Assembly (NCBI RefSeq): GCF_004297265.1
Contig: NZ_SCUT01000027.1
Coordinates: 1-64,000 of the forward strand
Origin: Reyranella sp.
GTDB lineage: Bacteria > Pseudomonadota > Alphaproteobacteria > Reyranellales > Reyranellaceae
Direction: 5' to 3'
Length of the DNA stretch: 64,000 nt
The notes under the pieces were generated by a model. The model saw only the letters and a program-made list of their open reading frames with translations, searched no databases and had not been told where the DNA came from. This document shows, piece after piece, positions 1 to 64,000 of this stretch. The translations under genes were made by a program, and so were the position numbers. Position 1 is the stretch's first letter, and the number at the start of each line of letters is the position of its first letter.

Positions 1-694
1 GCAGTTCATCTGCGGCAAGGAAGCGAGCCAGGACGAGTTCTTCTTCACGTTCAACTCGCTGGTCGAGCAGAACAAGCAGATCATCCTGTCCTCGGAGAAG
101 CCGCCGAGCGAGCTGCAGGACATCGAGGAGCGCATGCGCTCGCGGCTGGGCAGCGGCCTCGTGGCCGACATCCACTCGTCGACCTACGAGCTGCGCCTGT
201 CGATCCTGCAGACCAAGGCCGAGAACGCCCGGGTCCCGGTACCGGCCAACGTGCTCGAGTTCCTCGCGCACAAGATCAGCACCAACATCCGAGAGCTCGA
301 GGGCGCCCTGAACCGCGTCGTCGCGCACGGCCAGCTGATCGGCCGCGAGATCACCGTCGAGATGGCGCAGGACGTGCTGCACGACCTGCTGCGCCAGGCC
401 GACCGCAAGGTCACGGTCGACGAGATCCAGCAGCGGGTCGCCGCCCACTACAACATCAAGCTCGCCGAGATGAGCTCGCCGCGGCGCGCCCGCTCGGTCG
501 CCCGGCCGCGCCAGGTAGCGATGTACCTCGCCAAGCAGCTTACGACCCTCAGCCTGCCGCAGATCGGCAAGCGCTTCGGCAACCGCGACCATACGACGGT
601 CATGCATGCCGTGCGCAAGATCGAGGAACTCAAGGTTTCCGATCTGTCGATCGCCGAAGACGTCGAACTGCTCAAGCGCCAGCTACAGGGCTAG
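1..694 (+). CDS. dnaA: Chromosomal replication initiator DnaA, 3' part
   Basis: The reading frame is open from base 2 and ends at TAG 692-694, so the 5' end lies outside the window. About 230 residues are visible: the end of the AAA+ ATPase module (SEKPPSELQDIEERMRSRL, with the sensor/arginine-finger region) and the complete C-terminal domain IV, whose DNA-binding signature NRDHTTVMHAVRKIE recognises DnaA boxes. DnaA binds oriC as an ATP-bound oligomer and opens the duplex. dnaN follows after about 200 bases, the classic bacterial order. A hairpin-type terminator lies just after the stop codon. Confidence 0.97.
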   Translation, partial: QFICGKEASQDEFFFTFNSLVEQNKQIILSSEKPPSELQDIEERMRSRLGSGLVADIHSSTYELRLSILQTKAENARVPVPANVLEFLAHKISTNIRELEGALNRVVAHGQLIGREITVEMAQDVLHDLLRQADRKVTVDEIQQRVAAHYNIKLAEMSSPRRARSVARPRQVAMYLAKQLTTLSLPQIGKRFGNRDHTTVMHAVRKIEELKVSDLSIAEDVELLKRQLQG

Positions 695-716
695 AAAATC
701 ACAATTTATGACTGTG

Positions 717-741
717 AAACAGGCCGCTCAGGGCCTGTTTT
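717..741 (+). terminator. Rho-independent terminator after dnaA
   Basis: AAACAGGCC (717-725) pairs perfectly with GGCCTGTTT (732-740) around a six-base loop, and the 3' arm runs into a short T stretch. It begins 23 bases after the dnaA stop. This suggests that dnaN has its own promoter in the remaining spacer. Confidence 0.7.
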
Positions 742-783
742 GCATTGCGCCAAAGCCCCTAAATGCCTCTAGAAACAGCGAAA

Positions 784-815
784 TTGCTTCCCGCGGACAG
801 TCGGCGTGATATACT
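784..815 (+). promoter_or_regulatory. Possible dnaN promoter
   Basis: TATACT at 810-815 resembles a -10 box. TTGCTT at 784-789 is a weak -35 candidate, but the 20-base spacing is long. It lies between the dnaA terminator and dnaN. Weak support only. Confidence 0.3.
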
Positions 816-902
816 TTTCAACCGTTCCTCCGGCGCCCTTCGCAGCCTTGGGAACGGGCCATGAACCAGACCCAATCCGGCCCTGACTACGGCGACCAAA
901 AC

Positions 903-2017
903 ATGAAATTGACGATCGAACGGGCGGCCCTCCTGAAGGCCCTGGCCCATGTCCAGAGTGTCGTCGAGCGTCGGAATACCATCCCGATCCTGTCCAACGT
1001 GCTGATCACCGCCCAGAAGGGCCGGCTGAGCCTTGCCGCGACCGACATGGACCTCGCCATCACCGAATCGGTGGAGGCCAGCGCCTCCAAGACCGGATCG
1101 ACCACGGCGCCGGCCCACACGCTGTACGAAATCGTCCGCAAGCTGCCCGACGGCGCCCAGGTCGAGCTGGAAGCCGCCTCCGACAACAGCAGCCTGGTGA
1201 TCCGGGCCGGCCGCTCGCGCTTCACCCTGCAGTGCCTGCCGCCGGCCGATTTCCCGGCCATGACCGAAGGCGACCTGCCGCATCGCTTCCAGCTCCCGGC
1301 GACCGACCTCAAGGGCATCATCGACCGTACCCGCTTCGCGATCTCCAACGAGGAGACCCGCTACTACCTGAACGGCATCTATTTCCATGCCGCGACCGCG
1401 GCCGGCACCCAGGTGCTGCGCGGCGTGGCGACCGACGGTCATCGCCTGGCTCGGGTCGAGGTGCCGCTGCCCAAGGGCGCCGGCGAGATTCCAGGCGTGA
1501 TCGTGCCGCGCAAGACCGTGGGCGAGGTCCGCAAGCTGCTCGACGAGGGCGACGGTTCGGTCGACGTCGAGCTCAGCGACACCCGCATTCGTTTCTCCAG
1601 CGGCAACGTCACGCTGGTCAGCAAGCTGATCGACGGCACCTTCCCGGACTACGAGCGGGTCATCCCGACCGGCAACGACAAGGTCCTGAACGTGCCGTGC
1701 AAGGAATTCGCGCACGCCGTCGATCGCGTCTCGACGATTTCCACCGAGAAGTCGCGCGCCATCAAGCTGGCGGTCGGCAAGGGCATCGTCACGCTCTCGG
1801 CGACCAGCCCCGACGCGGGCAGCGCCAGCGAGGAGATCGAGGTCGAGTACAAGGATACGGCGCTCGAGATCGGCTTCAACTCGCGCTACCTGCTGGACAT
1901 CACCGAGCAGATTGCGGGCAGCGAGGCGCGCTTCCTGATGGCCGATGCCGGTTCGCCCACCCTGGTGCGTGACGGTGCCGACGAGAGCGCGCTCTACGTG
2001 CTCATGCCGATGCGGGT

Positions 2018-2021
<4 letters not shown>
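903..2021 (+). CDS. dnaN: DNA polymerase III beta subunit (sliding clamp)
   Basis: Ring-shaped processivity clamp that tethers DNA polymerase III to DNA. From ATG 903 (MKLTIERAALLKALAHVQSV) the product has 372 residues, the usual length, with three similar clamp domains and the conserved C-terminal ALYVLMPMRV that forms part of the partner-binding pocket. An in-frame ATG at 861 would add 14 residues not typical of the family, so 903 is preferred although no strong Shine-Dalgarno is visible before it. The stop codon overlaps the recF start in an ATGA, implying translational coupling. Confidence 0.97.
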
Positions 2022-6270
<4,249 letters not shown>

Positions 6271-6286
6271 GCGCCAGCGACCCGGG

Positions 6287-7207
6287 TTACCGTAGGCCGA
6301 GCCGCCGGAACAATCCCACCGTCGTCATCAGGCCCAGGGTGACCAGACTGAGCCCACCGATCTGCAACACGCCGGGAAATTCACCGACGATCGGGATGCC
6401 AACCAGCACCGACAGGGCCGGAACGATGGCCGGGAACAGCACGGCTCGGCTGACGCCGAGGAAGATCACTGCCTGGCTGTAGGCCACCATGGTGACGGCG
6501 CCCTGCAAGCCGCCCTGCACCAGCCCCTGGAAGGCCAGCATGCCGAGCGGCAATGCTTGCAGGTGGGCGACACCCATCACCGCCAGATAGACTGGTGTGG
6601 TCAGCAGAAAGGACAGCACGGCCACGACCGCCGTCGCCGGCAGCGCCGGCAAGCGCCAGTGTCGCAGCAGCAAAGTGAAGCCGGCCCAAAGCACGCTCGA
6701 CGCGAAGAACAGAAGATCGCCCAGCCAGGCCTGTTCGCCCGATGGCTGGGTGAGTCCGTCCCAGCCGATCAGGAAGATGCCTGTCAGCACGATCGCGGCG
6801 CCGACCAGATGGGTGCGACTGAGGCGCTCGCGCAGGAACAGGGCGGCGCCGATCGTGCTGACGATGGTGACGGTCGAGGGCGCGATGACGGCGCCGTGCG
6901 CCAGCGGCGCGAAACCGTAGCCGCCGGTCTGCAGCAAGGCGAAAGGTGCGCCGCCCAGCAGGGTGAGGATCAGCGATCGCCGTAAGCCGATGCCGGCGAA
7001 GTCGCGCACGCCGTAGCGCAGCAGCAGCGGAAACATGATCGCGCCGGCCACGATATAGCGGGCGAAGATCATGTCGACGGCACCGAGACCATCCAGGATG
7101 CCGGCGCGCGCTGAGGCAAACGACAGCGACGCCCCGAGGGCCATGATGGAGCCGCACAGGAAGCCCCAGTGGTCGCGCGTGATCCGCACGGGTGTCCCTT
7201 CGGCCAT
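6287..7207 (-). CDS. EamA/RhaT-family (DMT) transporter
   Basis: Ten hydrophobic segments arranged as two EamA repeats, as in drug/metabolite transporters. The second repeat includes PSGEQAWLGDLLFFASSVLWAG and GAVTMVAYSQAVIFLGVSRAVLFPAIVPAL. The substrate cannot be told. The ATG at 7207 is preceded by GAAGG and is preferred; an in-frame GTG at 7240 would add 11 residues. The gene is divergent from the TetR gene at 7287 with only about 80 bases between, so the regulator may control it. Confidence 0.88.
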   Translation of the reverse strand: MAEGTPVRITRDHWGFLCGSIMALGASLSFASARAGILDGLGAVDMIFARYIVAGAIMFPLLLRYGVRDFAGIGLRRSLILTLLGGAPFALLQTGGYGFAPLAHGAVIAPSTVTIVSTIGAALFLRERLSRTHLVGAAIVLTGIFLIGWDGLTQPSGEQAWLGDLLFFASSVLWAGFTLLLRHWRLPALPATAVVAVLSFLLTTPVYLAVMGVAHLQALPLGMLAFQGLVQGGLQGAVTMVAYSQAVIFLGVSRAVLFPAIVPALSVLVGIPIVGEFPGVLQIGGLSLVTLGLMTTVGLFRRLGLR

Positions 7208-7286
7208 GCCCTTCGCTAGCACGGAGCGGGCCAGCCGCACATGAATTTTGGTGCAATCGCTCCAGAATTACGCTCTTATTCCCTCA

Positions 7287-7877
7287 ATGGCTCGCCTGAG
7301 GGAATTCGACGAGGACCGCGCGCTCGATGCCGCTGTCGACTGTTTCTGGAGTCGCGGCTACGAGGCCACGTCGGTGCGCGACCTCGCGCGCGAGATGGGG
7401 ATCGGCGGCGCCAGCCTCTACAATGCCTTCGGCGGCAAGCGCGCGCTGTTCGTGCGTGTCCTCGAACGCTACGCGAATCGCTCGACCCGCGAGCGCATCG
7501 CGCGACTCGAGGCCGGTCATCGTCCCAGCGAGGCGATCCGCGCGTTCCTGGCCGAGGTGATCGACCGTTCGCTGAAGGATCGCGACTGCAAGGGCTGCCT
7601 GCTGGTGAATTCCGCGCTCGACGTCGCGCCGCACGACGCAGGACTGGGCCGCGCGGTCACGGCCTATCTCGAGGAGATCCGCGCGTTCTTCCGCCGCAAC
7701 GTCGAGGCGGCGATCGAGGCCGGCGAGACGCCACGCGGCACCGACGCCGAGGCCCTGTCGATCCACCTGCTGGGCGTGCTGATGGGCATGCGCGTCCTGG
7801 CGCGCACCGGCGCCCGCCGGCACACGCTCGAAGCGGTCGTCCGGCCGGCGCTCGACCTTCTGGGGAGTCCGCAATGA
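7287..7877 (+). CDS. TetR-family transcriptional regulator
   Basis: 196 residues from ATG 7287. The N-terminal helix-turn-helix is typical: FDEDRALDAAVDCFWSRGYE, TSVRDLAREMGIGGASLYNAF and GGKRALFVRVLERYA. The C-terminal ligand domain resembles the TetR_C_6 type (DRDCKGCLLVNSALDVAPHD). An upstream in-frame start at 7248 would add 13 atypical residues. The gene is divergent from an EamA transporter and overlaps the next gene by ATGA, so it may regulate either the transporter or the downstream DUF1330-selenoprotein pair. Confidence 0.92.
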   Translation: MARLREFDEDRALDAAVDCFWSRGYEATSVRDLAREMGIGGASLYNAFGGKRALFVRVLERYANRSTRERIARLEAGHRPSEAIRAFLAEVIDRSLKDRDCKGCLLVNSALDVAPHDAGLGRAVTAYLEEIRAFFRRNVEAAIEAGETPRGTDAEALSIHLLGVLMGMRVLARTGARRHTLEAVVRPALDLLGSPQ

Positions 7878-8263
7878 TCGATCATCTGAACCATGCCGCC
7901 CTGAGCGCGCTGCCGGACGACGTCCCGGTGGTCATGCTGAACCTGATGCGCTTCCGCGAGCGCTCGCTCGACGGCAACGGCAGCGGCTGGGACGCCTACC
8001 TCCGTTACAGCGCGCTCACCATAAAGCTGATCAAGGCGCGGGGCGGCACGATCATCTGGACGGGCGATGCCGAAGCGGTGGCGCTGGGTGAACCCGAACG
8101 GCATCGCTGGGATTACGCGGCGCTGGTCAGCTATCCCTCGCGCGCCGCATTCCTCGCCATGATGACGTCGCCCGAATACGCGGAGGCCAATGTCGAGCGC
8201 GAGAACGGCTGCCTCGACCACGCCATCATCGCCACGCGCGAGACCTATCGGAAATTCACATGA
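7874..8263 (+). CDS. DUF1330-like protein
   Basis: 129 residues. VVMLNLMRFRERS near the N-terminus and DYAALVSYPSRAAFLAMMTSPEYAEA are typical of the DUF1330/EthD-like ferredoxin-fold family (dimeric alpha/beta barrels of mostly unknown role). The ATG overlaps the TetR stop (ATGA), and the selenoprotein gene starts 13 bases downstream, so the three probably form one transcript. Confidence 0.8.
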   Translation: MIDHLNHAALSALPDDVPVVMLNLMRFRERSLDGNGSGWDAYLRYSALTIKLIKARGGTIIWTGDAEAVALGEPERHRWDYAALVSYPSRAAFLAMMTSPEYAEANVERENGCLDHAIIATRETYRKFT

Positions 8264-8276
8264 GGAGCACGTCGCC

Positions 8277-9449
8277 ATGGTGAAACGTCTGAGCGAGATG
8301 CCCGAGGTCGAGGCCCACCACCTCCGCCGCATCGAATGTCCGACCCTCGACGACACGCCGGCGCTGCCGGGCAAGCCGCTCGCCCAGCGCCGCGTCGCGC
8401 TGATCTCGACTGCTGGCCTGCATCGGCGCGGCGACCGGCCGTTCCGCCCCGGCGACGGCAGCTATCGCGTCATTCCGGCCGAGACTCCGGCGCGCGACCT
8501 GGTCATGAGTCACATCTCGGTGAACTTCGACCGCACGGGCTTCCAGCAGGACCACAACGTCGCCTTCCCGATCGACCGGCTGCGCGAGCTGGTCGAAGAG
8601 GGTGTCATCGGCTCGATGGCCTCAATGCACTATTCGTTCATGGGCGCGTTTCCGCCGGATGCGGCCGAACCGCATGCCCAGCATCTCGCCGGCCTGCTGA
8701 AACAGGATGCCGTCGATGCGGCCCTGCTCGTTCCCGTTTGACCCGCCTGCACGCGCGCCGTGGGCGCGCTGGGCCACTTCCTCGAGCGTCAGGGCATTCC
8801 GACCGCCAGCATCAGCCTGGTGCGTGAACACACCGAAACCATCCGTCCGCCGCGGGCGCTCTGGGTCACGTTCGAGCTCGGCCGGCCGCTCGGCATTCCA
8901 GACGATCCCGATTTCCAGCGCCGCGTGCTGCGCGCAACGGCGGAGCTGCTGGAGCGCACCGACGGGCCGTTGATCGCCGACTATCCGGAAGAGATTGCCG
9001 AAGAGGCCGACTTCACCGGCTGGGCCTGCCCGATCAACCTGGCGCCCCAAGCCACCGACACGCTGGCGGCCGAGATCGACCGTCTGGCGACCTGGCACGA
9101 TCAGAGCGTCGCCAGAACCGGCCGCACCACCATAGGCGTTTCCGGTCTCGACATGCCGGCGGCCGGCGCCCTTCTGTCCACCGCCCTGACCGGGAACCTG
9201 CCGCCGGCCCAGGCGCTCAAGGAGGCGATCGACGACCTGCGGGCCTACTACTTGGAGGCGGCCTCGGCCTTTCCCGATCCCGGCACGGCGAAGAAGCGCA
9301 AGGCGTGGCTGTGGGACGAGACGCTGTTCGGCAAGGCGCTGCTCGACCTGCAGCCCCGGCTGGCCGCGAGTGCCGACCCGCAGCACAGGATCCTGGGAAA
9401 CCTGACCCTGATCCCGGCAACCGAGCGTCACCGGCTGGCGAAGAGCTAA
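8277..9449 (+). CDS. GrdB/PrdB-family selenoprotein (in-frame TGA = Sec155)
   Basis: The frame from ATG 8277 (preceded by GAGGAG) runs to TGA 8739-8741 and continues in the same frame, open, to TAA 9447-9449. Reading TGA as selenocysteine gives 390 residues with a PVUPAC motif (U155, C158), a UxxC redox pair. The N-terminal part has the family's features: VALISTAGLHRRGD, SHISVNFDRTGFQQDHNVAFP and LRELVEEGVIGSMASMHYSF. The part after TGA (TRAVGALGHFLERQGIPTA and RPLGIPDDPDFQRRV) matches the second half of the glycine/betaine/sarcosine/D-proline reductase B family. The sequence after TGA has no plausible start of its own, and a strong hairpin sits in the SECIS position. The substrate is unknown; a thiol- or selenol-based reductase is inferred. 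selA, selB, selC and selD are not in the window. Confidence 0.85.
8739..8775 (+). promoter_or_regulatory. Candidate bacterial SECIS element
   Basis: Directly after TGA 8739-8741, GCGCGCC (8753-8759) pairs perfectly with GGCGCGC (8763-8769) around a GTG loop at 8760-8762, about 19-21 bases after the TGA. C8752 can also pair with G8771 if U8770 bulges. Bacterial SECIS hairpins sit immediately 3' of the UGA with a G/U-containing apical loop at a similar distance. The fold is by eye, not computed. Confidence 0.6.
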
Positions 9450-9841
9450 AGTACCATCTGCGTCTGCGTCACCACGGCCACGAGCTTGCCCTCGGCAGTG
9501 GTGATGCGGGTGGTCCAGACCATGGTGCGGCGGCCGCGATGGATCGGCGTGGTCTCGCCGATCACCGTGCTGCCGACCGGCGCCGGCCCCACGAAGTTGG
9601 TCTTGCTCTCGATCGTCGTCGTGCCCTTACCCTCGGGCAGGTTGAGCACGGTGGCGGCGGCGCCCAGCGTGTCGGCAAACGCCATGACGGCGCCGCCGTG
9701 CAGGATCGCGGGCCGCGTGCAGAGTTCGGGGCGCACAACCATCTCGGCCTTCACCCCGGTCTCGCTCGCTTCCGTGAACCTGAGCCCCAGCACCTCGGCG
9801 AAGGGCAGCTTGATGGCGTTCAGGTGCTGGAGCTTGTCCAT
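9446..9841 (-). CDS. PaaI-family hotdog thioesterase
   Basis: 131 residues with the single-domain hotdog fold. The family signature RPAILHGGAVMAFADTLGA contains HGG and the acidic residue used in acyl-CoA thioester hydrolysis, followed by TTIESKTNFVGPAPVGS. Probably cleaves aromatic or medium-chain acyl-CoAs; the substrate is not determined. Its stop overlaps the convergent selenoprotein stop. The DoxX-like small membrane protein gene lies upstream on the same strand, 12 bases away. Confidence 0.88.
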   Translation of the reverse strand: MDKLQHLNAIKLPFAEVLGLRFTEASETGVKAEMVVRPELCTRPAILHGGAVMAFADTLGAAATVLNLPEGKGTTTIESKTNFVGPAPVGSTVIGETTPIHRGRRTMVWTTRITTAEGKLVAVVTQTQMVL

Positions 9842-9853
9842 GGTCGTTTCCTC

Positions 9854-10273
9854 CTAAGCAGCGGTATGGAGCCGGCGCAGGCCGAGATACTCCAGGATCA
9901 CGAAGTCGGCCACGATCAGCGCGACCACGACGATGCCCACGACGCCGGCCGTGGTCCACGAGGCCGGCAGCGCCAGCACCAGCGCGCTGGCCGCCACCCA
10001 CGCGATGTCAGCGGCGAAGATGAAGCGGGCGAGACCGCGCGGCAGTTCGGCTCGCGAGGCGACCCAGGCACAAAGGCCGCCGAAGGCCACGACGCCCACG
10101 CCCAGAAGCTCGAACAGGATGGCGAGATCGAGGCCGGCGACAGATACCGGGCCATGCGCGGCGAACCGGGCAAACGGCTCGGCGAAGGCCACCAGCATCG
10201 CGCCGGAGAGCACGGAGAAGGCGGCGTTGCCCCACAGGGTGCGGCGGAGCAGGCGGTCTGATGAAGTGGTCAT
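9854..10273 (-). CDS. Small integral membrane protein
   Basis: 139 residues with four predicted membrane helices (around GNAAFSVLSGAMLVAF, LAILFELLGVGVVAFGGL, FIFAADIAWVAASALVLAL and GVVGIVVVALIVADFVILEYL). The ATG at 10273 follows a near-perfect ribosome-binding site AAAGGAGG; an in-frame start at 10312 would lie upstream of that site and is rejected. Function unknown. It probably shares a transcript with the thioesterase and is divergent from the XRE regulator at 10386. Confidence 0.82.
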   Translation of the reverse strand: MTTSSDRLLRRTLWGNAAFSVLSGAMLVAFAEPFARFAAHGPVSVAGLDLAILFELLGVGVVAFGGLCAWVASRAELPRGLARFIFAADIAWVAASALVLALPASWTTAGVVGIVVVALIVADFVILEYLGLRRLHTAA

Positions 10274-10385
10274 GTCGTCCTCCTTTGGTTGCGGACGATC
10301 TGGAAATCGCATCGGCCCACCGCTTCCTCAATTACGCAGCAGGTAATCGGCGGACCCGAGGGCCGGTGCTAGGTTTCGCTCCATC

Positions 10386-11228
10386 ATGAGCACCCATCCC
10401 GCTTCCGCACCCACGGCTCCGGTCGACACGTTCGGTCCCATGCTGCGCGCCTGGCGCCGCCGTCGCGGCGCCAGCCAGCTCTCCCTGGCGCTGCAGTCCG
10501 GCGTCTCGCAGCGCCATGTCAGCTTCCTCGAATCGGGCCGCGCCCGCCCCAGCCGCGAGATGGTGGTCCAGCTCTCGACCGCGCTCGATGTGCCCCTGCG
10601 CCAGCGCAACGAGATGCTGCTGGCGGCCGGATTCGCGCCGGCCTATCGCGAGAGCAACCTCGCCGCGCCAGAACTCGCCCCGGTGCGCCAGGCCATCGAT
10701 TTCATGCTGAAGCAGCAGGAGCCCTACCCCGCCGTCGTGATCGACCGGCTGTGGAACCTGCTGCAGGCCAACGAGGCGGCCAACGCCTTCACCATGTTCC
10801 TGTTCGAGGGCATGCCGCCGCCACCACCCGCCGGCAAGGCGCCGAACCTGTTGCGCTGGATTCTCGACCCGAAGGCGCTGCGCTCGAAGATCTCTAACTG
10901 GGAGGAGGTGGCGCGTTATCTCGTGTCGACGACCTATGCCGAGATCCTGGCAGCCGGCGGCGAGCCCAGGGCGCTCGCCTTCATCGAGGAGATCATGGCC
11001 TATCCCGACGTGCCCGCCTCGTTCCGCAAGCTTCGCTTCGAGGAGCGGCCAGGGCCGGTGCTGACGGTCGACTATCTGGTGGGCGGCAAGGCGCTCTCGG
11101 TGTTCACCACCATCGCCACTTTAGGCACCCCGCAGGACATCACCCTGCAGGAAGTCCGCGTCGAGAGCTTCTTCCCCGCCGACGACCGCAGCGACGCGCT
11201 GTTCAGGAGCCTCGCCGCCCGGCGCTGA
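10386..11228 (+). CDS. XRE-family regulator with MmyB-like ligand domain
   Basis: 280 residues. The N-terminal helix-turn-helix (RAWRRRRGASQLSLALQSG, SQRHVSFLESGRARPSREMV) is followed by a MmyB-like PAS-type domain: AVVIDRLWNLLQANEAANAF and the C-terminal LGTPQDITLQEVRVESFFP. Such regulators typically control an adjacent oxidoreductase or transporter. Here the nearest divergent genes are the small membrane protein and the thioesterase. Confidence 0.9.
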   Translation: MSTHPASAPTAPVDTFGPMLRAWRRRRGASQLSLALQSGVSQRHVSFLESGRARPSREMVVQLSTALDVPLRQRNEMLLAAGFAPAYRESNLAAPELAPVRQAIDFMLKQQEPYPAVVIDRLWNLLQANEAANAFTMFLFEGMPPPPPAGKAPNLLRWILDPKALRSKISNWEEVARYLVSTTYAEILAAGGEPRALAFIEEIMAYPDVPASFRKLRFEERPGPVLTVDYLVGGKALSVFTTIATLGTPQDITLQEVRVESFFPADDRSDALFRSLAARR

Positions 11229-11296
11229 AGGGCCGGCCTGCCGGCAGCGTGTTGCGGGTGGCGTGATCTCTGCAAAATGCTAATCACGGCGCCGAC

Positions 11297-12406
11297 ATGG
11301 GCGGCCCCGACATCCTCGTCACCCTCGACATCGCCCTGCGCGGCGCGGGCATCGCTCTGCTCCTGACCGTCGCGGCCGCGACGCTGCGCCAGGCCCAGGG
11401 CCGGCCCGCCGCCTGGCTCGGCGCTCTCCTGGCCGGGGGCGCCGCGGCCTACGCCGTCTGCTCCTCGCCCGGCCCCCATGATCCGCCCCTCTGGTTCGCC
11501 CCCGTCCTGATGCTCTGCACCGGCAATGCCGCCGTCTTCTGGCTGTTCGCCCAGGCGATGTTCGACGATTCGTTCCGGCTGAAGCCCTGGCATGCGCTCG
11601 TCTGGCTGGGCCTTGTCATCTGGCCGCTGGTCCATCTGCTGGGGGCGGGCTTCACGTCGCACTGGCTGCTGGGCGTTCTCGTGCGCGGCGCGGTGATCGT
11701 GCTGGCGTTGCTGGCGCTGGTGCAGACTGTTCGGGGCTGGAGCAGCGATCTGGTGGAAGGGAGGCGGCGCCTGCGCCTGTTCATCCTGATCGCCGTCGCC
11801 CTCCATATCGCCGTGACCGTCACGGCCGAACTCGTCATCGGCCCCGACAAGGTCCCGATGAGCCTGCACCTGCTCAACTCGGGCGCGTTGGTCGCGATCG
11901 CAGCCATCGTCGCCCTGCTACTGCTGTCGGCGGACCTCGATTCCGTCCTCGGCACGGTGACTGTCGAGCCGGCCGTCGGCGCCCCCTCGTCCGCCAGCCC
12001 GCCCCCTCATCCGCCCACGACGGCGGCGGCGCCGGAGGACGAGCCCGCCGACCCGGCACTGCTCGCCACGCTCGAGCGGCTGATGTCGGTCGACAGGGTT
12101 TATCGTCAGGAGGGACTGACCATCGGCGTCCTGGCCAGCCGACTCGGGCTGCCCGAATACCGGCTGAGGCGCGCCATCAACCGCGGGCTGGGATACCGGA
12201 ACTTCAACGAGTACCTGAACCGTCACCGCCTGGCCGATGCCAAGCAGGCCCTTGCCGATCCCGGACAGGCCACGGTCCCGGTCCTAACCATCGCCCTCGA
12301 TTCGGGCTTCCAGTCGCTCGGTCCCTTCAACCGGGCGTTCAAGGCCGATACCGGCATGACTCCGACCGAGTACAGAAAAGCCGCCGAAGGCCGCAACGGC
12401 TCCTGA
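11297..12406 (+). CDS. Membrane-anchored AraC-family regulator
   Basis: 369 residues. The first about 220 residues form around seven hydrophobic helices (GIALLLTVAAATL, WFAPVLMLCTGNAAVFWLF, ALVWLGLVIWPLVHLLG, LLGVLVRGAVIVLALLAL and others). A Pro/Ala-rich linker follows, then a C-terminal AraC DNA-binding domain (LTIGVLASRLGLPEYRLRRA, GYRNFNEYLNRHRLADAKQ, TIALDSGFQSLGPFNRAFK). This looks like a one-component membrane sensor of an unknown signal. A perfect 18-base palindrome seven bases after its stop, and the desaturase fusion gene that follows, are plausible targets. Confidence 0.9.
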   Translation: MGGPDILVTLDIALRGAGIALLLTVAAATLRQAQGRPAAWLGALLAGGAAAYAVCSSPGPHDPPLWFAPVLMLCTGNAAVFWLFAQAMFDDSFRLKPWHALVWLGLVIWPLVHLLGAGFTSHWLLGVLVRGAVIVLALLALVQTVRGWSSDLVEGRRRLRLFILIAVALHIAVTVTAELVIGPDKVPMSLHLLNSGALVAIAAIVALLLLSADLDSVLGTVTVEPAVGAPSSASPPPHPPTTAAAPEDEPADPALLATLERLMSVDRVYRQEGLTIGVLASRLGLPEYRLRRAINRGLGYRNFNEYLNRHRLADAKQALADPGQATVPVLTIALDSGFQSLGPFNRAFKADTGMTPTEYRKAAEGRNGS

Positions 12407-12412
12407 TTTCCT

Positions 12413-12430
12413 GCCGATTCCGGAATCGGC
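12413..12430. promoter_or_regulatory. Perfect 18-bp palindrome, candidate operator
   Basis: GCCGATTCCGGAATCGGC is fully self-complementary. A degenerate second copy of one arm (GCCGATTTCCGGA) starts at 12433. The pair sits about 95 bases upstream of the desaturase-fusion ATG and just after the AraC gene. No T-run follows, which argues against a terminator. A regulator site is inferred. Confidence 0.45.
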
Positions 12431-12528
12431 GAGCCGATTTCCGGAGCAAATCGTCGGCTTTCACCTTCGGCGCGATCCGTCCGCCCCCTCCTCCTAGGCC
12501 TTGGACACGCCCGATGGAGGGGCGATCG

Positions 12529-13788
12529 ATGAACGAACTCTGGCACGTCTATCTGTCTGCCTGGCCCACGGTCTGGGTCATGGACACCGCCCGCTACCTC
12601 GTAGCCGCCACGCTGATGGCCACGATCCTCGCCTTGTTCTGGCGTGCCGGGCTGGCCCGCCGCAGGCTGCAGACCCGCGATCCCGCCCGGGGCCAGCGGC
12701 GGCGCGAATTGCTGGCGTCCTTGCGCACGGCCTTCATCTTCTCATTGCTGGGCGCCGTCGTGGCAGTGGGCGACCATCAGGGCTGGATCACGATCTACAA
12801 GGACTTCCGGCAGGCCGGACCGCTCTACCTCGTCCTGTCGCTCGCGCTTATGCTGGTAGTCCACGACGCCTATTTCTACTGGGCGCACCGCGCGATGCAC
12901 CACAGGCGGCTGTTCGGGCTGTTCCATCGCACCCATCATCTGTCGCGGACGCCGACGCCGTGGGCCGCCTATTCATTCGCCGTCCCCGAGGCCGTCGTGC
13001 ATGGCGCCTTCGTCCCGCTCTTCCTGCTCGCCGTGCCAATGCACGGAATCGCCCTGCTGGCCTTCGGCATCGTGCAGATCCTCCGCAACGTCATGGGGCA
13101 TGCCGGCGCCGAGGTTCATCCCGCCGCCTTCGGCCCCGGCCGCTGGCTGGGCTGGAACAACACCACGACCCATCACGACCTGCATCACGAAGCCGGACGC
13201 TACAATTACGGCCTCTACTTCCGCTGGTGGGACAAACTGATGGGCACCGAGCATCCCGACTACCGGCGGAAGTTCGAGGCGATCGTCTCGCCGGCTGCGG
13301 GAAGCACAGCGCGGGGCAGAGCGGCGCGCATGCTCGCGCGGGCGCTTGCCTGTATCCTGGCCGGAGGATTTGCCTTGGGTGCCGACCCAGTCCGCGCCGA
13401 CGACGGCCCGGTGGGGCGTTGGGTGACACCCGGCGCGGCGGCCATCGTCGAGATCGTCCCCTGCAGCGACGCACCGGGCCTGTGCGGCACCGTCCGCTGG
13501 CTGTGGGACAGCCTGGACGACAAGGGCCGGCCGCGCCTCGATACCCAGAATGGTGACGCTTCCCTGCGCACGCGGCCCGTCGTCGGTCTGTCGATCCTGT
13601 CCGGGCTCGCCCGCACCCCTGGCGGCGTCTGGGAGGGGCGCATCTACAATCCCGAGGACGGCCAGACCTATCGTGCGACGCTGCGTCGGCCGACCGTCGA
13701 CACGCTGACGATCGAAGGCTGCGTTCTGTTCATCTGCCAGAAGCAGGTATGGCGCAGCGCGGCGGCGCTGGCCGCCGTGCTGAAGTGA
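12529..13788 (+). CDS. Sterol desaturase/fatty acid hydroxylase fused to DUF2147
   Basis: 419 residues from ATG 12529, which is preceded by GGAGGGG. Residues about 1-260 are an ERG3-type membrane di-iron hydroxylase: several helices and the histidine clusters HDAYFYWAHRAMHH, HRTHH and HHDLHHE. After a further hydrophobic, signal-like stretch (MLARALACILAGGFALGA, from 13330) comes a DUF2147 domain: GRWVTPGAAAIVEIVPC, LCGTVRWLWDSLDDKGRPRL and GGVWEGRIYNPEDGQTY. DUF2147 proteins are normally small exported proteins of their own. The frame is uninterrupted, so this is either a true fusion with a periplasmic tail or two genes with an internal start at 13330. Confidence 0.85.
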   Translation: MNELWHVYLSAWPTVWVMDTARYLVAATLMATILALFWRAGLARRRLQTRDPARGQRRRELLASLRTAFIFSLLGAVVAVGDHQGWITIYKDFRQAGPLYLVLSLALMLVVHDAYFYWAHRAMHHRRLFGLFHRTHHLSRTPTPWAAYSFAVPEAVVHGAFVPLFLLAVPMHGIALLAFGIVQILRNVMGHAGAEVHPAAFGPGRWLGWNNTTTHHDLHHEAGRYNYGLYFRWWDKLMGTEHPDYRRKFEAIVSPAAGSTARGRAARMLARALACILAGGFALGADPVRADDGPVGRWVTPGAAAIVEIVPCSDAPGLCGTVRWLWDSLDDKGRPRLDTQNGDASLRTRPVVGLSILSGLARTPGGVWEGRIYNPEDGQTYRATLRRPTVDTLTIEGCVLFICQKQVWRSAAALAAVLK

Positions 13789-13795
13789 CGCCGGG

Positions 13796-14659
13796 TCAGC
13801 GCTCGACGCTGATCGACATCGCGAAGCTCTCGGTGGCGCCCGGCGTGATGGCAATCACGCCGGGCTTGTCGGCCAGCTCGCCGTCGAAGCCTTCGGGACT
13901 GGCATGGCCCTGCCACGGTTCGATGCAGACATAGCCGGCACCCGGTTTGGTCCAGATGCCGAGATGCGGCATGCGCGGGAAGTCGACGCGGACCGCTTCG
14001 CCATAGAGGACGCTGCGGCTCGCCAGCGTATCGAAGACCAGCGCGCCCTCTTCGAACAGGTCGTCGTGCAGCAGGAGGTGACGGGCGCGCACCGGTGTCG
14101 CGAACTGTGCGGCGCTCAGCAGGCCGTCGATCGGCCGGCGGATCGGCGCCGGCTCGTCCCGCTCGAAGACGATCTCGTGGGCCGCACGCGGCTTGCCGTA
14201 GGGCAGCGGCCAGCGCAGCGCCGGGTGGAAGCCGAACGAGACCGGCATGACCACGGCATTGATGTTCGTGACCTCGGCTTCCATGTGCAGCGTGGCGTCT
14301 TCGATCCTGTAGGTGACGTCCAGCCTGAATTCGAAGGGATAGTGGCGCCGCGTCGCCTCGCTCGACTCCAGGCGCCAGGTACAGGACGCGGCGTCGGACC
14401 TGATCAGGGCGAAGGTCGAGGTCCGGGCGAAGCCGTGACGGCCGATTTCGTAGGCTTTCCCGGCGACCTTGAGCCGGTTGCCCTTCACCTCGCCAACGAT
14501 GGGAAACAGGAGTGGCGAGCGACCGTTCCAGACCGCGGGATCGCCGTCCCAGAGGAGATCGGCACCCGCGCGATCCTGCAGACGCACAAGTTCGGCGCCG
14601 ATGGCGGAAATCTCAGCGCTGAGCGCGGTGGTGGAGATCGAGACGGTGGGAAAAGCCAT
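13796..14659 (-). CDS. Aldose 1-epimerase family protein
   Basis: 287 residues of the galactose-mutarotase-like beta-sandwich, closest in pattern to the LacX subgroup: GDPAVWNGRSPLLFPIVGEV, GRHGFAR with the catalytic-type His, SFGFHPALRWPL with the second His, and CIEPWQGHA with the catalytic-type Glu. Likely interconverts alpha and beta anomers of a sugar or sugar phosphate. It ends eight bases from the convergent desaturase fusion. The SulP gene lies upstream on the same strand with a nine-base gap (stop at 14668), so co-transcription is likely. Confidence 0.88.
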   Translation of the reverse strand: MAFPTVSISTTALSAEISAIGAELVRLQDRAGADLLWDGDPAVWNGRSPLLFPIVGEVKGNRLKVAGKAYEIGRHGFARTSTFALIRSDAASCTWRLESSEATRRHYPFEFRLDVTYRIEDATLHMEAEVTNINAVVMPVSFGFHPALRWPLPYGKPRAAHEIVFERDEPAPIRRPIDGLLSAAQFATPVRARHLLLHDDLFEEGALVFDTLASRSVLYGEAVRVDFPRMPHLGIWTKPGAGYVCIEPWQGHASPEGFDGELADKPGVIAITPGATESFAMSISVER

Positions 14660-14667
14660 GCCCCATC

Positions 14668-16332
14668 CTACAGGAGATGGGCCTCGCGCACGGCATGGTC
14701 GATGGAGGGCAGGTAGCGCACCTGGGGCCGGCCGGCACCCGCCCGCAGCAGCAGGTGGCGCACCGACGGCGCGGCGCCGGTGACATAGACGCGCACGCCG
14801 TGACGCAGCGCCTTGCGGCCGATGCCGGCGATGACGTTGGCCGCCGTCGAATCGATGAAAGGCACGGCGCTGAAGTCGATGATGAAGGCCTTGTGCTGGT
14901 CGGCGATGCGGTCGAGCACGGCGCCCACGGTCGAGGCTGTGCCGAAGAAGAAGGCGCCGGACAGCCGGTAGACGATCACCTGCGGGTCGGTCACGAGATC
15001 GGCGGCGAAGGGCGCACGTACCGGCTGCGCCACGATGCCCGCCGTGGCGGTGATGCGCTGGATGAGCAGCATGACGCCCAGGACCGTACCGACCACGATG
15101 CCTTCCGTCAGGTCGCGGAACACGGTGAGGAGGAAGGTCGAGAGCAGCACGACCGCATCGCCGCGCGAGGAGCGCAGCAGGGTCGCGAACTCATGCTTTT
15201 CGGCCATGTTCCAGGCGACCACCGCCAGCACGCCCGCGAGTGCCGCAAGCGGAATATAGGCAGCGAGCGGCGCGGCCAGCAGCATGAACCCCAGCAGGAA
15301 AGTCGAATGGAGCATGCCGGCAACCGGCCCATGCGCACCGGCGCGCACGTTGGTGGCGGTGCGGGCGATCGTGCCGGTGGCGCAGATGCCGCCGAACAGC
15401 GCCGACGCGATGTTGGCCACACCCTGGGCGACCAGCTCGCAGTTCGAGCGGTGGCGGCGGCCCGTCATACCGTCGGCCACCACCGCGGACAGCAGCGACT
15501 CGATGGCGCCCAGCAGCGCGAAGGAGAGCGCATCCGGCAGCACGGCAAGCATCTTCTCCACCGACATGTCGGGCAGGCTGGGTGCGGGCAGCATGGACGG
15601 GATGCCGCCGAAACGGCTGCCGATCGTCTCGACGGGCAGTCCGAGCGCAAAGGTCGCGACCGAAGTCACCACCACGGCGACCAGCATGCCCGGCCAGTGC
15701 GGCCGCAGCTTGCGGAGGCCGAGGATGAGGCCGACGGTCACGACGGCCAGCGCGACGGCCGCCGCGTTCACGGTGCCGGCCGCGCCGGCGAGCACTTCGA
15801 GCTTGGCGGCGAACTCGCCCGGCTCCTTGCCCTGCAGGGTTAGGCCGAACAGGTCCTTGATCTGGCTGGCGAAGATGATGACGGCGATGCCGGTCGTGAA
15901 GCCGACCGTCACCGGATAGGGGATGAACTTGACGAAGGTGCCGAGCCGGAGCGCCCCGGCCGCCACCAGGAAGACGCCGGCGATCAGGGTGGCGAGCAGC
16001 ATGCCTTCGATCCCGTGGCGCGCGACCGTCGCGGCGACCAGCACGATGAAGGCACCGGCGGGGCCGCCGACCTGGTACCGGCTGCCGCCCAGCGCCGAGA
16101 TCAGGAAGCCGCCGACGATCGCCGTGTACAGGCCGCGCTCCGGCGTCGTGCCCGAGGCGATGGCGATGGCCATCGAGAGTGGCAGCGCCACGATCGCCAC
16201 CGTGAGTCCTGCGATGGCATCGGCCCGCAGCCAGGCCAAGCCGTAGCCCTCGCGCAACACCGACACGAGCTTGGGGACGAAGGGGCCGTCGAATCTCGCC
16301 AGGAAGGTCGAGGAAGGGGTACTGAGTGACAT
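14668..16332 (-). CDS. SulP-family inorganic anion transporter with STAS domain
   Basis: 554 residues. About 12 membrane helices carry the SulP hallmarks (ADAIAGLTVAIVALPLSMAIA, RGLYTAIVGGFLISALGGSRYQVGGPAGAFIV) and are followed by a cytoplasmic STAS domain (FIIDFSAVPFIDSTAANVI). Transports sulfate, bicarbonate or dicarboxylates; the substrate is not determinable here. The start ATG at 16332 has an AT-rich upstream region (about 16333-16375) shared with the divergent TRAP operon, and no clear Shine-Dalgarno. Confidence 0.92.
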   Translation of the reverse strand: MSLSTPSSTFLARFDGPFVPKLVSVLREGYGLAWLRADAIAGLTVAIVALPLSMAIAIASGTTPERGLYTAIVGGFLISALGGSRYQVGGPAGAFIVLVAATVARHGIEGMLLATLIAGVFLVAAGALRLGTFVKFIPYPVTVGFTTGIAVIIFASQIKDLFGLTLQGKEPGEFAAKLEVLAGAAGTVNAAAVALAVVTVGLILGLRKLRPHWPGMLVAVVVTSVATFALGLPVETIGSRFGGIPSMLPAPSLPDMSVEKMLAVLPDALSFALLGAIESLLSAVVADGMTGRRHRSNCELVAQGVANIASALFGGICATGTIARTATNVRAGAHGPVAGMLHSTFLLGFMLLAAPLAAYIPLAALAGVLAVVAWNMAEKHEFATLLRSSRGDAVVLLSTFLLTVFRDLTEGIVVGTVLGVMLLIQRITATAGIVAQPVRAPFAADLVTDPQVIVYRLSGAFFFGTASTVGAVLDRIADQHKAFIIDFSAVPFIDSTAANVIAGIGRKALRHGVRVYVTGAAPSVRHLLLRAGAGRPQVRYLPSIDHAVREAHLL

Positions 16333-16427
16333 AATACAATAATTTTATGTGTTATCATGATATCGAATAACGCCGGTCAGCACAACCCGACGCAAGGTCC
16401 GGACCAGGGTTTCCGGAAAGACGGCAT

Positions 16428-16440
16428 GTTGTCTGACAAC
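16428..16440. promoter_or_regulatory. Inverted repeat upstream of TRAP operon
   Basis: GTTGTC-T-GACAAC at 16428-16440 is a perfect 6+1+6 palindrome about 85 bases upstream of the dctP-type gene. Its form fits a GntR-type operator. The 193-base spacer also holds an AT-rich block next to the SulP start. No regulator gene is adjacent. Confidence 0.4.
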
Positions 16441-16525
16441 CCGGTCGCACCCGGCCCGAAACCCATGCATAGTCCGCGCACGGTCCCGGTCGCAGAACCA
16501 AAACAGGGCCTTTGGAGGAAACGAC

Positions 16526-17515
16526 ATGAAGCGCAGACTGCTGATGGGCGGTATCGCCGCCTCGACTCTCGCCGCACCGTTCATTGCCAACGCACAGGCG
16601 CCGCTGACGCTGAACGGCGCCGTGCAGTTCAACGACGACCACGCCTTCAACAAGACTCTCCTCAAGTTCGAGGAGCTGGTGAAGAAGTATTACGGCAAGC
16701 CGATCAACTTCGTGCTCCACCGCAATTCGTCGCTGGGCCTCGAGAAGCAGTATTTCGAGTACATGGCGCAGGGCAAGGCGGTGGACTATGCGGTCGTCTC
16801 GCCGGCCCACATGTCGACCTTCTCGAAGGCTGCGCCGTTCATCGATGCGCCGTTCCTGTTCCGGGACCTCGCGCAATGGAACAAGGTGCTCGACCTCGAT
16901 CTCCTGAAACCTGTGGCCGACGAGGTCGCCCAAAGGGCCCAGGTCATGCTGATCGGCTATGCCGGGGGCGGCGTGCGCAACATCTTCGTCAACAAGCCGG
17001 TGAGCAACCTGGCCGAGATCAAGGGCCTCAAGGTCCGCGTCCAGGGTGCGCCGATCTGGTCCAAGACCTTCGCCGCCGCCGGCATGTCGCCGACCGTCAT
17101 CGCCTACAACGAGGTCTACAACGCCATCCAGAACAACGTCATCTCGGCCGGCGAGAACGAAGCGGCCGGCGTCGAATCGATGAAGTTCTACGAAGTGGCG
17201 CCCAATCTCGCGATGACCGAGCACGCCATCACCATCCGTCCCGTCTGCTTCTCGTCGAAGACCTTCAACGCCCTTCCCAAGGACCTGCAGGACGCCGTCG
17301 TCAAGGCCGGCAAGGAGGCCGGCGCCTACGGTCGCCAGGTCGAGAGCAGCGAGGACGAGCAGAAGCTCGTCGCGCTGGAGAAAGCCGGCAAGCTGAAGCG
17401 CATCCCGTTCAAGGACCGCGCCGAGATGAAGAAGCTTGTCGACCCGGTGATGGCCGCCTACGCCAAGGAGATCGGCGCCGATGGCATCTTCACGCAGATC
17501 GTCGCCACCAACTGA
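16526..17515 (+). CDS. TRAP transporter solute-binding protein (DctP family)
   Basis: 329 residues. A twin-arginine or Sec-type signal (MKRRLLMGGIAASTLAAPF, then IANAQA cleavage) precedes a DctP fold with the conserved LKVRVQGAPIWSKTFAAAG and the downstream PTVIAYNEVYNAIQNNVI. Binds an organic acid in the periplasm for the DctQM carrier encoded next. The ATG is preceded by a strong GGAGG site. A terminator hairpin follows the stop, which should raise receptor output over the membrane subunits. Confidence 0.93.
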   Translation: MKRRLLMGGIAASTLAAPFIANAQAPLTLNGAVQFNDDHAFNKTLLKFEELVKKYYGKPINFVLHRNSSLGLEKQYFEYMAQGKAVDYAVVSPAHMSTFSKAAPFIDAPFLFRDLAQWNKVLDLDLLKPVADEVAQRAQVMLIGYAGGGVRNIFVNKPVSNLAEIKGLKVRVQGAPIWSKTFAAAGMSPTVIAYNEVYNAIQNNVISAGENEAAGVESMKFYEVAPNLAMTEHAITIRPVCFSSKTFNALPKDLQDAVVKAGKEAGAYGRQVESSEDEQKLVALEKAGKLKRIPFKDRAEMKKLVDPVMAAYAKEIGADGIFTQIVATN

Positions 17516-17520
17516 GTTGC

Positions 17521-17556
17521 GCGCGCAGCGGGGCACGTCGCTCCGCTGCGCGTTTT
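17521..17556 (+). terminator. Hairpin with T-run after the TRAP receptor gene
   Basis: CGCGCAGCGG (17522-17531) pairs with CCGCTGCGCG (17543-17552), followed by TTTT. It lies between dctP and dctQ. This position fits partial termination that sets receptor-to-permease stoichiometry. Confidence 0.7.
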
Positions 17557-17593
17557 CCCGGTTCCGCCGGCGCCCTCCCTGAACGGATTCCCG

Positions 17594-18109
17594 ATGCCCT
17601 CCTCTGTCTCTGCGCCGCCCGGCCTGTGGCGCCGGTTCACGGCCGCCTATGCCAAATTCCTGACCGGCCTCCTCGCTTTCTCCGTCGCCGTCATCATCAT
17701 CCCCGTCACCCTGCAGATGATCTCGCGCTACACCGCGCTGATCCCGGCCTATATCTGGACCGAGGAGATGGCGCGCTTCCTGTTCATCTGGATGATCATG
17801 ATCGGCGCCATGATCGGCGTGCGCGAAGCCTCGCACTTCGAAGTCGATGTGTGGCCGACCCTGCCGCGCCGCGGCGAGGCCGCCGTGCGCATCGTCGCTC
17901 GCCTGGGCATCCTGGCCTTCGCCATGGTGTTCCTGATCGGCGGCATCGAGTTCACGCGCTTCGCCTGGTATCGCACCTCCGAGCTGGCCGACCTGCCGCT
18001 CTGGATGATCCACATCGCCTGGCCAGCGGCCGCCGTGACCTGGATCGTTTTCCTGGGCGAGCAATTCTACGACGAGACGCGCATCCTGTTCGGCGGGAGC
18101 GCGACATGA
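17594..18109 (+). CDS. TRAP transporter small permease (DctQ family)
   Basis: 171 residues with four membrane helices and the DctQ pattern around IPAYIWTEEMARFLFIWMIM and GAMIGVREASHFEVDV. It forms the small integral-membrane subunit that pairs with DctM. Its stop overlaps the next start (ATGA), a translational coupling typical of dctQM. Confidence 0.92.
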   Translation: MPSSVSAPPGLWRRFTAAYAKFLTGLLAFSVAVIIIPVTLQMISRYTALIPAYIWTEEMARFLFIWMIMIGAMIGVREASHFEVDVWPTLPRRGEAAVRIVARLGILAFAMVFLIGGIEFTRFAWYRTSELADLPLWMIHIAWPAAAVTWIVFLGEQFYDETRILFGGSAT

Positions 18110-19425
18110 CGGGGGCGCTCTTCTCCGCCGGCGAGGCGGCCTCGATCCTGTTCGGCTGTTTCTTCGTCCTGCTGATTCTGCGCGTGCCGGTGGCCTTTGC
18201 GCTCGGCCTTGCCTGCCTGCCGCTCTTCTATCTCGAGCCACGCCTCGGGACGATGATGCTCGCGCAGGAAACCTTCAACGCCTACAACTCCTTCATCCTG
18301 CTGGCCGTGCCATTCTTCCTGCTGACGGCGAACCTGATGAGCGTCGGCGGCATCACCGACCGGCTGGTAGCGCTGTCGCGCGCCATCGTCGGCAGCTTCC
18401 CCGGCTCGCTGGCCCAGATCAACGTCGTGCTCTCGGTCTTCTTCGCCGGCATCTCCGGTTCTTCGACCGCCGATGCCGCCAGCCAGAGCAAGATCTTCAT
18501 CGATGCCCAGACGCGCGAGGGCTACGACCTCTCCTTCTCGGTCGCCATCACCGCGGTCTCCGCCGTGCTGGCGGTGGTCATTCCGCCCTCGATCCTCATG
18601 ATCGTGTGGGGCGGCCTGATCTCGACCTCGATCGGCGCGCTCTATCTCGCGGGCGTCGTGCCCGGCCTGCTGATCGCCGGCGCCCAGATGGCCACGGTGC
18701 ACGTCTATGCCGTGAAGCGCGGCTATCCGACCTATCCGCGCGGGACCTTCCGCCAGCTCCTACGCTCGATCTGGGTCTCGATCCCGGCCCTGATGACACC
18801 GGTCATCATCGTCGGCGGCATCCTGGCGGGCTGGTTCACGGCGACCGAGTCGGCCTGCGTGGCCGTGCTCTACTCGGCCGTGCTGTCGATCGTGGTCTAT
18901 CGCGAGATGGGGCCGAAGGAGCTCTACAAGGCGCTGGTCGATACGGGCAAGCTCGCCTCCGTGGCGCTGTTCTGCATCGGCACCGCCTCGGCCTTCGGCT
19001 GGCTGCTGGCCTATTACAGGATCCCACAGGAACTGCTGGCCAACGTCACGACCTGGGGCATGGGCCCGATCGGCGTCGGCTTCTTCATCGCCCTCGTGTT
19101 CCTGGTGGTGGGCTGCTTCCTCGACGCCATTCCCGCGATCATCATCGTCGGCACGGTGCTCGAGCCGCTCGCCAGGTCGGTCTCGATGGATCCGGTGCAC
19201 TTCGCCATCGTCTCGATCGTGGCCCTGGCCTTCGGGCTGGTGACACCGCCCTACGGACTCTGCCTCATGATCTCCTGCGCCGTCGCGGGCGTTCCCTTGC
19301 GCTTCGCGCTGAAGGACACGCTGATCATGCTGGTGCCGATGATCGTGGTGCTGGCGGCGATGATCGTGTGGCCCGACATTGCCCTCTTCCTGCCCCGGCT
19401 GATCGCGCCGGATCTGCTGAAGTAG
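18106..19425 (+). CDS. TRAP transporter large permease (DctM family)
   Basis: 439 residues with about 12 membrane helices and family motifs: AVPFFLLTANLMSVGGITDR, FFAGISGSSTADAASQSKIF and VVIPPSILMIVWG. It is the ion-coupled carrier of the TRAP system. A much longer in-frame open frame extends upstream through dctP and dctQ, but it is a high-GC shadow; the ATG at 18106 overlapping the dctQ stop is the real start. Confidence 0.94.
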   Translation: MTGALFSAGEAASILFGCFFVLLILRVPVAFALGLACLPLFYLEPRLGTMMLAQETFNAYNSFILLAVPFFLLTANLMSVGGITDRLVALSRAIVGSFPGSLAQINVVLSVFFAGISGSSTADAASQSKIFIDAQTREGYDLSFSVAITAVSAVLAVVIPPSILMIVWGGLISTSIGALYLAGVVPGLLIAGAQMATVHVYAVKRGYPTYPRGTFRQLLRSIWVSIPALMTPVIIVGGILAGWFTATESACVAVLYSAVLSIVVYREMGPKELYKALVDTGKLASVALFCIGTASAFGWLLAYYRIPQELLANVTTWGMGPIGVGFFIALVFLVVGCFLDAIPAIIIVGTVLEPLARSVSMDPVHFAIVSIVALAFGLVTPPYGLCLMISCAVAGVPLRFALKDTLIMLVPMIVVLAAMIVWPDIALFLPRLIAPDLLK

Positions 19426-19435
19426 CCGGGCGCCC

Positions 19436-20995
19436 TCACGGCATGTTGCGCACGCGGTCCCAGACGGCGGTAAAGTTCGGTGCCTTGTCGGGACGGCAGG
19501 GCAGCGCGCGCTTGGGGTTCGGATCCTCGATGAAGACGTCGCGCAGACGAGCGGCGCAGGCGTCCTGCACGACGACGCCGTGGCCCTGCGCCCGGAAGAC
19601 GACGTTGCGCGAGGCGGACAAGGTCTTCGCGGCCTCGCGCGCCCAGGCGGGTGGCGTCAGCCAGTCGTAGCCGCCGCTCAGCAGCAGGGTCGGCACGTCG
19701 GACTTCACCGGTTGCCGCTCCGTGGCCGGCGCCGGCGTGACCCGCCAGACCGGACAGAAGGTCGGCGACTTGCTCGACTTGGCGTTCAGCCCGTAGACCC
19801 CGTTGTTTTCGATCGCCTTGCGCCGGGCCGTCCGGTCGACCATCGGCCATGTCTCGCGGCATTCGACGCTGTTGTAGAGACCGTCGAACTGCTGGGCGTT
19901 CTGTTCGAGCAGCCCGCCGTCGTTGGTCTCGAGATCCTCGGCGTAGAGCTTGAGCAGCCGCAAGTCACCGCGCTGCACCGCCGCCACCGTCTCGGGAATT
20001 GCGGCGACCTCGCCCTCGCGCATCATATTCAGCAGCACCATCATCACCTGGGTGCCATCGAGCTGCACCGGATGCGGACCGTCCTCCAGGGTGAGCGCGA
20101 GTTCGATCGGCGTGCGCTCCGCCGCCTCGATCAGGCCCTCGAGGGTCGCACGCAGCGCCGGATGGCGTTCGCGGCACACGGCATCGGCGGCGCAGTCGGC
20201 ATAGAGCTGCTCGAAGGCGCGGCGGACGATGGCCGGCTCGTTCTGCTCGCCGTTGACCTGCGGCGGATAGACTCCGTCGAGAACCGCCGCGCGCACGAGG
20301 TCTGGATGCCGGCGCATCACCTCGAGCGCCCACCGGGTGCCGTAGGAGACGCCGTAGATATTGATCTTGCTCTGGCCCAGCGCCGCCGCGAGATCGGCCA
20401 CGTCGTCGGCCAGCGCCGGCGTCGTGTACATGCCGAGATCGATCTTGCGGCGTTCCAGCCCGGCCCGGCACCGCGACAGGATCTCCCGCTCCTGCTGCTC
20501 GGTGACGGCGCGGCGGCGCGCCTTTCCCGGGTCCGAGCTGCGCGTGTCGAAGCAGTCGAGGTTGGGGTTCGATCCGCCGGCGCCGCGCTGGCTCAGGATG
20601 ACGACGTCGCGTCGCCGGCGGATGGCGGCCGTCTCGTTCCACCAGTCGCCTTCGCTCAGCGCATCCGCCCCCGGCGTCGAGGCCACCAGCGGCGAATCGC
20701 CGGGCCCACCCGAGAGGTAGATCATCGGCTCGACACCGGCGGTGCGCTTGGCCTTGAGGATCGCCACCTTCAGCTTGATCTCGCGGCCCTGCGGCTGCTC
20801 GCGGTTCTCCAGCACCGTCAGGACGTAGCATTCGACCCGGTCGCCGCGTGGCGGCTTGAAGCTGCAGCGCTCGCGGTCCAGTCGCGGCGTCGCCCCGGCG
20901 CTTCCTGCCAAAACCGTCAGGAATGCTGCCAAGCCGCACAGGAACCCCAGTCGCACCATGGACATCTTCTGCCACATCGAAGCTTGTGACGGCAT
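19436..20995 (-). CDS. Exported alpha/beta hydrolase (proteinase/TAP-like)
   Basis: 519 residues. The signal peptide region is MVRLGFLCGLAAFLTVLAGS, with AGA cleavage. A proline-iminopeptidase/SlpD-like fold follows: YLSGGPGDSPL (oxyanion region), nucleophile elbow GVSYGTR (Ser), a C-terminal TAP-like block with SGGYDWLTPPAWA (Asp) and AQGHGVVVQDACA (His). Probably a periplasmic aminopeptidase or esterase. Several ATGs (20995, 20977, 20965, 20959) could serve; the later ones give a more typical signal peptide. It converges on dctM and diverges from the MFS gene. Confidence 0.88.
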   Translation of the reverse strand: MPSQASMWQKMSMVRLGFLCGLAAFLTVLAGSAGATPRLDRERCSFKPPRGDRVECYVLTVLENREQPQGREIKLKVAILKAKRTAGVEPMIYLSGGPGDSPLVASTPGADALSEGDWWNETAAIRRRRDVVILSQRGAGGSNPNLDCFDTRSSDPGKARRRAVTEQQEREILSRCRAGLERRKIDLGMYTTPALADDVADLAAALGQSKINIYGVSYGTRWALEVMRRHPDLVRAAVLDGVYPPQVNGEQNEPAIVRRAFEQLYADCAADAVCRERHPALRATLEGLIEAAERTPIELALTLEDGPHPVQLDGTQVMMVLLNMMREGEVAAIPETVAAVQRGDLRLLKLYAEDLETNDGGLLEQNAQQFDGLYNSVECRETWPMVDRTARRKAIENNGVYGLNAKSSKSPTFCPVWRVTPAPATERQPVKSDVPTLLLSGGYDWLTPPAWAREAAKTLSASRNVVFRAQGHGVVVQDACAARLRDVFIEDPNPKRALPCRPDKAPNFTAVWDRVRNMP

Positions 20996-21065
20996 GAAGT
21001 AATTCTATGGAAACCATAAGGCAGGACATCTTGCCAGTTCGGGCATGCCGCCTCAGGTTGCGGCC

Positions 21066-22313
21066 ATGACCCAACGCTCCTATTGGACCGCCGTCTGGTG
21101 CGGCTTCCTCGTCCTCACCATCGGCCTCGGCGTCCGCCAGAGCTTCGGCATCTTCCTGAAGCCGATCTCCGCCGAGCTCCATGTCGGCCGTGAGCTGTTC
21201 TCCTTCGGCACCGCGCTCTCGATGCTGCTGATGGGCGCCATCGCGCCCTTCTCGGGCCGGCTCGCCGACCGCTTCGGCTCCGCGCCGACCATCGCCGGCG
21301 GCGGCGCGATCTACGTCCTAGGCATGATCGTCACCGCCACCATGCACGACGGCTTCATGCTGATCGTGGGCAACGTACTGGTCGGCGTCGGCCTGTCGGC
21401 GGCGACCTTCGGCCCCGTCCTGGGCGTCATCCTGCGCGTGGCCCCGCCCGCCAAGCAGGCGCTGGCGGTGGGGATCTGTTCGGCGGGCGGTTCGTTCGGC
21501 CAGTTCTTCATCGTGCCGCTGGCCGCCGTACTGCAGAACTATTTCGGCGACTGGCGCCCGACCATGTGGGCGCTGACCCTCCTCGCGCTGATCATGATCG
21601 TGCTGCCGCTCGGCCTCAACGACCGCAAGGAGATCGCGGCCTCCAAGCGCGGCAGCGGCGGCAACCAGAGCACCGGCGAGGCGCTCTCCGAGGCCTTCGC
21701 GCAGCGCAGCTACGTGCTGCTGGTGGTCGGCTATTTCGTCTGCGGCTTCCACGTCGCCTTCGTCGGCGGACACCTGCCGGCCTACATCTCCGACAAGGGG
21801 ATCGGCCTGTCGCTGTTCGGGATCGAGCTGTCGCCGGCCGAACTCGGCGGCTGGGCGATCGGCATGGTCGGCCTGTTCAACATCGCGGGCGCCATCCTGT
21901 GGAGCTCGATGGGCAACCGGTTCAAGCGCAAGAACCTGCTGTCGACGCTCTACCTGCTGCGCTCGCTGGTCTTCCTGGGCTTCGTCCTGGCCCCGCTCTC
22001 GGCCGCCTCGGTGCTGATCTTCGCTGGCGCGCTGGGCTTCCTGTGGCTGGGCACGGTGCCGCTCACCACCTCGCTGGTCGGCTACATTTTCGGCCCGGTG
22101 CACGTCACCATGCTGAACGGCATCGTCTTCTTCGGCCACCAGGTCGGCAGCTTCTTCGGCGGCTGGGGCGGCGGGCGGCTGTTCGACCTGCAGGGCAACT
22201 ACGACATGATGTGGTGGATCTCGATCGCGCTCGGCCTCGTCTCGGCGGCGCTGCACTACCCGATCGTCGAGGAGCGGCTGGTCCGGTCGACCTCGATCCC
22301 GCAGCCGGCATGA
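21066..22313 (+). CDS. MFS transporter
   Basis: 415 residues with 12 membrane helices. The loop 2-3 motif is GRLADRFGSAPTIAGGG, and the first helix region LTIGLGVRQSFGIFLKPIS resembles oxalate:formate antiporter / monocarboxylate-type members. The substrate is undetermined. The start at 21066 (MTQRSYWTAVW) is preferred to an upstream in-frame start at 21045. The stop overlaps the start of a 53-residue protein. Confidence 0.9.
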   Translation: MTQRSYWTAVWCGFLVLTIGLGVRQSFGIFLKPISAELHVGRELFSFGTALSMLLMGAIAPFSGRLADRFGSAPTIAGGGAIYVLGMIVTATMHDGFMLIVGNVLVGVGLSAATFGPVLGVILRVAPPAKQALAVGICSAGGSFGQFFIVPLAAVLQNYFGDWRPTMWALTLLALIMIVLPLGLNDRKEIAASKRGSGGNQSTGEALSEAFAQRSYVLLVVGYFVCGFHVAFVGGHLPAYISDKGIGLSLFGIELSPAELGGWAIGMVGLFNIAGAILWSSMGNRFKRKNLLSTLYLLRSLVFLGFVLAPLSAASVLIFAGALGFLWLGTVPLTTSLVGYIFGPVHVTMLNGIVFFGHQVGSFFGGWGGGRLFDLQGNYDMMWWISIALGLVSAALHYPIVEERLVRSTSIPQPA

Positions 22314-22471
22314 CCCCCGGCACGACCCCCAGCATGACCATCGGCTGGCGTCCCGTGCTGCTGTGGGGACTGGCCAGCCTGGTCGTGGCTGCGACGATCG
22401 TGTCGTTCATCCTGTGGGGCCTGAACGGCCCCGCCTACCTCGTCGACCTGATCGCGGCCTATTGCCTGTAG
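22310..22471 (+). CDS. Small single-pass membrane protein
   Basis: 53 residues beginning with an ATG that overlaps the MFS stop (ATGA). One strong membrane helix (VLLWGLASLVVAATIVSFIL) is followed by a short tail NGPAYLVDLIAAYCL. The coupling to the transporter gene suggests an accessory or regulatory micro-subunit. No family recognised. Confidence 0.6.
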   Translation: MTPGTTPSMTIGWRPVLLWGLASLVVAATIVSFILWGLNGPAYLVDLIAAYCL

Positions 22472-22517
22472 TCTTCAAGCACGATGCGCGCAAAACACCC
22501 CGGGCGCGGCCGGGAAG

Positions 22518-22543
22518 TTTTTTTCGTTTCGTTCGTTTCGTTT
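22518..22543. repeat. TTTCG-rich imperfect array 1
   Basis: A T-run leads into four TTTCG/TTCG-type units in a row, against a GC-rich background. It lies in the 294-base spacer between the MFS mini-protein and hslU, downstream of hslU on the minus strand. Confidence 0.6.
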
Positions 22544-22636
22544 ACGGCCGTTTTGCGCAGGGCGAACCGGATCATCAAGCACGCATCATGCGCAATTCCG
22601 GCAGCCACGGCCCCGGGGGTCGCTGCCCGCGGGAGG

Positions 22637-22680
22637 CTTTTTCCTTTCGATTGTTTCGTATATTTCGTTTGTTTCGTTTC
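22637..22680. repeat. TTTCG-rich imperfect array 2
   Basis: A second block of five TTTCG units with variable short spacers, about 95 bases from the first array. The two are in the same orientation. Unit length varies, so this is not a CRISPR array. Confidence 0.6.
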
Positions 22681-22696
22681 CGCCGCCTGGTCGTGC

Positions 22697-22719
22697 CCGC
22701 GACGATCGTCTCGTCGCGG
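22697..22719. terminator. Perfect stem-loop downstream of hslU
   Basis: CCGCGACGA (22697-22705) pairs with TCGTCGCGG (22711-22719) around a five-base loop, about 47 bases after the hslU stop. On the minus strand it is followed by an A-rich rather than T-rich stretch, so it may be a 3'-end stabiliser rather than an intrinsic terminator. Confidence 0.45.
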
Positions 22720-22765
22720 CTTGTAGCCTGCAGCATTTGCCGCTCCCTCGGATGGGGAGGGATTC

Positions 22766-24076
22766 TCAGAGAACGAACTTCGACAGATCCGCGTTCTTCG
22801 CCAGCTCGCTCACGTGGGCGCGGACGTAGGCCGCGTCGATTTCCATCTTCGTGTTCGGCTTGTCGGAGGCGGTGAAGCTGATCTCCTCCAGCAGCTTCTC
22901 CATCACCGTGTGCAGCCGGCGCGCGCCGATGTTCTCGACCGTCTCGTTGATGTCGGCCGACAGGCGCGCCAGCTCGTCGATCGCATCGGACGTGAAGTCG
23001 AGCTCGACCTTCTCCGTCGCCATCAGCGCCTTGTACTGCTTGACCAGACTGGCCTCGGGCTCGGTCAGGATGCGGCGGAAATCCTCCTGGCTGAGCGAGG
23101 CCAGGCTGACGCGGATCGGCAGGCGGCCCTGCAACTCCGGCAGCATGTCCGAAGGCTTGGCGAGGTGGAAGGCGCCGGAGCAGATGAACAGCACGTGGTC
23201 GGTCTTCACCGGCCCGTGCTTGGTGTTCACCGTCGTGCCCTCGATCAGCGGCAGCAGGTCGCGCTGCACGCCCTCGCGGCTCACGTCGCCGCCGCCGCGG
23301 AATTCGCTGCGCGCGGTGATCTTGTCGATCTCGTCGATGAAGACGATCCCGTTCTGCTCGACCATGTCGCGCGCTTCGCGCACGACCCTCTCCTGGTCGA
23401 GGAGCTTGTCGCTCTCCTCGCGCAGCAGCGTCTGGTGGCTCTCGGCCACGGTCATCTTGCGCTTCCTGGTGCGTCCGCCGAACGCCTTGCCCAGCATGTC
23501 GCCGATGTTGATCATGCCGACCGAGGCGCCGGGCTGGCCCGGGACCTCGAACTGCATCGGTCCGCCCGAATCGGCGACCTCGATCTCGATCTCGCGATCG
23601 TCGAGTTCGCCGGCGCGCAGCTTGTGGCGGAAGCGCAGCTTCGTCTCCTCGCTGGCATTGGCGCCGCACAGCGCCTCGATGACGCGGTCCTCGGCCGCCA
23701 GTTCGGCCTTGGCCTTCACGTCCTTGCGCAGGCTCTCGCGCGCCATCTCGATGGCGGCTTCCATCAGGTCGCGCGCGATCTGCTCGACGTCGCGGCCGAC
23801 ATAGCCAACCTCGGTGAACTTGGTCGCCTCGACCTTGAGGAACGGCGCATTGGTGAGCCTGGCCAGGCGGCGCGCGATCTCGGTCTTGCCGACGCCGGTC
23901 GGGCCGATCATCAGGATGTTCTTGGGCAGCACCTCGTCGCGCAGCGAATCGGAAAGCTGCAGGCGGCGCCAGCGGTTGCGCAGCGCAATGGCGACGGCGC
24001 GCTTGGCCTCCTGCTGGCCGACGATGTGCTTGTCGAGCTCGGAGACGATCTCGCGCGGGGAAAAGTCGTTACTCAT
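22766..24076 (-). CDS. hslU: ATP-dependent protease ATPase subunit HslU
   Basis: AAA+ unfoldase of the HslUV (ClpYQ) protease. From ATG 24076 the product has 436 residues, the usual size: N-domain [20 protein letters not shown], Walker [16 protein letters not shown], the I-domain insertion, Walker [11 protein letters not shown], sensor/arginine-finger region [12 protein letters not shown] and the C-terminal motif SKFVL that docks into HslV. It begins eight bases after the hslV stop. A longer upstream in-frame extension is a shadow of hslV. Confidence 0.97.
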
Positions 24077-24084
24077 GGGAAATG

Positions 24085-24648
24085 TCAGAGCTTCTCGATG
24101 ACGATGTTGTGGTTGGTGTAGACGCAGATGTCGGCGGCGATCTTCATCGACTTGCGGGCGATCGCCTCGGCGTCGAGCCCGTCCACGTCGATCAGCGCCC
24201 GCGCGGCGGAGAGCGCGTAGTTGCCGCCCGAGCCGATGGCGATGATGCCGCCCTCCGGCTCGAGCACGTCGCCCGTGCCCGACAACAGCAGCGACACGTC
24301 CTTGTCGGCCACCGCCATCAGCGCCTCGAGCTTGCGCAGGTAGCGGTCGGTGCGCCAGTCCTTGGCGAGCTCGATCGCGGCGCGCAGGAGTTGCCCCGGA
24401 TGGCGCTCCAGCTTCGCCTCGAGCCGTTCGAACAGCGTGAAGGCGTCGGCCGTGGCGCCGGCGAAGCCCGCGATGATCTGGCCGTTGCCGATGCGGCGGA
24501 CCTTCTTGGCGTTGCCCTTGACGATGGTCTGGCCCATCGAGACCTGGCCGTCGCCGGCCATGACGACCTGGCCGTCCTTGCGGACCGAGAGGATGGTCGT
24601 GGCATGCCAGCCGGGACCGGAGGAACTGTCTGATTGTGCGGAAGACAT
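24085..24648 (-). CDS. hslV: ATP-dependent protease subunit HslV
   Basis: Proteasome-like threonine peptidase that forms double hexameric rings capped by HslU. 187 residues from ATG 24648. The catalytic Thr of [20 protein letters not shown] is exposed by removing the N-terminal stretch, which is longer than in E. coli (about 16 residues). [15 protein letters not shown] and [17 protein letters not shown] are family motifs. An in-frame start at 24669 is possible, but only 24648 has an AGG-type ribosome site before it. Confidence 0.96.
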
Positions 24649-24726
24649 GCGCCCTAAATAGGGATTCACAGCAACAAATCAATCGCCGCCTCGGGCTCGC
24701 GCAGGTGTCGTGCTAACGTCGGCGCC

Positions 24727-25998
24727 ATGAGCGAACAGTTGAACGACTCCGTCGCGAGCGACCCGATCATCATCATTGGCGCCGGCATCGTGGGCGCCGC
24801 CACCGCCCGCTCCCTGCAGCGCGCCGGCCACAAGGTCACCCTGCTCGACAGCGCCGAGCCCGGCAACGCGACCTCGTTCGGCAATGCCGGCTTCCTGTCG
24901 GTCGACAGCCTGATCCCGCTGGCGCGACCGGCCACCCTGAAGAAGGTGCCGCAGATGCTGATGGACCGGGACGGGCCGCTCACGGTGCATCCGCCCAGCC
25001 TGCCCTGGCTGCTGCCCTGGATGGCGCGCTTCGCGCTGGCCTCCCTGAGCCCGGCCGAGGTCCAGAAGGGCAAGGAGATGTTCAGGCCGCTGATGCTGGA
25101 GGCCGACATCGCCTGGAAGGCCGAGATCCAGGCCTCGGGCCTCGGCGAGCTGTTCCGCACGCGCGGCGCGCTCTACGTCTACGAGAGCGAGGCGTCGTTC
25201 CAGGGCACCGACGAGATGCGCGGCCTGCAGTCGGGCAAGGGCACGGAGTTCGAGATCGTCGACGGCAACCGCGCGCGCGAGCTGGCGCCCGGCCTCAGCC
25301 GCACCATCGTGCGCGGCATCCACTATCCCAACGGCACCCACACGATCGATCCGCACAAGGTCGTCGCGACACTGGTCGAACGCTTCACCGCCGAGGGCGG
25401 CACCGTGACGCGCGGCCGCGTGCGCGGCTTCCGGCGCGACGGCAACCGCGTGACGGCGGTGCAGCTCACCGACTCCGAACTGCCGGCCAGCGCCGTGATG
25501 ATCGCGGCCGGCCGCGCCTCGGGCGAGCTGACGCGGCTGCTGGGCTTCAACGCGCCGCTGGTCGCGGAGCGCGGCTATCATGTGATGATGGCGTCGGACA
25601 ATGTGCAGTTCGACCTGCCGGTCAGTCCGCCCGATCGCGGCCTGTTCTTCACGCCGATGGCCGAGGGGTTGCGCATTGCCGGCACGGTCGAGCTGGCGGC
25701 GCCCCACCAGCCGCCCTCCTGGCATCGTGCCGATCTCCTGAAAAAGCATCTCAAGGACATCTTCCCCGATGTCGGCGGCGTCGAGCAGAGCCGCTGGATC
25801 GGCGAGCGTCCCACTCTGCCCGACTATCGCCCCGCCATCGGCCGCGCGCCGCGCCTCGCCAACGTCTATTGCGGCTACGGCCATCAGCATCTCGGCCTGA
25901 CGCTGGCCACCGCGACGGGTCGCCTGATCGCGCGCCTGATGGAAGGCGAACAGCTGCCCAGTGCCCTTCAGGCCTGCGATCCCGGCCGCTTCGGATGA
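24727..25998 (+). CDS. FAD-dependent amino-acid oxidoreductase (DadA-like)
   Basis: 423 residues. The Rossmann dinucleotide site is near the N-terminus (IIIIGAGIVGAATARSLQRA), with the DAO-family GHKVTLLDSAEPGNATSFGN following. The C-terminal motif is CGYGHQHLGLTLATATGRLI. It resembles D-amino-acid dehydrogenases that pass electrons to quinones, or sarcosine oxidase-like enzymes; the exact substrate is unknown. The stop overlaps the GFA gene start (ATGA), suggesting that an aldehyde product could be handled by the neighbour. Confidence 0.88.
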   Translation: MSEQLNDSVASDPIIIIGAGIVGAATARSLQRAGHKVTLLDSAEPGNATSFGNAGFLSVDSLIPLARPATLKKVPQMLMDRDGPLTVHPPSLPWLLPWMARFALASLSPAEVQKGKEMFRPLMLEADIAWKAEIQASGLGELFRTRGALYVYESEASFQGTDEMRGLQSGKGTEFEIVDGNRARELAPGLSRTIVRGIHYPNGTHTIDPHKVVATLVERFTAEGGTVTRGRVRGFRRDGNRVTAVQLTDSELPASAVMIAAGRASGELTRLLGFNAPLVAERGYHVMMASDNVQFDLPVSPPDRGLFFTPMAEGLRIAGTVELAAPHQPPSWHRADLLKKHLKDIFPDVGGVEQSRWIGERPTLPDYRPAIGRAPRLANVYCGYGHQHLGLTLATATGRLIARLMEGEQLPSALQACDPGRFG

Positions 25999-26405
25999 CC
26001 GCGCCGGCGACGCTGCGCGGAAAATGCCTCTGCGGCACGGTGCAGTATGAGGTGATGGATGCCTTCGCCTATGCGCTGAACTGCCATTGCTCGAATTGCC
26101 GGCGTGCGACCGGCGCGGCGTTCAAACCGTTCGCCGGCATCAAGCGCTCGGCGCTGACGGTGACGCACGGCCGTGACCGGTTGCTGATCCATGGCTCCGA
26201 GACCAATCACGACGCGCACTGCGCCCGCTGCGGTTCGATGCTCTATTCGCTGGTGCGCGATGCCGCCTGGGTGCACGTCACGCTGGGCACCCTGGTCGAC
26301 CCGCCGTCGATCCGGCCGGGCGCCCATATCTTCGTCGGCTCGAAGGCACCGTGGTTCGCCATCACCGACGACCTGCCGCAATACGAAGGGCACGTGACGT
26401 CCTGA
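25995..26405 (+). CDS. GFA-family (glutathione-dependent formaldehyde-activating-like) protein
   Basis: 136 residues with the zinc-binding cysteine pattern of the family: CLCGTVQYEV, NCHCSNCRRATGAAF and CARCGSML. The Mss4-like fold binds zinc and possibly glutathione adducts; few members have proven activity. The start overlaps the upstream oxidoreductase stop (ATGA), so both are likely one transcript. Confidence 0.88.
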   Translation: MTAPATLRGKCLCGTVQYEVMDAFAYALNCHCSNCRRATGAAFKPFAGIKRSALTVTHGRDRLLIHGSETNHDAHCARCGSMLYSLVRDAAWVHVTLGTLVDPPSIRPGAHIFVGSKAPWFAITDDLPQYEGHVTS

Positions 26406-26446
26406 TCATTGGGCCGATCCGAAAATGGTCTCATCCCGATGGGTCG

Positions 26447-27223
26447 CTAGTGGTCGCTCCTCGCCATGAGGACTGAGGCCACGGCGAGAAAGTCTCCGTC
26501 GGTGAACAGGAAATCCGTGTAGGTGGCGACGAATCTGAACCCAAAGGGCGCGACGAATTCCGAGATGGCGTTCAGCGACCCTCCGACTGTTCCAGGCTTT
26601 TCCTTGAAGTCGTTGAACTCCGCAAAAATGAAGTCGATGCGTTTTTGAGACAGCATGCGCGTCGCGCCCTTGAGCACGAAATAGTCGTAGCCTTCCGTAT
26701 CGATCTTCAGAAGGTTGATCGCATCGATTCCCCTTGCCTCGCAAAACTCGTCGAGGGTGGTGGCGCGGACCTGAATTTCTCGCGGTTCGATGTTGATCGC
26801 CGTGGCGTACCTCGCCCGCGAAGTGAGGCTGTTGATCTTGGAATGAGACTCTTCGCCATCGTATTCGTAAAAGGAAACATTTCCTGCCGTATCGCTGAGC
26901 GCCAGCTGATGCACGGTCACTCGACTGGGCCATGGCTGTCGAGCCAGGTTTGCGTATGTTGCGGGATGCGGCTCGAAGGCGTGAATGGTTGCGTCCGGAA
27001 ACTCTTTGACGAACTCGGTGGTCATCTGGCCAGTGTTGGCGCCAACGTCGAAAACGCAATGGATCGGCCGCTTCAGTCGCACGCTCAACCGGCTAACGTC
27101 GGTCCAGGGGGCGTATCCAAAGGGGGCGTTCTTGCGTCGAATGAGCTCGAGCCCTGCCATCGCAAGTCCGGCACGCACCAACTTCACTATAGGCCGCAGC
27201 ATTTTCCGGTTCCCATTTTCCAT
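26447..27223 (-). CDS. FkbM-family methyltransferase
   Basis: 258 residues from ATG 27223, preceded by GGGGAAGAG. SAM-binding motif FDVGANTGQMTTEFVKEFPD, acidic loop HAFEPHPATYANL, LLKIDTEGYDYFVLKGA and the late FIFAEFNDF are typical of FkbM enzymes, which O-methylate sugars or polyketides. Codon use and base composition are less GC-rich than the flanks. With the two neighbours it forms a probable surface-glycan island. Confidence 0.9.
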   Translation of the reverse strand: MENGNRKMLRPIVKLVRAGLAMAGLELIRRKNAPFGYAPWTDVSRLSVRLKRPIHCVFDVGANTGQMTTEFVKEFPDATIHAFEPHPATYANLARQPWPSRVTVHQLALSDTAGNVSFYEYDGEESHSKINSLTSRARYATAINIEPREIQVRATTLDEFCEARGIDAINLLKIDTEGYDYFVLKGATRMLSQKRIDFIFAEFNDFKEKPGTVGGSLNAISEFVAPFGFRFVATYTDFLFTDGDFLAVASVLMARSDH

Positions 27224-27281
27224 TGTCTCTTCCCCCCACGGGCGGCCTCTCTTCCGCGAGATTTGCGGAATGGCTTCGGCC

Positions 27282-28253
27282 TCAGCGCGAACGTAGCCTT
27301 GAAATCGTGCGTACTGCCGCTTGCCGAAGGGCAACTGCGCTCCGCCGCACTGGCCAACCAAGGCGATACGCCGCCTCCGGGAACCGCCGCGACCGCCGGA
27401 TATCATCGATCGACACGTGCACGAGCGCGCCCATGCCGCTGGGACTGAACCAGCGCTCCCATTGCTGCTGGGCTTGATGCGCCATGCTTTCCCAACGCGG
27501 GAGCGCTTCGAGGCAAATCTCCGGCAGGGAAGCAACGTGTCGCTCAGGCACACGAAGAGAGCAGCTCTTCCAGTCGAACCAGGGCGGCGGCACCCAGTGA
27601 TCCGACAGAATTACCGGCACGCGCCCGCTCTGCATGACTTCGAACAACCGATAGGATGATACACCCACGCCACGCGGACAGAGAACGAACCGGCTTTGCC
27701 TGACATTCAATGCATATTGCTGCTTGAAGCCGATTTGCTGCTCGGCGCCGGTGTTCTCCCAAAAGGGTTCCGTCCGCTCAATGAGCACGTCGTCACGACC
27801 ATAATTCGCAGCAAAGAGTCGGCCTCGGACGGCAGATGTCAGATTTCCCTGGAAACTGAAGAGCCAGCGAATACTGGTCTTGGACTCGCCGTCTGCGCGG
27901 ACAAACTCGTTGAACGACTGCATGTAGCAGCCGGTACGATGGCGGCGCGCGCTGAAGAGGTATTGCCTCAAGGAAGCATAGAGGCCCGGGTAAAGTCCAA
28001 TCGGAGAATCCTGAGTATCGAATACGAAGCACTTTTCCGGATACTCCGCATAGGCTCCGGTACGGGCGATGTTCTCAATGATCTCGAGATAGCTCGACCG
28101 ACAATCAGCCAACGTGATCAACACTGCATCGGCCTCACGGGCCCCGCCAACCAGCTCAAAATGGCCTGCGTTCTGCCAGTTACCGGTAATGTCCAGCCAT
28201 CGTGCGCGAGCCCAGTCCGATTCATGCGTCGTATCAACGAAAAGCTTCATCAT
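27282..28253 (-). CDS. Exostosin-like glycosyltransferase
   Basis: About 323 residues from ATG 28253 (28250 is also possible), preceded by AAGG. The C-terminal half has the exostosin (GT47-like) pattern: SRFVLCPRGVGVSSYRLFEV followed by MQSGRVPVILSDHWVPP. It probably transfers a sugar in cell-surface glycan synthesis. An upstream frame back to 28415 lacks a ribosome site. Composition is atypical, like its neighbours. Confidence 0.8.
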   Translation of the reverse strand: MMKLFVDTTHESDWARARWLDITGNWQNAGHFELVGGAREADAVLITLADCRSSYLEIIENIARTGAYAEYPEKCFVFDTQDSPIGLYPGLYASLRQYLFSARRHRTGCYMQSFNEFVRADGESKTSIRWLFSFQGNLTSAVRGRLFAANYGRDDVLIERTEPFWENTGAEQQIGFKQQYALNVRQSRFVLCPRGVGVSSYRLFEVMQSGRVPVILSDHWVPPPWFDWKSCSLRVPERHVASLPEICLEALPRWESMAHQAQQQWERWFSPSGMGALVHVSIDDIRRSRRFPEAAYRLGWPVRRSAVALRQAAVRTISRLRSR

Positions 28254-28400
28254 TATCCGGACCTTCATATCGACACGCAGGCGCCAAACGATTAGACATC
28301 CCGGGAATGTAAATAGAAGCGCGCTTCTAGACAAACCTATGAACCCATGGGACGCTTCAAGACAACAAACAACCATTTCATTTGTGATAAGCGAACCGGG

Positions 28401-29912
28401 ATGGCCAGGTCGCACTTGACGTCGCTGCCCATTTTCCCGATCGCCATGGTTGCAGCAGCGATTATCTCGCTCAATGTCTTCGCCATCGGCGTCCGTCTTC
28501 TATTGCCTTATCCCATCAACCCTTGGGAGGCGGGCATAGTCGTCGAAGCCTGGCGCATAGGTCTGGGCCAGGATCCCTACGCAATCGGCGCCGAACATTC
28601 GACTCATATGTACGGACCCCTGACGACCTATTTCCTGGCTGAAATATTGGATTACCTCGGCCCCGGACTGGTCGCAGGCCGCCTCGTCAACACAGTCTCC
28701 GCGACCATCGTCGTCGCTCTCCTCGCTTCAATATATGGGCGCAGGAATTTCCTCGTATTCATGGTGGCGATGGCGTTGCTTCTGGCTGCCAACAGTCGCA
28801 CGCAGTATTTTACCGAGACCCGGCCCGACATGACCGCCTGTCTGTTCGGATTGTTGTTCTTGATCTTCTTCTACCGCGCCAATGAATCTTCCAAAGGATT
28901 TGCGAGTGTCGCCTTTGCTTTGGTCGGCTCCCTCTCACTGATCGTGGGAGTGTTGTTCAAGCAGACTGCGGTGGCCTTTGTTTTCGTGCCGCTCCTGATG
29001 GCGCTTTCAAACCGAAAGTATTGGCCGCGCATTCCCCTGTCGATCGTGCCGATTCTCGCTACCGCCCTCCTTTCGGCCGCGGTATTTTATTACAAGCCGG
29101 GACTTTGGCATTTCATGGTGGAAGTTCCCGCGCAATACGGCGTCCCCCTTCGCAGAGCCGCAAGTATCGGCTGGGCCTTGTTTCTTGGCGTGCCCATTTT
29201 CTTGCTGGCCCTGATGTATTGGCTTCTCGTCGACAGGCAGGGAAGCGACGATCCCAGCATCCGCTGGTTAATGGCATCGATGTTTTTTGCCATCCCAAGC
29301 GGCATCACTGCCATGGCAAAAGATGGAGGGTCCGCGAATTCGCTGATTCCCGCGTTTCTATGCATCGGAGCCTTCTGTGCTTCGCAGGCAGCCCCCGCAT
29401 TGGCCATTCTGCAGGATGACGATCGTCGACTTTCCTTTCGAGTTGGCGCCGGACTCTTGCTCGCTGCCCTTTTATTTGGGCACGCCTATCCAGTGTTAGC
29501 GACTCTTGCCCCCTCCGCGCTCTATGCCGGGCATGGGACATCGGAACGCTCTCTGATCGTCGCCGAAGCGCGCGACCTTCGAGGCAAAGTCGTGTCTCCC
29601 GACGATCCGACGATCGCGTTGATGGCGAAAGGTTACGCTGGAAGGACCTCTGTCCTGGAGTTTGACGCCGTCAAGTGGGACGCCAAACGCCTCCAGCCCT
29701 TGCTTCGGGAAATCGAGGCTGCCGACTATGTAATCATGATGCACCATGCGCAGGGAGCGGATGGGAAGACATTGGTATCGGAAGCAACGTCCGGGAATAT
29801 GGAATGGTGGCAAAAAGAGGAACTCCTGAGGGAGATGGGATTCGCCAGAATCGACTTCAAATCCACTTCGACACCGGTTTACTCACTATGGCGTCGACCC
29901 AATCAGCCCTAG
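28401..29912 (+). CDS. Polytopic glycosyltransferase-like membrane protein
   Basis: 503 residues (521 if the in-frame start at 28347 is used; neither has a clear ribosome site). About ten membrane helices follow an N-terminal helix and a first loop with NPWEAGIVVEAWRIGLGQDP, whose acidic residue recalls GT-C/ArnT-like lipid-linked sugar transferases. GVLFKQTAVAFVF and a soluble C-terminal domain follow. Likely uses a polyprenyl-linked sugar. No close family could be named. Divergent from the exostosin-like gene. AT-richer than the chromosome. Confidence 0.75.
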   Translation: MARSHLTSLPIFPIAMVAAAIISLNVFAIGVRLLLPYPINPWEAGIVVEAWRIGLGQDPYAIGAEHSTHMYGPLTTYFLAEILDYLGPGLVAGRLVNTVSATIVVALLASIYGRRNFLVFMVAMALLLAANSRTQYFTETRPDMTACLFGLLFLIFFYRANESSKGFASVAFALVGSLSLIVGVLFKQTAVAFVFVPLLMALSNRKYWPRIPLSIVPILATALLSAAVFYYKPGLWHFMVEVPAQYGVPLRRAASIGWALFLGVPIFLLALMYWLLVDRQGSDDPSIRWLMASMFFAIPSGITAMAKDGGSANSLIPAFLCIGAFCASQAAPALAILQDDDRRLSFRVGAGLLLAALLFGHAYPVLATLAPSALYAGHGTSERSLIVAEARDLRGKVVSPDDPTIALMAKGYAGRTSVLEFDAVKWDAKRLQPLLREIEAADYVIMMHHAQGADGKTLVSEATSGNMEWWQKEELLREMGFARIDFKSTSTPVYSLWRRPNQP

Positions 29913-30073
29913 GGATCTTCGTGCCCTCAGACCGTTGAACTTCCCCACGCTTTGAGCGTGCGCGTACAGCCCCGCGAACATCGCCCGCCCGTCAGGTCCC
30001 GTACTCCAGCAATGTCTCGGGCCCGCGCAGACTGCGCAAGAACCAGAACGATCGGTCGCCTCGCACGCTCCAC

Positions 30074-30868
30074 TCAGCTGTGCAGGGGGCCGCCCGTTCC
30101 CAAGCCCACGCGTTGCGCTTCGGTGTCGTAGATGGTCGTCACCCCGATATTTGCGAGGTTAACGTCGGGACCGAACTCGGTGAAGAGGATCTTCTTCATC
30201 TCTTCGATGTCGCAGCTTTTGACGCCGGAGATCCACGGCCCCGGCAGCTCGATCATGATACGGTCCTGAGGCAGGCCGCGCTTGAGGACTTCGAGACTGT
30301 CGCGGCGCACGCGGCCATTTTCGACCAGCTCGGCGGCTTCCACGAGCACGAGCTCGGCACCGGCGCTCAGGCAGACTTCTGCCTGCTCCACCAGCAGCGC
30401 CGGATTGCTGAGCGTCTCCTTCGAGCCGACCTCGCCGAATACCGAGAGGCCACTCGCGACCGCGGCCGAGATCTGGCCGCGGCGTTGCTCGGGCGTCAGC
30501 GGCACGGTGTTGTCGGAGATCTCGATGGTCCGGATTCCAAGCGCCCTTGCTTCGGCATAGAACCTCGGCAGCGCCGCCTCACCCAGCATCGCGAAGACAT
30601 ACTCGTGGAACTGCCCACCGAGAAAGGGCCGTATCTGGAACTCCTCGCACATGGCGAGTTTGCGCATGAGCTGGTCGCGTGGATAGAGCCGCGCCGTGCC
30701 GGTCTTGATCTTGATCAGGTCAATGTAGGGAGCGGCCAGCTCGAACACCCCGCGCAGGTAGGCGAGGGGCAGGCCGTCGTCGATCACCATGGAGAGCCCG
30801 GTTCGACGGGGCTTTGTACTGCGTCGTGCATCGACGGGCACGAAGTCGAAGGGAGGATCATCCAGCAT
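30074..30868 (-). CDS. Phosphosulfolactate synthase-like (ComA family) protein
   Basis: 264 residues forming a TIM barrel with family motifs: DYIDLIKIKTGT-like YIDLIKIKTGTARLYPRDQ, GGQFHEYVF, RTIEISDNTVPLT, FGEVGSKETL, LVLVEAAELVENG and NLANIGVTTIYDTEAQRVGL. ComA joins phosphoenolpyruvate and sulfite in coenzyme M synthesis; bacterial relatives may serve other PEP or sulfonate chemistry. The first about 20 residues are an extension. It lies 48 bases after a TctC receptor gene on the same strand, downstream of a GntR gene. Confidence 0.85.
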   Translation of the reverse strand: MLDDPPFDFVPVDARRSTKPRRTGLSMVIDDGLPLAYLRGVFELAAPYIDLIKIKTGTARLYPRDQLMRKLAMCEEFQIRPFLGGQFHEYVFAMLGEAALPRFYAEARALGIRTIEISDNTVPLTPEQRRGQISAAVASGLSVFGEVGSKETLSNPALLVEQAEVCLSAGAELVLVEAAELVENGRVRRDSLEVLKRGLPQDRIMIELPGPWISGVKSCDIEEMKKILFTEFGPDVNLANIGVTTIYDTEAQRVGLGTGGPLHS

Positions 30869-30916
30869 GGTTCACCGTTTCAGTGTAAGCAGGGCGAGTG
30901 GACTGAGGACGATCGC

Positions 30917-31906
30917 TCATTCGGGTGTAAGTCCGGAGAACTTGTACATCTGGGCGAAAAGCGAGCGCTCGGCGGCAAGATAGTCGCGGAATGCGGCCGT
31001 GGAATCTCCAACGGGATCGACCCCCAGCGCCGCCAGACGGTCGCGCACGTCGGGCAGCTTGAGCACGGCGGCGAAGTCCGCTTGCAGGCGCTGCACAATG
31101 TCGGCCGGCGTGCGCCCCGGCACCATGATGCCCATCCAATGCGACGCCGCGAAGTCCTTCATGCCGGGCGATTCGGCCACCGCGGGGACCTCCTTTGCCC
31201 AGGAGACGCGCTCCGGCGAGGTGACGGCGATCGCCACGAGCTTGCCGTCACGGATGAAGGGAAGCACGGGCGCCATGCCGACAATGGCCAGCGGGATGTG
31301 GCCTGCCACGACGTCGTTGGTAGCCGGGCCGGCACCCTTGTAGGGGACGTGCAGCAATTTGATGCCCGCCAGATGCGCCAGCCAGGCGCCGGCCAGGTGC
31401 TGCGAGCTGCCTTCGCCCGGTGTGCCGTAGGCCAGCCCTTCCGGCTTGCGCTTGGCCAGCGCAATCACGTCGGCCAGCGTGCGTACACCGAGCGAGGGGT
31501 TCGCCACGATGACGACCGGCGTCGTGGCGGCCAGTGTCACCGGCGCAAGATCCTTCATGGGATCATAGTTCATCTTCTTGTAGACGCTCGGCGCGATCAC
31601 GATCTCGGCGGGCGAGGCGAGCAGGATCGTCCTGCCGTCGGGTTTGGCGCGGGCTACGTAGTCGGCGCCGACCATTCCGTTAGCGCCGGGCCGGTTCTCC
31701 ACGATGACGGAGTGCCCGAGACGCTCGGCCAGGCGCGGGGCGAGGATCCGGGCTGTGCTGTCATGCCCGCCGCCCGGAGCAAAAGGCACCACCAGTGCCG
31801 TGACTTGCGAAGAGGTGGACTGTGCCGCAGCACCCTGCCCCATAAGCAAGGCGGCCGCCGACAGCAGGATGGGGAGCAACCGTGTCCAGCGCATGCGCAT
31901 CTCCAT
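30917..31906 (-). CDS. Tripartite tricarboxylate (TctC/Bug) receptor
   Basis: 329 residues from ATG 31906, preceded by AAAGGGG. Signal peptide RWTRLLPILLSAAALLMGQG then AAAQS. Bug-fold motifs: PFAPGGGHDSTARILAPRL, VENRPGANGMVGADYVARA, KPEGLAYGTPGEGSSQHLAG and HVPYKGAGPATNDVVAGHI. It binds a small carboxylate in the periplasm. No TctAB permease is adjacent, as is usual for orphan Bug receptors. Confidence 0.92.
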   Translation of the reverse strand: MEMRMRWTRLLPILLSAAALLMGQGAAAQSTSSQVTALVVPFAPGGGHDSTARILAPRLAERLGHSVIVENRPGANGMVGADYVARAKPDGRTILLASPAEIVIAPSVYKKMNYDPMKDLAPVTLAATTPVVIVANPSLGVRTLADVIALAKRKPEGLAYGTPGEGSSQHLAGAWLAHLAGIKLLHVPYKGAGPATNDVVAGHIPLAIVGMAPVLPFIRDGKLVAIAVTSPERVSWAKEVPAVAESPGMKDFAASHWMGIMVPGRTPADIVQRLQADFAAVLKLPDVRDRLAALGVDPVGDSTAAFRDYLAAERSLFAQMYKFSGLTPE

Positions 31907-31934
31907 ATCGTTGCCCCTTTGCGTTTTTTGCCAG

Positions 31935-32732
31935 TCAGGCCGCAACGGCCCGCAATTCAGCTGCCAGCGAGACGTCGCCTTTGGTCGTGAAGGTGAATTC
32001 GTAGGACGACGGATCGACCGTGAAGCGATTGTGTTCGCGCGCCTGGCCTTGGGCGTCGAAGCGCGTACGCGTCAGCACCAGGACGGCGCTCCTGGCGCCC
32101 ACGCCCAGGCAGCGCGCGACGGTGGCTCCCGCAAGCTCTGCGCCGATGGCGCTGGTGGAGGATGCGATCGGATGGCGCAGCAAGACGCTGTGGACGGCGG
32201 CGGTGGACATCGACTCTATGTCGGCGGGCACCAGCGATGCCGCGTCAGGGGTGAGCCAGTTGGCGGCAAGCACGATCGGACGACCAGCGGACAAGTAGAG
32301 CCGATCGAGCTTCACGGCGTGCGTGCCCGGTGCCAGCCTGAAAAGATTCGCCACCTTTGGCGGCGGCACAGCGGATTCGAAGGCGATCAACCGTACTTCC
32401 GGCCTGGGCGCCTTCGTCAGCAGAATGTCGAAGAAGCCCTGCTCCGAAAGAATGTCGTGCCGCACCACGGCCGGTGACACGAAGCTTCCTTTTCCATGGG
32501 CGCGCGAGACGAGACCGCGCGACACGAGTTCGTCCATCGCCAGTCGTACGGTTACACGACTTACGCCGAGGCGCTCGACGAGCGTGACTTCGGCGGGCAA
32601 TCGATCGCCTGCGCGGAGGCTGCCCGACACGATGAGATGCTCGAGCCAACGCGCGATCTGCGTCTGCAGCGGCACGGGGCTGTTCCGCTCGGGCTTGATC
32701 CACGAAAATGGTCGGGTCGGCTGGGGGCGCAT
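31935..32732 (-). CDS. GntR/HutC-family regulator (UTRA domain)
   Basis: 265 residues. The N-terminal winged helix (PLQTQIARWLEHLIVSGSLR, LPAEVTLVERLGVSRVTVRL) is followed by a UTRA ligand domain: HAVKLDRLYLSAGRPIVLAA and RTRFDAQGQAREHNRFTVDP. Probably represses the TctC-ComA genes with which it is co-oriented and/or the divergent DUF3604 gene. A palindrome immediately upstream is a likely autoregulatory site. Confidence 0.92.
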   Translation of the reverse strand: MRPQPTRPFSWIKPERNSPVPLQTQIARWLEHLIVSGSLRAGDRLPAEVTLVERLGVSRVTVRLAMDELVSRGLVSRAHGKGSFVSPAVVRHDILSEQGFFDILLTKAPRPEVRLIAFESAVPPPKVANLFRLAPGTHAVKLDRLYLSAGRPIVLAANWLTPDAASLVPADIESMSTAAVHSVLLRHPIASSTSAIGAELAGATVARCLGVGARSAVLVLTRTRFDAQGQAREHNRFTVDPSSYEFTFTTKGDVSLAAELRAVAA

Positions 32733-32754
32733 GGAACCTCTTCAGATTAACTAT

Positions 32755-32774
32755 AAGACGACTTAATACGTCTT
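32755..32774. promoter_or_regulatory. Candidate GntR operator
   Basis: AAGACG (32755-32760) and CGTCTT (32769-32774) form an inverted repeat around eight AT-rich bases, 23 bases upstream of the GntR start and about 80 upstream of the divergent gene. This position suits control of both transcripts. Confidence 0.5.
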
Positions 32775-32854
32775 GTCATCCATGAACTCGAGATTGTAGT
32801 TTCCCGCGACAACCGGCTGGGCGGCTGCCCGGTCCATCATTGCCGAGGATCAAC

Positions 32855-35113
32855 ATGCCGCACTCAACCTATCAGCCCGAGCGCATGGGCTCGGCCATCC
32901 TTTCGCCCACCGACGCGGTCGAGGCCGGCAGCTTCCAGTCGTTCACGCTGGTCTATACGGCGGGATACTTCGGCATCGACGACACCGGTTCGATCAAGAT
33001 CGTCCAGCGCTTCGCGGGCGACATAGGCAAGCCGCAGTGGAGCGATCCGACGGCAGCGAACTACACCACCGTGGAAGCATCGAACGGCGCGGTGCTCGAC
33101 GTGCGCTACGACCCCAAAATGAACATCCGGCCGTGGGACAAGACCCTCTTCATTCGGGTGATTCGCGGCTTCCTGAACGAAGGCGACACCATCACTGTCC
33201 GCTTCGGCGACCGCCGACAGGGTTCGCCGGGCATGCGCATGCAGACCTTCGTCGAATCGACATTCGAATTCCGCGTCCTGGTCGATGCCTTCGCGACCTA
33301 TAACTACGTCGAGCTGCCGATCCAGCCGACCTTCCCCGTCGTGGCCGGGCCCGCGGTGACATGGAAGGCCCTGCTGCCGACCTTGCGCAGGAGCGGCGAG
33401 ACCTTCCGGCTGGGCTTCAAGGGCGAGGACAAATGGGGCAATCCCAGCGACCAGGTCGAGGGCACCTTCTCGCTGCGCGCCAATCTCCCGGTCCGCGGCC
33501 TGCCGGAGCGCTTCTCGATGAGCCGCGGCGAGGCGGCAAAGTCGATCGATGGTCTGTCGATGGAAAAGCCGGGCGACCTGCTGATCGACGTGCTCGACTC
33601 GGCCGGCCGCGTGCTTTGCCGGAGCAACCCGCTGCGCATCGCGGCCGACGCGCCGCTCCGATCGTACTGGTGCGACCTGCATGGCCAGTCCGAGGAGACC
33701 ATCGGCACGAATTCGGCCCGCGAGCTGATCGAATTTGCGCGCGACCGGGCATTCCTCGACGGCATGAGCCATCAGGGCAACGACTTCCAGATCACCACGC
33801 CGTTCTGGAATGAGCTCAACAAGCTGACGCGCGAATACAACGAAGACGGCCGCTTCATCATCTTCCCGGGCTACGAATGGTCGGGCAACACTGGCCTGGG
33901 CGGCGACCGCAACGTCATGTTCATGCACGAGGGCCGGCAGATCCATCGCTCGTCGCACGCGCTGGTGGACGACACCTCTGACCTGAAGAGCGATTCCAAC
34001 AGCGCCGAGCAGCTCTTCCAGGCGCTCAAGGACGAGGATTGCGTCGTCTTCGCCCACATCGGCGGCCGCTACGCCGACATCAAGATGGCCCATGATGCGC
34101 GGATAGAACGCTCCGTCGAGGTCCACTCGGACTGGGGCACTTTCGAATGGCTCGTCCAGGACGCGCTGGAGCAGGGCTACCGCATCGGCATTCTCGCCAA
34201 TTCCGACGGCCACAAGGGGCGCCAAGGCGCAAGCCACCCCGGTGCCTCGCTGTTCGGCGCCTATGGTGGCCTGTCGTGCCTGCTCGCCACCGACCTGACG
34301 CGTGCCGGCCTGTTCGACGCGCTGCGCCGGCGTCATCACTACGCCACCACCGGCTGCCGCATGGTGCTGGACGTCCGCGCCGCATTCGACTCCGAGGCGA
34401 TGCTCTACACTGACGATCCGAATCTCGGCGCAGCGCAGCACACGCGCGGCCGAGAGGCGATGATGGGCGACATCGTGCAATCGACCGACGCGGCCGTCGA
34501 ATTCACCATCGAGGCCCACGCGTCGGCCCCGATCGAGCGGCTGGAAATCCGCAACGGACTCGAGGTCCTGGAGACATGGCGGCCCTACGAGGCTACGGCC
34601 CTCGGCCGGCGCATCCGGGTGATCTGGGAAGGCTCGGAGTATCGCGGACGCGGGCGCCAGACCATCTGGGACGGCGGCTGCACGCTCGAAGGCAACAGCT
34701 TCGAGCGTTTCGTGCCGATCAACATGTGGAATCTCGACCGGAAGATCGAACAGACGGCCCCCGGTGCCCTGTCATGGACGGCGCTGACGACCGGCGGGTT
34801 CGGCGGCTTCGATGCCTGGCTGACGGACCCGCGTGCCGGCACGTTGCGCATCGAAACGCCGCTGGTGAAGTGCGAGATCTCCGTCGCCGACATCGGCCAC
34901 GAGGACATGGTGTTCGATGCCGGCGGCATCCGGCGGCGCATCCGCATTTTCCGACTGCCCGATGAGAACCCATATCGCGAGGTCAAGCTGTCCCGTCGCA
35001 TCGCCCTCAAGCCTACCGGTGACAATGCCCTCTACGCGTGCCTGACGCAGGAGGACGGCCATCTGATCTGGTCGAGCCCGATCTATGTCTTTCGCGACCG
35101 GTCGCCCGCCTGA
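32855..35113 (+). CDS. DUF3604/PHP-like metal-dependent protein
   Basis: 752 residues from ATG 32855 (GAGG ahead of it; a TTG at 32840 is possible). The first about 270 residues are beta-rich. The central metal-binding PHP-like domain shows WCDLHGQSEETIG, DGMSHQGNDFQIT, FPGYEWSGNTGLGG, VFAHIGGRYADI, EVHSDWGTFEW and ILANSDGHKGRQG, all with candidate ligands. It ends with a C-terminal beta domain. No signal peptide is seen, so it is probably cytoplasmic. The substrate is unknown; hydrolase activity is inferred. Divergent from GntR-TctC-ComA. Confidence 0.85.
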   Translation: MPHSTYQPERMGSAILSPTDAVEAGSFQSFTLVYTAGYFGIDDTGSIKIVQRFAGDIGKPQWSDPTAANYTTVEASNGAVLDVRYDPKMNIRPWDKTLFIRVIRGFLNEGDTITVRFGDRRQGSPGMRMQTFVESTFEFRVLVDAFATYNYVELPIQPTFPVVAGPAVTWKALLPTLRRSGETFRLGFKGEDKWGNPSDQVEGTFSLRANLPVRGLPERFSMSRGEAAKSIDGLSMEKPGDLLIDVLDSAGRVLCRSNPLRIAADAPLRSYWCDLHGQSEETIGTNSARELIEFARDRAFLDGMSHQGNDFQITTPFWNELNKLTREYNEDGRFIIFPGYEWSGNTGLGGDRNVMFMHEGRQIHRSSHALVDDTSDLKSDSNSAEQLFQALKDEDCVVFAHIGGRYADIKMAHDARIERSVEVHSDWGTFEWLVQDALEQGYRIGILANSDGHKGRQGASHPGASLFGAYGGLSCLLATDLTRAGLFDALRRRHHYATTGCRMVLDVRAAFDSEAMLYTDDPNLGAAQHTRGREAMMGDIVQSTDAAVEFTIEAHASAPIERLEIRNGLEVLETWRPYEATALGRRIRVIWEGSEYRGRGRQTIWDGGCTLEGNSFERFVPINMWNLDRKIEQTAPGALSWTALTTGGFGGFDAWLTDPRAGTLRIETPLVKCEISVADIGHEDMVFDAGGIRRRIRIFRLPDENPYREVKLSRRIALKPTGDNALYACLTQEDGHLIWSSPIYVFRDRSPA

Positions 35114-35150
35114 CGCCTGAAGCGCGCCGGGCTCTGCGGGGGGGGGGGGC

Positions 35151-35900
35151 TCAGCCGCCGTACTGCAGCAATGTCTCGCCGTTCTTCCGGAGCCAGGCCT
35201 GCGGCGCCTCGATCGGCCCGTCGGACAGGGCCCGCGCCAGCGCCCAGAAGCGAGGACTGTGGTTGAGGTGGACCAGGTGCGCCGTCTCGTGGGCGGCCAG
35301 ATAGTCGAGCACGTCGGGCGGCGCGAACACCAGCCGCCAGGAGAAGGAGAGCGAGGCATCGGGCCCGCAGCTTCCCCAGCGCGAACGCGTGTCGCGCACC
35401 GAGATGCGCTTCACCGGCCGCCCGGCCCGCGCGGCCTTGGCATGGACCCGCGGCACCAGCTCCTTCTTCAGCTCGCCGACCAGCCAGTCCTTCACCCGGC
35501 GCGACAGGTGTTCGGGCCGGCCCGCGACATGGATCTCGCCGCCGTCGCGCCAGACCGTGCCGCGGAGGTCGGGCCGGTGGCGCAGAAGGTGTGGCACGCC
35601 GAACAGCGGGATTTCCGCACCGTCGACGAAGGGCCGCCGGGCCGGCAGTCGGTCGAGACGCGCGGCGATCCAGCCGGCCTGCGTCTCGGCGAATCCCACG
35701 GCGGTGCCCCGCGCCATGCGCAGCGGCGCCGTGAGCACGATGCGCCGGTTGGCCGGATCGACCCGCAGCGAGGCGCGACGCGCACGCGCGTTGCGCACGA
35801 AGGTGACGGAAAGCATCTCGCCATCATGAGCAATGGTCAGTTGCTCGGGCTCCGGCGTCGCTTTAGGCAGGAAACGGCTGAACCAGGAGGATGACGGCAT
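35151..35900 (-). CDS. YgjP-like (DUF45) metallopeptidase
   Basis: 249 residues. Zinc motif HETAHLVHLNHSPRFW (HExxH plus a distal His) preceded by SVRDTRSRWGSCGPDASLSF, the standard YgjP/M48-like signature. Intracellular protease-like protein of unknown substrate. Its start codon overlaps that of the divergent gene by two bases. A run of 12 G residues (35138-35149) lies between its stop and the convergent DUF3604 stop. Confidence 0.9.
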   Translation of the reverse strand: MPSSSWFSRFLPKATPEPEQLTIAHDGEMLSVTFVRNARARRASLRVDPANRRIVLTAPLRMARGTAVGFAETQAGWIAARLDRLPARRPFVDGAEIPLFGVPHLLRHRPDLRGTVWRDGGEIHVAGRPEHLSRRVKDWLVGELKKELVPRVHAKAARAGRPVKRISVRDTRSRWGSCGPDASLSFSWRLVFAPPDVLDYLAAHETAHLVHLNHSPRFWALARALSDGPIEAPQAWLRKNGETLLQYGG

Positions 35901-36294
35901 GACCGAACAGCAGGCTCACAAGACGCTCAGCGATACAGGACGAAAGGTCCTGTCCGAGGTTCTGGGCGAATCCTATCTCGCCAGGCGCGATGCGACCAAC
36001 AACGATTTCTGGGGGCCGGTCCGCGCTTTCTCCGAGGAGTTCGCCTATGCCTCGCTGTGGACCCGCGACGGGCTCGACCGCAAGCAGCGCAGCATGATCA
36101 CCGTGGCCATGCTCTGCGCGCTGAATCGCCCGCACGAGCTCAAGATCCACCTGGTGGGTGCGCTGAACAATGGCTGCTCCAAGACCGAGTTGCGCGAGAT
36201 CTTCACCCACGCCATCGCCTATTGCGGCTTTCCGGCCGCCATCGACGCGCTGCGCGTCGCCGAAGAAGTCCTGAAGGAACAGGGAAAGTTCTGA
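35899..36294 (+). CDS. Carboxymuconolactone decarboxylase/AhpD-like protein
   Basis: 131 residues. Matches the CMD family pattern DGLDRKQRSMITVAMLCALN and ELKIHLVGALNNGCSKTELR followed by HAIAYCGFPAAIDALRVAEE. It resembles 4-carboxymuconolactone decarboxylase-type enzymes more than AhpD, since a CxxC pair is absent. ATG 35899 follows CAGGAGG. The aminotransferase starts two bases after its stop, so they are co-transcribed. Confidence 0.9.
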   Translation: MTEQQAHKTLSDTGRKVLSEVLGESYLARRDATNNDFWGPVRAFSEEFAYASLWTRDGLDRKQRSMITVAMLCALNRPHELKIHLVGALNNGCSKTELREIFTHAIAYCGFPAAIDALRVAEEVLKEQGKF

Positions 36295-36295
36295 C

Positions 36296-37507
36296 ATGGG
36301 CCCCGACACCCCCAGGCTCGACGTCGCCCCTCTTGACGTCCAGCGCATCCGCGCCGAGACGCCGGGCTGCGCCCACGTCCTCCACCTCAACGCCGCGGGC
36401 TCCTCGCTGCCCAGCCGCCGCACCCTGGACGCCACCCTCGACCATCTGCGGCTCGAGGCCGAGATCGGCGGCTACGAGGCGGCCGACCGGGCGCGCCCCG
36501 TGCTCGACGGCTTCTATCCGTCGATCGCCACGCTGATCGGCGCCGAGCCCGGGGAGATCGCCTATGTCGAGAACGCCACGCGGGCCTGGGACCTCGCCTT
36601 CTACTCGCTCGACTTCAAGCCGGGCGACCGCATCCTGACCTGCGTCAGCGAATATTCGTCGAACTACATCTCCTACCTGCAGGTGGCGAAGAAGACCGGC
36701 GCCGAGATCGTGGTCGTGCCCGACGACAGGCATGGCCAGATCGACCTCGCCGCGCTCGAACGTGCCATCGACAAGCGCACGAAGCTGGTCTCGATCTCGC
36801 ACATCCCGACCCAGGGCGGGCTGGTGCAGCCGGCCGAAGCGGTCGGCAAGATCGTGAACGATGCCGGCATCCTCTACCTGCTCGACGCCTGCCAGTCGGT
36901 CGGGATGATGCCGATCGACGTGAAGAAGATCGGCTGCGACTTCCTCTCGGCCACGGGACGCAAGTACATGCGCGGCCCGCGCGGCACGGGCTTCCTCTAC
37001 GCCCGCACACGCAGCACCTCCCACATCGAGCCGATCTTCCTCGACAATCACGCGGCGCGCTGGACCGGCGACAACGACTACACGGTGATGGGCGACGCCA
37101 AGCGGTTCGAGAACTGGGAGCGCTATTTCGCCGGCGTCATCGGCCTCAAGGTCGCCGCCGACCAGGCCAACGAACTCGGCATGCCTTCCATCTGGGCGCG
37201 CCTGCGCCACCTGGCCGATGGCTTGCGCGAGCGGCTGAAGTCGGTGCCGGGCGTGACCCTGGCCGATCTCGGCGTCACCAAGGGCGCCATCGTCACCTTC
37301 GCCGTCGCCGGCAAGGAGCATGTCGCGCTGAAGCAGCTGCTGCGGGACCAGGGCATCAACGTCTCGGTCTCGACGCAGTTCTCGTCCCGCCTCGACCTCA
37401 AGGGACGCGGCCTCAAGGACGTGATGCGCGCCTCGGTGCACATCTACAACACCGACGAGGAACTCGACCGCTTCGTCGCGGCGTTGCGACCGCTCGCGGC
37501 CGGATAG
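36296..37507 (+). CDS. Class V aminotransferase (PLP)
   Basis: 403 residues. The PLP lysine lies in SATGRKYMRGPRGTGFLYAR, with the pyridine-contacting Asp in YLLDACQSVGMMPIDV and the substrate/phosphate region in AYVENATRAWDLAFYS. It groups by pattern with isopenicillin-N-epimerase/EgtE/cysteine-desulfurase-like members, so racemase, lyase or desulfurase chemistry is possible. It forms an operon with the CMD protein; a LysR gene follows after eight bases. Confidence 0.9.
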   Translation: MGPDTPRLDVAPLDVQRIRAETPGCAHVLHLNAAGSSLPSRRTLDATLDHLRLEAEIGGYEAADRARPVLDGFYPSIATLIGAEPGEIAYVENATRAWDLAFYSLDFKPGDRILTCVSEYSSNYISYLQVAKKTGAEIVVVPDDRHGQIDLAALERAIDKRTKLVSISHIPTQGGLVQPAEAVGKIVNDAGILYLLDACQSVGMMPIDVKKIGCDFLSATGRKYMRGPRGTGFLYARTRSTSHIEPIFLDNHAARWTGDNDYTVMGDAKRFENWERYFAGVIGLKVAADQANELGMPSIWARLRHLADGLRERLKSVPGVTLADLGVTKGAIVTFAVAGKEHVALKQLLRDQGINVSVSTQFSSRLDLKGRGLKDVMRASVHIYNTDEELDRFVAALRPLAAG

Positions 37508-37515
37508 GCGGCGCC

Positions 37516-38484
37516 GTGCCGATCATCGCGCCGGCGGCATCGTGGCTGCTCGTTGTCGCGGAGACCGGTTCGATCCGGCGCGCGGCGACGCGGCTCAATC
37601 TTTCGCCCTCGGCGGTGAACCGGCAGATCCTGAACCTCGAGGCCGAGTACGGCGCGGCCCTGTTCGAGCGCCTGCCGCGCGGCATGCGGCTGACGCCCGC
37701 CGGCCAGATGGTGGCGGCGGAGATCCAGCGCTGGCAGCACGACCATGCCCAGCTGGTGCAGCATATCGGCCAGCTGCGCAGCATGGTGCGCGGCCATGCC
37801 TCGCTCGGCCTCATGGAAAGCTTCTCGCGCACCGTCGTGTCGCGCCTGATGAGCCATATGCGCGAACGCCAGTCCCTGGTCTCGCTCGACGTGCTGATGG
37901 GCGGCACGGCCGAGATCGTCGACCGGCTGGTCGCGGGAAAGCTCGACCTCGCCATCTGCTACGCCGTGCCGAAGCTGCCGGAGATCCGCGTGCTGGCCTC
38001 CATTCCGCCGAGCTCCGGAATCGTCGTGGCGCGGGATCATCCGCTGGCGGGCCGCAAGTCGATCCGGCTCGCCGAGTGCGCCAACTACAGCTTCGTCTTT
38101 CCCGATTCCTCGCTCACCTCGCGCCGCATCCTCGAAACCGCGCTGGAGCGCGCCAAGGTCCATTTCGCCGGCGTCGTGACGACGAACTCGGTAGAGGTGA
38201 TGAAAATGCTGGTACGCGAGCACCGCCAGATCGCGCTGCTCAGCCTGCCCGACATCGGCGCGGACCTGGCCGACCGCGACCTCGTGCACATCCCGCTGAC
38301 GGACCGCCACGTCCGCGGCTCGCACCTCTCTTTGATCGCGCCGCGCCATGCCAAGCCGTCTCCGGTCGCAATCATGCTGGCGGAATTCCTGCGCGAAGAA
38401 CTGCAGGGCCTGCCAGTACGCCGCGCCTGGACCGGCAGCCTGCGGGAAGTCGGCGCCACAAGGACGGGACGCGGCCGCGGCTGA
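37516..38484 (+). CDS. LysR-family transcriptional regulator
   Basis: 322 residues from a GTG start. N-terminal HTH: SWLLVVAETGSIRRAATRLN, LSPSAVNRQILNLEAEYGAA, LFERLPRGMRLTPAG. The C-terminal effector domain is of the periplasmic-binding type. It is encoded directly after the aminotransferase and before the ABC receptor gene, and may control one or both. The basic C-terminal tail (RTGRGRG) is unremarkable. Confidence 0.92.
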   Translation: MPIIAPAASWLLVVAETGSIRRAATRLNLSPSAVNRQILNLEAEYGAALFERLPRGMRLTPAGQMVAAEIQRWQHDHAQLVQHIGQLRSMVRGHASLGLMESFSRTVVSRLMSHMRERQSLVSLDVLMGGTAEIVDRLVAGKLDLAICYAVPKLPEIRVLASIPPSSGIVVARDHPLAGRKSIRLAECANYSFVFPDSSLTSRRILETALERAKVHFAGVVTTNSVEVMKMLVREHRQIALLSLPDIGADLADRDLVHIPLTDRHVRGSHLSLIAPRHAKPSPVAIMLAEFLREELQGLPVRRAWTGSLREVGATRTGRGRG

Positions 38485-38641
38485 TGCCGGCGGCGTCCGA
38501 CCGTACGAAAAAACCGCACACTCCGTCCCGAATCTAATGCTTTTCAGCACCGCGGCCTGGCCTTCATGCTGACGGGCCGAACGGGACCACCGGCGTGGCA
38601 TGACGCGTGCACCGCCGGCGTCCGAATCGAGGAACCTCTGC

Positions 38642-40222
38642 ATGACCCATTTTCGCTCCTGGTCGCTGGCGGCACTTGCCGCCTCCACCTTTCTGGCCGC
38701 CCTTCCCACGCAGGCGCAGACACAAGCCAAGACTCTCAAGGTGGCGCCAGAGACGCTGAGCCGCGTCCTCGACCCGCATTTCACCACGTCCTTCACGACG
38801 CGCGACCTGGGCTACCTGATCTACGACACGCTGTTTGCGGTCGACGACAAATTCGAGCCGAAGCCGCAGATGGTCGAGCGCTACACGATCAGCGCCGACA
38901 AGCTCACCTACACCTTCGTGCTGCGGCCCGGCCTGAAATGGCATGACGGCCAGCCGGTCACCGCGGCGGACTGCGTCGCCTCGATCCAGCGGTGGGGCTC
39001 GCGCGACAGCATGGGCCAGACCCTGGCGAAGTTCACCGCCTCGCTGGAGGCGACCGACGCCAATACGATCAAGCTGGTGCTGAAGGAGCCCTACGGGCTG
39101 GTGCTGGACAGCCTGGCCAAGATCGGCGCGCCCGTGCCCTTCATGATGCCGGAGCGCATCGCCAGGACCCCCGGCAGTGAGCAGGTGAAGGAGATCGTGG
39201 GCTCCGGTCCCTACAAGTTCCGCGCCGACCTGCACGAGCCCGGGGTCAAGATCGTCCTCGACAAGTTCGCCGACTACAAGCCGCGCAGCGAGCCGCCCAA
39301 CTGGGCCTCGGGCGGCAAGATCGCGAAGATGGACAGGGTCGAGATGCTGGGCATGCCCGACGCCCAGACGCAGGTGAGCGCCCTCATTCGCGGCGAGGTC
39401 GACTACCTCGAACGCGTGCCCGCCGACCTGCTGCCGCTGTTCGACGCGAAATCCGGGGCGAAGGCGGAGGTCGTGAGCAAGTACGGCTTCCAGGCCATCA
39501 TGCGCATGAACCACCTGCAGCCGCCGTTCGACAATCTCAAGGTGCGCCAGGCGATCGCCCGCGCCGTCGACCGTTCGATGTACGCCGCCGTCGTCGCGGG
39601 CGATCCGAAGTTCGCCACCGACTGCGCCGCCGTGTTCGGCTGCGACATGCCCTACGAGAGCAAGGCCGGCATCCCCTCCTTCGATATGGCCGCCGCGAAG
39701 GCGATGCTGAAGGAAGCCAATGTCGACTTCTCGAAGCCGCTGGTGATGCTGCATGTCGCCAACGCGCCGGGCATCGCGGCGCTGGGCAACGTCACGCGCC
39801 AGGTGCTGGTCGATCTCGGCTTCAAGGTCGACATGGTGTCGATGGATTTCCAGACCTTCGCGACGCGCCGGCTCAACACCGGACCGGTCGACAAGGGCGG
39901 CTGGAATCTCGCCCACACGACGAACTCTGTGCCTGACCAGGGCAATCCGCTCAGCAACCCGTTCCTTGTCGCCTCGGGCCCGCCGGCTTCCGCCTGGGGC
40001 TGGCCGAAGGACGAGAAGACCGAGGAGCTGCGGTTGCGCTTCGCCACCGCGCCGGGCGAGGCGACGCGAAAGACCATCGCCAACGAGATCCAGGCCCGCG
40101 CCTACGAACAGGTCCTCTACCTGCCGCTGGCGCAGTTCACGACTCCGTCGGCCTGGCGCAACAACCTCGAAGGCGTCCTGAAGTCGCCGGTCATGCTGCT
40201 CTACAACATCGAGAAGAAGTGA
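38642..40222 (+). CDS. ABC transporter substrate-binding protein, family 5 (peptide/organic)
   Basis: 526 residues from ATG 38642, preceded by GAGGAA. Signal peptide HFRSWSLAALAASTFLAALP then TQAQT. Family 5 signatures: PETLSRVLDPHFTTSFTTRD, LTYTFVLRPGLKWHDGQPVT, IVGSGPYKFR and FDNLKVRQAIARAVDR. It binds oligopeptides or other solutes for an ABC permease. No permease genes lie next to it. The deaminase-like gene begins 11 bases after its stop. Confidence 0.93.
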   Translation: MTHFRSWSLAALAASTFLAALPTQAQTQAKTLKVAPETLSRVLDPHFTTSFTTRDLGYLIYDTLFAVDDKFEPKPQMVERYTISADKLTYTFVLRPGLKWHDGQPVTAADCVASIQRWGSRDSMGQTLAKFTASLEATDANTIKLVLKEPYGLVLDSLAKIGAPVPFMMPERIARTPGSEQVKEIVGSGPYKFRADLHEPGVKIVLDKFADYKPRSEPPNWASGGKIAKMDRVEMLGMPDAQTQVSALIRGEVDYLERVPADLLPLFDAKSGAKAEVVSKYGFQAIMRMNHLQPPFDNLKVRQAIARAVDRSMYAAVVAGDPKFATDCAAVFGCDMPYESKAGIPSFDMAAAKAMLKEANVDFSKPLVMLHVANAPGIAALGNVTRQVLVDLGFKVDMVSMDFQTFATRRLNTGPVDKGGWNLAHTTNSVPDQGNPLSNPFLVASGPPASAWGWPKDEKTEELRLRFATAPGEATRKTIANEIQARAYEQVLYLPLAQFTTPSAWRNNLEGVLKSPVMLLYNIEKK

Positions 40223-40233
40223 GGATCGCCCCC

Positions 40234-41301
40234 ATGGCGAAAGCGGTTGCCGACGATTACCTGCGGCGCATTCCCAAGGCCGAGCTGCATTGCCATCTCG
40301 CCGGCACCCTGCGTGCCACGACCGTGGCCGAGCTCGCGAAGAAATACGGCCTGCCGCTGCCGCGCCCGGCCGAGCAGCTCTACCAGTGGCCCAATTTCGA
40401 CGGGTTCCTCGAAATCCTGCGCCTCACCGCCTCGGTGCTGCGCACGCCGGAGGATTTCAGCCGCGCCATCTACGAATACTGCGAGGACGCCAGCCGCGAC
40501 GGCAACCTCCGGCACGTCGAGTTCTTCTTCAATCCCGACTACTTCTATCCCAACGGCATCGACTATCCGTCGATGGTGGCTGGCATGGCCGACGGCGTCG
40601 AGCGGGTCGGCCGCTCCTTCGGCATCTCCGCCCGGCTGATCTGCTGCATCGACCGCTCGATCAACTCGCCCGCCCAGGCCGTCGAGATCGTGGAGACGGC
40701 GCTGGCGCACCGCCACGAGCTGGTGATCGGCATCGGGCTGGACGGCAACGAAAGCGTCGGCCCGCCCGCGACGTTCGCCGAGGCCTATGCGCTGGCGCGC
40801 AAGGCCGGGCTGCGCTGCACGGCTCATTGCTGCGAGGATTATCTCACGCCGCTCGAAGCGCCGCCGACCAACTACCTGATCTGCCGCGACGTTCTGCGCT
40901 GCGACCGCATCGACCATGGCTACAACATGCTGGCTTCGGACTATGTGATGAACGAGGCGCGCAAGGACGGGCTCTACTTCACGCCCTGCGCCTGGACCAG
41001 CCTGCTGCACAACCGCCCCCACCGGCCGCAGCGCATCCGCCGCATGGTCGAGGCCGGATTGAACGTCACGATCAACACCGACGATCCGGCGATGTTCGGC
41101 ACCAATCTCGGCCACGGCTTCACGACCCTGTTCGGCACGATCGGCTGGGGCCCCGACAAGGCCCGTCTGTTCAGCCTGAATTCGCTCGAAGGCTCGTGGC
41201 TCGACGAAAGCGACAAGGCGAGGATGCGCATCGACTTCCGCCGCCAGATCGCCGCCCTGGACAAGGAGTTCGGTTACGAGAACAAGGCGATGCCGGTGTA
41301 G
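40234..41301 (+). CDS. Adenosine deaminase-like metal hydrolase
   Basis: 355 residues. Zinc ligands HCHLAGTLRATT (HxH) near the N-terminus, a distal His in RIDHGYNM, and the Asp pair INTDDPAMFGT match the adenosine/adenine deaminase family. The usual HAGE catalytic motif appears as CTAHCCEDYL, so the general-base Glu is retained in altered surroundings (HCCE). The substrate may therefore not be adenosine. ATG 40234 follows GAGGATC. Likely co-expressed with the ABC receptor. Confidence 0.85.
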   Translation: MAKAVADDYLRRIPKAELHCHLAGTLRATTVAELAKKYGLPLPRPAEQLYQWPNFDGFLEILRLTASVLRTPEDFSRAIYEYCEDASRDGNLRHVEFFFNPDYFYPNGIDYPSMVAGMADGVERVGRSFGISARLICCIDRSINSPAQAVEIVETALAHRHELVIGIGLDGNESVGPPATFAEAYALARKAGLRCTAHCCEDYLTPLEAPPTNYLICRDVLRCDRIDHGYNMLASDYVMNEARKDGLYFTPCAWTSLLHNRPHRPQRIRRMVEAGLNVTINTDDPAMFGTNLGHGFTTLFGTIGWGPDKARLFSLNSLEGSWLDESDKARMRIDFRRQIAALDKEFGYENKAMPV

Positions 41302-41319
41302 CCGTCCGTGTTGAAGCGC

Positions 41320-41484
41320 CCTCTCCGCGCGCGTCAGCGTGGGGAGAGGGAGGGGACCCGCGCGAAGCGTGGGGAGGGAGAGGTGTCCCCTCAATCGCTT
41401 CGCCGAGTCCGTATCGCGCACCACCTCACCTTCCCATTGCTGCGCAATGGGCCCCTTCCTCTCCCCCACTTCGTGGCGGAGAGG
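41320..41484. repeat. Inverted repeat between the deaminase and msrA genes
   Basis: The arm at 41320-41359 (CCTCTCCGC, then TGGGGAGAGG, then AGGGG) is matched in reverse complement at 41449-41484 with few mismatches. Between them a third related piece (GCGTGGGGAGGGAGAGG) starts at about 41367. The 200-base spacer holds no gene. It looks like a dispersed genomic repeat that can fold as a long hairpin between two convergent genes. Confidence 0.6.
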
Positions 41485-41502
41485 AGTGATGAGGTCACTT
41501 CC

Positions 41503-42165
41503 CTACTCCGCTGCGACGCCCAGACCGATGGGACAGGACACGCCGGTGCCGCCCAAGCCGCAATAGCCGCCGGGGTTCTTGGCGAGATACTGCTGGTGGT
41601 AGTCCTCGGCGTAGAAGAACACCGGGGCATCGACGATCTCGGTCGTGATCGTGCCGTAGCCCTTGCGGGCGAGTTCCTTCTGGAAGACCGCGCGCGACGC
41701 CTGGGCCTGAATCTTCTGTGCGTCCGAAAAGGTGTAGATGCCCGAACGATACTGGGTGCCGACATCGTTGCCCTGGCGCATGCCCTGGGTCGGGTCGTGG
41801 CTCTCCCAGAAGAGACGTAGCAGCGCCTCGTAGGAGGTCTTCTGCGGATCGAACCACACCATCACCACCTCGTTGTGGCCGGTATATCCCGAGCAGACTT
41901 CCTCGTAGGTCGGGTTGGGCGTGAGGCCCGCGGCATAGCCGACGGCGGTCGCGTAGACGCCCGGCGCCTCCCAGCACGCGCGCTCGGCGCCCCAGAAGCA
42001 GCCCAGTCCGAACATCGCCTGCTCGAGGCCGCCGGGAAACGGCGCCTGGATGCGATTGCCGTTGACGTAATGCATGACGGGAATCTCGAAGTCCGGCAAC
42101 GGACGGCCCGGCAGGGCCCGGTCGGCCGTCGGCATCCCGGTCTTCCGGCGCAGAATTCGCCACAT
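41503..42165 (-). CDS. msrA: Peptide-methionine (S)-S-oxide reductase
   Basis: Repairs oxidised methionine. 220 residues from ATG 42165, preceded by AAGAGGAG. Catalytic Cys in [15 protein letters not shown], family motifs [32 protein letters not shown] and [10 protein letters not shown], and resolving-type cysteines in [14 protein letters not shown] near the C-terminus. The longer upstream frame is a shadow of the divergent MAPEG gene. Confidence 0.95.
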
Positions 42166-42246
42166 GGTCCGGCTCCTCTTGCTTTCGCCCGCTGGTCTCC
42201 GCCCAATATGGCCATAGAATGCCGACAGATCGAGGGGAGGCCGCCC

Positions 42247-42633
42247 GTGCCCGTGTTTTTCGTCTGCGCCGGCCTGCTGGGCCTGCTGGCGGCTGCGCTG
42301 ACGGTGCATGTCGGCCTGATGCGCGGCCGCAAGGGGATCAACCTGGGCGACGGCGATGACGCCGAGATGCAGGCGGCGGTGCGGGCGCACGGCAACCTGA
42401 TGGAGTTCGCGCCGATCACCCTGCTGATGATCTACATGGCCAGCGACTTCTACGGCTTCCGCACCGTGGCGGCGCTTTCGGTGCTGCTGCTGGCCGCGCG
42501 CGTCCTGCATGCCGGCGGCATGCTGGGCCTGATTCCGAAGGGTCGCCTGGTGGGGACAGTCGCCTCCTGTATCATCCTGGGCGTCGCATCGATCCTGCTC
42601 GCGATCGCCGGCGTCGGCCTCAAGCAGTACTGA
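42247..42633 (+). CDS. MAPEG-family membrane protein
   Basis: 128 residues from GTG 42247, preceded by GAGGGGAGG; this ribosome site decides the start over an upstream ATG frame. Four helices and the MAPEG signature [20 protein letters not shown], with [16 protein letters not shown]. Related to microsomal glutathione transferases; probable stress or detoxification role. An acyltransferase follows after 23 bases. Confidence 0.9.
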
Positions 42634-42656
42634 CGGGGGTCCGCGGGAAGACGGAA

Positions 42657-44075
42657 ATGGGCGAACCCGTCACCCTCCCGCTCTGGCTGTTCGTCGCCAT
42701 CGCAGCCTTCGCGCTGTGGTCGCTGCTCGACCGGCTGCTGATTCCGAGCGGCCGCTGGTTCCTGCGGCGCCGGCTCAACCGGCTGATCGACCGGGTCAAC
42801 CGCCGCCTCGCCGTCGAGATCAAGCCGTTCCAGCTCACCAAGCGGCAGGTCCTGATCGACCGCCTGATCTACGATCCGCAGGTCGTGGCCGCCGCCAACG
42901 AGCATGCGCGCACCCACGACGTGCCGCGCGAGGTCGCGATGACGGAAGTCCATCGCTACGCGCGCGAGATCGTGCCGACCTTCAACGCCTACATCTATTT
43001 CCGGGTCGGCTATTCGATCGCCCGCGCCGTCGCGCGGTTTCTCTATCGCGTGCGCCTGGGCTACGCCGACGAACGCACCCTTGCCGGCGTGTCGCCCGAC
43101 ACGACCGTGGTGTTCGTGATGAACCATCGCAGCAACATGGACTACGTGCTGGTGGCCTTCCTCGCGGCCGAGCGCACGGCCCTGTCCTACGCGGTGGGCG
43201 AATGGGCGCGGATCTGGCCGCTGCAGCAGCTCATCCGGTCGATGGGCGCCTATTTCGTGCGCCGCAATTCCGACAGCCCGATCTACCGGCGCGTGCTCGA
43301 ACGCTACGTCCACATGGCGACAGAAGCTGGCGTCGCGCAGGCGATGTATCCCGAAGGCGGCCTGTCGCGCGATGGCCGTCTGCGGGAACCCAAGCTCGGC
43401 CTGTTCGACTACATGCTGAAATCGTTCGATCCCAAGGGCACGCACGACATCGTCTTCGTGCCGGTGGCGCTGAACTACGACCGCGTGCTGGAGGATCGGA
43501 CGCTGCTGCGCTCGCTCGACCGCGAGGCGGGCCGGCGCAGCGCGTGGTTCGCCGTGCGCACGGCGCTGATCTTCTGGGCCAGCCAGCTCGGGCTGATGCT
43601 GCGTGGGCAATGGCACCGCTTCGGCTATGCCTGCGTGAATTTCGGCGGCCCCATCTCGGCACGCGGCTGGCTGGCCGCCCATGGCGGGCCGAACGGCGGC
43701 GACCTCCGCACGCTCGACAAGGAGCGGCGCTTCGAGGTGATCGGCCGGTTGGCGAGCGACGTGATGGGAGAGATCGCCCGTCTCGTTCCCGTTCTGCCGG
43801 TGTCGCTGATGGCGACGATCCTGCTCGAAGCCGAGGGGCCGCTCGACGAACTAGAACTCAAGGTCCGGGCGTCGGACCTGATCGTGCATTTCGAGACGCG
43901 CGGCGCAAAACTCTACCTGCCGCGCGGCGACCGCGACTATGCCTTCCATGTCGGCCTGCGCATGCTGTCGCTGCGCCATCTGGTAGAAGAGAGCGGCGCG
44001 GGGCTCTTCTCGGTCGTGGCAACCGAACGGCCGGTCCTCGCGTATTATGCCAACGCCATCGCCCATTTGCGCTGA
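42657..44075 (+). CDS. Glycerol-3-phosphate/1-acylglycerol acyltransferase-like protein
   Basis: 472 residues. The PlsB/PlsC-type acyltransferase domain has the catalytic HX4D in [16 protein letters not shown] and the [16 protein letters not shown] block. One N-terminal membrane helix is followed by a basic region. It is shorter than PlsB (about 800) and longer than PlsC (about 250). Likely acylates glycerol phosphate in phospholipid synthesis. The YihY gene starts three bases later. Confidence 0.85.
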
Positions 44076-44078
44076 CCC

Positions 44079-44948
44079 ATGATCCAAATGCTCTGGCGTA
44101 TCGCCTACGAGGCCGGCTACGGCTACTTCGCGAACCGGCTTTCGACCTCGGCCGCGGCGATGGCGTTCTATACGATGTTCGCGCTGGGCCCGATCATGAT
44201 CTTCACGATCGCCATCGCCGAGCCGTTCGTCGGCAGGTTCATGGCGCAGGAGGCGATCTTCGACGCGCTCGGTACCGTCGTGGCGCAGGACCAGTTGCGC
44301 ACCATCCGCCGCTTCGCCTCGGAGGACCTGTTCCGCGGCGGCGGCATCGCCGCCCTCGCCGGTGCCGCCGTGCTGCTCTACACCGGCACCCGCGTCTTCG
44401 TGGAACTGGACGACGGCATCGACGCGATCTGGCGGGACGGCAAAAACCCGACGGTGCATCCGGTCCTGGCCGGCCTGAAGTCGCGGCTGCTCGCCGTGCT
44501 GCTGATGATCGTGCTGGGCGTCCTGCTGATCGCCGTGATCCTGGCGAGCGTGCTGATCTCGGCCTATGCCGGCGTGCTGGAAAGGTTTCCCATCCTGGGC
44601 GTCTGGATCGGCCCGGCGATCTCGACCTCGGTGCACTACGGCCTGCTCTCGGGCTTCTTCACGCTGATCTACAAATGGCTGCCGACGGGCCATGTGCCCT
44701 GGCGGTACGCGCTGGTCGGCGGCCTGGTGAACGCCCTGCTCTTCGCGGCCGGCAACCGCGCGCTGGTCTTCTACTTCGAGGTGACCCAGCTCACCTCGGC
44801 GTTCGGCGCCACGGCGGGCTTCGCCGCCATCATGGTCTGGATGTACTGGACCTCGCTCACCATCCTGATCGGCGCCCAGGTCGGCCGCGCGACGCGCGAC
44901 GTCCTGATCGACAACCGCGCGAGAGAGATGGTCGAGGGGGATTTATGA
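44079..44948 (+). CDS. YihY/BrkB-family membrane protein
   Basis: 289 residues with about six membrane helices and the family pattern NRLSTSAAAMAFYTMFALGP, LYKWLPTG-like YKWLPTGHVPWRYALVGGLV and VTQLTSAFGATAGFAAIMVW followed by MYWTSLTILIGAQ. It was once annotated as RNase BN, but is a membrane protein of unknown function. It probably shares a transcript with the acyltransferase. Confidence 0.9.
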   Translation: MIQMLWRIAYEAGYGYFANRLSTSAAAMAFYTMFALGPIMIFTIAIAEPFVGRFMAQEAIFDALGTVVAQDQLRTIRRFASEDLFRGGGIAALAGAAVLLYTGTRVFVELDDGIDAIWRDGKNPTVHPVLAGLKSRLLAVLLMIVLGVLLIAVILASVLISAYAGVLERFPILGVWIGPAISTSVHYGLLSGFFTLIYKWLPTGHVPWRYALVGGLVNALLFAAGNRALVFYFEVTQLTSAFGATAGFAAIMVWMYWTSLTILIGAQVGRATRDVLIDNRAREMVEGDL

Positions 44949-44964
44949 TCTGGAACAAAAAATT

Positions 44965-45086
44965 CCGTCGTCTCGACCGGAGCGCGTAGCGCGGAGTGGA
45001 GAGACCTTCTTTCAGCTATTTGCTGGCTTTTGGTGGAGAGAAGGTCTCTCCACTCCGCACCTTCGGTGCTCCGGTCGAGACGACGG
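44965..45086. repeat. Large near-perfect inverted repeat
   Basis: A 46-base arm at 44965-45010 is matched in reverse complement at 45039-45086. It begins CCGTCGTCTCGACCGGAGC and ends GCGGAGTGGAGAGACCTTCT, with a mismatched 6-9 base centre (a GCGTAG-like or ACCGAAGGT piece). The loop of about 28 bases holds no gene. It lies between convergent genes. Confidence 0.85.
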
Positions 45087-45094
45087 AGCTTCTT

Positions 45095-46090
45095 TTAGAA
45101 CATCGTAGCCAGCACCCTGTCCGGCGGCTTGTGGCCGTCGGCGAAGGTCTTGATGTTGATCAGGACCTTCTCGCCCATCTCGATGCGGCCCTCGAGCGTG
45201 GCCGAGCCCATGTGCGGCAGCAGCACCACGCGATCCATTTCGAGCAGCCTCGGATTCACCTGCGGCTCGTTCTCGTAGACGTCGAGGCCGGCGCCGGCCA
45301 TTTCGCCGGCCTTCAGCATGCGCACCATCGCGTTCTCGTCGATCACCTCGCCGCGCGCGGTGTTCACGAGGATCGATGTCGGCTTCATCAGCTTGAGGCG
45401 ACGAGCCGAGAGAAGGTGGAACGTCGCGGGCGTGTGCGGGCAGTTCACGGACACGATGTCCATGCGCGCCAGCATCTGGTCGAGGCTCTCCCAGTAGGTC
45501 GCCTCGAGTTCGCGCTCGATCTCGCCGTGGACGCGCTTGCGGTTGTGATAGTGGATGGCGAGGCCGAAGCCGCGCGCGCGACGTGCCAGCGCCTGGCCGA
45601 TGCGGCCCATGCCGACGATGCCCATGCGCTTGCCCTGCAGACGGGCGCCCAGCATCGAGGTCGGGCTCCAGCCGGACCACTTGCCGCTGCGCACCAGCCG
45701 CTCGCCTTCGCCCACGCGACGCGCCGTGGCCAGCACCAGCGCCATCGCCATGTCGGCCGTGTCTTCGGTCAGCACGCCCGGCGTGTTGGTGACGGTGATG
45801 CCCCGCTGGCGGGCGGTGTCGAGATCGATATGGTCGACGCCGGTCCCGAACGAGGCGATCAGCTTCAGTTTCGGCCCCGCCTGCGACAGCACGCGGGCGT
45901 CGATCCGGTCGGTCACCGTCGGCACCAGCACGTCGGCGGCCTTCACGGCCTCGACCAGCTGGGCGCCGGTCAGCGGCTTGTCATCAGCATTCAGGCGCGT
46001 GTCGAAAAGCTCCATCAGACGCGTCTCGATGGCGTCGGGAAGCTTTCGGGTGACGATCACCAGCGGCTTAGTCTTGGGAGTGGACGGCAT
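45095..46090 (-). CDS. D-isomer-specific 2-hydroxyacid dehydrogenase
   Basis: 331 residues. NAD(P)-binding GKRMGIVGMGRIGQALARRA, catalytic Arg in LVNTARGEVIDENAMVRMLK, catalytic Glu in YENEPQVNPRLLEMD and the His in LLPHMGSATLEGRIEMG. By pattern it belongs to glyoxylate/hydroxypyruvate reductase-like members. The stop is eight bases from the large palindrome. Confidence 0.92.
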   Translation of the reverse strand: MPSTPKTKPLVIVTRKLPDAIETRLMELFDTRLNADDKPLTGAQLVEAVKAADVLVPTVTDRIDARVLSQAGPKLKLIASFGTGVDHIDLDTARQRGITVTNTPGVLTEDTADMAMALVLATARRVGEGERLVRSGKWSGWSPTSMLGARLQGKRMGIVGMGRIGQALARRARGFGLAIHYHNRKRVHGEIERELEATYWESLDQMLARMDIVSVNCPHTPATFHLLSARRLKLMKPTSILVNTARGEVIDENAMVRMLKAGEMAGAGLDVYENEPQVNPRLLEMDRVVLLPHMGSATLEGRIEMGEKVLINIKTFADGHKPPDRVLATMF

Positions 46091-46213
46091 GTGATATTGG
46101 GACCGGCGCTGGCTCGAGACAGGGACTAAGCCCGATTACCAAGTCCGCGCGCATTTTGTCCAGCAAACCGCCCCGTCTGCTCACATGTCGGAAAGTCGCG
46201 CCTTTTCAGCTGC

Positions 46214-46245
46214 TTGTCGCTCGATATGAAGATTTCAGGTATATA
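46214..46245 (+). promoter_or_regulatory. Possible promoter of the SH3 gene
   Basis: TATATA at 46240-46245 sits eight bases before the ATG at 46253. TTGTCG at 46214-46219 is a possible -35 with an over-long 20-base spacer. If used, the transcript would be leaderless. Confidence 0.3.
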
Positions 46246-46252
46246 GGCGGCG

Positions 46253-46795
46253 ATGGGAATTCGATCGTCCGTCCTGCTTTGCGGCTTCTCTGTTGCTCTG
46301 GCGGCATTTTCCCTGCCTCCGGCCGGCGGCGGCGCAGCCCTCGCCGCCCCGGACAAGCCGACCTCCACCCAGCGCAAGGGCTCCGGCCTGCCGATCCCGC
46401 GTTTCGCATCCCTGCGGTCGGACGAGGTCAATGTCCGCACCGGGCCGGGCGCGCGCTATCCCGTCGACTGGATGTTCAAACGCAAGGCCATGCCGGTCGA
46501 GATCGTCGCCGAGTACGAGAACTGGCGCAAAATCCGCGACTGGCAGGGAGCCAGTGGCTGGGTCCACCAGAGCCTGCTCAGCGGCAAGCGCAGCTTCATC
46601 ATCTCGGCAAAAACCGCCAGCCTCCACAAGACGCCGGCTGCGTCGGCCGAGGTCGTTGCGAAGCTCGAGCCGGAGGTCATGGGCGAGATCCGCTCCTGTG
46701 CCGGCGACTGGTGCCGGGTCAGGGTTTCCGGCGTCAGCGGCTGGATCGAACGGAGCGGCATGTGGGGCGTCTACAAATCCGAACCGATCAACTAG
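46253..46795 (+). CDS. Exported SH3-domain protein
   Basis: 180 residues. Signal peptide MGIRSSVLLCGFSVALAAFS. Two SH3_3/SH3-like repeats: SDEVNVRTGPGARYPVDWMF with GWVHQSLLSG, and SFIISAKTASLHKTPAASAE with VSGWIERSGMWGVY. Such modules bind peptidoglycan or partner proteins. It is followed 35 bases later by the TonB-like genes. An arginine/lysine-rich linker region precedes the first repeat. Confidence 0.88.
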   Translation: MGIRSSVLLCGFSVALAAFSLPPAGGGAALAAPDKPTSTQRKGSGLPIPRFASLRSDEVNVRTGPGARYPVDWMFKRKAMPVEIVAEYENWRKIRDWQGASGWVHQSLLSGKRSFIISAKTASLHKTPAASAEVVAKLEPEVMGEIRSCAGDWCRVRVSGVSGWIERSGMWGVYKSEPIN

Positions 46796-46830
46796 CGGCC
46801 CGCCCGGCCGCCCCGTAGAACGGGGTCACC

Positions 46831-48051
46831 GTGACCCACGACGTCAGTCTCACCTACTCCCGCTTCGAGCACATGCCGCCGTCAGCCTTGGCGCTGGCGG
46901 CCTTGCTGCATGTCGGGGCGGCGCTGGCGTTGTTCTGGATCTCGCCGCTGCGACCGGTCGATCGCTTCGAGGACGCCATCGAGGTCACGATGGATGCACC
47001 CGAGGTTGCGCCCGCGGTCGCCGAGGAGAAGACCGCGCCGACGCCGGAGCCCGCCGCGACACCCGCTCCACCGCCGCCTGCGCCCGCGCCCGTGGCCAGC
47101 GCGCCGACGCCCACGCCGCGGCCTTCGGCGCCGCCGACGCGTCTCGGCCTACCGCCGCCTCCCGCCGAGCCGAGCACGAACCCGCGCGACGTCGCCGGCG
47201 TCGAGAAGCCTGAGCCGAAAGCGCCGGACATGCCCACCCCCGACAAGGTGCAGGAGGCGGGCCCGAAGGAGGAGCCCAAGCCCGAGGAGCCGAAGCCCGA
47301 GCAGGACAAGCCGCAGGAGGCCAAGGAGGAGCCGAAGGAGCCGCCGCCGCAGCAGCAGGCGCTCGCCCAGCCGGATCCTCCTCCACCGCCCCAGCAACAG
47401 GCGCTGGCCAAACCCGAGCCGCCGCCCCCGCCTCCGCCGTCGCTGGAGCAGGCCCTGCCGCCGCTCGACGCGCCACCACCCCCCGTGACGGAGCGGGACA
47501 TACCGAAGCCTCTGCCGGTTCCCCGCCCGGCACCGCCGCAACAACAGGCTGCGCGGCCGGCGCCGCCCCCACCAGCGCCCGCCCCAGCCCATCGGCCGCC
47601 ACAACCCGCGCCGCCCCAGCAGCAGCAGCAGCTTCGGCCTTCCCCGCTCGCGGCTCAGCCGCAGAAGCCGGCGCCGCGGGGCTCGGATTCGCAGGCGGCC
47701 GCTCAGCCCGCGCCCGTCTTCCGCAATCCCGCCGACAGCTACGGGCAGAGGCGGGCGCAGGAGCAGTATCTCTGGCAGGTGATGCGCCGGATCGCGCAGT
47801 TCCCCTATGTCCCGAAGAACACCAACACGATCCGCGAGGAAGGCACTGTGCTGACGCGCGTGACGATCTCGCGCCAGGGACAGCTGCTCAACGTGGTCCT
47901 GGAGAAATCGAGCGGCCTTGCCTCGCTCGATGCCGGCGTAGTGGAAACGATCCGGCGTGCCAGCCCCTATCCGCCGTTGCCCGCCGACATCCCGGGCGAC
48001 CAGCACACGTTCCAGCTTCCCGTCAGCTTCCGCTACAACGAGCAACGCTGA
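46831..48051 (+). CDS. TonB-like energy transducer, first tandem copy
   Basis: 406 residues from GTG 46831. One N-terminal membrane helix (LALAALLHVGAALALFWISP), then a very long Pro/Ala/Gln-rich linker (about residues 60-290, with repeated PPPP, PEEPKPE and QQQ), then a TonB C-terminal domain: VLTRVTISRQGQLLNVVLEK and SSGLASLDAGVVETIRRASP. It spans the periplasm to energise outer-membrane receptors. Its neighbour at 48118 is a paralogue. No ExbBD genes are in the window. Confidence 0.85.
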   Translation: MTHDVSLTYSRFEHMPPSALALAALLHVGAALALFWISPLRPVDRFEDAIEVTMDAPEVAPAVAEEKTAPTPEPAATPAPPPPAPAPVASAPTPTPRPSAPPTRLGLPPPPAEPSTNPRDVAGVEKPEPKAPDMPTPDKVQEAGPKEEPKPEEPKPEQDKPQEAKEEPKEPPPQQQALAQPDPPPPPQQQALAKPEPPPPPPPSLEQALPPLDAPPPPVTERDIPKPLPVPRPAPPQQQAARPAPPPPAPAPAHRPPQPAPPQQQQQLRPSPLAAQPQKPAPRGSDSQAAAQPAPVFRNPADSYGQRRAQEQYLWQVMRRIAQFPYVPKNTNTIREEGTVLTRVTISRQGQLLNVVLEKSSGLASLDAGVVETIRRASPYPPLPADIPGDQHTFQLPVSFRYNEQR

Positions 48052-48117
48052 GGGCGCCGGCTCCACCGCCGATCCGGCTGGCCGAGGGTGCCGGCCGGAC
48101 GTAGAACTTGCGGTGCC

Positions 48118-49134
48118 GTGATTCACGACAGCTTCCTCCGGTCGCAGTCCGGGCGGATGTCGCCGGCGGCGCTTGCCCTGGCGATCGGCCTGCATGTGCT
48201 CGTCGCCGCAGCCCTGTGGTGGGCCGCGCCGTCGCGCCGTCTCGACCATGCGGAAACGCCGATCATGGTCTCGATCGAATCGCAGCCCCTGTCGGCCGGC
48301 AGCGCGGCGGCGCCCGCGCCTCCCGCGGCCGAGACCGTACCGCCGGAGCCCGTGCAAGCCGAAACGAGGCTCGTCGAACCGGCTCCGGCCGAAACCGAAA
48401 CGGCGCCCGAGCCCTCGCAGCAGGCTACCGTCGCGCCCGCCGAACCCTCGCCGCCTCTCGAACCAGCACCGGTTCCGCCGCCGCCCCGCAGCGCCGAGCC
48501 GGCCCCGGCGCCCGTTCCCGCGCCCGCGCCTCGCCGCGAGGAGGTCGCGGAGCCAGCGCCGGCACCAGAGCCCGCACCAGCCCCGGCCGAAACAGCGGAC
48601 GCCCCGGAGCCACCCTCCGAAGCGGAGGCCGAGGCCGCCTGGCAGACCGATGCCTCTTCGTGGAAACCGCAGGTGACCGTGGAGCGTTCACTGGCGACGC
48701 CGCCGCCTCGTACGGTCCGCCCGGCCCCCCGCCCGTCGACCACGCCGCGCACGGCCCAGGCGCCGGGCGCGCGGCTACAGGACTATCCGCCGCAGACCTC
48801 GAGCCTCGGTGGACCCTCGACCAGTTCCTTCGACCAGGCGATGGGCGATGGCGGCGCCCGCAACGACTATCTGTCGCGCGTCTACCGCCACATCGATCCC
48901 CATCGCAACTATCCCGCTGCCGCCCGCGCCGCCCGGCAGCATGGTCGTGTCGTCACGCGCGTCACGATCAACCGGGCCGGCGAACTGCTCGACATCAGGC
49001 TCGATCGTTCGAGCGGCTGGCCGCTGATCGACAATGCCGAGATGGCGGCGATCCGGCGCGCCATGCCGCTGCCGCCGGTGCCGGACGGCATGCGCGGCGA
49101 TCCGGTCGTGCTGGTCCTGCCGATGAATTACTGA
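48118..49134 (+). CDS. TonB-like energy transducer, second tandem copy
   Basis: 338 residues from GTG 48118 (an earlier GTG at 48088 is possible). The start context and helix (SPAALALAIGLHVLVAAALW) parallel the first copy, followed by a Pro/Ala/Glu-rich linker and a TonB domain: RVYRHIDPHRNYPAAARAAR, HGRVVTRVTINRAGELLDIR, LDRSSGWPLIDNAEMAAIRR. The ATTCACGAC start region resembles the ACCCACGAC of the first copy, consistent with gene duplication. Confidence 0.85.
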   Translation: MIHDSFLRSQSGRMSPAALALAIGLHVLVAAALWWAAPSRRLDHAETPIMVSIESQPLSAGSAAAPAPPAAETVPPEPVQAETRLVEPAPAETETAPEPSQQATVAPAEPSPPLEPAPVPPPPRSAEPAPAPVPAPAPRREEVAEPAPAPEPAPAPAETADAPEPPSEAEAEAAWQTDASSWKPQVTVERSLATPPPRTVRPAPRPSTTPRTAQAPGARLQDYPPQTSSLGGPSTSSFDQAMGDGGARNDYLSRVYRHIDPHRNYPAAARAARQHGRVVTRVTINRAGELLDIRLDRSSGWPLIDNAEMAAIRRAMPLPPVPDGMRGDPVVLVLPMNY

Positions 49135-49164
49135 CGAAGGCCGCAAGAGCTCAATCGCCGGGGC

Positions 49165-49749
49165 TCAGGCAAAATCCGCCGAAAGCGCCTGGCGCACGGG
49201 AGCGGGCATCACGGCCATGTGGCCGTAGTTGGCGTGATCGAAGCCGACGACGACATCGCCGGTGCCACTCCTGAACGCCTCGACCTGCGCCGGCGTGAAG
49301 GGAAAGCGGATGAACTGCACGGACGAAGCCTTGCCGTCCTCGCGCGAGCGTTCCTGGTCGTCTTCCGGCACGCCGCGGATCGTCTCGCCGCCCACCCGGA
49401 TGAAGGCCTTGTTCTCGACGCCGCCCAGCATGCCGAGCACGCGCGCGCGCCGCAGCGAATCGTCGATCTCGAACATCACCGTGGCGACCAGCTCGCTGCC
49501 GGTGGGGATCAGCGGATTGTAGGCCGCGAGTTCGTCGGGGAGCTGCTCGGCGCCGCCTTTCTCGATGAAGAGCATCTCGTGCACCTGGTGAAGCATCGTA
49601 TCGAAGGACTCGAAGTAGAACGTCGCGAACGGCCCGACCTCGAGCCGGCGGTTCTTCTTGATCTCCGAGATCTGCCGGCGCCGCTCGGCGCGCAGCTTGG
49701 CGTACTCGCCGATCGGGATGATGTCGGAGGCGTCGATCTTGCGCGGCAT
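49165..49749 (-). CDS. DUF3501 protein
   Basis: 194 residues. Opens [20 protein letters not shown], then EVGPFATFYFESFDTMLHQV and the central SELVATVMFEIDD. The family is small and uncharacterised, and occurs next to rubrerythrin and Fe-S oxidoreductase genes. Here its ATG overlaps the stop of the upstream Fe-S protein (ATGA), so the two are translationally coupled. Confidence 0.88.
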   Translation of the reverse strand: MPRKIDASDIIPIGEYAKLRAERRRQISEIKKNRRLEVGPFATFYFESFDTMLHQVHEMLFIEKGGAEQLPDELAAYNPLIPTGSELVATVMFEIDDSLRRARVLGMLGGVENKAFIRVGGETIRGVPEDDQERSREDGKASSVQFIRFPFTPAQVEAFRSGTGDVVVGFDHANYGHMAVMPAPVRQALSADFA

Positions 49750-51107
49750 CACTTGTCCGTCCCGGCAAGCCCGTAGGCCTGCGCCAGAAGTTCGATGGGA
49801 TGACTGGCCCGCGAGGGCTTCGGCGCCGTGTCGCCCGCCGTCATCTCCATCACCTGCATCAGGTGATCGGCCGCCAGCGGGCATTCCGAGGCGACGAAGC
49901 TGGTGTCGTTCTTGAGTACGGCCTGTGCGGCGGGCTTGCCGACCTTCACCGCCGTCTCGAAATTCTCGGTCCGGGCGCCCCAGATGCCGCCGTGGCCGCT
50001 GCAGCGCTCGATCACGGCGACACGCGTCTTCGGCACCAGGCGCAGCATCTCGGCAGCCTTGGCGCCCATGTTCTGCGCCCGCGCATGGCAGGCGAGATGG
50101 ACGCTGACGCCGCCCTCCAGCGGCTCCAGGCCCGGCGCCAGGCCATGCTTCTTGGCAATGTCGACGACATATTCGGAAAGGTCGAACGTGGCGTTGGACA
50201 GGCGCTCGATCGCCGGATCCTTCGGGCAGATCAGCTTCCATTCGAACTTGAGCATCAGCGCACAGGAGGGCGTAAGCGCGATGATGTCGTAGCCCTTGTC
50301 TACCCACGGCAGCAGGGCGGCCGAAACCTCCCTGGCCGCGTTGGCGACCGATTCGATGTCGCCCAGTTCGAGCTTGGGCATGCCGCAGCAGGCCGGGTGC
50401 ACGACCTCGGTCTCGACGCCGTTCTTGGCCAGCACGGCGCGCGCGGCGGCGCCGATGTCGGTGTTGTTGAAGTTCACGAAGCAGGTCGCATAGAGGACGG
50501 CCTTGCGCTTGCCGAAGGCGGGCGCCGCCTCGTTCAGCTCCACACCTTCGCGGCGGGCGCGGATCTCGAAGGTCTCGCCGGCATAGCGGGGCAGGCGGGC
50601 GCCGTGATGGATGCCGGTCCAGCGCTCCATGCTGTGGCGCGTCACCGTATTGTGCTCATCGCTCGCCCAGTTGACCGCCGAGGCCAGGAAGGTGCCGAGG
50701 CGACCGCTGCGATCGGTGTCGGCGAGCTGCTTGTCGACGAAGTTGACGCCCTTCTTTCGCGCCTGCACCGCGCGGTGGCGCAGCATCAGGTGCGGGAAAT
50801 CCAGCGCCCATTCGTGCGGCGGCACGTAGGGGCACTTGGTCATGAAGCACATGTCGCAGAGCGTGCAGGCTTCCTCGACCTGGGCATAGTCTTCCTTCTT
50901 CACGCCGTCGAGTTCGCCGGTCGGACCGTTGTCGATCAGGTCGAACAGGCGCGGGAAGGAATCGCAGAGATTGAAGCAGCGGCGACAGCCGTGACAGATG
51001 TCGAAGACGCGCTCCATCTCCTTCTCGAGGGCCTTTTCGTCCCAGAACCAGGGATTCTGCCAGTCGAGGTCGTGGCGGATCGGTGCTTCGAGGCTGCCTT
51101 CGCGCAT
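49749..51107 (-). CDS. GlpC/HdrD-like iron-sulfur oxidoreductase subunit
   Basis: 452 residues. Two 4Fe-4S motifs: [20 protein letters not shown] and [20 protein letters not shown]. Two cysteine-rich CCG-type domains follow ([23 protein letters not shown] and [22 protein letters not shown]), the pattern of GlpC and heterodisulfide reductase subunits. It probably passes electrons to a partner such as rubrerythrin, which is encoded upstream. The start is 76 bases from the rubrerythrin stop, beyond a terminator-like hairpin. Confidence 0.9.
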
Positions 51108-51137
51108 GGTCGTTCGCTTTGTGAAGAGGAGCGGAAG

Positions 51138-51165
51138 AAAAAGGGGACCCGCGCGGGGTCCCCTT
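51138..51165 (-). terminator. Terminator-like hairpin after the rubrerythrin gene
   Basis: AAGGGGACCC (51141-51150) and GGGTCCCCTT (51156-51165) pair perfectly. On the minus strand a run of five T follows (51138-51142). It may partly terminate transcription, giving more rubrerythrin than the following Fe-S protein. Confidence 0.75.
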
Positions 51166-51183
51166 CAAACGAGCCTGTCGGGC

Positions 51184-51603
51184 TCAGCCCATCGTGTCGA
51201 GGGCCTTCTGGAAGCGGCCGGCGTGGCTCTTCTCGGCCTTCGCCAGCGTCTCGAACCAGTCGGCGATCTCGGCGAAGCCTTCCTCGCGCGCGGTGCGCGC
51301 CATGCCCGGGTACATGTCGGTGTACTCGTGCGTCTCGCCGGCGATCGCGGCCTTGAGGTTGCTGCCCGTCGGGCCGATCGGCAGGCCGGTGGCAGGGTCG
51401 CCACTCACCTCGAGGAATTCGAGATGGCCGTGCGCGTGGCCGGTCTCGCCCTCGGCGGTCGAACGGAAGACGACGGCGACGTCGTTGTAGCCTTCGACGT
51501 CGGCCTTCTGGGCGAAATACAGATAGCGGCGATTGGCCTGGCTTTCGCCGGCGAAAGCGGCCTTGAGGTTGTCTTCGGTCTTGGATCCCTTGAGGTTCGC
51601 CAT
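51184..51603 (-). CDS. Rubrerythrin (no rubredoxin domain)
   Basis: 139 residues from ATG 51603, preceded by AAGGGAG; the longer frame to 51645 is unlikely. Di-iron helices: [60 protein letters not shown] and [16 protein letters not shown], with the ExxH/E ligands of ferritin-like erythrins. The C-terminal rubredoxin domain is absent, so electrons would need another donor, perhaps the Fe-S protein next door. Likely peroxide reductase. Confidence 0.93.
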
Positions 51604-51685
51604 GGTTCTTACTCCCTTTGCGATCGGCCCATCCGCCAATCTCACGGGGGGGATTTAGGAGGCCGCGCGCGGCGGCGTCAAGAAC

Positions 51686-51702
51686 CTTAGAAACGTTCTA
51701 AG
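51686..51702. promoter_or_regulatory. ICE-like Irr box
   Basis: CTTAGAA-ACG-TTCTAAG is a perfect 7+3+7 inverted repeat and differs from the alphaproteobacterial iron-control element consensus TTTAGAA-N3-TTCTAAA only in the outermost pair. It is 83 bases upstream of the rubrerythrin ATG and just downstream of irr. Irr binding is inferred. Confidence 0.7.
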
Positions 51703-51728
51703 TTATTGCAAACGCGTCGCAATCGCCA

Positions 51729-52136
51729 CTAACGGCGGACGCGGACGATGACGTCGACCCGCGAGAGTTTCGTGCCTTCGGGGGGAGCCGGAAGGCCGGC
51801 AACGGTCACCTCATCGGACGGAAAATCATGCAATTCGCCGTCGGTCTCGACGAAGAAGTGATGATGGTGGCCGGTATTGGTGTCGAAATAGGATCGGCCG
51901 GGTGCAACGACGACCTCGCGCAACAGCCCGGCATCGCGGAATTGGTTCAACGTATTGTAGACCGTTGCCAGCGAGACCGGCATGCGGGTCGCCTTCACTT
52001 CGGCATGCAGGCTCTCTGCAGTGACGTGACGGTGACCGCCCTCGAACAGCACGCGCGCCAGCGCCACGCGCTGCCGCGTCGGCCGCAGGCCTGCTGCGCG
52101 GAGGCTGACGGTAAAATCGGGGCTATTGCCTGACAT
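51729..52136 (-). CDS. irr: Irr-like Fur-family iron response regulator
   Basis: 135 residues. Winged-helix region [20 protein letters not shown] and [20 protein letters not shown]. The dimerisation/heme-type region contains [20 protein letters not shown], which matches Irr proteins (heme-regulated, degraded under iron sufficiency). A Fur/PerR zinc CxxC is absent. Divergence from fabA repeats the known irr-fabABI arrangement of many alphaproteobacteria, supporting the name. Confidence 0.85.
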
Positions 52137-52232
52137 GGTGACAATCTTATGTAAGCAGGAGAAGAAGACAAGGAAAGGGCTTCTCCGGCTCGATTCGCCG
52201 GTTTGCGCCGGGCGTCCGGCATCCTTATTCTG

Positions 52233-52253
52233 GCCCCGAAGCCCCTTCGGGGC
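52233..52253. other. Stem-loop in the fabA leader
   Basis: GCCCCGAAG and CTTCGGGGC pair perfectly (nine base pairs, loop CCC), 20 bases before the fabA start. No T-run follows. It may be a leader structure or repeat fragment. Confidence 0.5.
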
Positions 52254-52272
52254 GGCCTGTGGGACGGTGAAT

Positions 52273-52812
52273 GTGAGCGAGCACGAGCAGAAGCATAGTT
52301 ATACCTTCGAAGACCTGATCGAATGCGCCAAGGGCAACCTTTTCGGCCCCGGGAACGCCCAGCTGCCGCTGCCGCCCATGCTGATGTTCGACCGTATCGT
52401 CAAGATCGACGCCGCCGGCGGCAAGTACGGCAAGGGAGAGATCGTGGCCGAACTGGACGTGAAGCCGGACCTCTGGTTCTTCGCCTGCCACTTCAAGGGC
52501 GACCCGGTGATGCCGGGCTGCCTGGGCCTCGATGCGCTCTGGCAGATGCTGGGATTCTTCCTGGGATGGATGAAGGCCCCCGGCCGCGGCCGGGCCATCG
52601 GCGTGGGTGAGGTCAAGCTGACCGGCATGATCGTGCCGACCGTGAAGAAGCTGACCTATCACGTGCATCCCAAGCGCCTGATCCTGCGCCGCCTGGTCAT
52701 GGGCGTCGGCGACGGGTTCGTGACGGCCGACGGACAGCCGGTCTACGAGGCGACCGACATGAAGGTCGGCCTGGTCAAGGACGGCCCGATGCCGGCCGGA
52801 GCGGCGGTCTGA
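52273..52812 (+). CDS. fabA: 3-hydroxydecanoyl-ACP dehydratase/isomerase
   Basis: 179 residues from GTG 52273 (GTG 52267 is equally possible; no ATG fits). Dehydrates and isomerises C10 intermediates at the branch to unsaturated fatty acids. The active-site His is in [20 protein letters not shown], and [10 protein letters not shown] lies in the hotdog core. The stop overlaps the fabB start by one base. Probably co-transcribed with fabB and fabI. Confidence 0.93.
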
Positions 52813-54047
52813 TGAAGCGCGTCGTCGTCACGGGCCTGGGCATCGTCTCGCCGATCGGCAACAACGCCGCCGAGGTCACGCAGTCGCTGAAGGAAGGCAA
52901 GTCCGGCATCGAGTTCATGCCGCAATACAAGGAGCTCGGCTTCCGCAGCCAGGTCGCCGGCACGCTCAAGCTCAATGTCGAGGAACTGGTAGACCGCCGC
53001 CTCATGCGCTTCATGGGCAACGGCGCAGCCTATGCCTGGCTCGCGATGAAGGAAGCGATCGCCGACGCCGGTCTCGGCGAAGCCGAGATCTCCAACGAGC
53101 GCACCGGCCTGATCGCGGGCTCGGGCGGACCGACGACCGGCGCGATCGTGCAGGCGGCGATCACCACCAGGGAGAAGGGCCCCAAGAGAGTCGGTCCCTT
53201 CCAGGTGCCGCGCGCCATGTCGAGCACCGTCTCGGCCAACCTCGCCACGGCCTACAAGATCAAGGGCCCGAGCTATTCGATCAGCTCGGCCTGCTCGACC
53301 TCGGCGCACTGCATCGGCAATGCCGTGGAGACGATCCAGCTCGGCAAGGCCGACCGCATGTTCGCGGGCGGCGGCGAGGAGCTGGAATGGACCCTGTCGG
53401 TCCTGTTCGACGCCATGGGCGCCATGTCGTCGAAATTCAACGACACGCCGCAGCGGGCGAGCCGTGCCTATGACAGGGACCGCGACGGTTTCGTCATCGC
53501 CGGCGGCGGCGGCATCGTGGTGCTGGAGGAGCTGGAGACGGCCAAGGCGCGTGGTGCGAAGATCTATGCCGAGGTGATCGGCTACGGCGCCACATCCGAC
53601 GGTGCGGACATGGTGGCGCCCTCCGGCGAAGGCGCCTTGCGCTGCATGAGGCTCGCGCTTGCAGGCTTCCCCGGCTCGCCCCGGCGCAACATGCCGGTCG
53701 ACTACATCAACACGCACGGCACCGCGACGCCGGTCGGCGACATCACCGAACTCGACGCCATCCGTTCCGTGTTCGGCGACAAGTTGCCCACGGTCAGCTC
53801 GACCAAGTCGCTGACCGGCCACAGCCAGGGTGCGACCGGCGCGCACGAGGCGATCTATTCGCTGCTGATGATGAAGCACGACTTCATCGCCGCGTCGGCC
53901 AACATCGAGAATCTCGACCCCGGTGCGGAAGGCTATCCCATCGCCCGCCAGCGTATCGACAAGGCCGGTCTTCAGACCGTCATGTCGAACAGCTTCGGCT
54001 TCGGCGGGACCAACGCCTGCCTCCTGTTCTCCCGCTACGATCACTGA
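52812..54047 (+). CDS. fabB: 3-oxoacyl-ACP synthase I
   Basis: 411 residues. Condensing enzyme that elongates unsaturated acyl chains. Catalytic Cys in [17 protein letters not shown], the two histidines in [16 protein letters not shown] and [16 protein letters not shown], and the C-terminal [15 protein letters not shown]. Overlaps the fabA stop (TGATG) and is followed by fabI after nine bases. Confidence 0.95.
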
Positions 54048-54056
54048 GGCGGATAC

Positions 54057-54905
54057 ATGCCCAACGATCCCGTCGCCAGGTCGCTGCCTGACGTCCCCAA
54101 ACTCATGGCCGGCAAGCGTGGCCTGATCATGGGCGTGGCCAACAGTCATTCGATCGCCTGGGGCATCACCCAGGCACTGCACGCCGCGGGCGCTGAGATG
54201 GCTTTCACCTATCAGGGTGCGGCCTTCGGCAAGCGGGTGCTGCCGATGGTCCAGAAGCTCGGGGCCAAGGTGATCGTCGAGGCCGATGTCGAAGACGAGG
54301 CGAGCCTCGACCGGCTGTTCGAGACGCTGAAGAAGGAATGGGGCCGCCTCGATTTCGTGGTCCATGCCATCGCCTTCTCCGACAAGGAGGAGCTGAAAGG
54401 CCGCTATGTCGACACGAGCAAGGCCAACTTCCAGCGCAGCCTCACCATCTCCTGCTACTCCTTCACCGAGATCGCGCGCCGCGCGCTGCCGCTGATGACC
54501 GAGGGCGGCAGCATGATCACGCTGACCTACGAAGGCTCGACGCGCGTGATGCCGTCGTACAACGTGATGGGCGTGGCCAAGGCCGCGCTCGAGGCCAGCG
54601 TGCGCTACCTAGCGGCCGATCTCGGCCCGCAGGGCGTGCGCGTGAACGCGATCTCGCCCGGTCCGATGCGCACCCTGGCCGGCGCGGTGATCGGCGGCGC
54701 GCGCTACGTCTATCGCGTGTCGCGCGACGCGGCGCCGCTCCGCCGCAACGTCGAGCTGAGCGATGTCGGCGGCGCCGCGCTCTACTACCTGTCGGACCTC
54801 AGCGCCGGCGTCACCGGCACCGTCCACTTCGTCGATTCCGGCTACCACGCGATCGGCCTGCCGCACGACGGCAGCGCCGCACCGAGCGCCACCGGCGAGT
54901 CGTAA
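54057..54905 (+). CDS. fabI: Enoyl-ACP reductase (NADH)
   Basis: 282 residues, an SDR enzyme. The cofactor region is GLIMGVANSHSIAWGITQAL. The Tyr-x6-Lys catalytic pair is in EGSTRVMPSYNVMGVAKAAL, followed by VNAISPGPMRTLAG. It catalyses the last step of the elongation cycle and is the triclosan target in susceptible species. The end is convergent with the TonB receptor gene. Confidence 0.95.
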   Translation: MPNDPVARSLPDVPKLMAGKRGLIMGVANSHSIAWGITQALHAAGAEMAFTYQGAAFGKRVLPMVQKLGAKVIVEADVEDEASLDRLFETLKKEWGRLDFVVHAIAFSDKEELKGRYVDTSKANFQRSLTISCYSFTEIARRALPLMTEGGSMITLTYEGSTRVMPSYNVMGVAKAALEASVRYLAADLGPQGVRVNAISPGPMRTLAGAVIGGARYVYRVSRDAAPLRRNVELSDVGGAALYYLSDLSAGVTGTVHFVDSGYHAIGLPHDGSAAPSATGES

Positions 54906-54912
54906 GCCGCCG

Positions 54913-57375
54913 TCAGAAGTCCGCCGTCAGCGACAGGCGGAACGAACGCGGGGCGCCGAGGTTGAGGAGGGTGTTCGTGCCGCCGGCCCAGTAGCTGCGA
55001 TCGAGCACGTTCTCGACGTTGAGCCGGGCCACCAGGAGCTTCCCGGCGGCGCCCGGATTATCGAAGGCATAGCGCACACCGAGATCGAAGCGCGTCCACT
55101 CGGGAAGCTGGCGCCGGGGCGACAGCGTGTCGAAATACTGGGTGCCGGTGTAGACGAAGCGACTGTTCAGGGTCAGACCGCGCACGAATGGCAGGTCCCA
55201 TTCGGCACCCAGATTGAACTGCGCGCCGGGTGAGAAGGGTGCGATCCAGCCGTCGGTCAGTCCCCCTTGGGTTTTGGTGAGGACGGCATTGAGAAGCATG
55301 AATCCGCCGAGCACGCGGAAGCCTTCCGTCACTTCACCGAAAAAATTGAACTCGAAGCCCTGGTTCACCTGTTCACCGCCCAGGTACTGCGTGTTGGTCG
55401 CCAGGTTGGTGAGAATGCTGGGCTGCGAAATCTGGAAAATGCTCGCGGTCGTCGTGAGCTTGCCCCAGTCCACCTTCACGCCGGCCTCGAACTGCGTCGA
55501 CTTGAAGGGCGGGAAGATGGTGCCGGCATTGGTGAAGCCCGGACCGACGATGGATCCCTGCTGCAGGCCCTGGATGAAGTTGCCGTAGAGCGACACCTTC
55601 TCCCAGGGTTTGAACACCAGCGCCACCGACGGGCTGATGGCGCTCTGGTCGTAGCTCGATGTCGCCGCACCGCTGACGGCATTGAAATTGGTCGCCTGGA
55701 CCTGTTGCAGGCGCGCGCCAGCCGTCAACTGCACGCGCCCGTCCGCGGCCGAAAGCGTGTCGGCGATTCCGATGCTCGTGAGTCCCTGCGACGACGTCTT
55801 GTTCGAGGCCGGCGTTGGAATGTTCGGCTGTGCGATGATGGTCGGGTTGTAGATGCTGGTCGCAAATGTCCCGCCCGGGGCCTGGACGGAGCCGTTTCCG
55901 AGGGTCGACCAGAAGCCCGTGGCGGTGAGCGCCAGTTCGTGGCCGACTGGCCCCGTCTGGGCCAGGGCGCGCACGCCGACCTCGCCCGTGAGATTGATCT
56001 GGTAAAAACTGTCGCTCTGGGGAGCAAACGACGACGAGGCGCCGTTGAAGTTGTTGATGATCGTGACGAGGGAATAGTTGCCCATGTTGCGGTAATCGTG
56101 AGCGCCGAACGCGGCATAGGCCGTGACATTCTCCGCCAGGTCGACCTCTCCCCTGACCACGCCGAAGAGATCCTTGCGATAGGAGTTGCTCCAGGGTTGC
56201 GCCGTCGGGTTGTTGCGGGCAGGCGGCGCCCAGGGAAGATTCGCGCCCGCGGCCAAGGCCAGGAAGGGGGTGACGCCGACGCGATACTGATCCTGGTAAC
56301 CCAGGTCGGCGGACAAGCGCACACGCTCACCGCGATAATCCAGCCCGAGCACAGTCATGAATCTTTGATCTGAATTGTACTGCAGGTCCGTCTGGCCGGC
56401 GCGGAAGACGGTGTTCAAGCGGATGCCGAACTGCTTTTCTTCACCGAAGCGGCGGGCGACATCGACGTGGCCACCGAACTGTCCGGCCGACAGATAATTC
56501 GCGGTGGCCTGGCTCAGCGGCTCGTCGGGCGCGCGTTTGGCGACGACGTTGACCGTTCCACCGATGAAGCCGCCCGGCGCCATGCCGTTCAGCATCGCAC
56601 TCGGCCCCTTGAGCACTTCGACACGCTCCGCAAGCTCGGCATTGGGCGAAGAAAGCGGCAGCATGCCGTAGAGACCGCCATAGGCGGCGCTCGCGATATC
56701 GACGTTGAAGCCGCGGATCTTCAGCAGATCGCTGCCGGTGGTGTTCTCTGATCGACCGGTCCTCACCGACGGATCGTCGATCAAGGCGTCCTGGATGGTC
56801 TTCGCCTGCTGATCCTGCACCTTCTTCGCGGTGTAACTCGTCTGGTTGAACGGGGTGTCCATTACACCGCGATTGCCCAGCAATCCAAGCTGGCTGCCGG
56901 TGGCGACCTGGCCACCGGCATAAGGCGGCGGGATGTTGTCGATCATCGCTTGCAACGGCACCGGAAATCCCTGCACCTGCACAGGGTCGAGTTGCACAAC
57001 GTTCTGGCCGCCTATCTGGGCAACGCGCTGGAGCGTAATCGTGCCGCCATCGATGCCGCTGTAGGTAAGGCCCGTGCCGGCCAACAGTCGCCGCAACGCC
57101 TCCTCTACCGACATCGTACCTTGTACGCCCGACGTCGAGACGCCACGCAGCATCGTTCCGTCAGCCGCTATTTGTCGACCGGACTGCTGGCCGAACAGGA
57201 TCAGCGCGCGCTCGAGCGATTGAGCGGGAATGTTGAAGGCGCGCTGCGGAGCAGCCTGACCGAGTTGAAGGACGTCGCTCTGCGCAATCACGGCCGGAGC
57301 GCCGGAGATTGCGAAGGCGGCGACAGGCCCTAGAAGAGCCCGACGAAGTACCGAACCACCAGAGACAGAGACCAC
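54913..57375 (-). CDS. TonB-dependent siderophore receptor with signalling (STN) domain
   Basis: 820 residues from GTG 57375, preceded by GGAG. Signal peptide with GPVAAFAISGAPAVIAQS. The STN domain starts around AFNIPAQSLERALILFGQQS, the plug includes IQDALIDDPSVRTGRSENTT and LLKIRGFNVDIASAAYGGLY, then a 22-strand barrel ends in the terminal Phe of RSFRLSLTADF. The STN domain marks a FecA-type receptor that signals to an anti-sigma factor; fecR- and fecI-type genes are directly upstream. The siderophore is unknown. Confidence 0.93.
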   Translation of the reverse strand: MVSVSGGSVLRRALLGPVAAFAISGAPAVIAQSDVLQLGQAAPQRAFNIPAQSLERALILFGQQSGRQIAADGTMLRGVSTSGVQGTMSVEEALRRLLAGTGLTYSGIDGGTITLQRVAQIGGQNVVQLDPVQVQGFPVPLQAMIDNIPPPYAGGQVATGSQLGLLGNRGVMDTPFNQTSYTAKKVQDQQAKTIQDALIDDPSVRTGRSENTTGSDLLKIRGFNVDIASAAYGGLYGMLPLSSPNAELAERVEVLKGPSAMLNGMAPGGFIGGTVNVVAKRAPDEPLSQATANYLSAGQFGGHVDVARRFGEEKQFGIRLNTVFRAGQTDLQYNSDQRFMTVLGLDYRGERVRLSADLGYQDQYRVGVTPFLALAAGANLPWAPPARNNPTAQPWSNSYRKDLFGVVRGEVDLAENVTAYAAFGAHDYRNMGNYSLVTIINNFNGASSSFAPQSDSFYQINLTGEVGVRALAQTGPVGHELALTATGFWSTLGNGSVQAPGGTFATSIYNPTIIAQPNIPTPASNKTSSQGLTSIGIADTLSAADGRVQLTAGARLQQVQATNFNAVSGAATSSYDQSAISPSVALVFKPWEKVSLYGNFIQGLQQGSIVGPGFTNAGTIFPPFKSTQFEAGVKVDWGKLTTTASIFQISQPSILTNLATNTQYLGGEQVNQGFEFNFFGEVTEGFRVLGGFMLLNAVLTKTQGGLTDGWIAPFSPGAQFNLGAEWDLPFVRGLTLNSRFVYTGTQYFDTLSPRRQLPEWTRFDLGVRYAFDNPGAAGKLLVARLNVENVLDRSYWAGGTNTLLNLGAPRSFRLSLTADF

Positions 57376-57479
57376 GCCGAAACTCCAATCGAAATCAGAG
57401 CAATCGGCCGGCCGGCAGCTTCAGTTGCTGCAATCGCCTCTCAATCGCTCTCTCCCGCAGGAGCGACGACGACCTCGGG

Positions 57480-57502
57480 GATTTTTCTAGAAATTGTTCG
57501 GC
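57480..57502. promoter_or_regulatory. Repeated TTTCTAGAAA-type motif, copy 1
   Basis: GATTTTTCTAGAAATT followed by GTTCGGC, seven bases after the fecR stop and 105 bases upstream of the receptor start. A very similar motif occurs at 58555. The core TTTCTAGAAA is palindromic. Confidence 0.5.
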
Positions 57503-57508
57503 GGCGGA

Positions 57509-58489
57509 TCATAGGCGCGAGACGATAAGCAGCCACGGCGTGACGCGTCGCACCGTGGCGCCGTGCGCTTGCGCCATGCCGCGCAGTGCTTCCTCGGGAT
57601 CGCCAAGGTTGAAGACGCCGGTGGTCGGCCTGCCGGCGAGTCCGAGATCGGCGATGACGATCGATCCGGGGAAGTAGCGGCGCAGGTCGTCGACCGCCTC
57701 GCCGAGTGCGCGGTTCTGGAGATAGAGCTGGCCGTGGCGCCAGGCCGATACCATTTCAGGCGGCTCGCTGCCGCGTGTGCCGAGGCCTGCTCGATCCACC
57801 CTGACCGTCTGGCCGGCTCCGAGCAGTTCGGGCGTCGCCGCGCCGGTGACGCGCACTTTGCCCTCCGCGACGGCGACCGTGACGGCGCCCTCGTCGAGAC
57901 GCACGTCGAAGCTCGTGCCGAGCACCGACGCCTCGACAGCGCGTGCCTCGACCCGGAACGGACGCAGAGGGTCGGGCTTCACGGCGAAGAAAGCCTCACC
58001 CTCCAGCAGCTTCACGCGACGCTCTGCCGCCTGGTAGGCGACCGCGATGGCGCTGGCCGGTCCAAGGGTAACCTCGCTGCCATCCTCGAGCGGAATGGTG
58101 CGAACCTCGGCCGTGTCGGCAATATGATCAGCCTGCAGGCGCAGGAGCACGACCGGCGCCGCTACGAAAGCCGCTGCCGCAGCGAGCGCGAACGATACCG
58201 CAGGAACGAACCAGGCCGGCCGTCGCGCGGAGCGCTTGGCCGGCAAGGTATCGGGCAAGCGCTCAGCCTGCGCCGGCCATTCGTGGGCGAAGGCCGGTAA
58301 CGCCTCGGCGGCAAGGCCCGAGGCACGCTCGGTCGCGCTCCAGGCCTCGGCATGGAGCGGATTCGCCGCGCGCCACGTATCGAAGCGACGGCGCAGGTCG
58401 GCGTTGTCGGAATCGTCATGCAGCAGGATCGACCATTCCGTCGCTTCCCGGCTTGCACGCTTCCTCGCCGAAATCGGCTCGCCTTCCAT
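57509..58489 (-). CDS. FecR-family anti-sigma regulator
   Basis: 326 residues from ATG 58489, preceded by GAGGAGAG. N-terminal cytoplasmic DUF4880-like region (EATEWSILLHDDSDNADLRR, FDTWRAANPLHAEAWSATE), one membrane helix (AWFVPAVSFALAAAAAFVAA), then the periplasmic FecR domain (RTIPLEDGSEVTLGPASAIA, VAYQAAERRVKLLEGEAFFA) and an STN-like end. It relays the receptor's signal to the sigma factor. A longer frame up to 58855 reads through the sigma gene and is not real. Confidence 0.93.
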   Translation of the reverse strand: MEGEPISARKRASREATEWSILLHDDSDNADLRRRFDTWRAANPLHAEAWSATERASGLAAEALPAFAHEWPAQAERLPDTLPAKRSARRPAWFVPAVSFALAAAAAFVAAPVVLLRLQADHIADTAEVRTIPLEDGSEVTLGPASAIAVAYQAAERRVKLLEGEAFFAVKPDPLRPFRVEARAVEASVLGTSFDVRLDEGAVTVAVAEGKVRVTGAATPELLGAGQTVRVDRAGLGTRGSEPPEMVSAWRHGQLYLQNRALGEAVDDLRRYFPGSIVIADLGLAGRPTTGVFNLGDPEEALRGMAQAHGATVRRVTPWLLIVSRL

Positions 58490-58554
58490 CCCTCTCCTCG
58501 CAGTACCGCCGGCCTGTGGCGACACGTGCCCTGTGAATGACGCTTTCGCGTTCT

Positions 58555-58575
58555 GATTTTCTAGAAATTTTCGGC
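58555..58575. promoter_or_regulatory. Repeated TTTCTAGAAA-type motif, copy 2
   Basis: GATTTTCTAGAAATT followed by TTCGGC, nine bases after the sigma-factor stop and 66 bases upstream of the fecR start. It matches the copy at 57480 apart from small insertions. Confidence 0.5.
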
Positions 58576-58583
58576 TGCTTCGC

Positions 58584-59111
58584 TCAAGCCAAGCCCAACC
58601 GCTCCTTACAGTGCTCCAGGCCTTCGGCCACCAGGGTCTGGGCAAGCGGCAGGGATATGCCGAGATGGGCGGCGATCTCGCGCAGCTTGTAGCCACCAAT
58701 ACGGTGCATGCCGAAGGCGATGCGCGTGCGTTCGGGTAGCTCCTCCAGCGCGGCAGCGAGCAGCCGCAGCTCGTCCCGGTGCAGTGCCTCGGCCTCGGGC
58801 GTCGCCGGCTCGCGCTGGGCCAGCACCGATGCGACGCTGGCCCCGCCATCGGCATGCCATTGCTTCTCGCGCGACGCCGCGCGCTTGCGGTCGAGCGCGA
58901 GGTTGCGGACGATCCGGTAGAGATAGTTGAGCGGCTCGCGGACGCTGTGCTGCTCCACCGCCCGCTCGAGCCTCAGCCAAGCCTCCTGCACGAGATCCTC
59001 GGCATGGGCCCGCGAGCCCACGAGGCTGGTGGCATAATTCACCAGCGAGCCGCGATGCTCGACGAAGAGCGCTGTCGTGTCCGACGCCACGGGCCTGTCC
59101 GGAACTCCCAC
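58584..59111 (-). CDS. ECF sigma factor, FecI-like
   Basis: 175 residues from a GTG start. Region 2 contains ALFVEHRGSLVNYATSLVGS and AEDLVQEAWLRLERAVE; region 4 contains LEELPERTRIAFGMHRIGGY and KLREIAAHLGISLPLAQTLV. Together with the FecR gene and the STN receptor it forms a cell-surface signalling cassette. A palindrome lies 43 bases upstream of the start. Whether the sigma is released by FecR on siderophore binding is inferred from the family. Confidence 0.9.
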   Translation of the reverse strand: MGVPDRPVASDTTALFVEHRGSLVNYATSLVGSRAHAEDLVQEAWLRLERAVEQHSVREPLNYLYRIVRNLALDRKRAASREKQWHADGGASVASVLAQREPATPEAEALHRDELRLLAAALEELPERTRIAFGMHRIGGYKLREIAAHLGISLPLAQTLVAEGLEHCKERLGLA

Positions 59112-59153
59112 CTGCCCGGCGGTGGTGCACGGGCGGTGGCACGCTATTCCAGC

Positions 59154-59168
59154 TGCGAACCGTTCGCA
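59154..59168. promoter_or_regulatory. Palindrome upstream of the sigma gene
   Basis: TGCGAAC-C-GTTCGCA, perfect 7+1+7, in the 73-base gap between the dioxygenase stop and the sigma start. It could be an iron-regulator operator for the fecI-type gene. Not a known consensus. Confidence 0.4.
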
Positions 59169-59184
59169 ATCACAAAGCCTGGCG

Positions 59185-59826
59185 TCAGGCGATCACGATA
59201 TCCATCGCAGCAGCCAGCGCGCCGGGCTCCAGGCCCGATGCCGGCTCCAGCTTCATCTCGATCCGCTCGCGCTGGCCGGGTGTGCCGATCGCACGCCTGA
59301 ACACGCCGTCGCGCTCGTTCTGGGGATCGCCCGCGAGGTAGAACTGGCTGGTCAGCGTCCGGCCGTCGCCGGTCGCCACCTTGAGATGGATGTGCGGCGT
59401 GCGGCCGGGATAGGCGACCGGCTTCAGGGTGCGGAAGCTGTAGCGGCCCCCGGCATCGACCAGCATGCGGCCATAGCCCTGGAACGCCGCATCGCGCCGG
59501 TCGCGGCCGGGCTGGCGCGGATGATCGTAGAGGCCCTGCGCATCGCACTGCCAGATCTCGATCATCGCACCGTTGCGCGCGCCGCCGCTCAGGTCGATCA
59601 CCCTCCCCTGCAGGTGCAGCACCTGGCCCATCGCCTGCGCCGCCTGTCCGCGCACCTGCACGAGGTCGTTGTCGATGTCGGCCGGAATGCCCGCCGGATA
59701 GAACGGCCCCTCGGTCTGCGCCGGCGTCGGCACGAGGCCGGCGGCAAAGGACGGCAGGGCTGGCGCCAGCGCGAGGCCGGCGCCGACCAGCATGGTGCGG
59801 CGGGAAAGATTCGGAAGCTTCGTCAT
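59185..59826 (-). CDS. Exported intradiol ring-cleavage dioxygenase-like protein
   Basis: 213 residues from ATG 59826. Twin-arginine signal LSRRTMLVGAGLALAPALPS. The core carries likely iron ligands: ...TEGPFYPAGIPADIDNDLVQ, GLYDHP, the Tyr of GRYSFRTLKPVAYPGR and the His pair in TPHIHLKV. Members of this branch are secreted protocatechuate-dioxygenase-like proteins of uncertain substrate. A terminator-like hairpin lies upstream of its start, separating it from the TctC gene. Confidence 0.85.
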   Translation of the reverse strand: MTKLPNLSRRTMLVGAGLALAPALPSFAAGLVPTPAQTEGPFYPAGIPADIDNDLVQVRGQAAQAMGQVLHLQGRVIDLSGGARNGAMIEIWQCDAQGLYDHPRQPGRDRRDAAFQGYGRMLVDAGGRYSFRTLKPVAYPGRTPHIHLKVATGDGRTLTSQFYLAGDPQNERDGVFRRAIGTPGQRERIEMKLEPASGLEPGALAAAMDIVIA

Positions 59827-59843
59827 GCGAGGAAATACGCAAA

Positions 59844-59869
59844 CAAAAACGGCGGCCCGAAGGCCGCCG
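59844..59869 (-). terminator. Terminator-like hairpin with TTCG loop
   Basis: CGGCGGCC (59850-59857) pairs with GGCCGCCG (59862-59869) around a four-base loop. On the minus strand it is followed by GTTTTTGTTT. It would stop transcripts coming from the TctC gene and lies upstream of the dioxygenase start. Confidence 0.7.
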
Positions 59870-59901
59870 CCACGTCGTTCCGCCTTTCGTCGAACCACAC
59901 T

Positions 59902-60010
59902 CCCTCACCCTGAGGAGCGCTCCGCCGGAGCGCGTCCCGAAGGGTGGGAACGAGCACTGCGTCTGTTGCCCATCCTTCGAGACGGCGCTTCGCGCCTCCT
60001 CAGGATGAGG
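59902..60010. repeat. Dispersed CCCTCA..CTGAGG-type inverted repeat
   Basis: The left arm (59902-59948, beginning CCCTCACCCTGAGGAGC) and the right arm (59969-60010, ending CCTCAGGATGAGG) are reverse complements with a few mismatches and indels. They fill the gap between the dioxygenase and TctC genes. This resembles intergenic repeats widespread in alphaproteobacterial genomes. Confidence 0.7.
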
Positions 60011-60031
60011 TAGTTGTTGTGAAGCACGGCA

Positions 60032-61033
60032 TCATTGATCGAGCTGGAGATTGTTCTCCTTGATGAGCTGGGCCCAGCGTGCGGTCTCCTCGGCGATGCG
60101 CGCCTGGAACTGCGCCGTCGTGTTGGGCAGGTAGATGAGGCCCTGGTCCGACAGAAGCTTCTGCACGGCGGGCGTCTGCGCCGCCGCGGTATATTCCTTG
60201 TAGAGCCGGTCGACGATCGGCTGCGGCGTCCCGGCCGGCGCGATCAGCGCGTACCACGAAACCACCTCGGAATCGGCCAGCGACAGTTCCTTGAGCGACG
60301 GCACGTCGGGCAGCTGCGGCACGCGTTGCAGCGTCGTCACCGCCAGCGCCCGCAACTTTCCCGCCTGGATGTGCGGCAGCAGGCTCGGCAGCGTGTCGAA
60401 GGTCGTCTGGATGTCGCCCGCGAACAGGGCCGGCAGCGATTCGTTGGTGCCCTTGAACGGCACATGCACGACGTCGATGCCGGTGCGCTTCTTCAGCAGC
60501 TCGAAGGTGAGATGGGCCGGGCTGCCCGGACCGACCGACGCGAAGTTCATCACGCCGGGCCTGGCCTTGGCGGCGTCGATCAGCTCCTGCGCCGTCTTGA
60601 TGGCTGAGTTGCCCGCGACCACCAACACCAGCGGCGAGGCGGCGAACATGGTGATCGGGATCAGGTCGTCCTTCACGCTGTAGGGCATCTGCTTGTACAG
60701 CGACGGGAAGATGGTGAGCGGGCCGAGGTTGCCCATGCCGATCGTGTAGCCGTCGGGCTTCGCCTTGGCGATCTCGGTCACGCCGATGCGGCCGGCGGCG
60801 CCGGCCTTGAAATCGGTGATCACGGTCTGGCCGAGCGCCGCCGAGACCTTGTCGTTGAACGCCCGCGCGATCACGTCGTTCAGCCCGCCGGCCGGCCAGG
60901 GCACGAGGAAGCGCACCGGCCGCGTCGGCCAGTCATTCTGGGACTGGGTCGGAGACTGGGCCTGGGCCTGGACCGCAGCCGCGAGAGGGGCCGCGCCCAG
61001 GAGGTTCGTCAGGAAACGCCGCGTGATCTTCAT
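60032..61033 (-). CDS. Tripartite tricarboxylate (TctC/Bug) receptor, second copy
   Basis: 333 residues from ATG 61033, preceded by GGGGTGAAG. Signal region KITRRFLTNLLGAAPLAAAV with twin arginines, then a Bug fold: PTRPVRFLVPWPAGGLNDVI, KAGAAGRIGVTEIAKAKPDG, VPFKGTNESLPALFAGDI. Probably binds a small carboxylate. No permease is adjacent. Unrelated in position to the copy at 30917. Confidence 0.92.
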   Translation of the reverse strand: MKITRRFLTNLLGAAPLAAAVQAQAQSPTQSQNDWPTRPVRFLVPWPAGGLNDVIARAFNDKVSAALGQTVITDFKAGAAGRIGVTEIAKAKPDGYTIGMGNLGPLTIFPSLYKQMPYSVKDDLIPITMFAASPLVLVVAGNSAIKTAQELIDAAKARPGVMNFASVGPGSPAHLTFELLKKRTGIDVVHVPFKGTNESLPALFAGDIQTTFDTLPSLLPHIQAGKLRALAVTTLQRVPQLPDVPSLKELSLADSEVVSWYALIAPAGTPQPIVDRLYKEYTAAAQTPAVQKLLSDQGLIYLPNTTAQFQARIAEETARWAQLIKENNLQLDQ

Positions 61034-61151
61034 GCTTCACCCCAAGCAATAGTCGGACCGCATGCTAGCAGAACAGGATCCCCACCGGCTTTGCGCAGCG
61101 AGGCGAAGTGGAGAGACGACGAACTTCGATTTTGGCCTTGCTCCAATATCA

Positions 61152-61180
61152 ACAAAAACGGCGGCCCGTGGGCCGCCGTT
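61152..61180 (-). terminator. Terminator downstream of pnp
   Basis: AACGGCGGCC (61157-61166) and GGCCGCCGTT (61171-61180) pair perfectly, and the minus strand continues into TTTTTGTTG. It lies 24 bases after the pnp stop. Nearly the same sequence forms the hairpin at 59844. Confidence 0.85.
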
Positions 61181-61203
61181 TCCGTTACCGATCGGTGGAA
61201 GTC

Positions 61204-63342
<2,139 letters not shown>

Positions 63343-63396
63343 CTCATTCATCCTTTCCGTCACGGTCGCCTGCCCCCGTTTGGCTGCGACCGCCCA

Positions 63397-63414
63397 TCGG
63401 CGCCCTTGCGCCGA
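63397..63414 (-). promoter_or_regulatory. Hairpin in the pnp leader
   Basis: TCGGCGC and GCGCCGA pair perfectly around four bases, 55 bases upstream of the pnp ATG. In enterobacteria, pnp leaders are RNase III/PNPase autoregulatory sites. Whether this hairpin acts that way is inferred. Confidence 0.4.
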
Positions 63415-63511
63415 CAGGACCGGGCCAGGCGTTTGCTCTCGCCCCTGCCTTCCCGGTTACTGCGATGTCGCGTCAGACGGCCGAACTCACGGGGACCGAC
63501 GACGCGACGCG

Positions 63512-63554
63512 AAAAGGCCCCGTCCCTCACTTTTTTTGATGAGGGGACGGGGCC
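63512..63554 (-). terminator. Terminator after rpsO
   Basis: GGCCCCGTCCCTC (63516-63528) pairs with GAGGGGACGGGGCC (63541-63554) with one bulged G. The minus strand then runs into TTTT at 63512-63515. It separates rpsO from pnp, as in many bacteria. Confidence 0.85.
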
Positions 63555-63560
63555 GTTGGA

Positions 63561-63830
63561 TCAGCGACGCAGACCCAGACGCTCGATCAAGGTCTCGTAA
63601 CGCTTGCTGTCACGCGACTTGAGGTAGTCGAGCAGCCGGCGGCGCTGGCCGACGAGCTTCAGCAGACCACGGCGCGAATGATGGTCCTTCGCGTGGCCCT
63701 TGAAGTGCTCGGTGAGGTTGGAAATACGCTCGCTGAGGATCGCGACCTGGACTTCCGGCGAACCCGTGTCGCCTTCGGCCTGGGCATACGACTTGATCAG
63801 CTCCGCCTTACGGTCGGCTGTAATCGACAT
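63561..63830 (-). CDS. rpsO: 30S ribosomal protein S15
   Basis: 89 residues, standard length. Binds 16S rRNA and helps assemble the central domain. Motifs: [40 protein letters not shown] and [20 protein letters not shown]. Start ATG 63830 is preceded by AGGAG. truB lies just upstream, pnp downstream. Confidence 0.98.
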
Positions 63831-63847
63831 CGGTCATCTCCTGAAAA

Positions 63848-64000
63848 CTAAAGGTTGAACACGCGCACCGGCTGGAGAGCGGCGCCGTCCGAACGGACCA
63901 GCGCCACGAGCCTGCTGCCGACTTCGGCGCGAACAAGAGCGCCGGACGGCGGTGCGTCCCGGGTCAAGAGCACCGGCTGGCCATGGCGCAACCGGTCCGC
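63848..64000 (-). CDS. truB: tRNA pseudouridine(55) synthase TruB, C-terminal part
   Basis: Fifty codons before the TAG at 63848-63850 are visible; the rest is outside the window. The residues read ADRLRHGQPVLLTRDAPPSG and end in VRVFNL, typical of the PUA-like TruB tail. The truB-rpsO-pnp order is conserved in proteobacteria, which supports the call despite the short stretch. Confidence 0.85.
   Translation of the reverse strand, partial: ADRLRHGQPVLLTRDAPPSGALVRAEVGSRLVALVRSDGAALQPVRVFNL

What the first reader, a model, noticed from the sequence alone, without database searches (positions are those of the whole stretch)
8277..9449. GrdB/PrdB-family selenoprotein: in-frame TGA splits the gene
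TGA at 8739 is followed in the same frame by 235 open codons that continue the same protein family, giving a PVUPAC (UxxC) motif. The second half has no start codon of its own with a ribosome site. Standard gene callers would report two truncated ORFs. GrdB proteins are known mainly from anaerobic amino-acid fermenters, so an alphaproteobacterial member next to TetR and DUF1330 genes is unusual.
Basis: partly seen in the sequence, partly recalled or inferred. Interest (0 to 1): 0.85.

Follow-up and report, generated by a model that had tools for sequence, protein, structure and literature searches.

The report
Selenoprotein gene with in-frame UGA
A Reyranella gene that looks broken by a stop codon is an intact gene in which that stop is read as the rare amino acid selenocysteine; it belongs to a widespread, so far unnamed branch of proteins related to clostridial proline reductase.

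Summary
TGA 8739-8741 interrupts a conserved 390-residue frame, and this is a genuine selenocysteine (Sec) codon. All 24 genus orthologues and all 80 fetched relatives carry TGA at this point. The genome has selA, selB, selC and selD. A 7-bp hairpin (8753-8769) follows the TGA; it covaries, and its codons are the most synonymously conserved in the gene. Three family members have Cys instead, and their genomes lack selB and selD.

The protein is homologous to PrdB (34% identity, Sec aligned with Sec) but is not PrdB or GrdB. It scores 107 against a cut-off of 300. It has a C-terminal helical domain of about 150 residues with an invariant Cys251 and no Pfam match. The genome has no detectable PrdA, GrdE or GrdA.

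It belongs to one clade spanning Alpha-, Beta- and deltaproteobacteria, Chloroflexota and Nitrospinota. In other Alphaproteobacteria the gene often sits beside selD, selA/selB or tRNA-Sec.

Most likely it is a stand-alone Sec/Cys reductase. The substrate is unknown.

The parts
8277..9449 (+). Selenoprotein gene, 390 aa when UGA155 is read as Sec; the long form of the PrdB-like family
8739..8741 (+). In-frame UGA, Sec155 (first residue of the UxxC motif, U-P-A-C)
   Evidence: TGA in 80/80 relatives; Cys in 3 relatives whose genomes lack selB
8748..8750 (+). Cys158, presumed resolving Cys of UxxC
   Evidence: invariant in 45/45 family sequences and in PrdB
8753..8769 (+). Bacterial SECIS-like hairpin: 7-bp stem GCGCGCC/GGCGCGC with GUG apical loop, 11 nt after the UGA
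   Evidence: covariation: 5 of 7 pairs changed on both sides, score 0.257 against 0.115 shuffled (0/500); lowest synonymous variation of 298 nine-codon windows starts at codon 156
9027..9029 (+). Cys251, invariant third Cys, in a low-confidence loop between the two domains
   Evidence: 45/45; also present in the Cys forms; pLDDT under 50 at 251-257
8373..8969 (+). PrdB-like alpha/beta domain (residues 33-231)
   Evidence: TIGR04483 matches residues 33-227; alignment to annotated PrdB; model pLDDT 86
9063..9437 (+). C-terminal helical domain (residues 263-387), specific to the long form
   Evidence: no Pfam match; seven helices, pLDDT 87; no confident PDB match
7287..7877 (+). TetR-family regulator, first gene of the putative operon
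   Evidence: PF00440; conserved upstream in most Reyranella loci
7874..8263 (+). DUF1330 protein, overlapping the end of the TetR gene; 13 nt before the selenoprotein gene
   Evidence: PF07045; often adjacent in Reyranella

Best explanation
The gene encodes a selenoprotein. Shown by sequence evidence: UGA155 is decoded as selenocysteine by SelB and tRNA-Sec, directed by a SECIS-like hairpin in the coding sequence just after the UGA. The protein belongs to a distinct long-form clade of the PrdB/GrdB superfamily, consisting of a PrdB-like alpha/beta domain carrying UxxC plus a clade-specific C-terminal helical domain and an invariant Cys251. Inferred: it works as a stand-alone cytosolic oxidoreductase. 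The Sec selenolate attacks an electrophilic substrate, Cys158 (possibly with Cys251) resolves the selenenyl intermediate, and an unidentified thiol reductant recycles it, without the pyruvoyl PrdA or GrdE partner. Inferred: its expression is controlled by the TetR protein encoded at the start of its putative operon.
For: TGA at the same point in all 24 genus orthologues and 80/80 relatives. Full Sec machinery in the genome: tRNA-Sec with anticodon tca, selB 466 bits, selA read from the ORF next to selB, selD 294 bits. Hairpin covariation and synonymous constraint. Cys exactly at 155 in three members, in genomes without selB, whereas 7/7 TGA members tested have selB. Cys forms nest inside the Sec clade. 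Sec155 aligns with Sec151 of annotated PrdB. Purifying selection after the UGA. Two paralogues in the same genome, each with one TGA at the same place. No GrdA, PrdA or GrdE found in the genome, while PF09338 does recognise PrdA.
Against: No protein-level or selenium-labelling evidence. Catalysis, substrate and reductant are inferred from homology and motif only. Gene neighbours vary between phyla, so context does not name a pathway. The absence of PrdA, GrdE and GrdA rests on searches of a 66-contig assembly whose control genomes were also silent.
Confidence: 0.9

Rival explanations
1. The TGA is a sequencing error or a recent nonsense mutation, and the gene is a pseudogene.
For: Standard gene calling would give two truncated ORFs.
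Against: TGA in 24 of 24 genus orthologues from independent assemblies and in 80/80 relatives down to 43% identity; dN/dS 0-0.35 on the downstream part.
Confidence: 0.01
2. Two separate proteins are made, by termination at UGA and re-initiation at GTG 8760.
For: GTG 8760 opens a 229-aa ORF.
Against: No Shine-Dalgarno sequence before it; the GTG is only one of several Val codons and is even GGG (Gly) in two relatives; the conserved hairpin overlaps it; the UxxC motif spans the junction.
Confidence: 0.01
3. It is the Sec subunit of a Stickland-type D-proline or glycine reductase.
For: 34% identity to annotated PrdB with aligned UxxC; PF07355 over its gathering score.
Against: TIGR04483 107 bits against cut-off 300, while annotated PrdB proteins score 310 and 407; no PrdA/GrdE (PF09338, PrdA protein) or GrdA (PF04723) found in the genome; extra C-terminal domain; no prd or grd genes seen beside it.
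Confidence: 0.04
4. It assists selenium assimilation or Sec synthesis itself, for example by delivering reduced selenium to SelD.
For: In 8 of 17 non-Reyranella Alphaproteobacteria loci of the class survey a selD (or Ndh-SelD fusion), selB or tRNA-Sec lies within 1.5 kb of the gene; 11 distinct loci in all (selD identity).
Against: In Reyranella the gene is not near sel genes. Cys forms persist in three genomes without selB and without selD over the cut-off, so the function outlives selenium use. Selenoprotein genes often sit near sel genes merely as clients, as fdh does here.
Confidence: 0.1
5. It reductively cleaves carbon-halogen or other activated C-X bonds, as proposed for the GrdB-like FarB.
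For: A GrdB-like selenoprotein operon is the proposed fluoroacetate reductase of Cloacibacillus (PMC10838667). Some Desulfobacterota relatives sit beside HAD type II (haloacid dehalogenase) and DcmR-like MEDS regulator genes.
Against: These neighbours occur in only a few loci and none is in the window locus; no substrate data.
Confidence: 0.1

Closest known systems
PrdB, Sec subunit of D-proline reductase (TIGR04483)
   Same: Homologous catalytic domain (34% identity over residues 33-231 to the annotated Peptoclostridium acidaminophilum PrdB); Sec at the aligned position; UxxC
   Different: 390 aa against 237-241; extra C-terminal helical domain with invariant Cys251; score 107 against cut-off 300; no PrdA found in the genome; different neighbours
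GrdB, selenoprotein B of glycine/sarcosine/betaine reductase (PF07355, TIGR01917/TIGR01918)
   Same: Shares the Sec-bearing C-terminal part of GrdB; over Pfam's gathering score (31.7 against 22)
   Different: Lacks the roughly 190-270 N-terminal residues of GrdB; below the NCBIfam cut-offs; no GrdA or GrdE found
'Proline reductase PrdB' selenoproteins of the Sargasso Sea and GOS metagenomes (PMC1088965, PMC2398784)
   Same: PF07355 UxxC selenoproteins in oxic waters, with Sec and Cys forms; probably include members of this clade, since SAR116 genomes carry it
   Different: Those papers, in the passages read, do not separate the long form, its C-terminal domain or its link with sel genes
Short PrdB-like paralogues in the same genome (C39:78500-79144 and C24:13753-14355)
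   Same: One in-frame TGA at the same position (UPVCHQT)
   Different: 29-35% identical, about 285-310 aa, no long-form C-terminal domain; Cys versions occur in sister species

Membership tests
Selenoproteins (UGA-encoded Sec) | Conserved in-frame UGA | tested here: met
   80/80 relatives TGA
Selenoproteins (UGA-encoded Sec) | SECIS hairpin downstream of the UGA | tested here: met
   Covariation 0/500 shuffles, slid controls at most 0.098 against 0.257; single-sequence folding alone is not significant, z 1.45
Selenoproteins (UGA-encoded Sec) | selA, selB, selC, selD in the genome | tested here: met
Selenoproteins (UGA-encoded Sec) | Homologues with Cys in place of Sec | tested here: met
   L176, L177, L178 have CPNC; no selB in those genomes
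Selenoproteins (UGA-encoded Sec) | Selenium in the purified protein | not testable with these tools
   needs 75Se labelling or mass spectrometry
Pfam PF07355 (GRDB) | Score over the gathering threshold | tested here: met
   31.7 against 22, but only profile positions 272-345 of 347
PrdB equivalog TIGR04483 | Score over the curated cut-off of 300 | tested here: not met
   107.5; other long forms 100-121; annotated PrdB 310 and 407
PrdB / D-proline reductase | PrdA pyruvoyl proprotein in the genome | tested here: not met
   PF09338 and a PrdA query find nothing; PF09338 does recognise PrdA; no genome known to hold PrdA was searched as a control
GrdB (TIGR01917/TIGR01918) | Score over the curated cut-off | tested here: not met
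   38.9 against 602 and 46.7 against 65.45
GrdB / glycine reductase | GrdA in the genome | tested here: not met
   PF04723 no match; control genomes were silent too
PrdB/GrdB reductases | Reductive C-N cleavage of an amino acid | not testable with these tools
   enzyme assay needed

The most novel reading that the evidence does not exclude
The long-form clade is a distinct, widespread class of stand-alone Sec reductase with its own C-terminal fold. It is often co-encoded with selenophosphate synthetase or with an AhpD-like CxxU selenoprotein, and carries out a reduction that is not amino-acid (Stickland) reduction and has not been described.
Probability: 0.35. Interest if true: 0.7.

Novelty: new variant of a known kind. 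Interest (0 to 1): 0.5.

Why it matters
This clade keeps Sec across several phyla and loses it mainly when the Sec machinery is lost, which implies an activity where selenium chemistry pays off. Standard annotation cuts the gene in two, and no curated model in NCBIfam 20.0 or Pfam covers the long form, so an abundant enzyme is largely invisible. The alignment, the three Cys forms and a cultured genus (Reyranella) make its substrate experimentally approachable.

Tried and rejected
Rfam scan of 8200-9500: only chance hits. Folding the single hairpin sequence: no better than shuffles, because the sequence is G+C-rich; covariation was needed. Structure comparison: the N-terminal domain gives only generic Rossmann-like and periplasmic-binding-like matches (Z at most 8.6), and the C-terminal domain no confident match, so no function was drawn from folds. 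Sequence search of the PDB: nothing. Arsenic link: ArsM-like and ArsS-like genes appear near some relatives but too far away and too rarely to support it. Neighbour survey outside Reyranella: MerA-like reductases, HAD type II, TetR, MEDS, CMD each in only about 4-6 of 43 loci; no universal operon. Long-form matches on plasmids: none, only PrdB. Papers on Reyranella selenoproteins: none relevant.

Full report
WHAT IS THERE. The frame 8277-9449 is open for 390 codons except for TGA at 8739-8741 (codon 155), giving LLVPV-U-PACTR. The window lies on contig 36 of a 6.02-Mb genome whose close relatives are Reyranella. The gene is third in a tight run, TetR 7287-7877, DUF1330 7874-8263, then this gene. 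A conserved TetR gene, with or without DUF1330, lies upstream in most Reyranella loci.

IT IS NOT A BROKEN GENE. Of the other 36 genomes of the genus that were searched, 24 have an orthologue at 77-96% identity, every one with exactly one TGA. A scan of 84,980 species genomes found 223 relatives; the best 80, down to 43-55% identity, all have TGA at the aligned codon, never TAA or TAG. dN/dS is low on both sides of the TGA. The candidate re-start GTG 8760 is not conserved and has no Shine-Dalgarno sequence.

IT IS SELENOCYSTEINE. The genome has tRNA-Sec (anticodon tca), selB (466 bits) and selA beside a formate dehydrogenase operon that itself appears split by an in-frame stop at the expected Sec site, and selD (294 bits). 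A hairpin GCGCGCC-GUG-GGCGCGC at 8753-8769 follows the UGA. Among 45 distinct sequences five of its seven pairs change on both sides, covariation score 0.257 against 0.115 in shuffles (0/500) and at most 0.098 when slid. The nine codons from 156 are the least variable synonymously of 298 windows in the gene. The single sequence does not fold better than shuffles, which is expected for such G+C content. The natural control is the strongest point: three long-form proteins without TGA have Cys exactly at 155 (PVCPNCTR), and their genomes have no selB and no selD over the cut-off, while all seven TGA-bearing genomes tested have selB. In the tree the three Cys forms are one branch nested inside the Sec clade, so Cys replaced Sec when the machinery was lost (inference).

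WHICH FAMILY. Pfam PF07355 is met (31.7 against 22) but only over the last 74 profile positions. The best curated relative is PrdB, TIGR04483, at 107.5 bits against a cut-off of 300; other long forms score 100-121, whereas two annotated PrdB proteins score 310 and 407. Aligned with annotated PrdB of Peptoclostridium acidaminophilum (34% identity over residues 33-231) the two Sec residues coincide and Cys158, Asp85 and Asp92 are shared. The long form adds about 150 residues: seven helices, pLDDT 87, no Pfam match and no confident PDB match. Sec155, Cys158 and Cys251 are invariant in 45 of 45 family sequences, and Cys251 is kept in the Cys forms. In the tree the long form separates from the short paralogues with 100/100 support (several short rows have long branches). 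Searches for GrdA, and for GrdE/PrdA, found nothing in the genome; the PF09338 model does recognise a real PrdA. So it is a PrdB-like selenoprotein, not PrdB or GrdB.

WHERE IT SITS ELSEWHERE. In a draw of 385 alphaproteobacterial genomes, 38 have a match at E 1e-30; of 36 long-form matches, 33 carry TGA and 3 do not. In 8 of 17 such loci outside Reyranella a sel gene (selD or Ndh-SelD fusion, selB, tRNA-Sec) lies within 1.5 kb, and in 11 distinct loci within the larger stretches fetched (the L186 neighbour is SelD at 438 bits). In SAR116 (L118) the order is long form, tRNA-Sec, selA, selB. Independently, an AhpD/CMD-like gene with its own in-frame TGA (CxxU) lies directly upstream of the long form in three Betaproteobacteria (L099, L105, L128) and in L115, and directly upstream of the short paralogue in the window's own genome (L023:5556-6107).

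HOW IT PROBABLY WORKS. Shown: Sec insertion signals, UxxC at the start of a helix after a strand, a third invariant Cys, no partner subunits found. Inferred: a selenolate nucleophile resolved by Cys158, perhaps relayed through Cys251, recycled by a thiol reductant; stand-alone rather than with a pyruvoyl subunit. The substrate is unknown. A role only in making Sec is unlikely, because the Cys forms persist without selB and selD. A GrdB-like complex has been proposed to cleave the C-F bond of fluoroacetate (PMC10838667), so activated C-X substrates are worth testing.

NOVELTY. UxxC 'PrdB' selenoproteins were reported as abundant in oxic marine metagenomes in 2005 and 2008 (PMC1088965, PMC2398784), and a 2026 review lists D-proline reductase UxxC but, in the passages read, no long-form family (PMC13188914). 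I found no description of the long form, its C-terminal domain or its linkage to sel genes, but only open-licence papers were searchable. I therefore call it a new variant of a known kind.

Noticed in passing
L023:5556-6107 (G000:C24, window's own genome): A second TGA-interrupted gene, AhpD/CMD-like (INGCPF-U, CxxU), lies directly upstream of the short PrdB-like TGA gene: two adjacent selenoprotein genes.
   Followed up: partly
L118, L111/L187, L157, L185, L184, L186, L191, L192, L172, L175, L120: In other Alphaproteobacteria the long-form gene is next to selD or Ndh-SelD fusion, selA, selB or tRNA-Sec.
   Followed up: partly
L018:2710-12925 (G000:C8): Formate dehydrogenase operon apparently split at its Sec codon, with fdhE, selA, a Sel1-repeat protein, selB and tRNA-Sec in one run.
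   Followed up: partly
L179, L180, L181: Sister Reyranella species carry short PrdB-like paralogues with Cys (PNCPVCHQT) although the genus has Sec machinery.
   Followed up: no
window 8736-8738: The codon before the UGA is GTT in 42 and GTC in 32 of 80 relatives, and GTT in all 23 aligned Reyranella sequences, a possible recoding context.
   Followed up: no
L106, L113, L122 and L102, L114, L116, L123: Desulfobacterota relatives sit beside HAD type II (haloacid dehalogenase family) genes, or beside HTH-MEDS (DcmR-like) regulator genes.
   Followed up: no
L112:6001-7215: One relative has an extra in-frame TAA as well as the TGA: sequencing error or decayed copy.
   Followed up: no
window 134-5687: The window starts in a dnaA-dnaN-recF-gyrB run, so the gene lies near the presumed replication-origin region (ORFs).
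   Followed up: no
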